A stretch of DNA of 39,330 bases. It comes from Candidatus Woesebacteria bacterium RIFCSPLOWO2_01_FULL_39_61 (GTDB lineage: Bacteria > Patescibacteriota > Microgenomatia > UBA8517). Positions 1 through 39,330 of this stretch are shown here, piece by piece. Both the position numbers and the translations under genes were made by a program. The stretch covers positions 1 to 39,330 of the forward strand of contig MGHI01000004.1 of the NCBI GenBank assembly GCA_001793155.1. The letters are read 5' to 3'. The stretch's first letter is position 1, and each line of letters starts with the position of its first letter. Below the pieces are notes generated by a model. The model did no database searches. It was not told the origin of the DNA and saw nothing but the letters and a program-made list of their open reading frames with translations.

Positions 1-60
1 CAAATACTTCCTTATTTGTGCATCAGACGGAATCTGATTGAACTTATACATCTCCTCCAT
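1..60 (-). CDS. N-terminal fragment of an ORF running off the window (MEEMYKFNQIPSDAQIRKYL...); possibly transposase-like
   Basis: Open minus-strand frame from ATG at 60 to window edge, GGAG nearby; PSDxQxR-like string vaguely resembles some transposase N-termini (from memory). Confidence 0.3.
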   Translation of the reverse strand, partial: MEEMYKFNQIPSDAQIRKYL

Positions 61-175
61 TTTATTGTAAATGTGCCAACAGGTTTAGATTACCCTGAAA
101 AGTGATTATTGACTCAGGTGAAATTACTGATAGAATAATTTCAATCAAAATGAAATTTAATTTAACCACAACCTG

Positions 176-202
176 TACCTTCCGCTTTGGGGAGGTATTT
201 TT
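176..202 (+). terminator. Candidate intrinsic terminator
   Basis: TACCTTCC-GCTTTGG-GGAGGTA hairpin followed by TTTTT. Confidence 0.5.
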
Positions 203-235
203 GTGTCGTTAAAATAGTTTTTAAAAGTCACAGAG

Positions 236-261
236 AAACCTCCTTAAAAAGGAGGTTTTTT
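236..261 (+). terminator. Intrinsic terminator
   Basis: AAACCTCCTT-AAA-AAGGAGGTTT perfect 10-bp stem with T6 run. Confidence 0.75.
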
Positions 262-288
262 GTATACCTTAAACTTTCAAAAATAGCA

Positions 289-397
289 TACAATCCTGCA
301 AATTTCGCAGCACGAGCCGTGTACGAATAAGCGAAGCTTAGCCGCGTTTGACGCGGTAGTACTGAAAAGGCGAGTGCTAAGAAAAGGAGGATATTTT
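289..397 (+). promoter_or_regulatory. Putative promoter (-10 TACAAT 289-294) and structured 5' leader with four consecutive hairpins ahead of the transsulfuration operon
   Basis: CACG/CGTG, TAAGC/GCTTA, CCGCG/CGCGG, TAGTACT/AGTGCTA stems between 313 and 380, then AAAAGGAGG SD at 383-391. Confidence 0.45.
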
Positions 398-1552
398 ATG
401 AAATATAACACTAAAATTATTCAGGAAGGAGAGAAACCGAACCTAAAAGAAGGGGCTTACGGAGACGTTTCAATCCCTATTCATCTTTCATCGACTTTTG
501 CCAGAAAAGAAGTTGAAACACCAACCGGAGGATATGAGTATTCACGGAGCGGCAATCCCACAAGATCAGCTCTCGAAAAAAAACTTGCCGCACTTGAGCT
601 GGCGGATTTCGGCTTGGCTTTTTCGTCCGGATTAGCAGCTACGACTACTCTTTTATTATCGCTGACCAAAAGCGGGGATCGTGTTTTAGCGTCAGATGAT
701 CTTTATGGCGGAACAAAGCGTTTGTTTAATAGGGTTTTTGATAAACAATACAGTGTCAAATTTAGCTATGTTGATACTTCAAATATTTCCGGTCTGGAAA
801 AAGCTATAAAATCTGATACAAAACTCATTTGGCTTGAAACTCCTACCAATCCGCTTTTAAAGATCTCTGATATTAAAGCTATTGCAAAAATCGCCAAAAA
901 AAATAACATTCTACTGGTAGTCGATAACACTTTTCTTTCTCCCTATTTTCAAAAGCCCCTCACACTCGGCGCCGACATAGTTCTTCACTCAACCACAAAA
1001 TACATAAACGGACACTGCGATTCCGTTGGTGGAGCAATAATGTTATCCGAAAGTAACGTGTTTGAAAAACTTAAATTTAATCAAAATGCCGTCGGAGCAA
1101 TCCTCTCGCCTTTTGACAGTTTTCTGACAATAAGGGGAATAAAAACACTAGCTCTCAGGATGGAGAGGCATCAGGAGAATGCGCTCAGGGTGGCAAACTT
1201 TCTATCAACACACCCCAAGGTGCTCAAAGTATATTACCCCGGATTACCAACCCACCCGGGATACGACATTGCTAAAAAACAGATGACAGGATTCGGCGGA
1301 ATGATATCGTTTGAAATAAGAGGGGGAATATCAACTGCAAAACGGTTCTTATCGAACTTAAAACTATTCGCTTTAGCCGAAAGTTTGGGTGGGGTAGAAT
1401 CGCTTATCGAACATCCCGCGAAAATGACCCACGCCTCTTTATCTAAACAAGAACGAGAAGCGGTTGGTATAACCGATGGACTTATCCGAGTATCGGTTGG
1501 TATAGAGGACGCCAGAGATTTAGTAAAAGATTTGAAACAAGCGTTGAAATAA
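398..1552 (+). CDS. Cystathionine gamma-synthase/gamma-lyase family PLP enzyme
   Basis: Trans-sulfuration enzyme signatures (YSRSGNPTR, ALELADFGLAFSSGLAA, DNTFLSPYFQKPLTLGADIVLHSTTKYINGH); SD AAAGGAGG before ATG 398, so the 374 start is probably too early. Confidence 0.9.
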   Translation: MKYNTKIIQEGEKPNLKEGAYGDVSIPIHLSSTFARKEVETPTGGYEYSRSGNPTRSALEKKLAALELADFGLAFSSGLAATTTLLLSLTKSGDRVLASDDLYGGTKRLFNRVFDKQYSVKFSYVDTSNISGLEKAIKSDTKLIWLETPTNPLLKISDIKAIAKIAKKNNILLVVDNTFLSPYFQKPLTLGADIVLHSTTKYINGHCDSVGGAIMLSESNVFEKLKFNQNAVGAILSPFDSFLTIRGIKTLALRMERHQENALRVANFLSTHPKVLKVYYPGLPTHPGYDIAKKQMTGFGGMISFEIRGGISTAKRFLSNLKLFALAESLGGVESLIEHPAKMTHASLSKQEREAVGITDGLIRVSVGIEDARDLVKDLKQALK

Positions 1553-1556
1553 ACTT

Positions 1557-2912
1557 ATGTATTATAAATCAATTTTAGATGCTATCGGTAACACTCCCTT
1601 AGTCAAGATTAACCACCTTAATCTAAATCTTTCTGTTACGCTTCTTGCAAAACTGGAGTATTTGAACCCCGGTGGATCTGTAAAAGACAGAATCGGTCTT
1701 GCCATGATTGATAAAGCAGAAAAGGAAGGAAAACTAAAGTCGGGCGGAATAATTGTTGAACCAACATCCGGAAACACAGGGGTCGGCCTTGCCGTGGTGG
1801 CCGCTTTACGGGGGTATAAAACAATTTTTGTAATGCCCGACAAAATGAGCGATGAAAAAAGAAGCCTTCTTCGCGCATACGGGTCTAAAGTAGTAATTAC
1901 TCCGACGGCGGTACTGGCTGACGATGAAAGAAGTTATTATAAGGTTTCAGACAGGCTCTCTCACGAAATAAAAGGTGCGTACAAACCGGATCAATATCAC
2001 AATCCTGCCAATACAGAAGCACACTACACAGGAACAGGTCCTGAAATTTGGAAAGAAACTGATGGAAAAATTACTCACTTCGTCTGCGCAATGGGAACAG
2101 GAGGAACCATTACCGGGGTTGCAAAATTCTTGAAGGAAAAAAACAGGAATATAAAAATTATCGGAGTTGATCCGGTGGGATCCGTATTTCACGAATATAA
2201 AAAGAGGGGAAAGTTTCCAAAATTAATGAAAACGTATAAGGTTGAAGGAGTGGGTGAGGACTTTATCCCGGGAACCATTGATTTCAAATATATTGATGAG
2301 GTAATCCAAGTTAGTGACCGAGAAAGTTTCCTGACGGCAAGAAATCTTGCAAGAAAAGAGGGTCTCTTGGCCGGAGGATCCTCAGGAATGGCAATGTACG
2401 CTGCTAACCAAGTGTGCCAAAGATTAAAAAAGGGACTGGTTGTAGTACTTTTTCCCGATAGTGGAAAAAGTTATCTTTCAAAAATTTATAACGACGATTG
2501 GATGAGAGAAAACGGATTTTTAGAAAGTACCCAAGGAATAACAATATTAAATGTCCTGAAAAATAAAGTACGTTCCAAAATATTCAGCGTTAATCCCGAA
2601 GACAGCGTTAAAAGCACTATAAATATCATGAAAAAGTACGACATCTCTCAAATACTGGTAATCACGAGGGGAAAACTTTTGGGAAAGGTGAATGAAAAAG
2701 AACTTCTGGAAGGTCTTTATGCCGGACGAATAGGACCAACTAACAAAATAAGTGTAATACTGGACAAAAAGGTGCAAAGTGTAAGTGAAAATGAAACTAT
2801 AGATAGAGTTTCTGAACTGTTAACGCTCGATAACCTTGTAGTCGTTACCGACCACAGAAGTAAACCACTGGGCGTGGTAACGAGAATAGATTTGATAAAT
2901 TATTATTCCTAA
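1557..2912 (+). CDS. Cystathionine beta-synthase/cysteine synthase family with C-terminal CBS-domain pair
   Basis: NPGGSVKDRIG PLP-lysine motif, EPTSGNTGVGLA, GTGGTITG, C-terminal CBS-like region. Confidence 0.88.
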   Translation: MYYKSILDAIGNTPLVKINHLNLNLSVTLLAKLEYLNPGGSVKDRIGLAMIDKAEKEGKLKSGGIIVEPTSGNTGVGLAVVAALRGYKTIFVMPDKMSDEKRSLLRAYGSKVVITPTAVLADDERSYYKVSDRLSHEIKGAYKPDQYHNPANTEAHYTGTGPEIWKETDGKITHFVCAMGTGGTITGVAKFLKEKNRNIKIIGVDPVGSVFHEYKKRGKFPKLMKTYKVEGVGEDFIPGTIDFKYIDEVIQVSDRESFLTARNLARKEGLLAGGSSGMAMYAANQVCQRLKKGLVVVLFPDSGKSYLSKIYNDDWMRENGFLESTQGITILNVLKNKVRSKIFSVNPEDSVKSTINIMKKYDISQILVITRGKLLGKVNEKELLEGLYAGRIGPTNKISVILDKKVQSVSENETIDRVSELLTLDNLVVVTDHRSKPLGVVTRIDLINYYS

Positions 2913-2943
2913 TGCACCAAATTCGTAGTATCATACTAATATC

Positions 2944-4830
2944 ATGAGTGTCAAAGTTGACGATACCTTGGACAAATTAAGACATTCCACATCACACCTT
3001 CTGGCTGCGGCTATTCTTGATCTCTATCCCCGAGCCAAGCCTACATTAGGTCCGCCGATTGAGGATGGTTTCTATTATGATTTTGATAATCTGAAAATTT
3101 CGGACAGCGATCTACCTAAAATTGAAGAGAGAATGCATGACATAGTAAAAAGTTGGACAAAATTCGAAAAAAATCTGGTTACTTCAGAGGAGGCACGAAA
3201 ATTTTTCAAAGGAAACGAGTATAAAGTTGAGCTCATAAATGAGCACGCACAAGCTGGCGAGGAAATAACATTATATAAATCGGGGAATTTTATCGACCTC
3301 TGCCGCGGTGGACACATTACGAACCCCTCAAAGGAGTTAAAACATTTTAAACTTCTCTCTGTTGCCGGAGCGTACTGGCGTGGCAGCGAAAAAAACAAAA
3401 TGCTCACCCGTATCTACGGAACAGTCTTTTCTACCAAGGATGGGTTAGAAAAACATCTTAATAATCTCAAAGAAGCTGAAAAACGCGATCACAGGCTTTT
3501 AGGACGCGAGCTTGATTATTTCTCAATAAGTCCACTTACAGGCCCAGGACTTATCCTTTGGCATCCCAAATTAGCAACGATACGAAACATTGTCGAAGAG
3601 TACTGGAAAGGTCTACATTATAAACATGGTTATCAATTAGTCTATACGCCTCATATTGCCAGCATGGATATGTTCGTGATTTCTCGACACTATAACAAAT
3701 ATATCAACTCAATGTTTCCGGCAATGCTTCATCAATATATTGAAGGTGAAAGTAAACCCGACTATCAGGTAGATGAGCAGCTTAAGCCCATGAACTGCCC
3801 AAACCATATTCAGATTTACGAGTCGCATCCCAAAAGTTACAGAGAGCTTCCAATAAGAATGGGAGAACTTGGAACTGTGTATAGATATGAAAGAGCAGGC
3901 ACACTCCATGGAATGTCCAGAGTAAGAGGGTTTACTCAAGACGACTCCCATATATTTTGTCGACCAGATCAAGTTATTGATGAGGTTAGAGAAGTTATAA
4001 AACTAACTAAAAAAATGTACGAAGTTTTTGGTTTTACTGACTACCAAGCCTACATTTCAACAAGACCAGAAAAGTACTTGGGCTCATTAAAAATGTGGGG
4101 GATTGCCGAAGACTCTCTGAAAAAAGCCTTAGAGCTAGAAGGAGTTAAAAACTACAAAATTGATCAGGGGGCCGGAGTTTTCTATGGACCGAAAATTGAC
4201 TCGAAAGTTAAAGATTCTCTTGGACGGGAATGGCAGCTGGGTACTATACAATTCGACTTCAACATGCCGGATGCTGCCGAAACAACCGAAACGGAGATCG
4301 ATGAGTTTTGGGCAATGAAAACATTCCATGATAAATTTAAGACTCGAGAAGCACTTTCTAAATACCTTAAAAAACTAGGGCGGGGTTTTAATGTTCAATA
4401 CATTGATCAAAAAGGGCAGAAAAAACAAGCAGTAATGATACATAGGACTATTTTGGGATCAATGGAAAGATTTTTTGGAGTATTAATCGAGCATTACAAC
4501 GGAGCTTTCCCAACGTGGTTGACGCCTGTTCAGACTAAAGTTTTGCCGATTGCCGAAAGACATCTTGGATATGCAAATGAAGTCGTAAAGATATTAAAAA
4601 ATGAAGAAATTAGAGCAGAGCTAGATGATCGAAACGAAACTTTGCAAGCTAAAATTAGAGACGCGCAACTAGAAAAAGTTCCTTATATGCTCATCGTAGG
4701 AGATAAAGAGAAAAAAGCAGGAACTGTTGCGGTTAGATTAAGATCGGAAAAGGATCTAGGACAACTTTCCCTTGAAAAGTTTATTTCTGACGTTAAAGAG
4801 AAAATTGAATCAAAATCATTGGATTTGTAA
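2944..4830 (+). CDS. thrS: Threonyl-tRNA synthetase
   Basis: Editing-domain HSTSH and DLCRGGH; catalytic LKPMNCPNH, VYRYERAGTLHGMSRVRGFTQDDSHIFC, VMIHRTILGSMERF; anticodon-binding C-terminus. Confidence 0.95.
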   Translation: MSVKVDDTLDKLRHSTSHLLAAAILDLYPRAKPTLGPPIEDGFYYDFDNLKISDSDLPKIEERMHDIVKSWTKFEKNLVTSEEARKFFKGNEYKVELINEHAQAGEEITLYKSGNFIDLCRGGHITNPSKELKHFKLLSVAGAYWRGSEKNKMLTRIYGTVFSTKDGLEKHLNNLKEAEKRDHRLLGRELDYFSISPLTGPGLILWHPKLATIRNIVEEYWKGLHYKHGYQLVYTPHIASMDMFVISRHYNKYINSMFPAMLHQYIEGESKPDYQVDEQLKPMNCPNHIQIYESHPKSYRELPIRMGELGTVYRYERAGTLHGMSRVRGFTQDDSHIFCRPDQVIDEVREVIKLTKKMYEVFGFTDYQAYISTRPEKYLGSLKMWGIAEDSLKKALELEGVKNYKIDQGAGVFYGPKIDSKVKDSLGREWQLGTIQFDFNMPDAAETTETEIDEFWAMKTFHDKFKTREALSKYLKKLGRGFNVQYIDQKGQKKQAVMIHRTILGSMERFFGVLIEHYNGAFPTWLTPVQTKVLPIAERHLGYANEVVKILKNEEIRAELDDRNETLQAKIRDAQLEKVPYMLIVGDKEKKAGTVAVRLRSEKDLGQLSLEKFISDVKEKIESKSLDL

Positions 4831-4837
4831 TTAGTTG

Positions 4838-4867
4838 TTGAGCACAAAGTACAAGCTGTGATACAAT
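4838..4867 (+). promoter_or_regulatory. Putative infC promoter TTGAGC-18-TACAAT (extended -10 TGATACAAT)
   Basis: Consensus match and spacing read in the thrS-infC gap. Confidence 0.5.
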
Positions 4868-4879
4868 TCCTATCGTAAG

Positions 4880-5452
4880 TTGAAAACCAACAATCTTAAC
4901 TTTCGAGTAAATCATCAAATTAACGCACCCGAATTAAGAGTTATTGGTGCCAATGGTAAACAGCTTGGAGTCTTAAAACTCCGGCAGGCTTTAGATAAAG
5001 CAAACGAGGCAGGCCTTGACCTTGTCGAAATTGCCCCAAACGCCAAACCTCCCGTAGTAAAAATCGTGGAGCTTGGCAAGTTCAAATACGAACAAGAAAA
5101 GAGGCTGCAAAAACAAAAGCGGGCAACGAAAGCCTCAGAAATAAAAGAGGTACGATTTTCGCCATTCATCGCCGAGCACGATTTCCAAAACCGAATAGCT
5201 AAGATCAGGGATTTTCTTGCCGACAAGCAAAAGGTCAGAGTCGTAGTTAAATTTACGGGTAGGCAAATGGACAGTAGGAGTTTTGGTTACAAACTCATTG
5301 AAAGAGTGGTAGAAGTTTTCAAAGACACAATTGTCATCGACATGGAACCGAAATTTTTGGGGAGACACTTAATAACGGTCATTTCGCCGACTAATAAGGT
5401 AAAAAAAGAAAAACCCGATTTAAATCTAAAAAATGCCGAAACAAAAAACTAA
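4880..5452 (+). CDS. infC: Translation initiation factor IF-3 (TTG start)
   Basis: IF-3 motifs NHQINAPELRVIG, LDLVEIAPNAKPPVVKI, KEVRFSPFIAEHDF; position between thrS and rpmI. Confidence 0.93.
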   Translation: MKTNNLNFRVNHQINAPELRVIGANGKQLGVLKLRQALDKANEAGLDLVEIAPNAKPPVVKIVELGKFKYEQEKRLQKQKRATKASEIKEVRFSPFIAEHDFQNRIAKIRDFLADKQKVRVVVKFTGRQMDSRSFGYKLIERVVEVFKDTIVIDMEPKFLGRHLITVISPTNKVKKEKPDLNLKNAETKN

Positions 5453-5627
5453 AAAATCTATTACCAGAAGGTTCAAAGTAACCAAAAAAGGCAAGCTATT
5501 AAGACGCCAAGGGTTTAGACGTCATCTTAATGTCAAAAAAAGATCTAAGACCAAAAGACGCCTGAGTAAAGTAATTTCAACAAAGAAAGTCTACGCCAAA
5601 AAAATTAAAAAGGTGTTAGGAAAGTAG
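5433..5627 (+). CDS. rpmI: 50S ribosomal protein L35
   Basis: MPKQKTKKSITRRFKVTKKGKLLRR; overlaps infC end. Confidence 0.93.
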   Translation: MPKQKTKKSITRRFKVTKKGKLLRRQGFRRHLNVKKRSKTKRRLSKVISTKKVYAKKIKKVLGK

Positions 5628-5713
5628 ATGGTAGATAGTAGTTAGCAGATAGGATTTTTATTCTTTTTTCAATCCTACATACTATTTCCTATCTACTATC
5701 TACTATAACCTAA
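5625..5713. repeat. Palindromic array of degenerate 7-nt units (TAGATAG / CTATCTA)
   Basis: Left arm TAGATGG TAGATAG TAGTTAG CAGATAG; right arm AATCCTA CATACTA TTTCCTA TCTACTA TCTACTA TAACCTA. Confidence 0.75.
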
Positions 5714-5714
5714 A

Positions 5715-6053
5715 ATGACCAGAGTCAAATCAATTGCAGCAAGAAAACACAGGGAAATAAAGCTCAAAGCCCGCGGATTCAAAAACGCCCGAAGTAGGCG
5801 TGTTAAAACAGCCAAAGAGGCGTTGCTTCATGCCGGCCAGTATGCCTATGCGGGTAGAAAACTGAAGAAAAGAGATCTCCGTCGTCTTTGGATTACGCGC
5901 TTAAATGCCGCGGTACGGGAGCAGGGATTAAGCTACAGCGCTTTTATTTCGCTTCTCAAAAAGAAAAATGTCGAACTCGACAGAAAAATCCTCGCCGAGC
6001 TTGCAGTAGAAAAACCCGAGGTTTTAACCAAAATAATAACCGAAGTAAAATGA
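5715..6053 (+). CDS. rplT: 50S ribosomal protein L20
   Basis: MTRVKSIAARKHREIKLKARGFKNARSRRVKTAKEALLHAGQYAYAGRKLKKRDLRRLWITRLNAA. Confidence 0.95.
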   Translation: MTRVKSIAARKHREIKLKARGFKNARSRRVKTAKEALLHAGQYAYAGRKLKKRDLRRLWITRLNAAVREQGLSYSAFISLLKKKNVELDRKILAELAVEKPEVLTKIITEVK

Positions 6054-6094
6054 GTATATTCACATTCACCGGTTTTAGCTTTAGACTAATTTAA
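6050..6094 (+). CDS. Phe-rich 14-aa leader peptide MSIFTFTGFSFRLI (pheM-like)
   Basis: ATG overlaps rplT stop (ATGA); 4 Phe codons; directly upstream of antiterminator/terminator and pheS. Confidence 0.85.
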   Translation: MSIFTFTGFSFRLI

Positions 6095-6148
6095 CCGGTG
6101 GAGTGTGAGAGTCAGCAGTTAACAGCTCTCCACCGAGAGCTTTTTTTT
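6067..6148 (+). promoter_or_regulatory. pheST transcription attenuator (1:2, 2:3, 3:4 pairings)
   Basis: CACCGGTT(6067-6074):AACCGGTG(6093-6100); CGGTGGAG(6096-6103):CTCCACCG(6128-6135); AGCTCTC(6124-6130):GAGAGCT(6135-6141). Confidence 0.85.
6124..6148 (+). terminator. Intrinsic terminator of the pheST leader
   Basis: AGCTCTC-CACC-GAGAGCT stem followed by 8 T (6141-6148). Confidence 0.88.
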
Positions 6149-6149
6149 G

Positions 6150-6187
6150 ATTTATCGCTTTCTTTTTCCTGAAGAAAGGTAGATAAA
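6150..6187 (+). repeat. Imperfect CTTTCTT...AAGAAAG hairpin upstream of pheS
   Basis: TTTATC-GCTTTCTT-TTTCCTG-AAGAAAGGTA-GATAAA. Confidence 0.5.
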
Positions 6188-6194
6188 TAAAATC

Positions 6195-7229
6195 ATGAGA
6201 GAGGAAATATTAAATCTGAAAAATGAAGCACTAGCTCAAATAATGGATGTGGTTTCTTTTGATGACTTGGAAAATCTGAAGATATCATACCTGGGGAGAA
6301 AAGGTAAAATTAATGACTTTATTAAAAAAATTGGCGAGCTACCTCAGACCGACAAAAAGGAAATCGGAAATCTTATCAATGATTCTAAGAAAGTAATTGA
6401 AGTTACCCTGGCTAAAAAGAAGGAAGGGCTGACCTCCTCGCTTTTAAGTAAAAAGGAGTGGTTCGACTTAACAATTCCTGGTAATAAGACTTCTGCCGGA
6501 CATTTTCACCCACAAACGACAGTTTTAAACGAAATTCTGGACATTTTTAAATATTTAGGTTATCAAATCGCCGACGGTCCTGAAATCGAAAAGGATTATT
6601 ACAATTTTGAGGTTCTTAACTTTCCTCCAGAACATCCCGCCCGTGATGCTCAGCAGACAATGTTTTTTGACGTTTCGAATACTTCCTTTAAAGAAGGTCA
6701 AGTAATCCCAAGAACTCATACTTCTGCCATGCAAGGCAGGGTAATGGAAGCTTCCAAGCCACCGCTTAGGGTTATAGTACCCGGAAGATGCTTCAGGTAT
6801 GAACAGGTTGATGCCTCCCACGGAGTCGAATTCTGGCAGGTTGAGGGGTTTGTTGTAGATAAAGCGGTTCATCTTACTGATCTTTTTGGAACAATCGAAT
6901 TTGTTTTAAAGAGCTTGTTCGGTCAAAGCGCCAAAATCAAATTTGCGACAACCTTTTTTCCGTTTGTTGAACCGGGCGTGGATGCATATTTAGAGTGTAC
7001 TGTTTGCGATGGTCGAGGTTGCACTTTTTGCAAACAAACCGGCTGGAGTGAAATCATGCCGGCAGGAATGATACACCCGAATGTTTTATCTAAATCCAAA
7101 ATCGATTCGAAAATTTGGAACGGATTTGCTTTTGCGATCGGATTATCAAGAGTGGTAAGTCTAAGATATCAAATCGATGATTTAAGGGTTTTACATACCC
7201 CGGATTTGCGAATTCTGAAACAGTTTTAG
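6195..7229 (+). CDS. pheS: Phenylalanyl-tRNA synthetase alpha subunit
   Basis: LSYLGRKGKI-like N-terminus, HPARDAQQTMFF, RTHTSAMQGRVM, GRCFRYEQVDASH, HPNVL, IGLSRVVSLRYQIDDLR. Confidence 0.95.
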   Translation: MREEILNLKNEALAQIMDVVSFDDLENLKISYLGRKGKINDFIKKIGELPQTDKKEIGNLINDSKKVIEVTLAKKKEGLTSSLLSKKEWFDLTIPGNKTSAGHFHPQTTVLNEILDIFKYLGYQIADGPEIEKDYYNFEVLNFPPEHPARDAQQTMFFDVSNTSFKEGQVIPRTHTSAMQGRVMEASKPPLRVIVPGRCFRYEQVDASHGVEFWQVEGFVVDKAVHLTDLFGTIEFVLKSLFGQSAKIKFATTFFPFVEPGVDAYLECTVCDGRGCTFCKQTGWSEIMPAGMIHPNVLSKSKIDSKIWNGFAFAIGLSRVVSLRYQIDDLRVLHTPDLRILKQF

Positions 7230-7240
7230 GTTTTCTTTGC

Positions 7241-7267
7241 CGTTCTTTCTTTTCGAAAGAAAGAACG
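7241..7267 (+). repeat. Perfect 12-bp hairpin CGTTCTTTCTTT-TCG-AAAGAAAGAACG, 7 nt before pheT ATG
   Basis: Read directly. Confidence 0.85.
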
Positions 7268-7274
7268 AGAATGT

Positions 7275-9251
7275 ATGCTAGTCCCATTATCTTGGCTCAA
7301 AGAATATGTCAATATCAAGCTCCCGCTAAAGGATCTGATGTGGAAAATGACCGAAATAGGATTGACCACAGAAACTTATACCAAGCTTGGTGATGACGTT
7401 ATTTTGGATATTGAAGTTACCCCCAATAGAGCTGATTGGTTGAGTATTGTAGGAATCGCAAGGGAACTTTCCGCATTACAAAATACTCCCATGAAATTTC
7501 CCGTAGTATCTGAAATCGCGTCTCCTAAGGCAAATCTTCCTTTCAAAATTAATAATGACTTCAAATTATGTCCCCGCTACAGTGCTATAAGCATTAAGGG
7601 TGTTGTGCAAGCTCCTTCTCCCAAATGGATGCAGGATTATCTTACAAAAATAAGTTTGCGGCCGATAAATAATCTTGTTGATGTAACAAACTATGTCATG
7701 TTCGAATTCGGTAACCCCATACACGTTTTTGACTACGATAAACTCAAAAATGCGGAAATGACAATTATGACCACGAAGGGTGGAGAAAAATTTACCAGTG
7801 TTGATGAAATATCTTATAGATTGCCTAAGGATGCTATTATATTCAAAAGCGGCAGTGAGGTAGTAGACCTTTGCGGCATTAAAGGAGGAGCCAATTCCGG
7901 CGTATCCAAATCAACCAAAAATATACTTATACTGGTAGCAATTTATGACGGAAAATTAATAAGAAGAACCTCACAAAAACTTGATTTACTCTCTGATGCG
8001 TCACGCATTTTTGAGCGCAGAGAGGATACGGGCGGGACGCTTTTGACTCTTCAACGGACTGTGAATTTAATGACTGAGCTGGCGGGTGGCAATATCGCAT
8101 CCGAAATAGCCGATGTCAAAAAAGAAAAATTAAAGCTTTCGAAACTAACACTATCCTTATCTAACTTGGAAAAAGTTCTGGGGATTAAAATCGAAGACAA
8201 GGAAGTCTTAGCTACTCTTGACAGACTCAATTTATCACCGATTCTTAAGAATAATTTGATCGAGTGCACCATTCCGACATATCGAGCTGATTTAAAAATT
8301 GAAGAAGATCTTATAGAAGAGGTCGCAAGATTATTCGGATACAATAAATTCCCGAAAACTTTGCCATACGGTGCAACTCCTAAAGATAAAATCGCCTATT
8401 TTTTTGACCCAAAACCTAAACTGAGATTGAAAGAGCTGATGTTTGGCGCCGGGTTTATTGAAATCCAAACCCTATCCCTAACCTCTGAAGAATTTATTAA
8501 TAAATCTCAGTTAAATCTTGATCTTCATATTAAAATTGCAAACCCGGTGAGCAAGGAATACGAATATTTGCGCACCAGTCTTATTCCCTCGCTACTTTCC
8601 GCGGTCAAATTAAATAGCGACATAAAAAAATTGAAACTTTATGAACTTAATAAAGTTTATTTTGGCCCGATAGATCAGTCTCAGGAAGTTTATAAACTAT
8701 CGGGATTAGAAGTAAATACTAGCTTTAGGAAATTTAAGGCAAGTCTGGATTTAATCTTCGATCGGCTTAAGGTTAAAGATTATGATATCAAAATAACTAC
8801 AGTTACTAAATCTCTCTGGCATCCTACAAAAAGCGGGGTAATTGAAAAAGGTGATGAATTTATCGGAACTTTCGGTGAAATTCACCCGAAAGTATTGCAA
8901 AACTTTAAAATAAAGGAGAAAGTTTGGGGTTTTGAGCTTGATGAAAAAACCCTGGAAAAACTCACAAAAAAGATTATATACAAAGCCCCTAACCAGCATC
9001 CTCCTCAGATAGAGGATATAACACTAATAATACCTGATTGGGTTAAAGCTTCGGGTGTTATCGCAACAATTAAAAAATCCGATACGCATGTTTCCGAGAT
9101 AGAGTTAACCGATATATATCAAAAATCACACACATTCAGGATTTGGTACCAGGATCCTAAAAAAACCATGTCTGATAACGATGTAAAGATAATCCACAAC
9201 AAAATTCTGTCGAATCTTAACAAAAAATTCGAAGTAAACGAGAAGATATAA
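7275..9251 (+). CDS. pheT: Phenylalanyl-tRNA synthetase beta subunit (short form)
   Basis: MLVPLSWLKEYVNI, DIEVTPNRADWLSIVGIARELSAL, LRPINNLVDVTNYVMFEFGNPIHVFDYDKL, C-terminal FDX-ACB-like region. Confidence 0.94.
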   Translation: MLVPLSWLKEYVNIKLPLKDLMWKMTEIGLTTETYTKLGDDVILDIEVTPNRADWLSIVGIARELSALQNTPMKFPVVSEIASPKANLPFKINNDFKLCPRYSAISIKGVVQAPSPKWMQDYLTKISLRPINNLVDVTNYVMFEFGNPIHVFDYDKLKNAEMTIMTTKGGEKFTSVDEISYRLPKDAIIFKSGSEVVDLCGIKGGANSGVSKSTKNILILVAIYDGKLIRRTSQKLDLLSDASRIFERREDTGGTLLTLQRTVNLMTELAGGNIASEIADVKKEKLKLSKLTLSLSNLEKVLGIKIEDKEVLATLDRLNLSPILKNNLIECTIPTYRADLKIEEDLIEEVARLFGYNKFPKTLPYGATPKDKIAYFFDPKPKLRLKELMFGAGFIEIQTLSLTSEEFINKSQLNLDLHIKIANPVSKEYEYLRTSLIPSLLSAVKLNSDIKKLKLYELNKVYFGPIDQSQEVYKLSGLEVNTSFRKFKASLDLIFDRLKVKDYDIKITTVTKSLWHPTKSGVIEKGDEFIGTFGEIHPKVLQNFKIKEKVWGFELDEKTLEKLTKKIIYKAPNQHPPQIEDITLIIPDWVKASGVIATIKKSDTHVSEIELTDIYQKSHTFRIWYQDPKKTMSDNDVKIIHNKILSNLNKKFEVNEKI

Positions 9252-9617
9252 CTAATTTTTATTTTCTTTGAGAGCAACAAAATCTCGCCAGTAAGCCTTA
9301 CTTTGTATTAGATCAACTACCGCCGGATGTGCTGGATGCTTTATCTGCATGCTATACAGTACCTCATCTATAACTTGGTCGATTTTCGGCCTTTCGAATA
9401 AATCATTTTTATCGGGGATTATGGTCCACTGGTTATAGCAATTTTCCGGAACAACCGATCTAATTGTTCTTACCATATTTGATCTTTCTTCGGAGTATTT
9501 TAGGGACGAAGGAGTAATTCCGGAAGTTGATTCAATAAAGCCTACCCACGCGTCTTTGACCTGTCCAAGAATATGTTCGTCAGAACTACAGTCAATCTTT
9601 ATCTCAGCTAATGCCAC
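9252..9617 (-). CDS. Hypothetical protein (121 aa)
   Basis: Intact ORF filling the pheT-PBP gap; no recognised motif. Confidence 0.65.
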   Translation of the reverse strand: MALAEIKIDCSSDEHILGQVKDAWVGFIESTSGITPSSLKYSEERSNMVRTIRSVVPENCYNQWTIIPDKNDLFERPKIDQVIDEVLYSMQIKHPAHPAVVDLIQSKAYWRDFVALKENKN

Positions 9618-9656
9618 TTTTATATATTGTAAACCTTAAGTTCAAGTTTCTGCCCT

Positions 9657-12239
9657 CTAGGGTGTTGGAGTTGGCGACGGGGGAGGCAGAGTTGGAGAAT
9701 AATCCCAGGCAGTATTTACTCCGATTGTTATTCCTCTGTCTGACTCTTTACCGTTAGCGTCTTTAGCAACGGCCCGAAGAGTGTGAACACCATTTTCCAA
9801 TGTAGCGTCTTCTTTAAAAGGTTTTGAGTTAAAAGTTCGTATCCTGGTTCCGTCTACATAAAGTTCTACCTGAGTAACCTCGCTGGTAGAATCCGCTCTC
9901 ACCTCTATACTGAATTTGTTGGGTAAGTTTGAAGTTTTATCCTTAGGTGTAAAAAATTCAACGTTTACCGGGTTTTGCGTTCCGCAATAATCCGTCGGCG
10001 GATGATATCTCGGATCGGTTTGTGTTGCCGACCAGCTGAGAATTCCTTCCTGCCATTTATTTTGTCCCCCCGCGGGAGCTGTGGGATCCTCTTCCTTAAA
10101 GACAAAGAACTCCTTTTCATCATAATTACCCGCGGCTATATCCGAGGGCGTTGCCAATTTGCCGTCATTTTTACAAACCTTCAATTTTACATGCACCGGA
10201 TCCTCGCGAGGCTGCGTTCCGTCTATAAATTTTTCGATTCTGGAAGGATACCCATCGTGAGCAGCATATCCCGAGACTGAATCAATCGCAGCTGTTACTA
10301 TCCCTCCAGGAACCTCTATAGGGAAATTCGGTTTCCCGTCAAGCGCTGCTAAAATTATCCGCCTCCAAATCGGCGCCGCACCGGAGACTCCCGATGCCAA
10401 TCTAAGCATAGGAGAATTGTCGTTATTCCCAACCCAGACCCCAACCATTACCTGAGTTTCGCCTCCTACTGTCCAATTATCCCTACGATCATTAGTTGTT
10501 CCTGTTTTAGCCATTACCTGACGTCCGGGGATCTTCAAGGCTGAATTAGGTCCGAAAACTATTAACCTGGCATCGTTATCTGAGAGTATGTCAGCTATCA
10601 AATATGCCTGCTCCGGTGTTAATACTCTCTTTCCTTTTTTAGGTTCCGTTTGTTCAAGAACCTTTCCGTCAGAATCCTCAATCTTGAGAATCGCCGTAGG
10701 ATCAACTTTAAATCCCTGATTTGTAAAAGTAGAGTAAGCACCGGTTAACTCCAATAAACGCACCTCTCCACCACCCAAGGTAAGGGAAAGACCTACCCTT
10801 GCAAGCGTCTCCTTTGTCGGCGGAAGCGATTGTAAGCCGAGTTCGTACGCAGTCTCTAAGGTCTTTTTAATACCGACGGTAGCAAGCATTTTAACAGCAG
10901 GTACGTTAACGGAGTTACCGAGAGTATAACGAACCTGCATCGGACCGCGATATTTTCCGTCATAATTAACGGGTTTATAAGTTGGCTGGTCACCACCGGG
11001 GAATTCCGTAGGAACATCCATAATGAGCGTTGATGGGGTATACCCTTCCTTAAACGCAGTAACATAGGTTATCGGCTTTATGGCGGACCCGGGCTGTCTT
11101 AGGGACATTGTGACGTTTACCTGACCATCATAGTCCTTGGCACTAAAATCTTTTGAACCCACCATCGACAGAATTTCTCCGGTCTGAGGATTAAGAATTA
11201 CTGCAGCGCCGTTTGTTATATGAAATTTATCCTCCACTTTAGCTATTTCTTCTGACACTATTGACTGGGCTTTTTCCTGCAGGTCCAAATCGAGTGTGGT
11301 CGTAACTTTCAGTCCACCCTGTTCGACAACCCTCTCACCGTATCTCTCTTCCAATATAGCCTGAACGTACTGAACAAAATGAGGTGCTTTAAAGTTGGCT
11401 CCGCGGTTTAGAAAACTTATGTCATCCAACTGACTCAGCGCTTCCTCCTCCTGTTCGTTATCAATGTATCCGTCTTCACGCATTCTTCTTAATACCTGCT
11501 TTGTTCTGTCTTTATAGGCGTCGGGATAAGCAGAATAAGGAGAATAAACGGAAGGTCTTTGGGGAAGTCCGGCAAGTACTGCTGATTCGACTAAATTAAG
11601 GTCTTCAACGCTCTTCCCGAAATAGGTTTCTGACGCAGCTTCGACACCCCAAGCGGTCCCGCCGTACGGAGCTTCGTTTAAATACATCTGTAAAATTTCA
11701 TCTTTGGAATATTTTCTTTCTATTTGAACTGCAAGTATAAACTCCTTTATTTTGCGAAGTACTGAATATTCGGGGGTGAGTAGAACATTTTTTACCAGTT
11801 GTTGGGTTAGAGTAGAACCTCCCTGTGCGTAACCACGGGTAAATATTCTGGAAAAACCTCTTATAATACCCAAGGGGTCAAAACCGCTGTGTTTATAAAA
11901 GTTTTTATCTTCAATTGCTATCGTGGCTTTCTTCAAGTAGTCGGGAATATTTTTGATATCTGCCGGGGTACGCCTCTGATCGGCAAATATATCATAAAGA
12001 ACTTTGCCGTTCCTGTCTAAAATTTTGGTCGAAAATCCTTCCCGTCTGACTATTTTGTCCGGAGAGGGAAGGTTAAAAGCAAACAAGGGAAAGATAATAA
12101 ATGAAGATAAAAAGACAAGTACTACCCCGAGGAGTGAAAATTTCGCTAATTTCAGTATTAAACGGGTTTTTTTAACGCTGAAAGAATCCTGCCGGAAACT
12201 TTTTCTCGCAAACCTCTTTCTTCTCCAAGTTGACATCAC
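9657..12239 (-). CDS. Bifunctional penicillin-binding protein 1A-like (transglycosylase/transpeptidase) with C-terminal Ig-like domain and Pro-rich tail
   Basis: EDKNFYKHSGFDPLGI, GGSTLTQQLVKN (GT51); SAIK, SVN, KTGTT (transpeptidase); N-terminal TM segment. Confidence 0.93.
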   Translation of the reverse strand: MMSTWRRKRFARKSFRQDSFSVKKTRLILKLAKFSLLGVVLVFLSSFIIFPLFAFNLPSPDKIVRREGFSTKILDRNGKVLYDIFADQRRTPADIKNIPDYLKKATIAIEDKNFYKHSGFDPLGIIRGFSRIFTRGYAQGGSTLTQQLVKNVLLTPEYSVLRKIKEFILAVQIERKYSKDEILQMYLNEAPYGGTAWGVEAASETYFGKSVEDLNLVESAVLAGLPQRPSVYSPYSAYPDAYKDRTKQVLRRMREDGYIDNEQEEEALSQLDDISFLNRGANFKAPHFVQYVQAILEERYGERVVEQGGLKVTTTLDLDLQEKAQSIVSEEIAKVEDKFHITNGAAVILNPQTGEILSMVGSKDFSAKDYDGQVNVTMSLRQPGSAIKPITYVTAFKEGYTPSTLIMDVPTEFPGGDQPTYKPVNYDGKYRGPMQVRYTLGNSVNVPAVKMLATVGIKKTLETAYELGLQSLPPTKETLARVGLSLTLGGGEVRLLELTGAYSTFTNQGFKVDPTAILKIEDSDGKVLEQTEPKKGKRVLTPEQAYLIADILSDNDARLIVFGPNSALKIPGRQVMAKTGTTNDRRDNWTVGGETQVMVGVWVGNNDNSPMLRLASGVSGAAPIWRRIILAALDGKPNFPIEVPGGIVTAAIDSVSGYAAHDGYPSRIEKFIDGTQPREDPVHVKLKVCKNDGKLATPSDIAAGNYDEKEFFVFKEEDPTAPAGGQNKWQEGILSWSATQTDPRYHPPTDYCGTQNPVNVEFFTPKDKTSNLPNKFSIEVRADSTSEVTQVELYVDGTRIRTFNSKPFKEDATLENGVHTLRAVAKDANGKESDRGITIGVNTAWDYSPTLPPPSPTPTP

Positions 12240-12294
12240 CTAATTTTAACATGGCTTTGATTTAAATTCCCAAACAATCTAAAATAATCACAAC

Positions 12295-13449
12295 ATGGAT
12301 AAATTAGAAGAAGTTTTAACAAGAGGAGTAGAGCAAATTTTACCGTCGAAAGAGGGTTTGGCAGAGCTAATGGGGAAGAAAAAGATAACTCTTTACCAAG
12401 GATTTGATCCTTCAATGCCATCTCTACATTTAGGAAATTACGTAGGTTTAATGAAACTGAGAGCCTTTCAAAAACTAGGACACAAGGTCATATTTCTGGT
12501 TGGGGACTTCACCGGCATGATAGGGGATCCTGATAAAATTTCAACAAGAGTACCTTTAACCAGAGAGCAAACTGTTAAAAACTCGGAAAAATGGAAGGAA
12601 CAGGCATCTAAAGTATTAGATTTTGGAGGGGAAAATCCTGCTAAGATACTTTTCAACTCAAAATGGAATGACCCTATTGAGTTTAAGGAGTTATTAGAAA
12701 TTACGTCGCATTTTACCGTGCAGCAGATTCTGGAAAGAGATATGTTTCAAAAAAGACTTAAGGAGAACCATCCCATCAGGTTGCATGAATTATTGTATCC
12801 AGTCATACAAGCTATCGATAGCATAAAGATGGTGCCGGGTGGGGTTGATCTCGAAGTTGGCGGAAATGACCAGTTATTTAACATATTAGCAGGGCGAGAT
12901 TTAATGAAAGTTGTATGGAAAAAGGAGAAATTTATTCTTGCTACAAAACTACTTATTGATAAGGAAGGAAATAAGGTTGGAAAAACAACAGGTAATGCCC
13001 TATTTCTTGATGTTCCACCTAGCGAGCTCTTTGCAGGCATCATGTCTTTTCCGGATGAGGTTATCGAGCTTGGATTTGAACTATTAACAGATGTTGATCT
13101 CTCAGGAATCGCCGAAAAAGTTAAATCAGAACCGATGGAACAAAAGAAACAGCTCGCATATGAAGTTGTAAATATTCTTTGGGGAGAAAACACGGCAAAG
13201 GAAGCTCAAGAACATTTTGACAAAACATTCAGCCGCGGTAAACCAACCTTCCAAGACACACCATTGGTCGATTCAAGTCTACTTGGTACCGTTTCTCACG
13301 CCTCAAACGTAAGCATTTCGCAAGCCAAGAGACTTATTACACAAGGTTCCGTCGATGTTAATGGGATAAAGATCGTAGATCCAAAGTTTCAAGTTGAAAG
13401 TGGAGCAGAAATAAAAATAGGTAAAAGAGGATTTTACGAAATAAAATAA
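12295..13449 (+). CDS. tyrS: Tyrosyl-tRNA synthetase
   Basis: GFDPSMPSLHLGNYVGLMKL, VGGNDQLFNILAGRDL, KVGKTTGNALFL, C-terminal S4-like domain. Confidence 0.93.
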   Translation: MDKLEEVLTRGVEQILPSKEGLAELMGKKKITLYQGFDPSMPSLHLGNYVGLMKLRAFQKLGHKVIFLVGDFTGMIGDPDKISTRVPLTREQTVKNSEKWKEQASKVLDFGGENPAKILFNSKWNDPIEFKELLEITSHFTVQQILERDMFQKRLKENHPIRLHELLYPVIQAIDSIKMVPGGVDLEVGGNDQLFNILAGRDLMKVVWKKEKFILATKLLIDKEGNKVGKTTGNALFLDVPPSELFAGIMSFPDEVIELGFELLTDVDLSGIAEKVKSEPMEQKKQLAYEVVNILWGENTAKEAQEHFDKTFSRGKPTFQDTPLVDSSLLGTVSHASNVSISQAKRLITQGSVDVNGIKIVDPKFQVESGAEIKIGKRGFYEIK

Positions 13450-13463
13450 CAGTAAAATTTGCT

Positions 13464-13580
13464 ATGAGATTTCCAAGAATAAAAGACAAGAAAAAATTAT
13501 TTTTTACAATAATCCTGATTTTCTCTACAATCGGGCTTTTGCTTACTACCTTTTTGCCTCTCATCTTTTACGCCCTTTAA
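13464..13580 (+). CDS. Small single-TM protein (38 aa) MRFPRIKDKKKLFFTIILIFSTIGLLLTTFLPLIFYAL
   Basis: Intact short ORF in tyrS-recG gap; cationic N-terminus plus hydrophobic segment; not in the supplied ORF list. Confidence 0.55.
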   Translation: MRFPRIKDKKKLFFTIILIFSTIGLLLTTFLPLIFYAL

Positions 13581-13619
13581 TTAAGCACATTACTCCGTGA
13601 TATTATTAAGCCAAGATTC

Positions 13620-15644
13620 ATGAAGCTTGACACACCGATATTACGATTACCTTCTGTAGGGTCCGTATATGCCAACAGGTTAAGAAAGTTGGATATCGAA
13701 ACGGCAGAAGATTTACTTTTACACGTTCCGTCAAGATACATTGATTACAGAATCAAATCGGCAATTTCCGATACACAACCCGGAGAAACAGTCACAATTC
13801 AGGGAAAAATTGAATCCGTCAAAAATATTTACACTACCCATGGAAAGAAAATTCAAATGGGCGAGGTGTCTGATAAAACCGGAGTCTTAACGGTTGTCTG
13901 GTTTAATCAACCGTATCTTATCCGAAACGTCAAAAAGGGAATGAATTATTCTTTCTCGGGAAAAATTGACTGGTTCGACAGAAAGAAGGCTCTCGTTTCT
14001 CCGGAATATGAACCCCTTGACGGAAAAACCCAAACACTGCATACCGGACGGCTCGTTCCTGTTTATCCCGAAACAGCGAGGGTATCTTCCAAATGGTTAA
14101 GGGGAAAGGTAGTTTTGACTCTGTCTTTAGTTGAACAATGGTTGGATGATTTTGTTCCCACGGATGTCTTAGCAAGATATTCCTTAATAGATTTTATAAA
14201 AGCGCTGGAATCCGTTCATTTTCCTGAAACGCCCGAAGAGGCTCGGGAAGCAAAAACGCGATTGGCGTTTAACGAACTTCTTTTCCACCACCTTAGAAGT
14301 CTGATGCGTAAAAAAGATTGGCACCAGATCATGACTGCCAATAGGCTTATTGTTGATACAGACGCGATGAAAGAGTTTATTAATTCACTTGCCTTTGACC
14401 TAACCAATTCCCAAATCAGGTCGATAAATGAAATCTCCGAAGATCTTGTCAAAGATTCGCCCATGAACAGACTCCTTGAAGGTGATGTCGGCTCGGGAAA
14501 AACGGTGGTTGCCGCGGCGGCTGCCTTCGCATCTTTTATCAACGGCTATCAGACAGTTTTTATGGCTCCGACGCAGATTCTGGCAAATCAACACTTTAAT
14601 ACTCTTCACGAAATCTTTGACAGATTTAAGGTAAGGGTAAGCCTGGTAACCTCGTCCCTGGTCAAAAAAGATCTCGGCAAAACGGATATATTTGTCGGCA
14701 CGCATGCGCTAATCCACAAAAAAATCGACTTTGAAAGTGTTTCACTCGTCGTTATCGACGAACAACACAGATTCGGCGTTGAGCAAAGGGCACACCTAAT
14801 CAAAAAAACCGAAAATAAGGGCACCGCCCCCCATATTCTTACCATGACGGCAACTCCCATACCGAGAACTGCTGCACTAACCATCTATGGTGATCTTGAC
14901 CTATCAACCTTAGATGAACTTCCCAAAGGCCGACGGCCAATTACCACATGGGTTATCTCGCCGGCCAAAAGAGATTCTGGATATGAGTGGATCAAGGACA
15001 AAATTAAAAAAGAAAATATTCAGGTTTATATTATTTGCCCTTTGATTGAGGAATCCGAGGTCGAAACAATGAGGCAGGTCAAGGCTGCAACGGTTGAGTA
15101 CGAAAAATTAAAAGAGATTTTCTCGGACATGAATGTAGACTTACTTCACGGCAGACAATCGGCAAAACTCAAAAACGAAGTGTTGGATTCCTTTAAAAAG
15201 GGAGTTACCAAAGTCTTGGTATCAACACCGGTAGTTGAGGTAGGAATTGATGTAGCCAACGCAACAATAATGGTTATCGAAGGCGCCGAAAGATTCGGTT
15301 TGGCTCAACTTCACCAACTCCGGGGTCGAGTCGGACGGGGAAGTATTAAAAGTTACTGCCTTTTAATTACAGATTCGCATTCTAATGTTGTTTTTACAAG
15401 ACTGAAGGCTCTTACTAAATCGATGTCCGGATTTGAACTGGCCGAACTTGATTTGAAAATGAGAGGACCGGGTGAAATTTTCGGGAAGAAACAGCACGGT
15501 TTTCTGGATTTGAAAATAGCCGCATGGAGCGATACCGATCTTATCAAAAAATCCAGAAGCGTTGCGGAAGAGGCAATCGAAAATCCCAAAAAGTTCTCAA
15601 AACTTTTAAACAAAATCGACAGCCAAAACATCGTCCCGAACTAA
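13620..15644 (+). CDS. recG: ATP-dependent DNA helicase RecG
   Basis: LEGDVGSGKTVVAAAAA, VIDEQHRFGVEQR, MTATPIPRTAALTIYGDLD, VVEVGIDVANATIMVIEGAERFGLAQLHQLRGRVGRG. Confidence 0.95.
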   Translation: MKLDTPILRLPSVGSVYANRLRKLDIETAEDLLLHVPSRYIDYRIKSAISDTQPGETVTIQGKIESVKNIYTTHGKKIQMGEVSDKTGVLTVVWFNQPYLIRNVKKGMNYSFSGKIDWFDRKKALVSPEYEPLDGKTQTLHTGRLVPVYPETARVSSKWLRGKVVLTLSLVEQWLDDFVPTDVLARYSLIDFIKALESVHFPETPEEAREAKTRLAFNELLFHHLRSLMRKKDWHQIMTANRLIVDTDAMKEFINSLAFDLTNSQIRSINEISEDLVKDSPMNRLLEGDVGSGKTVVAAAAAFASFINGYQTVFMAPTQILANQHFNTLHEIFDRFKVRVSLVTSSLVKKDLGKTDIFVGTHALIHKKIDFESVSLVVIDEQHRFGVEQRAHLIKKTENKGTAPHILTMTATPIPRTAALTIYGDLDLSTLDELPKGRRPITTWVISPAKRDSGYEWIKDKIKKENIQVYIICPLIEESEVETMRQVKAATVEYEKLKEIFSDMNVDLLHGRQSAKLKNEVLDSFKKGVTKVLVSTPVVEVGIDVANATIMVIEGAERFGLAQLHQLRGRVGRGSIKSYCLLITDSHSNVVFTRLKALTKSMSGFELAELDLKMRGPGEIFGKKQHGFLDLKIAAWSDTDLIKKSRSVAEEAIENPKKFSKLLNKIDSQNIVPN

Positions 15645-15731
15645 TATCGTCTTTTTTTGGGTTCCATCTTGCACCAGAGTGCCTATATCAGTTACAATTC
15701 CAATGATCTTAACTGAATTTAGTTTCTTTGA

Positions 15732-15757
15732 CTCACTTTCTTTCAAAAGAAAGTGAG
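15732..15757 (+). repeat. Hairpin CTCACTTTCTT-TCAA-AAGAAAGTGAG, 8 nt before rpmF ATG
   Basis: Perfect 11-bp stem, same core as the pheT and hppA hairpins. Confidence 0.85.
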
Positions 15758-15765
15758 AAACGATT

Positions 15766-15927
15766 ATGACGCCGTTACCCAAGAAAAAACATACCAGAAG
15801 TCGAAGCAATATCAGGAGAAATTCTCCGGCGCACAGGATGAGTCTGCCGAATTTGAGCCAGTGTCCCAGCTGCGGCAAACTCAAAGAATCGCACAAAGCT
15901 TGTCCCTATTGTGGTTTTTATAAATAA
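15766..15927 (+). CDS. rpmF: 50S ribosomal protein L32 (53 aa)
   Basis: MTPLPKKKHTRSRSNIRRNSPAHRMSLPNLSQCPSCGKLKESHKACPYCGFYK; L32 N-terminus and zinc-ribbon CxxC pair; missing from supplied ORF list. Confidence 0.92.
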   Translation: MTPLPKKKHTRSRSNIRRNSPAHRMSLPNLSQCPSCGKLKESHKACPYCGFYK

Positions 15928-16022
15928 CTTTGTATCAATTACTTCAGAAAATCACAGGGTTTACAAATAATCTGAATCTTTTACAATAATATAGTGTTTT
16001 GTCTTTTTCTTTTACATAGAAT

Positions 16023-16403
16023 ATGAAAAAAGCAGGTGATCCCCGCCATAAATTAAGAAGGGAAGTAGTTAAATTACTGTTCGCCGAAAGCTTTACGCAT
16101 CAAGGAGGATTGAACGATAATGCTAAAGCTATTCTTAAAATGAAGGATTTTCTGGACGATAAAATTAAAAAGGCGGCTCCGGCTTGGCCTGTAGATAAGT
16201 TAAACAGAATCGATTTAGCAATACTAAGGTTGGCGGTTTATGAATTAACTCAATCGAAAACTCCGCCAAAAGTTATAATTGATGAGGCGGTTGAGCTGGC
16301 AAAAGAATTCGGGGCAGAGTCATCGCCTTCTTTTGTAAATGGAGTTCTGGGAACTATTTTTAAGGAAAAGGGGGAAGAAAGTGATGACAAAAAATCCTCA
16401 TAA
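16023..16403 (+). CDS. nusB: Transcription antitermination factor NusB
   Basis: [60 protein letters not shown]. Confidence 0.92.
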
Positions 16404-16638
16404 AGACGTAAAAACTCAAATTAAAAAACTCCTCTCGGAATATCTGGGAGTTGAGCCTGATGATATAGACGAAGAGGATTCCCTCGTAGCGGACCTGCAT
16501 ATGAAGCCGACAGATTTAACAGATTTTGTCGAAATACTTGATACTCGGGGACTGGATATTTCGAAACTAGAGTTAACTGAAATCGAAACCGTCGGAGAGC
16601 TCATTGAGGAAGTCGGTTTAAATGACTACCTCGATTAG
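16384..16638 (+). CDS. Acyl-carrier-protein-like fold lacking the DSL phosphopantetheine Ser
   Basis: [48 protein letters not shown]; placed directly before rnc. Confidence 0.75.
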
Positions 16639-17323
16639 AATAGTAAATATGTCCCCGAAAAGTATAGCAGTCTTATTTAAAAACAATAAAATATTTGATT
16701 TGGCTCTTACTCATAAATCATGGGTGAATGAGCACCCGGGCAAAAGCGAGTCGAACGAACGTTTAGAGTTCTTGGGCGATGCAGTGCTCGAGTTCGTCGT
16801 TTCAAAGGAACTTTATGAGCGTTTTCCGGACAAAGAAGAAGGATATTTGACAGCTTTAAGGGCAAATCTGGTAAATACCGTAAATCTCGCGGAAATTGCC
16901 AGGAAACTCAGGGTCGGAACACTTTTATACTTATCAAAAGGTGAAGAAGAGGGCGGAGGACGGGAAAATCCGTCGCTACTCGCTAACACAATGGAGGCTC
17001 TCATTGGAGGTTTATATATAGACGGAGGAATAACAGAAGCCGAAAATTTTATTAAAAAATATCTTTTCCCGTCTATAGACGAAAAGATAGCAAAACCTTT
17101 AAAAGACGCCAAAAGCAGACTCCAGGAATACGTTCAGGCCAAGGGTTTACCGGCTCCAAAATACGAAGTAGTCGAAGAGGAAGGCCCGGATCATAACAAA
17201 AAATTTACTATCGAAGCCAGGGTAAACAACGAAGTGTGGGGAAAAGGAATGGGAAAAAATAAAAGCGAGGCGGCACAGGATGCTGCAATAAAGGTTTTGG
17301 AGAAAATTTCAGATTCAGATTAA
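16622..17323 (+). CDS. rnc: Ribonuclease III (true start may be ATG 16649)
   Basis: ALTHKSW, NERLEFLGDAVLEFVVS, C-terminal dsRNA-binding domain. Confidence 0.95.
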   Translation: MTTSIRIVNMSPKSIAVLFKNNKIFDLALTHKSWVNEHPGKSESNERLEFLGDAVLEFVVSKELYERFPDKEEGYLTALRANLVNTVNLAEIARKLRVGTLLYLSKGEEEGGGRENPSLLANTMEALIGGLYIDGGITEAENFIKKYLFPSIDEKIAKPLKDAKSRLQEYVQAKGLPAPKYEVVEEEGPDHNKKFTIEARVNNEVWGKGMGKNKSEAAQDAAIKVLEKISDSD

Positions 17324-17359
17324 TTTGCCTAAAGACTCCTCATGGGTTAAAATTCACTC

Positions 17360-17581
17360 ATGGTAAAAATCCGACTGGTAAGACAAGGCGCAAAAGGAAA
17401 TCCTACATACAGGATCGTTGTCATAAGTAAAGAAAGAAAAAGACAGGGTAAGCCCATTGATACGATAGGATATTGGTATCCTTCCAAACAAACTAAAAAA
17501 CTTGATAATGACAAATTAAAATTCTGGCTGGGTAGAGGAGCCCAACTTTCTTTAAGTTTAAAAAAGCTGATTGAAATATGA
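17360..17581 (+). CDS. rpsP: 30S ribosomal protein S16
   Basis: MVKIRLVRQGAKGNPTYRIVV...IDTIGYWYP. Confidence 0.93.
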   Translation: MVKIRLVRQGAKGNPTYRIVVISKERKRQGKPIDTIGYWYPSKQTKKLDNDKLKFWLGRGAQLSLSLKKLIEI

Positions 17582-17823
17582 AAAAATTAATTAAATATTT
17601 GCTGGAAGAGGCAATGGGTATAAAAGACGCCGATATTGAGGAGGTTGAGGAGAACGGTAAAGTAACCTTAACAATTAACGTAAGCCCAGAACTTATCGGG
17701 CTTGTTATCGGAAAAGGTGGAAAAACAATTAAGGCTATCCAAAGTTTAGCCAGGATACGGGGCAAACTTGAAAAAAGGATTGTCTTCGTGAATGTATCCG
17801 AAAGTACTTCAAAATCCCAATAA
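17578..17823 (+). CDS. KH-domain RNA-binding protein (KhpA-like)
   Basis: LIGLVIGKGGKTIKAIQSLARI; ATGA overlap with rpsP. Confidence 0.88.
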   Translation: MKKLIKYLLEEAMGIKDADIEEVEENGKVTLTINVSPELIGLVIGKGGKTIKAIQSLARIRGKLEKRIVFVNVSESTSKSQ

Positions 17824-17829
17824 TTTCTT

Positions 17830-18525
17830 CTATTTAAATGGGTTCTCCCTTTGACCGGGCGTAGTAGGCGGTAACGTAGTAAATTCCGGTTGGCTGAAAT
17901 TGGCAACTTTAGTTAAAAGATCCTGCTCCTCTTTTGTTAACTCCCGGAAAGGCTCATTTAGGGGAGGAAGTTGTGTGGGTAAGTCCGCCCAATACGCGGA
18001 GGTTTTTAATTCTCCCTCAAGAGCTCCTGCTTGACTTAACTTAATCGTAAGTTCGTCCAGTGTTGATATCGGTGCACTGGAGATCATATTTTTCAGAAAA
18101 TTTACAGCTGAAAGGAAATTGGGGATATCAAATTCCCCTGACAGCTGCATTTTTGCAAGCTGGTCATTTGTCTTCGAAGCGTTTTTTAGTTCTATCTTAC
18201 TAAGCGAAAGCGAGTTGTTATTAGCATATAAACGCATCTGAGAAATAATTAATATTCCCGGATTTTTATACGGCAATACGACAATCACATCACTGGAATT
18301 GTCTAATATTCCCGGCGGTATGTCTTTTAATTTATCGAGTTTTGTTTGTAATTGATTTTCGGAATTTCTCGTAGTTTTGAGTGTGCTAAGTTGAGTTTTA
18401 ATTTGGGAGTACCCGTTATTCAGAATAATAACAAAAAGGATAATTACGCCCAAAAGAACAGAGATTGGCCCAAGTAAAACCATTATGTTTGGAGTTAATA
18501 TTTTTCGAAAAAGTGACATTTTCAT
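17830..18525 (-). CDS. PilO-like type IV pilus assembly protein
   Basis: Single N-terminal TM, coiled coil; position after pilN-like ORF. Confidence 0.65.
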   Translation of the reverse strand: MKMSLFRKILTPNIMVLLGPISVLLGVIILFVIILNNGYSQIKTQLSTLKTTRNSENQLQTKLDKLKDIPPGILDNSSDVIVVLPYKNPGILIISQMRLYANNNSLSLSKIELKNASKTNDQLAKMQLSGEFDIPNFLSAVNFLKNMISSAPISTLDELTIKLSQAGALEGELKTSAYWADLPTQLPPLNEPFRELTKEEQDLLTKVANFSQPEFTTLPPTTPGQRENPFK

Positions 18526-18529
18526 TTTT

Positions 18530-19054
18530 TTACCTTGATAACGACAGTTTCATTTCGTAACCCTTTGTTGGGCCATACTCCAGAGATACCAAATCTATTC
18601 GTACTAGCTTAACTTGGCTCATAAGTTTAGACAAAAAATGTGTGAGTTCTAAAGAGTTACCAGTAACAATCACCACCTGTGCATTTGCGGGTTTCAGCTC
18701 AACTTCCTCCAAAAAGACATTTTCCTCAAGCGTACCCAAGACATCCTCAAGGATACCGACGCCTTTGTTTATATTATCCGATTTTTCAATTTTACCAATC
18801 TTATCGAGTCGATCCTTAATTAGTATCATTTTTTGCTCTGTTTGCTCCAATGCCTTGATATTGCCTTTAAGCTCGTCTTGCTTTTTAATCGATGAGGATA
18901 TTTGATATCTGAGCAAGAGATAACTGGCGAGTACCACCGAACTCGTCACAAGCATAACAATGGTTGATACGAGTGCAAACTTTTTAAGTGTTTTTGAAAG
19001 TTTGACATAAGATCCCTTGGGTCTTAATTCTTGCGGTAAAAGATTTACGGACAT
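18530..19054 (-). CDS. PilN-like type IV pilus assembly protein
   Basis: MSVNLLPQELRPK N-terminus, TM and coiled coil; follows pilM. Confidence 0.78.
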   Translation of the reverse strand: MSVNLLPQELRPKGSYVKLSKTLKKFALVSTIVMLVTSSVVLASYLLLRYQISSSIKKQDELKGNIKALEQTEQKMILIKDRLDKIGKIEKSDNINKGVGILEDVLGTLEENVFLEEVELKPANAQVVIVTGNSLELTHFLSKLMSQVKLVRIDLVSLEYGPTKGYEMKLSLSR

Positions 19055-19064
19055 ATTTAATTAA

Positions 19065-19148
19065 ATCTCCAAATTGCTCAATAATTTAGTCTAGTTTTAT
19101 TTTCTTTATCTACCTTTTTCTCTCCAAGTTCCTGAAGAATTTGGAGAT
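19065..19148 (-). promoter_or_regulatory. Candidate SD-sequestering element upstream of pilN
   Basis: Perfect 11-bp inverted repeat ATCTCCAAATT (19065-19075) / AATTTGGAGAT (19138-19148) including the pilN GGAG. Confidence 0.5.
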
Positions 19149-19163
19149 CTCTTATTTCTTTAC

Positions 19164-19193
19164 CACACTTTCTTTTTTTGCAAAGAAAGTGTG
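19164..19193. repeat. Hairpin CACACTTTCTTT-TTTTGC-AAAGAAAGTGTG at the pilM 3' end
   Basis: 12-bp stem with the CTTTCTTT/AAAGAAAG core. Confidence 0.8.
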
Positions 19194-19200
19194 AATCAGG

Positions 19201-20214
19201 TTATTCCCTCATGGCTAGACCCACTGCTATAGAATATAGCGGTGCGTAGCCGGCAAGCTGGGTTACAGCTTGAGGATCCACACTAACCTTTGAAAAAGGG
19301 TTTCCGACTATTACTTCTATACCTAGAAGCTTTGTGAGTGTGGAAGCAGCTTCCGGCATCCCGGCTGTTCCTCCGGCTAAGATAGCGGATGTAGGCGAAT
19401 CTCCTTTTTCTTCCGACTGATAAAAATGAATGGCTTTCTTCATTTCGTCAGAAACCACCCTAAAAACCGGGTCAAGAGCTTGTTTTACTTTTCCTTCAAG
19501 TTGTGTGGCTGAAAGACCGTAAGTTCTTTTGTATTCTTCAGCCTGCGTTTCATCGACTCCTAAAAATTGCGAAACAGCCCTGGTAAAAGCCTCACCGGCT
19601 GTAGGGATGGAGCGGGAGAAAACGAGTGTTCCGTTTTTTGCAATAGCAATATCCGAGGACCTAGCCCCGAAATCAACAATCATGCTCGATTGGTCCATCG
19701 GAGCCAAGCTCCTTACCAATGCCATCAATTCCGTTTCTATCGTAGTAAGATTCATACCCGACATTTCGACGGCGCGTGCGTATTTTTCAACCAAAGCCTT
19801 GGGTGCTGCAACAAGAAGAACCACTACTTGGGGTGGAGTAGTATCTTCTCTTCTTTCTACAATCTGGTGTTGTATTATGGCTTCGTTTGCCGGGATAGGA
19901 ATATATTGCTCAGCCTCCCATTTTACAGCCGAGGCAACCTCTGCATCCGTCAAGAGAGGGAACTTTATCGTCCGTGTATAAACTTGGGTTTCGGGGAGTG
20001 CTATAATCACTTCTTTTGACGAAATTTTTGCATCTTTATGCAGTTTTCTAATCGCTTCGGTTAAAATTACAAGTTCCTTTTCGTCTTTACTTTGATCGGG
20101 TGTTTTACCTTTATGCCCAACAATACCCGAGGCTCGGAGACTAAATCCTGCCCCTTGTTTAACAAGTTCAACCATCTTAATAGTTTTCGTACCGATATCA
20201 AGTCCTACAGACAT
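19201..20214 (-). CDS. pilM: PilM-like actin-fold pilus assembly ATPase
   Basis: VGLDIGTKTIKMVEL, VKWEAEQYIPIP, IVDFGARSSDIAIAKNG, AILAGGTAGMPE. Confidence 0.9.
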   Translation of the reverse strand: MSVGLDIGTKTIKMVELVKQGAGFSLRASGIVGHKGKTPDQSKDEKELVILTEAIRKLHKDAKISSKEVIIALPETQVYTRTIKFPLLTDAEVASAVKWEAEQYIPIPANEAIIQHQIVERREDTTPPQVVVLLVAAPKALVEKYARAVEMSGMNLTTIETELMALVRSLAPMDQSSMIVDFGARSSDIAIAKNGTLVFSRSIPTAGEAFTRAVSQFLGVDETQAEEYKRTYGLSATQLEGKVKQALDPVFRVVSDEMKKAIHFYQSEEKGDSPTSAILAGGTAGMPEAASTLTKLLGIEVIVGNPFSKVSVDPQAVTQLAGYAPLYSIAVGLAMRE

Positions 20215-20284
20215 AATTTATGTATGCTAAAGAAATTAGCACCTAGTCAGTATTAAAAATAATGATTTCATTACGCTCATATTT

Positions 20285-21271
20285 TTATGGTTTGGTTAAA
20301 TTGTTCTTACTAAAAACTGCAGAGTTAAAGGCAGATTGTGGCTCAGGATATGATCTGACAACATGAAGGCTTCTAACCGATTCTCCTGCTGTTCCGGTTG
20401 ACTCGACCCTAAATCCTTGTGCTGGAAGATTGGGAATCGCACCTAAAACTCCGATCCCTACGGGCTGGGGATTGGGGTTATACAATATTCGGACTTTGGC
20501 CATTACCAAGCAATTTGCATTATTTACAGAACAATTGGGAGGTGCGGGTATGAGAGCTGTCAAATTAATAAGGCCGCTGTAAAAGCTGTATCCTCCGCCA
20601 AAAGGGCAAGGACTGGCACTTGTTGAGCCAAAGTTGTTTAAAACCCGTCTTGAAGCCGAGGGGTCGTAAGTTGTACGGACTGCCTTAATATTGGAAAAAT
20701 TATTTGGGCTTGCGAAAGATTGCTGACTGGTATCAAAATAGATTTCGACCTCAATCGCGGGCTGCGCAGCAAGATTGTTACCGAAGCAAACCTGAAGTCT
20801 GTTGGCCCTTGTACAGTTCCCTGCACTGCAAGTTAAAGCGTTTGTGGTGTTGTCGTGCGAAACTAACCAGAAAGTCGCCACCTCGCCCGAAGACAAAAGA
20901 TTCGGGTAATTGTAGGTACTTCCAAGTTGCGGATAGGTAAGTTCCGCATCAAAACCAACATTCGCGCTCGGATCAAGGACTTGAGTCACATTTGTTTGGG
21001 TCAGTAGAACCTGTTCAACACCGGCTTCAGCAGCAGAAAAGGCTCGTCGTGCGTCTTCTTGGTAAGTCGTTGTGGTTAATTCAACCACCGACCGCGACGT
21101 AACGGACAAAACAACTGTCAGAATTACTGCCATAGTAAGAAGAACAATCAACAAAGCCTGTCCTTTTGTATTAGATGAAGAATATAAATAGATTCTACTC
21201 CAGTGTCCTTTAGATATCCCGGCTTTTTTCTTCGAGTAATTCTCTTTTAAGACTTTAGGCAGAATATACAT
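20285..21271 (-). CDS. PilX-like pilus assembly protein
   Basis: KGQALLIVLLTMAVILTVVLSVTSRSVVE...RRAFSAAEAGVEQ. Confidence 0.65.
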   Translation of the reverse strand: MYILPKVLKENYSKKKAGISKGHWSRIYLYSSSNTKGQALLIVLLTMAVILTVVLSVTSRSVVELTTTTYQEDARRAFSAAEAGVEQVLLTQTNVTQVLDPSANVGFDAELTYPQLGSTYNYPNLLSSGEVATFWLVSHDNTTNALTCSAGNCTRANRLQVCFGNNLAAQPAIEVEIYFDTSQQSFASPNNFSNIKAVRTTYDPSASRRVLNNFGSTSASPCPFGGGYSFYSGLINLTALIPAPPNCSVNNANCLVMAKVRILYNPNPQPVGIGVLGAIPNLPAQGFRVESTGTAGESVRSLHVVRSYPEPQSAFNSAVFSKNNLTKP

Positions 21272-21404
21272 ACCAAGTCTAGTTTAACAATTGCAGACGT
21301 AAACGGTCAATTGCTAATTGTACGAAGAGACGGATGGGCGTTTTCTAGCTTCTTGATGTTCTACAGCTCATTTCAAAATCTTGAAATGAGGTTTGAAGTG
21401 GGTT

Positions 21405-21947
21405 CTAGTAAATTCTTAACAAGAGTTTTGTTGTTGAGGTTACATCAGCTCCTTCTGCACCGGAGGAATTGGCGTCTCTACCTACCAAATTAATAATAAT
21501 TGAGGGGGGAACACCAGCGGTGGGGGGCGGGCAGTCAAATACATTCCCGGCAGTACAGTCTATATAAATTTCGGTTGAAGTTAGTCTTGCCGATCCCGAA
21601 GCAATATAACCATTAGCTCCACCTACGCAACTAAAATAGGGGTTTGTGGCCGTTCCCCATTCATCTTGGTAGGTTATCTGATTAGGGGTACATCCCCCGA
21701 CGGGTATTCCGCGGGCATTTCTTAAGTGTCTTTCCATAACATTCATTGCATACTCAACATTACCTTTTACCTGGCCTAGGTTTTCGCTTTTCCGGGATCC
21801 CCTGAGGCTCAGGGCTAAGGATTGAACAATAACATAAGCTAAAATTGTGAAAACTAGTAAAACAACCAATAGTTCAATAAGCGTATAGCCTGAGAATGCT
21901 TTACTTTTTTGATTTTTGATATTTGTTTTTTGAGCTTGATATATCAT
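21405..21947 (-). CDS. Prepilin-like protein (PilW-like)
   Basis: GYTLIELLVVLLVFTILAY class III signal. Confidence 0.82.
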   Translation of the reverse strand: MIYQAQKTNIKNQKSKAFSGYTLIELLVVLLVFTILAYVIVQSLALSLRGSRKSENLGQVKGNVEYAMNVMERHLRNARGIPVGGCTPNQITYQDEWGTATNPYFSCVGGANGYIASGSARLTSTEIYIDCTAGNVFDCPPPTAGVPPSIIINLVGRDANSSGAEGADVTSTTKLLLRIY

Positions 21948-22405
21948 CTATTCCAGTCTGCAAGTTTAGAAATAGATCTAACCGTATGAACACCTTGTGA
22001 ATCAGTCCAGTTAACCGAAATCGTTACCTCCACAAGCCCTGCGTTAATCGCATCATCAGTCAAATTTATATCTCTTGTAAAAATCGTGCCCGTAATAGTT
22101 GCCGTTCCGCAGGAAGACGGTAAACCCCAAGCCGGTGGGGGGTAGGGAAGAGAGTTGATACACCAATTGCTTCCGGCACCTCCCGAAGAGTGCGATTTAA
22201 ATTCATCCCAATCTGCGTCCCTATACTGCCTGATCCACTCAGATCCTTCTTGAGCAAATTCCGTAGCGAGCGCATTATTTAATGAGAAACTGGTATTTCT
22301 AACCGAGGTCGCGGCAAGAGAAACTACTCCGATCAAAAGAATGGAAGCGATAGCCACAGAGAAAAGAACCTCAAAAAGTGACTGTCCGCTATATACCTTT
22401 ATCAT
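21944..22405 (-). CDS. Prepilin-like protein (PilV-like)
   Basis: GQSLFEVLFSVAIASILLIGVVSLA; ATGA overlap with the next gene. Confidence 0.75.
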   Translation of the reverse strand: MIKVYSGQSLFEVLFSVAIASILLIGVVSLAATSVRNTSFSLNNALATEFAQEGSEWIRQYRDADWDEFKSHSSGGAGSNWCINSLPYPPPAWGLPSSCGTATITGTIFTRDINLTDDAINAGLVEVTISVNWTDSQGVHTVRSISKLADWNR

Positions 22406-22974
22406 TGTATGTTTCCTGCCGGCGTAATAGTTATAGATCTATTAGCTACTCCGCTGTCTACGTAATTAAACGTAAGTACTATATCAGTATTCCGGTCGGT
22501 TCCTCTCCCCAGAACACGAAAAATAAATCTATTTCCGCCGCCAAATGCCAGCAGATTAATATTTTCAGGTAATTCTATTGGTCCCTTTACGGCAACCCTC
22601 TGCCCCCAATCAGGACAAACTGCATAAATCGTATAGCTTGCGGGAATCTCCGGCGGACCCGCTGAATAACCAGTAGTCCTGGAAAATACATATCCTCCCA
22701 AAACATTGGTTTGGCAGGCGTTACCTACCGGCTCTTCGGGTTTTCTACCGGCCAATGCCATCCCTTGGGCAAGCCTCAAATCTCCCATTACCATCCTAAC
22801 CGCACTTTCTAAGTGCTGTCGTCTCTGAAATCCGCGGTAATTTGCATAACCTAGACTAAAAATAAGAACCATAGTCACTATAACTATAATAAGTTCTACT
22901 AGGGTAAATCCTGCCTCGTTTTTACGAAAGTAAACCTTAACTTTACGAGGGTTGGGAAGTGGACTATCGTTCAT
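22402..22974 (-). CDS. Prepilin-like protein (FimT/GspH-like)
   Basis: AGFTLVELIIVIVTMVLIFSLGYANYR. Confidence 0.8.
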   Translation of the reverse strand: MNDSPLPNPRKVKVYFRKNEAGFTLVELIIVIVTMVLIFSLGYANYRGFQRRQHLESAVRMVMGDLRLAQGMALAGRKPEEPVGNACQTNVLGGYVFSRTTGYSAGPPEIPASYTIYAVCPDWGQRVAVKGPIELPENINLLAFGGGNRFIFRVLGRGTDRNTDIVLTFNYVDSGVANRSITITPAGNIQ

Positions 22975-22992
22975 ACATTATAAAATTAACCT

Positions 22993-23036
22993 TTCGACGG
23001 GTTCCAGATTAATGCTGAGCCACGTCGAAGCATTAA
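22993..23036. repeat. Two interlocked inverted repeats (pseudoknot-capable REP-like element)
   Basis: TTCGACG(22993-22999)/CGTCGAA(23023-23029) interleaved with TTAATGCT(23009-23016)/AGCATTAA(23029-23036). Confidence 0.6.
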
Positions 23037-23554
23037 GGGTTTGTTACACAAAAGTTACAAGTAGCACCTCCACAGGTTGGTGAACCCGTACAAGCAGATG
23101 GTGTTGTACCAGGATCTTCAAGAGCTGCCCAGAACCTGAATCTTGTGCAGTTTGCCACCACACAGCTTAACGGTTCATAGAAATAAGCCTGTCCGGCCAA
23201 AGGATCCCCAGGTATTGCCTCCATATAAATATTTGCTCCTAAACCACAGGCAGTTCCTGTAAATTGATTTCCGGCGGCAGGTATTGTATTGGGGTAGTAA
23301 TTACAATCCGCTTTATAGAGCTCTAAGGCAGAAGCAACAGCTTCCAAATCTGCTTTGCGTTTGGCATCCCTGCCTGATTCTCTGGCCCCGTTTAAAGAAA
23401 AAATAGAAATTGCAGCCAAAATTGCAATTATTGACATTACGGTGAGCAACTCAATCAGCGTAAAGCCTGAGGTAATCTTTTTGAAAATTGGAAATCCCTC
23501 GATTTTACTCGGGATGGTCAGCTTGTCTAACAATTTGTGTTTGAAATGTCTCAT
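23033..23554 (-). CDS. Type IV pilin-like protein
   Basis: SGFTLIELLTVMSIIAILAAISIFSLNGARESGRDAKRKADLEAVASALELY. Confidence 0.85.
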   Translation of the reverse strand: MRHFKHKLLDKLTIPSKIEGFPIFKKITSGFTLIELLTVMSIIAILAAISIFSLNGARESGRDAKRKADLEAVASALELYKADCNYYPNTIPAAGNQFTGTACGLGANIYMEAIPGDPLAGQAYFYEPLSCVVANCTRFRFWAALEDPGTTPSACTGSPTCGGATCNFCVTNP

Positions 23555-23556
23555 AG

Positions 23557-24117
23557 TTAGGGAACAGGACAGACAGCACCCGCAACCGGAATAGTCGCTA
23601 CTTCCCCGGATTCACCGTTTGAGCATACAAACCAGATCGGTGTAGTCGTATCCTGAGGTTGTTCTAATCTTGCATACAAGAAATAATTTCTCGCACAAGG
23701 ACCACCGAGAGCGCATGTTCCGTCACTCCTGAAAAAGTAACGACAGAGGCCACTGGTGCATATACTGTCTCCATCTCGTGGGTCGGCTGAACAATCGCCT
23801 GATCCCAAGCCCAAATCAGTAGTGCACAAGGTTGTATCTGCTTGCACGTCCGTGGTTCTTGACGGATAAAATCCGTTATTCCTGTTAGCGTATACTTCCA
23901 ATCCGCTTTGATATTGCCTCAGGTCGTTTTTTCTCAGTGTATCTCTTGCCCTTCTTTGACTTCCGGGAAACCTGGCAACAAATATCGTCGCAAGTCCGCC
24001 GATAACCGCCATTACGATTAGAAGTTCAATCAAAGTGAAACCATGGTGGGTAGTTAGAAATCGGTAGTCGGTTGTTCGCTTTGAAATTTGAAATTTGAAT
24101 TTTGAATTTTTTATCAT
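23557..24117 (-). CDS. Type IV pilin-like protein
   Basis: HGFTLIELLIVMAVIGGLATIFVARFPGSQRRARDTLRKNDLRQYQSGLEVY. Confidence 0.85.
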   Translation of the reverse strand: MIKNSKFKFQISKRTTDYRFLTTHHGFTLIELLIVMAVIGGLATIFVARFPGSQRRARDTLRKNDLRQYQSGLEVYANRNNGFYPSRTTDVQADTTLCTTDLGLGSGDCSADPRDGDSICTSGLCRYFFRSDGTCALGGPCARNYFLYARLEQPQDTTTPIWFVCSNGESGEVATIPVAGAVCPVP

Positions 24118-24148
24118 AAGGCAGTTATATATTTATACCATTTTATAC

Positions 24149-24769
24149 TTAAGGTCTTCCACTTTTCTGCTTCTCCAGAAGTTCTGCTTCGTATTCTTCA
24201 ATAGATCTATTAAGAGGGGTATCCGTAAAGCTCTTACCATAAATGCAAATCTTAACCCCGCATAAAAGATTTCTTTTAACTATATCGCTGTCATATCCTG
24301 CTTCGTCTTGATTTCCTTCGAGCGATGAATAAAGTTGGAATCTTGCGGTGTTTGAAATGTAGATGTAACTAAAACCTTCTCCCGATTTAGGATCCTGAGG
24401 AAAAACCTTAAGGTAAGGTTCATAAGAAGGATCAAAAAGATCAGAAAAAGAATCCTTCCCCCAGACACAACCTCTTAGACCATCAAAAAATTTAGTCCGA
24501 TCAAACCCGGAACTTTCCTTTAACTCTCCGAGAATAGTCTCAAAATTATCACCTTTGCAGGCCTTAATCATTCCAGCACTCGAAGGAGGAAAAAATCCGA
24601 AATCTTGATAATAGCGGTGAAGTGCGTCAGAAACAGAACCCATATCTTGTTTTCGTGTCGAATCCCTTGAACGCCTTAATGCAATTATCATATTGTTGAG
24701 TGTCACCAAAAATACAACGCTTAGTATTATCAGAACCGAGATTAATTCTTTTTTTGTAAATGGTTTCAT
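24149..24769 (-). CDS. Pseudopilin-like protein with degenerate prepilin motif
   Basis: MKPFTKKELISVLIILSVVFLVTL...RRSRDSTRKQDMGSVSDALHRYYQDFGFFPPS. Confidence 0.7.
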   Translation of the reverse strand: MKPFTKKELISVLIILSVVFLVTLNNMIIALRRSRDSTRKQDMGSVSDALHRYYQDFGFFPPSSAGMIKACKGDNFETILGELKESSGFDRTKFFDGLRGCVWGKDSFSDLFDPSYEPYLKVFPQDPKSGEGFSYIYISNTARFQLYSSLEGNQDEAGYDSDIVKRNLLCGVKICIYGKSFTDTPLNRSIEEYEAELLEKQKSGRP

Positions 24770-24856
24770 ATGTACAAATTACTACAGATGTCACACTTTG
24801 ATCGAGGGCCTTAGGTAGCGTGACATATGCTACAGAAATCACATTTTAGTGCGATT

Positions 24857-25678
24857 TCAAAATGTGATTTCTTTATACCTGACAATTATATCTCCCCAAA
24901 ATAGCATTATAAAAAAAGCCGTAATCATGAAAGGGCCAAAAGCTATGTGCTTACCGAAACTCGCTTTACCGAAAATTATAAGAATAACTCCCACCGCTCC
25001 TCCCAGTATAAAACTTAATAAAAACCAAGCCGGGGTTAACCTCCAACCCAGAACTAATCCCAAGCTTATTGCCAATTTAGCATCCCCGAGTCCCATACCA
25101 CGACCTCGCGTAATAATATTTAAAAATATTAGCAGGCTGGAGACAAAAAACCCTGAAAAAAAATGTAAATAAATTTGATTTGTAGCCGAAAGCAAAATTG
25201 CAAAAACGCTTAGCAGTAAAGAAATAAATACTAGTTCATCGGGAATAAATTGATTCTCCAGGTCAATAACGAATATGGGGATAAAAATAAGACTAAGGGT
25301 AGTTATGTAGGGGAGAGAAAGAACTCCTAATACGTGTTTCCAGCTGCATATCGCACTTATGTTTGAGTTACCACAATAGCCTCCGGCCAAAAATAAATAA
25401 ATTAATACAAAAACTACTGCACAAGATACTTCTATTAAAGGGTAGCGTGGGGAAATTGTTTCATGACAGTGTCTGCATCTTCCTCTAAGGAGGATATACG
25501 AGAGTATTGGAATATTGTCAAACCAGGCAATAGTTTTATTACACTTGGGACAGCGCGATCTCCCCGAGATAATACTTATGCCTCTGGGGAGTCGATAGGT
25601 ATAAGCCGACAAGAAAGATCCTAAGACGGATCCGGTTACAAAAAAAATAAGCAGATAAAAAATATGAACATCAAACAT
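24857..25678 (-). CDS. Prepilin peptidase (PilD/A24 family)
   Basis: GSVLGSFLSAYTYRLPRGISI, CPKC...CRHC, GRGMGLGDAKLAISLGLVLGW. Confidence 0.93.
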   Translation of the reverse strand: MFDVHIFYLLIFFVTGSVLGSFLSAYTYRLPRGISIISGRSRCPKCNKTIAWFDNIPILSYILLRGRCRHCHETISPRYPLIEVSCAVVFVLIYLFLAGGYCGNSNISAICSWKHVLGVLSLPYITTLSLIFIPIFVIDLENQFIPDELVFISLLLSVFAILLSATNQIYLHFFSGFFVSSLLIFLNIITRGRGMGLGDAKLAISLGLVLGWRLTPAWFLLSFILGGAVGVILIIFGKASFGKHIAFGPFMITAFFIMLFWGDIIVRYKEITF

Positions 25679-25695
25679 TAGTCGCTCATCCTATA

Positions 25696-26229
25696 CTAAT
25701 TAATATAAGACATTGTTCCCTTTGCCCAAGGACTGGGATCTCCGTTTGAGCAAATTAGACCCGTAAAATTGTCCTCGGTTGAAAAAGTAACATAAATTTC
25801 CTCAGGTAGGGTACATTTGCTAGTCTGTTTTTTGGATTCCAATTTAGCAAAAACTAGAGCACCGTAGCTGTTCATGCTATCCTCAGCATAACAAAAAGTC
25901 GGATTAGTTGAAGGTTTTACGTTGGTCGTACAGGAAGTAACTGTCGTATAAGCGTAACGAATGCCTCCCGGAAATCTGCCCACTTCTTTGATGTTCTCCA
26001 GATCCACGTCCCAAGTTGAGTCGGTAGGATACATGTCTTTATTCAGATTATAGTCTAAAATAGCCTTCCCGAGCTGGGTAACTCCTCCAATTCTTCCGGC
26101 ATCCCTAGCTCGAGCAGTCATCTCGGTCGGATTGATAAAACTATAAATAAATGCAGCAAGGGCCCCGATTATTGCTATTACAATAAGAAGTTCAATAAGA
26201 GTAAATCCGCGAAGTAATCGTTTCCTCAT
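25696..26229 (-). CDS. Type IV pilin-like protein
   Basis: RGFTLIELLIVIAIIGALAAFIYSFINPTEMTARARDAGR. Confidence 0.88.
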   Translation of the reverse strand: MRKRLLRGFTLIELLIVIAIIGALAAFIYSFINPTEMTARARDAGRIGGVTQLGKAILDYNLNKDMYPTDSTWDVDLENIKEVGRFPGGIRYAYTTVTSCTTNVKPSTNPTFCYAEDSMNSYGALVFAKLESKKQTSKCTLPEEIYVTFSTEDNFTGLICSNGDPSPWAKGTMSYIN

Positions 26230-26286
26230 TGGGTTTTATTGCTTCTATAACTATTCTTAAAAATTACCGTAAATAAAAATAACACA

Positions 26287-26339
26287 AGTGGGGCTTTTAA
26301 GCGCACTTATTAAGTAAGCAGTGCTCAAATAGCCCCACT
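26287..26339 (-). terminator. Stable hairpin between two pilin genes (possible terminator/mRNA 3' stabiliser)
   Basis: AGTGGGGCT/AGCCCCACT outer stem, GCACT/AGTGC inner stem, U-rich 3' flank on minus strand. Confidence 0.6.
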
Positions 26340-26363
26340 AAGATCCAACTTTATCAATCATAG

Positions 26364-26894
26364 TTAGTTGATGAAGTTTTGACCTCCTGCGGCATAGGTT
26401 GGCTCTGTTCCTTCGCAAACTATACCCCCTCGACCCGAAACAGTATCAAAGACAACAAATGCGTTCTCAGCTGCTGCACACCTCGAGTCGTTAGATCCCG
26501 ACTCCAATCTTGCAAATACTATACCATTATTTGGAGGCGTACCACCATCGCTGTCATAACACCAATCTCCTTCAACTCCTTGCGTATTACAGGCACTAGT
26601 ACCGGTTATGTTGTAAGCTAAATTGCCTGGAACAACGGCTATTTCTCCGGCAGTAACCAAATCTGTAACCCAAGTGTTACTTTCAGTAACGTAGTCTCCC
26701 TCGTGTGATGCACCAAATGCCTGAAGTGCGTGCCCGAGTTGGGTAACTGACGAAGTTCGACCCGCGTCTCTGGTTCTGGCTAACTGTTCCTGAGGATTAA
26801 TCGCAACCAAAATAACTACGGCCAGAACTCCCAATATCGCAATAACGATCAAAAGTTCAATAAGTGTAAAACCTTTTTTCAAATAGGCAGTCAT
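26364..26894 (-). CDS. Type IV pilin (candidate major pilin)
   Basis: KKGFTLIELLIVIAILGVLAVVILVAINPQEQLARTRDAGRTSSVTQLGHALQAF; short leader, G-rich SD, directly after pilC. Confidence 0.85.
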   Translation of the reverse strand: MTAYLKKGFTLIELLIVIAILGVLAVVILVAINPQEQLARTRDAGRTSSVTQLGHALQAFGASHEGDYVTESNTWVTDLVTAGEIAVVPGNLAYNITGTSACNTQGVEGDWCYDSDGGTPPNNGIVFARLESGSNDSRCAAAENAFVVFDTVSGRGGIVCEGTEPTYAAGGQNFIN

Positions 26895-26923
26895 TTAATT
26901 AATAGTCACCCCCCCTCTTAGCA

Positions 26924-27032
26924 AATAAAAAATTCAAAATTAAAAATGCAAAATGATAAATCAAAATCTAATAATTTTTAACTTTAAATTGTAATTTTGA
27001 AATTTGATATTTTAATTTTAAATTTCTCAATA
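26924..27032. repeat. Palindromic AT-rich ~7-nt-period repeat array between pilC and a pilin gene
   Basis: AAATTCAAAATTAAAAATGCAAAATG... / ...TTTTGAAATTTGATATTTTAATTTTAAATTT. Confidence 0.65.
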
Positions 27033-27080
27033 TATCCAGTATTCACTAATTACCGCTCTGATGTCAAGTATATTGTTACT

Positions 27081-28286
27081 TTAGAGTTGTGTGGTCAAAT
27101 TATATATAGGCAGAATAATTGAAATTACCAAAAAAGCAACTCCAACACCCAAAAGAATCAACACCAAAGGTTCAACAGCAGCAGTTAGGGCTTTGACTTT
27201 TTGATCGCTTTCCACTTCAAAAACGTGACTTATTTTGGAGAGTACCTCGTCCATTTTCCCGGTTTCTTCTCCCACAGCAACCATTTGCGATAAAATAAAA
27301 GGGAATGCATCGGGGTGTCTCGAAAACGCGAAGGCTAATGGGAAACCTTTCTCGACCATTTTGGTAATTTCTTCAAGCGCTTCTGAAATCACAACATTTC
27401 CGACAACCTGAGAGGATATATTCAAGGCTTCAAGTATCGATACGCCCGAACCAATCATTAGGGATAGTGTTCGGGTTAGCTCGGTCAAAATAATCTGTTT
27501 TTGGAGATCTCCTACTATTGGGATTTTAAACAGAAATTCATCGGTTTTCTTCTTGCCTTCTTTAGAATTTCTGTATATACCGAAAGCATAAACACCGGCC
27601 CCCATGCCGATCAAAACCAACGGCCAGAACCGAAGCATAAAGTTTGATAGGCCTATTATTATTTTGGTCGATACCGGCAAATCCGCATCAAATTGTTCAT
27701 ATAGAGTAGTCAAACGGGGGATAACAAATATAAGCATAATTAAAGCAACCGCAATCATCCCAAGAATAATAATAACAGGATAAATTAATGCTCCTTTGAC
27801 TCTACCCTTAAACTCTTCCTGCTTCTCCAAGTCTTCGGCGAGCTTGACCAACACCTCGTCCAAAACTCCTCCTATTTCCCCTGATTTAATCAAAGCAATG
27901 TAGGTTTTTGAAAACGCATTTTTATGTTTTGACATAGAAGCAGACAGTGGTTCACCCTCTTCAACGTCAGCCAAAATTTGGGCAACTATAGTTTGCATTG
28001 ATCCTTTTGTTTGTGACCGGAGAATAAGTAGTGCTTCGGTTATCGGCAAACCGGCATTAATCATTGTCGCAAGTTGCCTGGTAAAACTTGATATATCACC
28101 ACCGGTAATTCTGTCTCTGAATTTCCTAACAAAATTGACGGAGAAATCACTTTTTGAAGAAATTGTTATTACTATTAAACCTTTCTGACGGATTAACTTA
28201 GCGGCTTGTTCCGGGTTTTGGGCTTCAACTTCGCCGATAACCAGATTGCCATTATTATCTTTGGCTTTATATCTATAGTGTTTCAT
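27081..28286 (-). CDS. pilC: Type IV pilus inner-membrane platform protein PilC
   Basis: FTRQLATMINAGLPITEALLIL, GALIYPVIIILGMIAVALIMLIFVIPRL, second repeat LTRTLSLMIGSGVSILEALNI. Confidence 0.93.
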   Translation of the reverse strand: MKHYRYKAKDNNGNLVIGEVEAQNPEQAAKLIRQKGLIVITISSKSDFSVNFVRKFRDRITGGDISSFTRQLATMINAGLPITEALLILRSQTKGSMQTIVAQILADVEEGEPLSASMSKHKNAFSKTYIALIKSGEIGGVLDEVLVKLAEDLEKQEEFKGRVKGALIYPVIIILGMIAVALIMLIFVIPRLTTLYEQFDADLPVSTKIIIGLSNFMLRFWPLVLIGMGAGVYAFGIYRNSKEGKKKTDEFLFKIPIVGDLQKQIILTELTRTLSLMIGSGVSILEALNISSQVVGNVVISEALEEITKMVEKGFPLAFAFSRHPDAFPFILSQMVAVGEETGKMDEVLSKISHVFEVESDQKVKALTAAVEPLVLILLGVGVAFLVISIILPIYNLTTQL

Positions 28287-28289
28287 AGG

Positions 28290-28375
28290 ACAGGTGAAAG
28301 GTGAATGGTAAAAGGTAAAAAACTGACATAAAGTCCTTGCCTTTTACCTCTTGCCTTTTACCTCTTGCCTTACTT
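28290..28375. repeat. Palindromic heptad array (AAAAGGT / CTTTTACCTCTTGC)
   Basis: GACAGGT GAAAGGT GAATGGT AAAAGGT ... CTTGCCT TTTACCT CTTGCCT TTTACCT CTTGCCT. Confidence 0.75.
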
Positions 28376-29461
28376 TGAGGATCTTACCAACCTACTTAGC
28401 TCTTCAGGTCTTAGAGAAAATGTTTGCGCGGTTTTTAAGTCAATTTTCCCGATTTTCACCAGATTGGCAAGCGACATTTCGAGTGTGTTCATACCGACCT
28501 CCGTCGAGGTTTGAATAATATTGTCTATCTGATGAGTTTTTCCTTCCCGTACGGATGTTTTAATTGCCGAGGTTCCGAGCATAATTTCATAAGCTACAAC
28601 TCGTTTACCAGTTACGGAGGGGATGAGTCTCATCGAAAAAACCGCTTCGATTACATTGGAAAGTTGTAATCGTACCTGTTCTTGCTGTTCATCGGGAAAT
28701 ACATCAACAATTCTGTCGATTGTCTGAGAGGCGCTGTTTGTGTGTAAAGTTGCGAAGACAAGATGTCCGGTTTCCGCAACCGTTAAGGCTGATGCAATTG
28801 TTTCATAATCTCTCATTTCCCCAACGAGAACAACGTCAGGATCCTCTCTGAGTACGCTACGCAGTGCTATCTGCCAGGAGTGCGTATCGAATCCCATCTC
28901 CCTTTGAGATATTATTGAGCTTATCGGTTTAAATATAAATTCGATCGGATCTTCGATAGTTACGATATGTTCACTTCTGGCTTCGTTAATTTCATTCAGC
29001 ATCGAGGCAAGGGTTGTTGATTTTCCGTGACCGGTAGGGCCGGTAACCAATACAAACCCCTGTTTAAGACCTGTAAATGTGTGTATCAGTTTAGGAAGAC
29101 CGAGATCGTCGATTTTGGGTATTTTCAAAGGAATTCTTCTAAAGGCAAGGGCAAGAGTACCTTTTTGTGTATAAGCATTGACTCTGAAACGGGCATTTTG
29201 GTTAAAAGGGAGAGAAAAATCAACTTCTTTGTTAACAGTGAGACGTTCAATCTGCTCACTCGACATTATTTCTTTGGTAAACCTTTCGACAATCTCGGGA
29301 GTAAGAAGTTCTTCGTCCGGAATAGGGGACAGCTGACCCTCAATCCTCAAATAAGGAGCTATTCCCGATAAAATGTGCAGGTCTGATGCTTCTCTGTCTA
29401 CGGTAAGCTGTAATAACTCTTTGATATCCACCTTAAAAAATTGAAAATTGAAAATTGACAA
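28370..29461 (-). CDS. pilT: Type IV pilus twitching ATPase PilT (alternative GTG start at 29431)
   Basis: DREASDLHIL, GPTGHGKSTTLASMLNEIN, ALRSVLREDPDVVLVGEMRDYETIASALTVAETGHLVFATLHTNSASQTIDRIVDVFP. Confidence 0.94.
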   Translation of the reverse strand: MSIFNFQFFKVDIKELLQLTVDREASDLHILSGIAPYLRIEGQLSPIPDEELLTPEIVERFTKEIMSSEQIERLTVNKEVDFSLPFNQNARFRVNAYTQKGTLALAFRRIPLKIPKIDDLGLPKLIHTFTGLKQGFVLVTGPTGHGKSTTLASMLNEINEARSEHIVTIEDPIEFIFKPISSIISQREMGFDTHSWQIALRSVLREDPDVVLVGEMRDYETIASALTVAETGHLVFATLHTNSASQTIDRIVDVFPDEQQEQVRLQLSNVIEAVFSMRLIPSVTGKRVVAYEIMLGTSAIKTSVREGKTHQIDNIIQTSTEVGMNTLEMSLANLVKIGKIDLKTAQTFSLRPEELSRLVRSSK

Positions 29462-29500
29462 TTTGCATAATCAAATTGGTTATTTTAATTGAAAATTTCA
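29434..29500. repeat. Heptad (AAAATTG)n with inverted copy, overlapping the pilT 5' end
   Basis: AAAAAATTGAAAATTGAAAATTGACAATTTG-CATAAT-CAAATTGG...AATTGAAAATTTC. Confidence 0.65.
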
Positions 29501-29503
29501 TAA

Positions 29504-31246
29504 TTATTCCTGTGCAACTCTTAATACTTCCTCAATTGTCGTTATTCCTTCGACAACTTTTAAATATCCGTCTTGTTTCATTGTAATCATTCCTTCTTCG
29601 CGGGCCGCTTTATCTATTGCACCACTCGCATTCCGCTCTAATATAAGCCTACCTATTTTTTCGCTAACTGGCAATACTTCAAAAACTCCGACACGACCGT
29701 AATAGCCGCTGTTACCGCATTCCGGATCGCCTTTACCCTTATAAAATTTAATTGGTTGGGCCGGTCTCCATAATTGACCCAAGATGTTTGTTACCTCCTC
29801 TATAACTTTCGGTTCGGGAGAATATTCAATTTTACATGAATCGTGAATTTTACGTACAACCCTCTGGGCAACTATACAGTTTATTGTGGAAGCCAGTAAG
29901 AAAGGCTCCGCGTGCATATCCAAAAGTCTCGGAAGAGCCCCGGCTGCGTCATTTGTATGAAGTGTGGAAAAAACAAGATGCCCCGTTAATGAAGCCTGAA
30001 TAGCTAAATCCGCTGTTTCCTGATCACGGATTTCACCAACCAAAATAATATTAGGGTCCTGCCTCAAAAAGGATCTAAGCCCTGACGCAAAAGTAAGACC
30101 CGCGGCGGGATTAATTTGAACCTGATTCACCCCGGGTATTTTATATTCTATTGGGTCTTCCAACGTCAAAATATTAACTTTTGAGGTGTTAAGAGCAGAG
30201 ATCAATGAATAAAGAGTGGTAGTTTTTCCCGACCCCGTAGGCCCAGTGATTAAAATAATTCCGTGAGGCCGCAGAATATTCTCCTGCAGGATTTTAAGCG
30301 CGCGGCCACGAAGTCCAAGTTCACTTAAGCTCGGTATTCCGCCTGTTTTTTTCAAAAGCCTCATAACAATTTTCTCACCCCAAGCAGTAGGCAATGTTGA
30401 TATACGAAGGTCAACTTCGTCGCTTTCCGCTCTGAAATTAAAACGTCCGTCCTGGGGAACTCTTTTCTCATCAATCTTCATACCGGATAGAATTTTTATC
30501 CTTGATACGAGCGCTTCATGGAGTTCTTTAGGAATTGTTAATTTTTCCTGAAGTATTCCGTCGATACGGTAACGAACGCGGGTTGACGTTTCCTGGGGTT
30601 CAACGTGAACGTCAGACGCTCGGGCTTTCATAGCAAAACCTAAAATGTGTGATACTATCTCGGCTACTTTTTCTTCGCGGATAACGCCGGTTTTGGATAC
30701 ATCGAGCATCATTACCTTATCGCCGGTATCCATTTCGTGGAGTGCTTCAGACACTTCTTTCGCCAGGCTCGTTGTATACCCGGTGGAAATCAAAGTTTCT
30801 ATTTTTGAAGGCTCCGCTGCTTGGGGTTTTACAAGCATCCCCGTCTTTTGCTCGATAAACTCAATAGCAGTCAAATCCAAAGGGTTGGTCATCGCAATAA
30901 CTACTTGCTTGGCAACAGGATCAACCGATACTGGAAAGGCTTTAAACCGCATGGCTACTTCCTGAGGAAGTAAAGAAAGAGCTTCCGGGGAAACGGGAAC
31001 GGAAGCTAAGTCAATGAAGGGGACGTCATAAAGTTCCGCTTTAGCCTTGGTCAAAGAGGTTTCATCAACCAATTTTTGCGACATTAAGATGTCTTCCTGG
31101 GATTTTCCGGTCTGGATTTCAGCTAACTTAACTTGTTTGGCTTTTTGTGCATCCAGTGCTCCGTAGGATACCAATATGTCCGCGAGAGTTCTCGATGAGT
31201 CACCGTTAGCTTGCGTCTGGTCTGTTTTTGCATTCTGGGCAGGCAT
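29504..31246 (-). CDS. pilB: Type IV pilus extension ATPase PilB
   Basis: GPTGSGKTTTLYSLISALN, LRSFLRQDPNIILVGEIRDQETADLAIQASLTGHLVFSTLHTNDA, RASDVHVEPQ. Confidence 0.94.
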   Translation of the reverse strand: MPAQNAKTDQTQANGDSSRTLADILVSYGALDAQKAKQVKLAEIQTGKSQEDILMSQKLVDETSLTKAKAELYDVPFIDLASVPVSPEALSLLPQEVAMRFKAFPVSVDPVAKQVVIAMTNPLDLTAIEFIEQKTGMLVKPQAAEPSKIETLISTGYTTSLAKEVSEALHEMDTGDKVMMLDVSKTGVIREEKVAEIVSHILGFAMKARASDVHVEPQETSTRVRYRIDGILQEKLTIPKELHEALVSRIKILSGMKIDEKRVPQDGRFNFRAESDEVDLRISTLPTAWGEKIVMRLLKKTGGIPSLSELGLRGRALKILQENILRPHGIILITGPTGSGKTTTLYSLISALNTSKVNILTLEDPIEYKIPGVNQVQINPAAGLTFASGLRSFLRQDPNIILVGEIRDQETADLAIQASLTGHLVFSTLHTNDAAGALPRLLDMHAEPFLLASTINCIVAQRVVRKIHDSCKIEYSPEPKVIEEVTNILGQLWRPAQPIKFYKGKGDPECGNSGYYGRVGVFEVLPVSEKIGRLILERNASGAIDKAAREEGMITMKQDGYLKVVEGITTIEEVLRVAQE

Positions 31247-31251
31247 TGTAT

Positions 31252-31333
31252 TAATTAAAAGTTTAAAGTGAAAAGCTAAAAATTACAAAGAAATTAGTTT
31301 TTAGCTTTTCGGTATTAGTTTTAAACTTTATTC
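31252..31333. repeat. Palindromic AT-rich ~7-nt-period repeat upstream of pilB
   Basis: AAAAGTTTAAAGTGAAAAGCTAAAAATTAC / AAATTAGTTTTTAGCTTTTCGGTATTAGTTTTAAACTTTA. Confidence 0.65.
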
Positions 31334-31373
31334 TATTATGCCCCAGCAGGGGTGTTTCTTTCAAGATAGGGGG

Positions 31374-33107
31374 CTAAGTGGTATTTGTTTGAAGATCCCA
31401 AAATCGTCGATATAGACTTTGTTTATCTAAAAGATCTAAATGCGACCCCGCCTCGATTATTTTACCTCTTTCCATAACTATTATCTTATCGGCACGCATT
31501 GCAGTTGATAATCTGTGGGCAATAATAATAGTAGTCTTAGTGGCTGCAACCTTCCACAACGCTTCCTGAATCAGCCTCTCATTTTCCGAATCTAGCTGGC
31601 TGGTAGCTTCGTCGAAAATTATTATATCGGGATCGGATAAAACCATACGGGCTATAGCAAGTCGCTGTTTTTGTCCGCCAGATAATTTAATACCTCTCTC
31701 GCCAACATGAGTTTCATATTTTTTGGGCAAAGATTCTATAAAATTATGAAGGTTTGCAATTTTAGCCGCTGCTTCGATTGCTTTCTGGCTTGCTCTCTCG
31801 TTGCCGTAAGAAATGTTATAACCAATAGTATTGTTAAAAAGTACCGGCTCCTGGGGGACAACTCCCATAAAACTCCTGAGGTGCGACTTTGTAAACTTAG
31901 TTATGTCAACCCCGTCGATAGTAATTGCACCCTGATTGCAATCATAAAACCTCATGAGAAGTTTAATAAGTGTGGTCTTGCCCGACCCCGATCTTCCTAC
32001 GAGCGCCACTGACTGCCCACGGCGTATTTTAAGATTGATCCCCCTGACAGCGTTTTGTCTACTTTCCTCGTAGGAAAATGTTACCTTTTTAAATTCTATG
32101 TCCCCGTTTACTTGTTTTAAGAATATGGGGTTAGGGGTATCCTTAATTTCTACTTCATGATCCAGAATGCTGAAATATTTTTCCAAGTCGGTGAAGCTTT
32201 TTGCTACATCCCTGAAACTCCAAACCAATTCAAATAGTCTCGGATAAAAACTATTAACAAATCCCAGTATCAAAACAAAGTCTCCTGGTGTCAAATTCCT
32301 TTGATTAAACCGACTTAAACCCCAAAAAAGTACTAAAAAAATGCTTAAATTGACTAATGAGCCAATGCTAATATCGATGAGTCTAAAAGTGTTGACGAAT
32401 TTCCACCCGTAGGCAAGCCAGTCAACAAATCCATTCTTTAATCTTCTTAACTCCCAGTCCTCTTTAGAAAATAATTTAACCGTCTCAAAGTTCACCAGAT
32501 TATCAACAATTATTGCCGAAATTTTATCCTCCTCTTCATTGTGTCTTTTCCTCGCTTCCATATTAATTTTTACCAGATAATAGGTAATTAATGTTCCTGC
32601 CAAAAATGAGATAACCGAAAATAGTGCAATCTTGATATCAATCCCGCCTAAAAAGTAAATCATAACAATAAACCCGACCAATACTTCACTGAACCTGTGA
32701 TGAATTGCGTGAAACAACTCCCACATCGCACCATCACCTCTTTTTATAGCTGAGATTAAGGATCCTGTACTCTTATTAGAGTGAAAGATAAAATCCAAAT
32801 CCTGGATATGTTTGAAAACCGTAACCCTGGCGTTAATTCCGGCGTCAAAAGAAAGAATATCACCTAGGTAAAAGGATAAAGAACGTGTGAGCAATGCAAA
32901 AAATCTCAAAGCGATAAATAAAATCAATATCCTTAAAAGACTCGAGTAGTCTAAGTTCCCTAGACCGTCAACAAACAATTTATAAAAATAGGGGAGTACC
33001 GAAAAACTAACTCTGGAAACCAAGGTGAATACCAGAAAAATTATAAAATTAGACTTTTTTCTGGTTACAAAAAAGTAGAATGTTTTTAAAATTTTTATAA
33101 TATTCAT
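31374..33107 (-). CDS. ABC transporter, fused permease/ATPase (MsbA/multidrug-exporter type)
   Basis: Six TM-like segments; Walker A GRSGSGKTT, LSGGQKQR signature, Walker B IIIFDEATS. Confidence 0.93.
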   Translation of the reverse strand: MNIIKILKTFYFFVTRKKSNFIIFLVFTLVSRVSFSVLPYFYKLFVDGLGNLDYSSLLRILILFIALRFFALLTRSLSFYLGDILSFDAGINARVTVFKHIQDLDFIFHSNKSTGSLISAIKRGDGAMWELFHAIHHRFSEVLVGFIVMIYFLGGIDIKIALFSVISFLAGTLITYYLVKINMEARKRHNEEEDKISAIIVDNLVNFETVKLFSKEDWELRRLKNGFVDWLAYGWKFVNTFRLIDISIGSLVNLSIFLVLFWGLSRFNQRNLTPGDFVLILGFVNSFYPRLFELVWSFRDVAKSFTDLEKYFSILDHEVEIKDTPNPIFLKQVNGDIEFKKVTFSYEESRQNAVRGINLKIRRGQSVALVGRSGSGKTTLIKLLMRFYDCNQGAITIDGVDITKFTKSHLRSFMGVVPQEPVLFNNTIGYNISYGNERASQKAIEAAAKIANLHNFIESLPKKYETHVGERGIKLSGGQKQRLAIARMVLSDPDIIIFDEATSQLDSENERLIQEALWKVAATKTTIIIAHRLSTAMRADKIIVMERGKIIEAGSHLDLLDKQSLYRRFWDLQTNTT

Positions 33108-33114
33108 AACAGTT

Positions 33115-33410
33115 TCTAAAGTACCTGATATAACATTCTCTTACATGCCAAGCATGCAGGCTTCGGCCGGAAAAGTGAAACCCTGCGCTTTAAGAGCGGG
33201 GTGAATATTATTGCGACAAAGAAAATTTCCCTTCACAGGGTCTTTAAAACAGGAATACTTCGATTATATCAGATCTCGAAATCTGCTATGACATTCTCCC
33301 CGCCTTAAAAGGCGGGGTTTCTCTCTAAAGAGAATGACATATCAAAGTTCGATTCATCTCTGGGCTAAAAGCCCAGAGTTTTCTCGAAATCTGCTATAAT
33401 TTTTTCCTGA
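33115..33410. repeat. Hairpin-dense noncoding region with a 16-bp direct repeat (IS200/IS605- or REP-like remnant candidate)
   Basis: Hairpins at 33180-33202, 33298-33317, 33358-33378; TCTCGAAATCTGCTAT at 33274-33289 and 33382-33397. Confidence 0.55.
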
Positions 33411-33411
33411 A

Positions 33412-34023
33412 ATGCATGCATATCTAATAGTCGATAAGAATCAAGAAAGAGTTAGAAATAAAGCAAAGGAATTATCCGAGTCCGGCAAATCCCAGTTTTT
33501 GAATTTCTCCTTGGAAAAAATAGAAAACGTCAGGGAGCTTATTAAGTTTTCGGCTCTTTCCGTGAGTAAAAAAACAACCATATTTATTGACAATATTGAT
33601 AAGGCGTCTACGGAAGCTTTGAATGCTTTTCTCAAACTTCTTGAGGAACCGCAGGAAAATTTAGAATTCATACTCGGGTCATCTTCTTCCCTTAATATCC
33701 CACAGACAATAGTTTCCCGGTGCCTTGTAATTCATCAGGAAGTTAGCGGGTACGGATATGAGCATAGCGATTTCGCAGATAATTTTTTTTCCATGAGTCC
33801 CTCGGACAGATTCGGAGCGTTATCAAAAATAAGAACCAAAGACGAAGCCTCAGATTTTTTGAAAAAACTTATTTTAGGGTTACACGCACGCCTTCATGAG
33901 GATAAGGATTTTGAAAAAATCAAACTCGTTAATCTCCTCAAACTGACACAAAAAACACTTATATCGATAAATTTAAACGGAAATGTTACTGCACAGTTAA
34001 CCAATCTGGGGGTACAAATCTGA
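33412..34023 (+). CDS. DNA polymerase III delta'-like clamp-loader protein (reduced)
   Basis: IFIDNIDKASTEALNAFLKLLEEPQENLEFILGSSSSLNIPQTIVSRC. Confidence 0.8.
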   Translation: MHAYLIVDKNQERVRNKAKELSESGKSQFLNFSLEKIENVRELIKFSALSVSKKTTIFIDNIDKASTEALNAFLKLLEEPQENLEFILGSSSSLNIPQTIVSRCLVIHQEVSGYGYEHSDFADNFFSMSPSDRFGALSKIRTKDEASDFLKKLILGLHARLHEDKDFEKIKLVNLLKLTQKTLISINLNGNVTAQLTNLGVQI

Positions 34024-34090
34024 AGCTTGCGGTATTCCAGAAAGACTGTTTTTAAGGTATAATTAGAGGCAATTCCCTGTAGGGAAGTAA

Positions 34091-36073
<1,983 letters not shown>

Positions 36074-36087
36074 ATTGGAGTTACGTA

Positions 36088-36117
36088 TTGAAATAATAGT
36101 ATTTATTAAATTATAAT
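36088..36117 (+). promoter_or_regulatory. Strong sigma70-type promoter candidate TTGAAA-18-TATAAT
   Basis: TTGAAA 36088-36093, TATAAT 36112-36117. Confidence 0.6.
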
Positions 36118-36124
36118 TGTAGCT

Positions 36125-36147
36125 GGACTCAGACAAGAGTCCTTTTT
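36125..36147 (+). terminator. Intrinsic terminator GGACTC-AGACAA-GAGTCC-TTTTT
   Basis: 6-bp stem plus T5, about 8 nt after the candidate -10. Confidence 0.7.
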
Positions 36148-36175
36148 GTATAGAAATTTGTTTTATTTTCATTGC

Positions 36176-36202
36176 CAAACTTTCTTTATTAAAGAAAGTT
36201 TG
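36176..36202 (+). repeat. Perfect 12-bp hairpin CAAACTTTCTTT-ATT-AAAGAAAGTTTG, 8 nt before hppA ATG
   Basis: Read directly. Confidence 0.85.
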
Positions 36203-36210
36203 AATTAGTT

Positions 36211-38448
36211 ATGAATGAACTTTCGCAATTAGAGCAAACGATGCTCTGGGGAGTAATCGGAGTGGCGCTAACATCTTTAATCTATGCCTATTGGCTTTGG
36301 AAAGCGACAAAGGCAGAAGACAAAGGTAATGCCAAAATGCAGGAGGTGTGGAACGCAATTAAAAAGGGGGCAGAAGGCTACCTCAAAAAGCAACTGCGAA
36401 CGATAATTTTTGTACTTCTCTCCTTGACCATCGTTCTTTTCTTGAGTGTATATGTAGTTCCGCCATCTGCCGAAGCATTTGCCAGATTCGGTAAAAGTGC
36501 TACTTTGGTCGTGGCATTGGGAAGAACTGCAGCTTTCATTGTCGGAGCAGCTTTCTCAACTTTGGTCGGACAACTGGGAATGCGTGTTGCAATTGAAGCC
36601 AACGTCAGAGTTACAGCCAAAGCTCTCAAAGGAAGTTATAACGGCGCCTTAACCGTAGCCTATAGAGCCGGAACATTTACCGGAATGTTAACGGACGGTC
36701 TCGGACTATTGGGGGGAACTGTAATTTTCATGCTCTTCGGTAAGGCTGCTCCCGACGCACTTCTCGGCTTTGGTTTCGGAGGAACACTTGTTGCGCTTTT
36801 TATGAGAATAGGCGGAGGAATCTATACCAAAGCGGCTGACGTCGGAGCTGATCTGGTAGGAAAAATAGAGAAAAATCTTCCGGAAGACGATCCCAGAAAC
36901 GCCGGAGTTATTGCTGATCTGGTAGGAGACAATGTCGGAGACTGTGCGGGGATGGCGGCCGATATTTTCGAGAGCTACGAAGTAACAATAGTTTCAGCAC
37001 TAATTCTCGGACTGGTCCTCTTTCATTTGACCGGAGCAACCTTCTGGATAGTATATCCTCTGGTAGTTCGGGCAATCGGTGTACTATCTTCGATAGTCGG
37101 GACATTGGCTGTTCCTACCTGGGAAAAGATATCAATTAAATTTTTGAGGGCAAAGGATGCGGAAGAAGCAATGTTTAGAAGCTACGAACTTTCAAGTTTG
37201 ATTACCATTCTCTTCTCTTTCGCATTCGCTTTGTTTTACGCGGGCGAGTGGAAACTAGCTCTTCTTAACGCAGTCGGAATCGGACTCGCAGTAGTTTTTA
37301 ATCCACTAACCAGTTACTTTACATCTCATAAATTCCGACCCGTAAAGGAAATTGTCGAATCAACCAAATCAGGTAGTGCAACCACAATTCTTTCGGGACT
37401 TGCGACGGGAATGGAATCAAGCGTATGGAGCGTTTTTGTAATTGCAATCGCACTAGCATTGAGTTACTTGATCTATTTCGGAATGCCGCCAATTTATATG
37501 CTTTACGGAGTTGCCATGATAGGAATAGGGATGCTTTCTCTTACAGGCAACAACGTTGCCATGGACGCATTCGGACCGATTGCCGATAATGCAAACGGAA
37601 TAGGAGAAATGGCCGGAGTGGGGAAATCGGCTTGGAAGATAATGGCCGATCTGGACGCCGTAGGAAATACAACAAAAGCAATTACCAAACAGCTAGCGAT
37701 TGCTTCAGCAGTTGTTGCTGCAACAGCTTTGTTTTTCTCATTTGTTACCGATATTGGGATTGTACAGACGCGTCTGGGTCTTCCCGTACTTTCTGCAATC
37801 CGGATATCCACCTTAGATACGGTAATAGGATTTCTTATTGGAGGATCACTTCCTTTCCTTTTCTCTTCATTTTCAATTAAGGCCGTTGCTCGCGCGGCAA
37901 CCAAAATAGTCAAGGAAGTAAGAGCGCAGTTCAAAAGACCCGGAGTCATGCAAGGCCGTGTTAAGCCTGAGTATGATAAGGTTGTAGCTATAACAACAGC
38001 AGCCGCACAAAAGGATCTTGTCAGTCTGGTTATTTTGGCAGTTACTCTGCCTTTGATAGTTGGACTTATATTTAAAGTCGAAGCTCTCGGAGCATTTTTG
38101 GCCGGCGTAATTTTGGTCGGCCAGCTAATGGCTGTATTTATGGCTGTTTCGGGAGGAGCACTGGATAACGCCAAAAAGTATATCGAAGACGGGTATCTCG
38201 GAGGCAAGGGGTCCGACGCTCATAAAGCCAGCGTCGAAGGTGATACTTTCGGAGACCCCCTTAAAGATACTGCAGGGCCTGCCTTAAACCCGATGATTAA
38301 AGTTGTCAATTTGATAAGCCTGATCGCAGCCCCCGTAATTGTTCAGTATCAGGGTCGAACTGGCTCATGGATTGCGGCAATTTTACTTATCGGACTTTTT
38401 GTCTGGGCATTAAGACAAAGCAAAACCCAAGTCTTAGCAGCTAATTAA
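36211..38448 (+). CDS. hppA: Membrane-bound proton-pumping pyrophosphatase (predicted K+-independent)
   Basis: GGGIYTKAADVGADLVGKIEKNLPEDDPRNAGVIADLVGDNVGDCAGMAADIFESYE, DLDAVGNTTKA, GDTFGDPLKDTAGPALNPMIKV. Confidence 0.96.
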   Translation: MNELSQLEQTMLWGVIGVALTSLIYAYWLWKATKAEDKGNAKMQEVWNAIKKGAEGYLKKQLRTIIFVLLSLTIVLFLSVYVVPPSAEAFARFGKSATLVVALGRTAAFIVGAAFSTLVGQLGMRVAIEANVRVTAKALKGSYNGALTVAYRAGTFTGMLTDGLGLLGGTVIFMLFGKAAPDALLGFGFGGTLVALFMRIGGGIYTKAADVGADLVGKIEKNLPEDDPRNAGVIADLVGDNVGDCAGMAADIFESYEVTIVSALILGLVLFHLTGATFWIVYPLVVRAIGVLSSIVGTLAVPTWEKISIKFLRAKDAEEAMFRSYELSSLITILFSFAFALFYAGEWKLALLNAVGIGLAVVFNPLTSYFTSHKFRPVKEIVESTKSGSATTILSGLATGMESSVWSVFVIAIALALSYLIYFGMPPIYMLYGVAMIGIGMLSLTGNNVAMDAFGPIADNANGIGEMAGVGKSAWKIMADLDAVGNTTKAITKQLAIASAVVAATALFFSFVTDIGIVQTRLGLPVLSAIRISTLDTVIGFLIGGSLPFLFSSFSIKAVARAATKIVKEVRAQFKRPGVMQGRVKPEYDKVVAITTAAAQKDLVSLVILAVTLPLIVGLIFKVEALGAFLAGVILVGQLMAVFMAVSGGALDNAKKYIEDGYLGGKGSDAHKASVEGDTFGDPLKDTAGPALNPMIKVVNLISLIAAPVIVQYQGRTGSWIAAILLIGLFVWALRQSKTQVLAAN

Positions 38449-38514
38449 TAAGGCTAAATATACTTCAAAACTGAAACTTCAATTGGAGATTGTTCTATAC
38501 TATATCAGTTGAAA

Positions 38515-39117
38515 ATGGAAACAAAACTTATTTTAGTAAGGCACGGAGAAACCGATATAAATGTCGGTGGGAAAATGCATAAAGTCAGTGACCCCGAGAG
38601 ACTAAATAGGAACGGCCGGGAACAGATTACCAAAGCCGCAAAAAAACTTAAAGATATCGGTATAGATTGCGTTTATGCTTCATCAGAGAAAAGAGCAAAC
38701 GAAAGCGCCAAAATTATATCTAAAATTTGCAAGGTTTCACTTCAGTTTGTTGAAGGGGTTGAGGAGAGAAATTGGGGAGAATACTCAAACACAACCTGGC
38801 CCGAGTTGAAGGTAATTCTAGATCATCTGACATATAAACAGCGTTTTGCATTCAAACCACCCGGCGGGGAATCCTTAACAGAATTTGAAGAAAGGTTGGG
38901 TAAAGCTATAAAGACAATAATAAACCTAAACAGGGGGAAGAAAGTAGCTTTAGTTAGCCATGGTGGAGCCATACGAGTTATGATTGGTTTTCTTTTGAAC
39001 TTACCCCCAAAAGATCGGTTTAAGTTAGAACCTCCCAACGCCTCAATCACGATTTTGAATCACGATGAGAAGCATTTCAAACCTCAAACGTTCCTAAGCA
39101 CTACTCATTTGGCTTGA
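38515..39117 (+). CDS. Histidine phosphatase superfamily (phosphoglycerate-mutase-like)
   Basis: LILVRHGETDINVGGKMH, ERNWGEYS, VSHGGAIRVMIG. Confidence 0.9.
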   Translation: METKLILVRHGETDINVGGKMHKVSDPERLNRNGREQITKAAKKLKDIGIDCVYASSEKRANESAKIISKICKVSLQFVEGVEERNWGEYSNTTWPELKVILDHLTYKQRFAFKPPGGESLTEFEERLGKAIKTIINLNRGKKVALVSHGGAIRVMIGFLLNLPPKDRFKLEPPNASITILNHDEKHFKPQTFLSTTHLA

Positions 39118-39181
39118 TTCTCCCCAAAATTTGTGCGGCAAACCAGAACTCCCTTGGGAACAAGCATCCTAATTGTGTCCG

Positions 39182-39328
39182 TCAATTATACGAACCATCC
39201 ATTTTATTAATTCTGGGATATACTAAAATCATGCAATGGTTTTTGTACAGTATCAGGGTTTCGTTGACATCTGGTAGTTGGTTGTGACTACCTGTAAGTA
39301 TCCAGTCTTCAACTGCCTGTTGTGGTGT
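39182..39328 (-). CDS. Possible C-terminal end of an ORF entering from the right edge (TPQQAVEDWILTGSHNQLPDVNETLILYKNHCMILVYPRINKMDGSYN)
   Basis: Open minus frame to window edge; composition plausible but unsupported. Confidence 0.25.
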   Translation of the reverse strand, partial: TPQQAVEDWILTGSHNQLPDVNETLILYKNHCMILVYPRINKMDGSYN

Positions 39329-39330
39329 TC

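Follow-up and report, generated by a model that had tools for sequence, protein, structure and literature searches.

The hairpins that lie just before pheT, rpmF and hppA in the window, by which we mean the whole 39,330 nt stretch of Candidatus Woesebacteria DNA analysed here, are probably copies of a non-autonomous mobile DNA repeat, one strand of which would be capable of forming an intrastrand triplex and whose hairpin side sits at gene edges. The closest known kind is that of the intrastrand-triplex repeats PIT/BoxC, from which this family differs in being A/T-rich and class IV and in having an additional stem. The window holds four copies, at pheT, rpmF, hppA and positions 19164-19193, and a TTTCTTTG tag that an earlier, sequence-only reading had not mentioned is found 5' of every hairpin. 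The parts of the copies, and one further hairpin that was set apart from them, are as follows.

7232-7239, plus strand: tag TTTCTTTG of the pheT copy, the proposed third strand, its class assigned by covariation
7241-7267, plus strand: hairpin CGTTCTTTCTTT-TCG-AAAGAAAGAACG of the pheT copy, 7 nt 5' of the pheT ATG at 7275
15723-15730, plus strand: tag TTTCTTTG of the rpmF copy
15732-15757, plus strand: hairpin CTCACTTTCTTT-CA-AAAGAAAGTGAG of the rpmF copy, 8 nt 5' of the rpmF (bL32) ATG at 15766
19155-19162, plus strand: tag TTTCTTTA of the fourth copy
19164-19193, plus strand: hairpin CACACTTTCTTT-TTTTGC-AAAGAAAGTGTG of the fourth copy, model E=4.8e-11
36167-36174, plus strand: tag TTTCATTG of the hppA copy, with one mismatch
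36176-36202, plus strand: hairpin CAAACTTTCTTT-ATT-AAAGAAAGTTTG of the hppA copy, model E=1.2e-10, 8 nt 5' of the ATG at 36211 of hppA (H+ pyrophosphatase)
6150-6187, plus strand: imperfect hairpin before pheS, judged by model and fold tests not to be a member of the family

The positions of the pheT, rpmF and hppA hairpins, the perfect pairing of their arms and the gene names were all as the sequence-only reading had given them. The set of copies was incomplete, since the fourth perfect copy had been overlooked; it adjoins no start, and its hairpin side lies 7 nt from the stop codon of a minus-strand pilM-like gene (19201-20214). The pheT copy was recovered by the covariance model described below (match 7231-7275, E=3.5e-9) even though it had been held out of that model. 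The pheS hairpin, which had been put forward as a weaker version of the same family, gave no plus-strand model match at E<=1, and its fold was weak (z=-1.99, with 7 of 200 shuffles equally stable). The pheS leader itself, at 6055-6150, folds far better than its shuffles (z=-5.2), with a long stem CACCGGTT..AACCGGTG, a competing stem CGGTGGAG..CTCCACCG and a terminator AGCTCTC-CACC-GAGAGCT-T8; from its predicted folding it looks like a transcription attenuator of pheST, and it had no Rfam match. At 28292-28370 there is also an inverted repeat, long and imperfect, built from AGGTGAAAGG-type units (AGGTGAAAGGTGAATGGTAAAAGG / CCTTTTACCTCTTGCCTTTTACCT).

The 1.08-Mb genome to which the window belongs (G000) was surveyed by pattern and model searches and in selected stretches. 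The core pattern CTTTCTTN{2,12}AAGAAAG matched five times in the window, against 0.01 matches expected from dinucleotide shuffles, and CTTTCTTTN{2,10}AAGAAAG gave 19 forward matches in the whole genome, against 0-1 for the reversed control. A covariance model built from 15 copies, with pheT held out, found approximately 22-25 copies in the tagged orientation genome-wide. Each unit consists of the tag TTTCTTTG, a short spacer and a 12-bp stem, in which a core with a pyrimidine left arm (CTTTCTTT) and a purine right arm (AAAGAAAG) is flanked by variable, strictly complementary outer pairs; the spacer between the tag and the core arms is 3-6 nt, outer stem included. The tag was present in all 15 aligned copies from this genome despite being absent from the search pattern, and when seven other genomes were searched with the bare palindrome it lay on exactly one side in 16 of 16 copies inspected. 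Many copies carry the tail GAnTAAGGTTAT after the stem, also where no gene starts, and the unit is only about 47 nt long in the lineage of the window. The earlier statement that no ordinary Shine-Dalgarno (SD) sequence is present was thus only partly correct, as AAGG occurs in the tail of many copies. A second class, comprising four copies in the same genome (L019, L020, L027 and L028), has the loop GGGTAAGC, shares the tag and hairpin, and is not start-proximal. The same class was seen at L119 (G016) and L120 (G014). Its arms are CTTTCTTG..CAAGAAAG and its tag TTCTTTG, and it closes a longer structured repeat in which ATGAGCGA..TCGAAAAA is shared, away from gene starts.

Complementarity of the stem was strict. 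In the 15 aligned copies all 180 cells of the 12 pairs were Watson-Crick, with three variable outer pairs, 19 double changes and no G-U; none of 500 shuffles paired as well, and no slid register came near. The rpmF copy has an orthologous copy in another genome (L100 in G012), which differs from it by a compensating change of T-A to C-G. Across phyla, 224 elements showed Watson-Crick pairing in 87-96% of outer pairs 1-3 and 69% of pair 4, with pairs 5-6 at background, and G-U was rarer than a plain mismatch in the outer cells (16 versus 43 of 672). Since the pairing is strictly Watson-Crick and G-U is rarer than mismatches, the stem resembles a palindrome in DNA more closely than a helix in RNA. 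Selection on the stem, as originally proposed, is borne out, and it extends to a third strand.

The evidence for that strand comes from variants of the element. AAAGAAA is palindromic in the reading direction, and the common form of the element is uninformative as to the register between tag and arm. For the arm CTTTTCTTT/AAAGAAAAG, a direct repeat or an alternative Watson-Crick pairing predicts the tag TTTTCTTTG, and parallel Hoogsteen pairing predicts TTTCTTTTG. Among 2.9 million contigs of a viral collection, the arm CTTTTCTTT..AAAGAAAAG was accompanied by TTTCTTTTG in 15 stretches and by TTTTCTTTG in none. When elements were retrieved without reference to the tag, A3GA4 arms had 17 mirror tags and A3GA5 arms nine, with no direct-repeat tag in either group. 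As the covariation is mirror-only, neither a direct repeat nor an alternative Watson-Crick pairing between tag and right arm was retained as an explanation. In 219 of 228 elements, the T-run that follows the C of the tag was as long as the A-run that follows the G of the arm (reached in 0 of 20000 permutations), and the first runs of tag and arm fell on the same diagonal. Examples of the rare arms A4GA2, A2GA4 and A2GA5 had the tags T4CT2, T2CT4 and T2CT5, and one of these rare matched forms, L043 of G021, belongs to the window's own family and lies in front of groEL. As read from the sequences, such covariation in the mirror (parallel) register is the mark of a pyrimidine-motif intrastrand triplex and, because mirror repeats are not generated by copying, it points to selection on, or a process acting on, the three-stranded fold. 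It would fit the folding of either strand, as DNA or as RNA; the complement would form a purine-motif class II triplex.

A regulator that binds double-stranded DNA at an operator or promoter dyad would account for the dyad symmetry, the invariant core and the position near gene starts, including those of tRNA genes. However, a protein that reads the duplex does not require outer positions to vary and yet stay complementary, mirror covariation between tag and arm would be meaningless for a duplex operator, and copies are also found at gene 3' ends; this is the least credible of the explanations considered here.

In the pan-phylum set, complementarity between the loop and the bases immediately 5' of the tag was enriched (206, compared with 178.9 +/- 6.7 after shuffling; 0 of 2000). 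It occurred in many lineages and was strong in some, for example GCTTGCA/TGCAAGC in L169. In lineages with longer loops, the loop is often predicted to pair 5' of the tag, which would give an H-type pseudoknot with the tag as the groove-crossing loop. The pseudoknot of telomerase RNA is likewise of the H-type and contains a major-groove triplex. The likeness lies in the pyrimidines of loop 1, which would occupy the deep groove of stem 2, itself A/T(U)-rich, and run parallel to its purine strand; it is seen in lineages with a complementary loop and 5' flank. The element differs in being a dispersed mobile repeat instead of a single RNA gene, and the window copies, with loops of 2-6 nt, have no loop-flank stem 1. 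Long loops were observed in L070, L071 and L078 (G009), L083 (G020) and L118 (G039); those of L070, L078 and L071 hold two extra small hairpins (GAGC..GCTC and CGCC..GGCG), whose order is swapped from one copy to another, as though the loop had undergone inversion or had been inserted in either direction.

The spacing of 7-8 nt before the start, reported from the window, fits the start-proximal window copies, and the range widens to 7-10 nt in the family: all 26 near-start copies had a hairpin-to-start-codon distance of 7-10 nt, although single distances may be off by one start codon as ORF calling was simple. The 5' ends of tRNA genes likewise lay 7-10 nt from the hairpin. Protein genes adjoined by the element include rpsT, rpmF, rplA, rplF, nusG, rpsG, rpsL, rpmA, efp, ftsZ, groEL, gyrA and nrdR, and the tRNA genes are those for Leu, Ala, Pro, Arg and Lys. 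Nine near-edge copies, about a quarter of those in the window's family, adjoin the stop codon of a gene on the opposite strand. At starts the mRNA has the sense of the pyrimidine strand, and at stops the pyrimidine strand is the opposite one. The rule common to both situations is that the hairpin side is set against the gene edge and the tag side points away. In gaps of at least 60 nt in this family, the hairpin side lay within 15 nt of a gene edge in 19 of 31 cases, against 3.2 expected, and the tag side in one of 31; in other phyla the corresponding figures were 28 of 80, against 7.5 expected, and four. Random placement relative to starts had been named as the outcome that would overturn the sequence-only reading. 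Placement proved far from random, but the rule applies to gene edges generally and not to starts only. Downstream of one copy, on the minus strand of L008 at about 1230-1300, an apparent 5' half of a tRNA-Glu was observed; ARAGORN reports only a tRNA-Glu (CTC) further on, and the gene is possibly intron-containing or broken.

Evidence of insertion was obtained by comparing relatives. In 21 of the 24 genomes of the family in which it could be read (30 loci, six of them not readable), the gap between the genes for S8 and L6 measures -4 to 23 nt. The window's genome has a gap of 51 nt, made up of the element and its tail ATTAAGGTT; in G009, which belongs to another genus, it is 78 nt and contains an inverted element with its hairpin side against the S8 stop; and in G011 it is 49 nt of unrelated sequence. 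Any match at all was found in 13 of 56 relatives, and a few of these have 10 or more. In another family of the same phylum, represented by G185 and G354, the unit is about 185 nt long, with a structured body ending in the tag and hairpin; two copies in G185 are missing at the same places in G354, a member of the same genus, and 20 aligned copies from this pair have sharp ends and unrelated flanks. These repeats (L508-L533) number tens of copies per genome and have a tandem GACGAG internal loop and covarying stems, with no Rfam family. No target-site duplication was visible in two filled/empty pairs, in which the 3' end was sharp. Because the S8-L6 gap is elsewhere short, filled or filled in inverted orientation, and because copies are present or absent within a genus, these comparisons indicate that the element is an insertion. 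Of the roles first suggested, a mobile palindrome preferring start sites is thus supported: sites occur both empty and filled, one junction carries an inverted insertion, and copies are found in front of tRNA genes and next to opposite-strand stops. An element dedicated to translation initiation or RNA processing is not supported, as copies also adjoin tRNA genes as well as the 3' ends of genes and the strand differs between starts and stops.

A broader form of the latter idea is that an RNA element, either a hairpin or a U.A-U triplex, forms in the 5' leader of mRNAs or pre-tRNAs and controls growth genes through initiation, decay or 5' processing. In its favour, the distance of 7-10 nt is kept at all 26 near-start copies and at tRNA 5' ends, the targets are ribosomal proteins, tRNAs, synthetases, EF-P, FtsZ and GroEL, and pyrimidine-motif triplexes can form in RNA (PMC4666352). 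Some sites (rpmF, rplA, rpmA, efp, ftsZ, a glycosyltransferase and a CYTH gene) are common to different genera, which would also fit a retained regulatory role, and at rpmF the compensating change occurred in place. However, in the quarter of near-edge copies that lie against the end of a gene on the other strand, the mRNA carries the complement, the S8-L6 junction holds both orientations in different genera, G-U is nearly absent (0 of 180 cells in this genome and 16 of 672 outer cells across phyla), and most relatives have no element at the same genes. We consider such an RNA unlikely, and the mobile repeat, which probably acts at the DNA level, is preferred.

No enzyme could be matched to this mobility. 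Movement of the element as a REP by a REP-associated tyrosine transposase (RAYT) would agree with its short palindrome, conserved unpaired end tag and scattered positions near gene ends, and four Y1 transposase genes of 226-251 aa are present in G000. No element copies flank any of these four genes, however, and the tag TTTCTTTG is not GTAG or CGTC. Y1 was missing from 10 of 25 element-bearing genomes, including the 99% complete, high-copy G185, G281 and G197, and from G333 despite its 77 palindromes. Given the Y1 absences and the lack of copies beside the Y1 genes of G000, REP/RAYT mobilisation was rejected, and we regard this explanation as very improbable. Spread by reverse transcriptase was rejected as well, RVT_1 being missing from 11 of 16 element-bearing genomes (among them G000, G009, G012, G017, G281 and G197). 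IVP four-helix-bundle proteins were rejected as mobiliser, being found in 11 of 16 genomes and missing in five, and of 20 IVP loci only one lay within 1.5 kb of an element. The 23S_rRNA_IVP four-helix-bundle gene was itself observed in ten copies (10 loci) in the 1.08 Mb of G000. Genes around the pan-phylum copies showed no common helper family, only scattered unrelated families.

The pattern TTTCTTTG-N4-ACTTTCTTT-N2-14-AAAGAAAGT occurred in more than 112 stretches among the matches listed, from many phyla, some of them metagenome bins whose individual taxon assignments may be wrong. Bacterial hosts among the matches listed were Saccharibacteria, Microgenomates/Woesebacteria, Peregrinibacteria, Campylobacteraceae, Delta- and Betaproteobacteria, Bacteroidota, Lentisphaerota, Gastranaerophilales, Firmicutes, Spirochaetes and Nitrospirae, and archaeal hosts were Woesearchaeota and Thermoplasmatota MAGs. 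Similar repeats presumably also occur as translated 'KKVTKE' tails in proteobacterial annotations, and the related peptide KKVNQR was found at pan-phylum loci, providing a lead for such tails.

The fold class is already known. In the ITxF definition, a class IV intrastrand triplex has a 5' third strand, a pyrimidine arm and a purine arm on one strand, with arms of 6-15 nt, loops of 1-6 nt and one mismatch allowed at 7 nt or more (PMC4666352). The pheT copy has this order and these lengths (TTTCTTT-GCCGT-TCTTTCTTT-TCG-AAAGAAAGA), the hppA copy has one third-strand mismatch, and the parallel third strand (T.A-T, C+.G-C) is matched run for run in the 219 of 228 elements given above, in the mirror register only. 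The same study characterised the G/C-rich BoxC/PIT motif, described BoxC as proteobacterial (262 genomes) and named it a class II purine motif; it reported no associated mobility genes and a link to genome instability, gave A/T-rich motifs only as a bulk class, and cites the earlier work of Hoyne and Maher (2000, 2002) on intrastrand triplex repeats (PMC4666352). Like PIT/BoxC/TM_ECO, the element has three tracts on one strand with a predicted intrastrand triplex and is intergenic, repeated and patchy among relatives; the complement strand of BoxC even has the same order of third strand, N3, pyrimidine arm, loop and purine arm. Unlike the G/C-rich BoxC, it is A/T-rich and class IV with an extra variable Watson-Crick stem, and it is distinguished by its many phyla, gene-edge siting, three-strand covariation and signs of mobility. 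The sequence differs too, as the BoxC/TM_ECO pattern CCCTCNCCC N3-6 GGGNGAGGG N3 GGGNGAGGG is not matched by the element, and in 10 E. coli K-12 copies of BoxC no complementarity was found between the N3 spacer and the 3' flank. GTAG/CGTC REPs (PMC3733652) resemble it in that one end of the palindrome bears a conserved unpaired tag, and in their occurrence in many phyla and near gene ends. They differ in the sequence of that tag and, for GTAG REPs, in the RAYT gene flanked by repeats, which the element lacks and does not appear to need; furthermore, GT pairing is frequent in GTAG stems (PMC3733652), whereas G-U is nearly absent here and the tag matches the arm as a third strand. With MITEs the element shares its short, non-autonomous and dispersed nature and its presence/absence polymorphism, but it has no terminal inverted repeats beyond the hairpin, and no target-site duplication or parent transposon was identified. 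Rfam gave no match at gathering score over the element in the window or the other loci scanned. The literature, searched by sequence and topic and largely outside subscription journals, contained no description of the repeat or of its three-strand fold, and the family itself was not found described.

The palindrome, tag, three-strand covariation, insertion/absence polymorphism, spread over phyla and position of the hairpin side at gene edges are established at the level of sequence, and a mechanism consistent with them can be proposed. One strand would fold so as to bring the tag into the hairpin's major groove, where it would run parallel to the purine arm (T.A-T, C+.G-C), and this folded single strand would be the form recognised by the mobilising or repair machinery of the cell. 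In the window's lineage, the AAGG-TTAT tail would allow copies to land directly before a start codon harmlessly, supplying an SD-like AAGG, and the tail of an inverted copy, directly after a stop codon, would equally harmlessly supply a TAA. The tail may thus make insertion at gene edges harmless, though insertion tolerance alone does not explain the preference for edges in long gaps. More tentatively, and with somewhat less than even confidence, the element may represent an undescribed pan-prokaryotic class of mobile DNA defined by its three-stranded fold, in which machinery that reads the folded strand delivers it to gene edges and a lineage-specific tail carrying start and stop signals rewires the 5' ends of essential genes.

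The case for bacterial triplex repeats has been made from sequence composition and from in-vitro folding of one G/C-rich motif, for which in vivo footprinting gave no sign of stable formation (PMC4666352). Here natural variation shows a third strand conserved with its duplex partner, run by run, in unrelated phyla, which makes its in-vivo relevance directly testable. The element appears to be mobile without the usual enzymes and, as it is held at a fixed distance from starts and tRNA genes, it may alter the expression of essential genes in Candidate Phyla bacteria.
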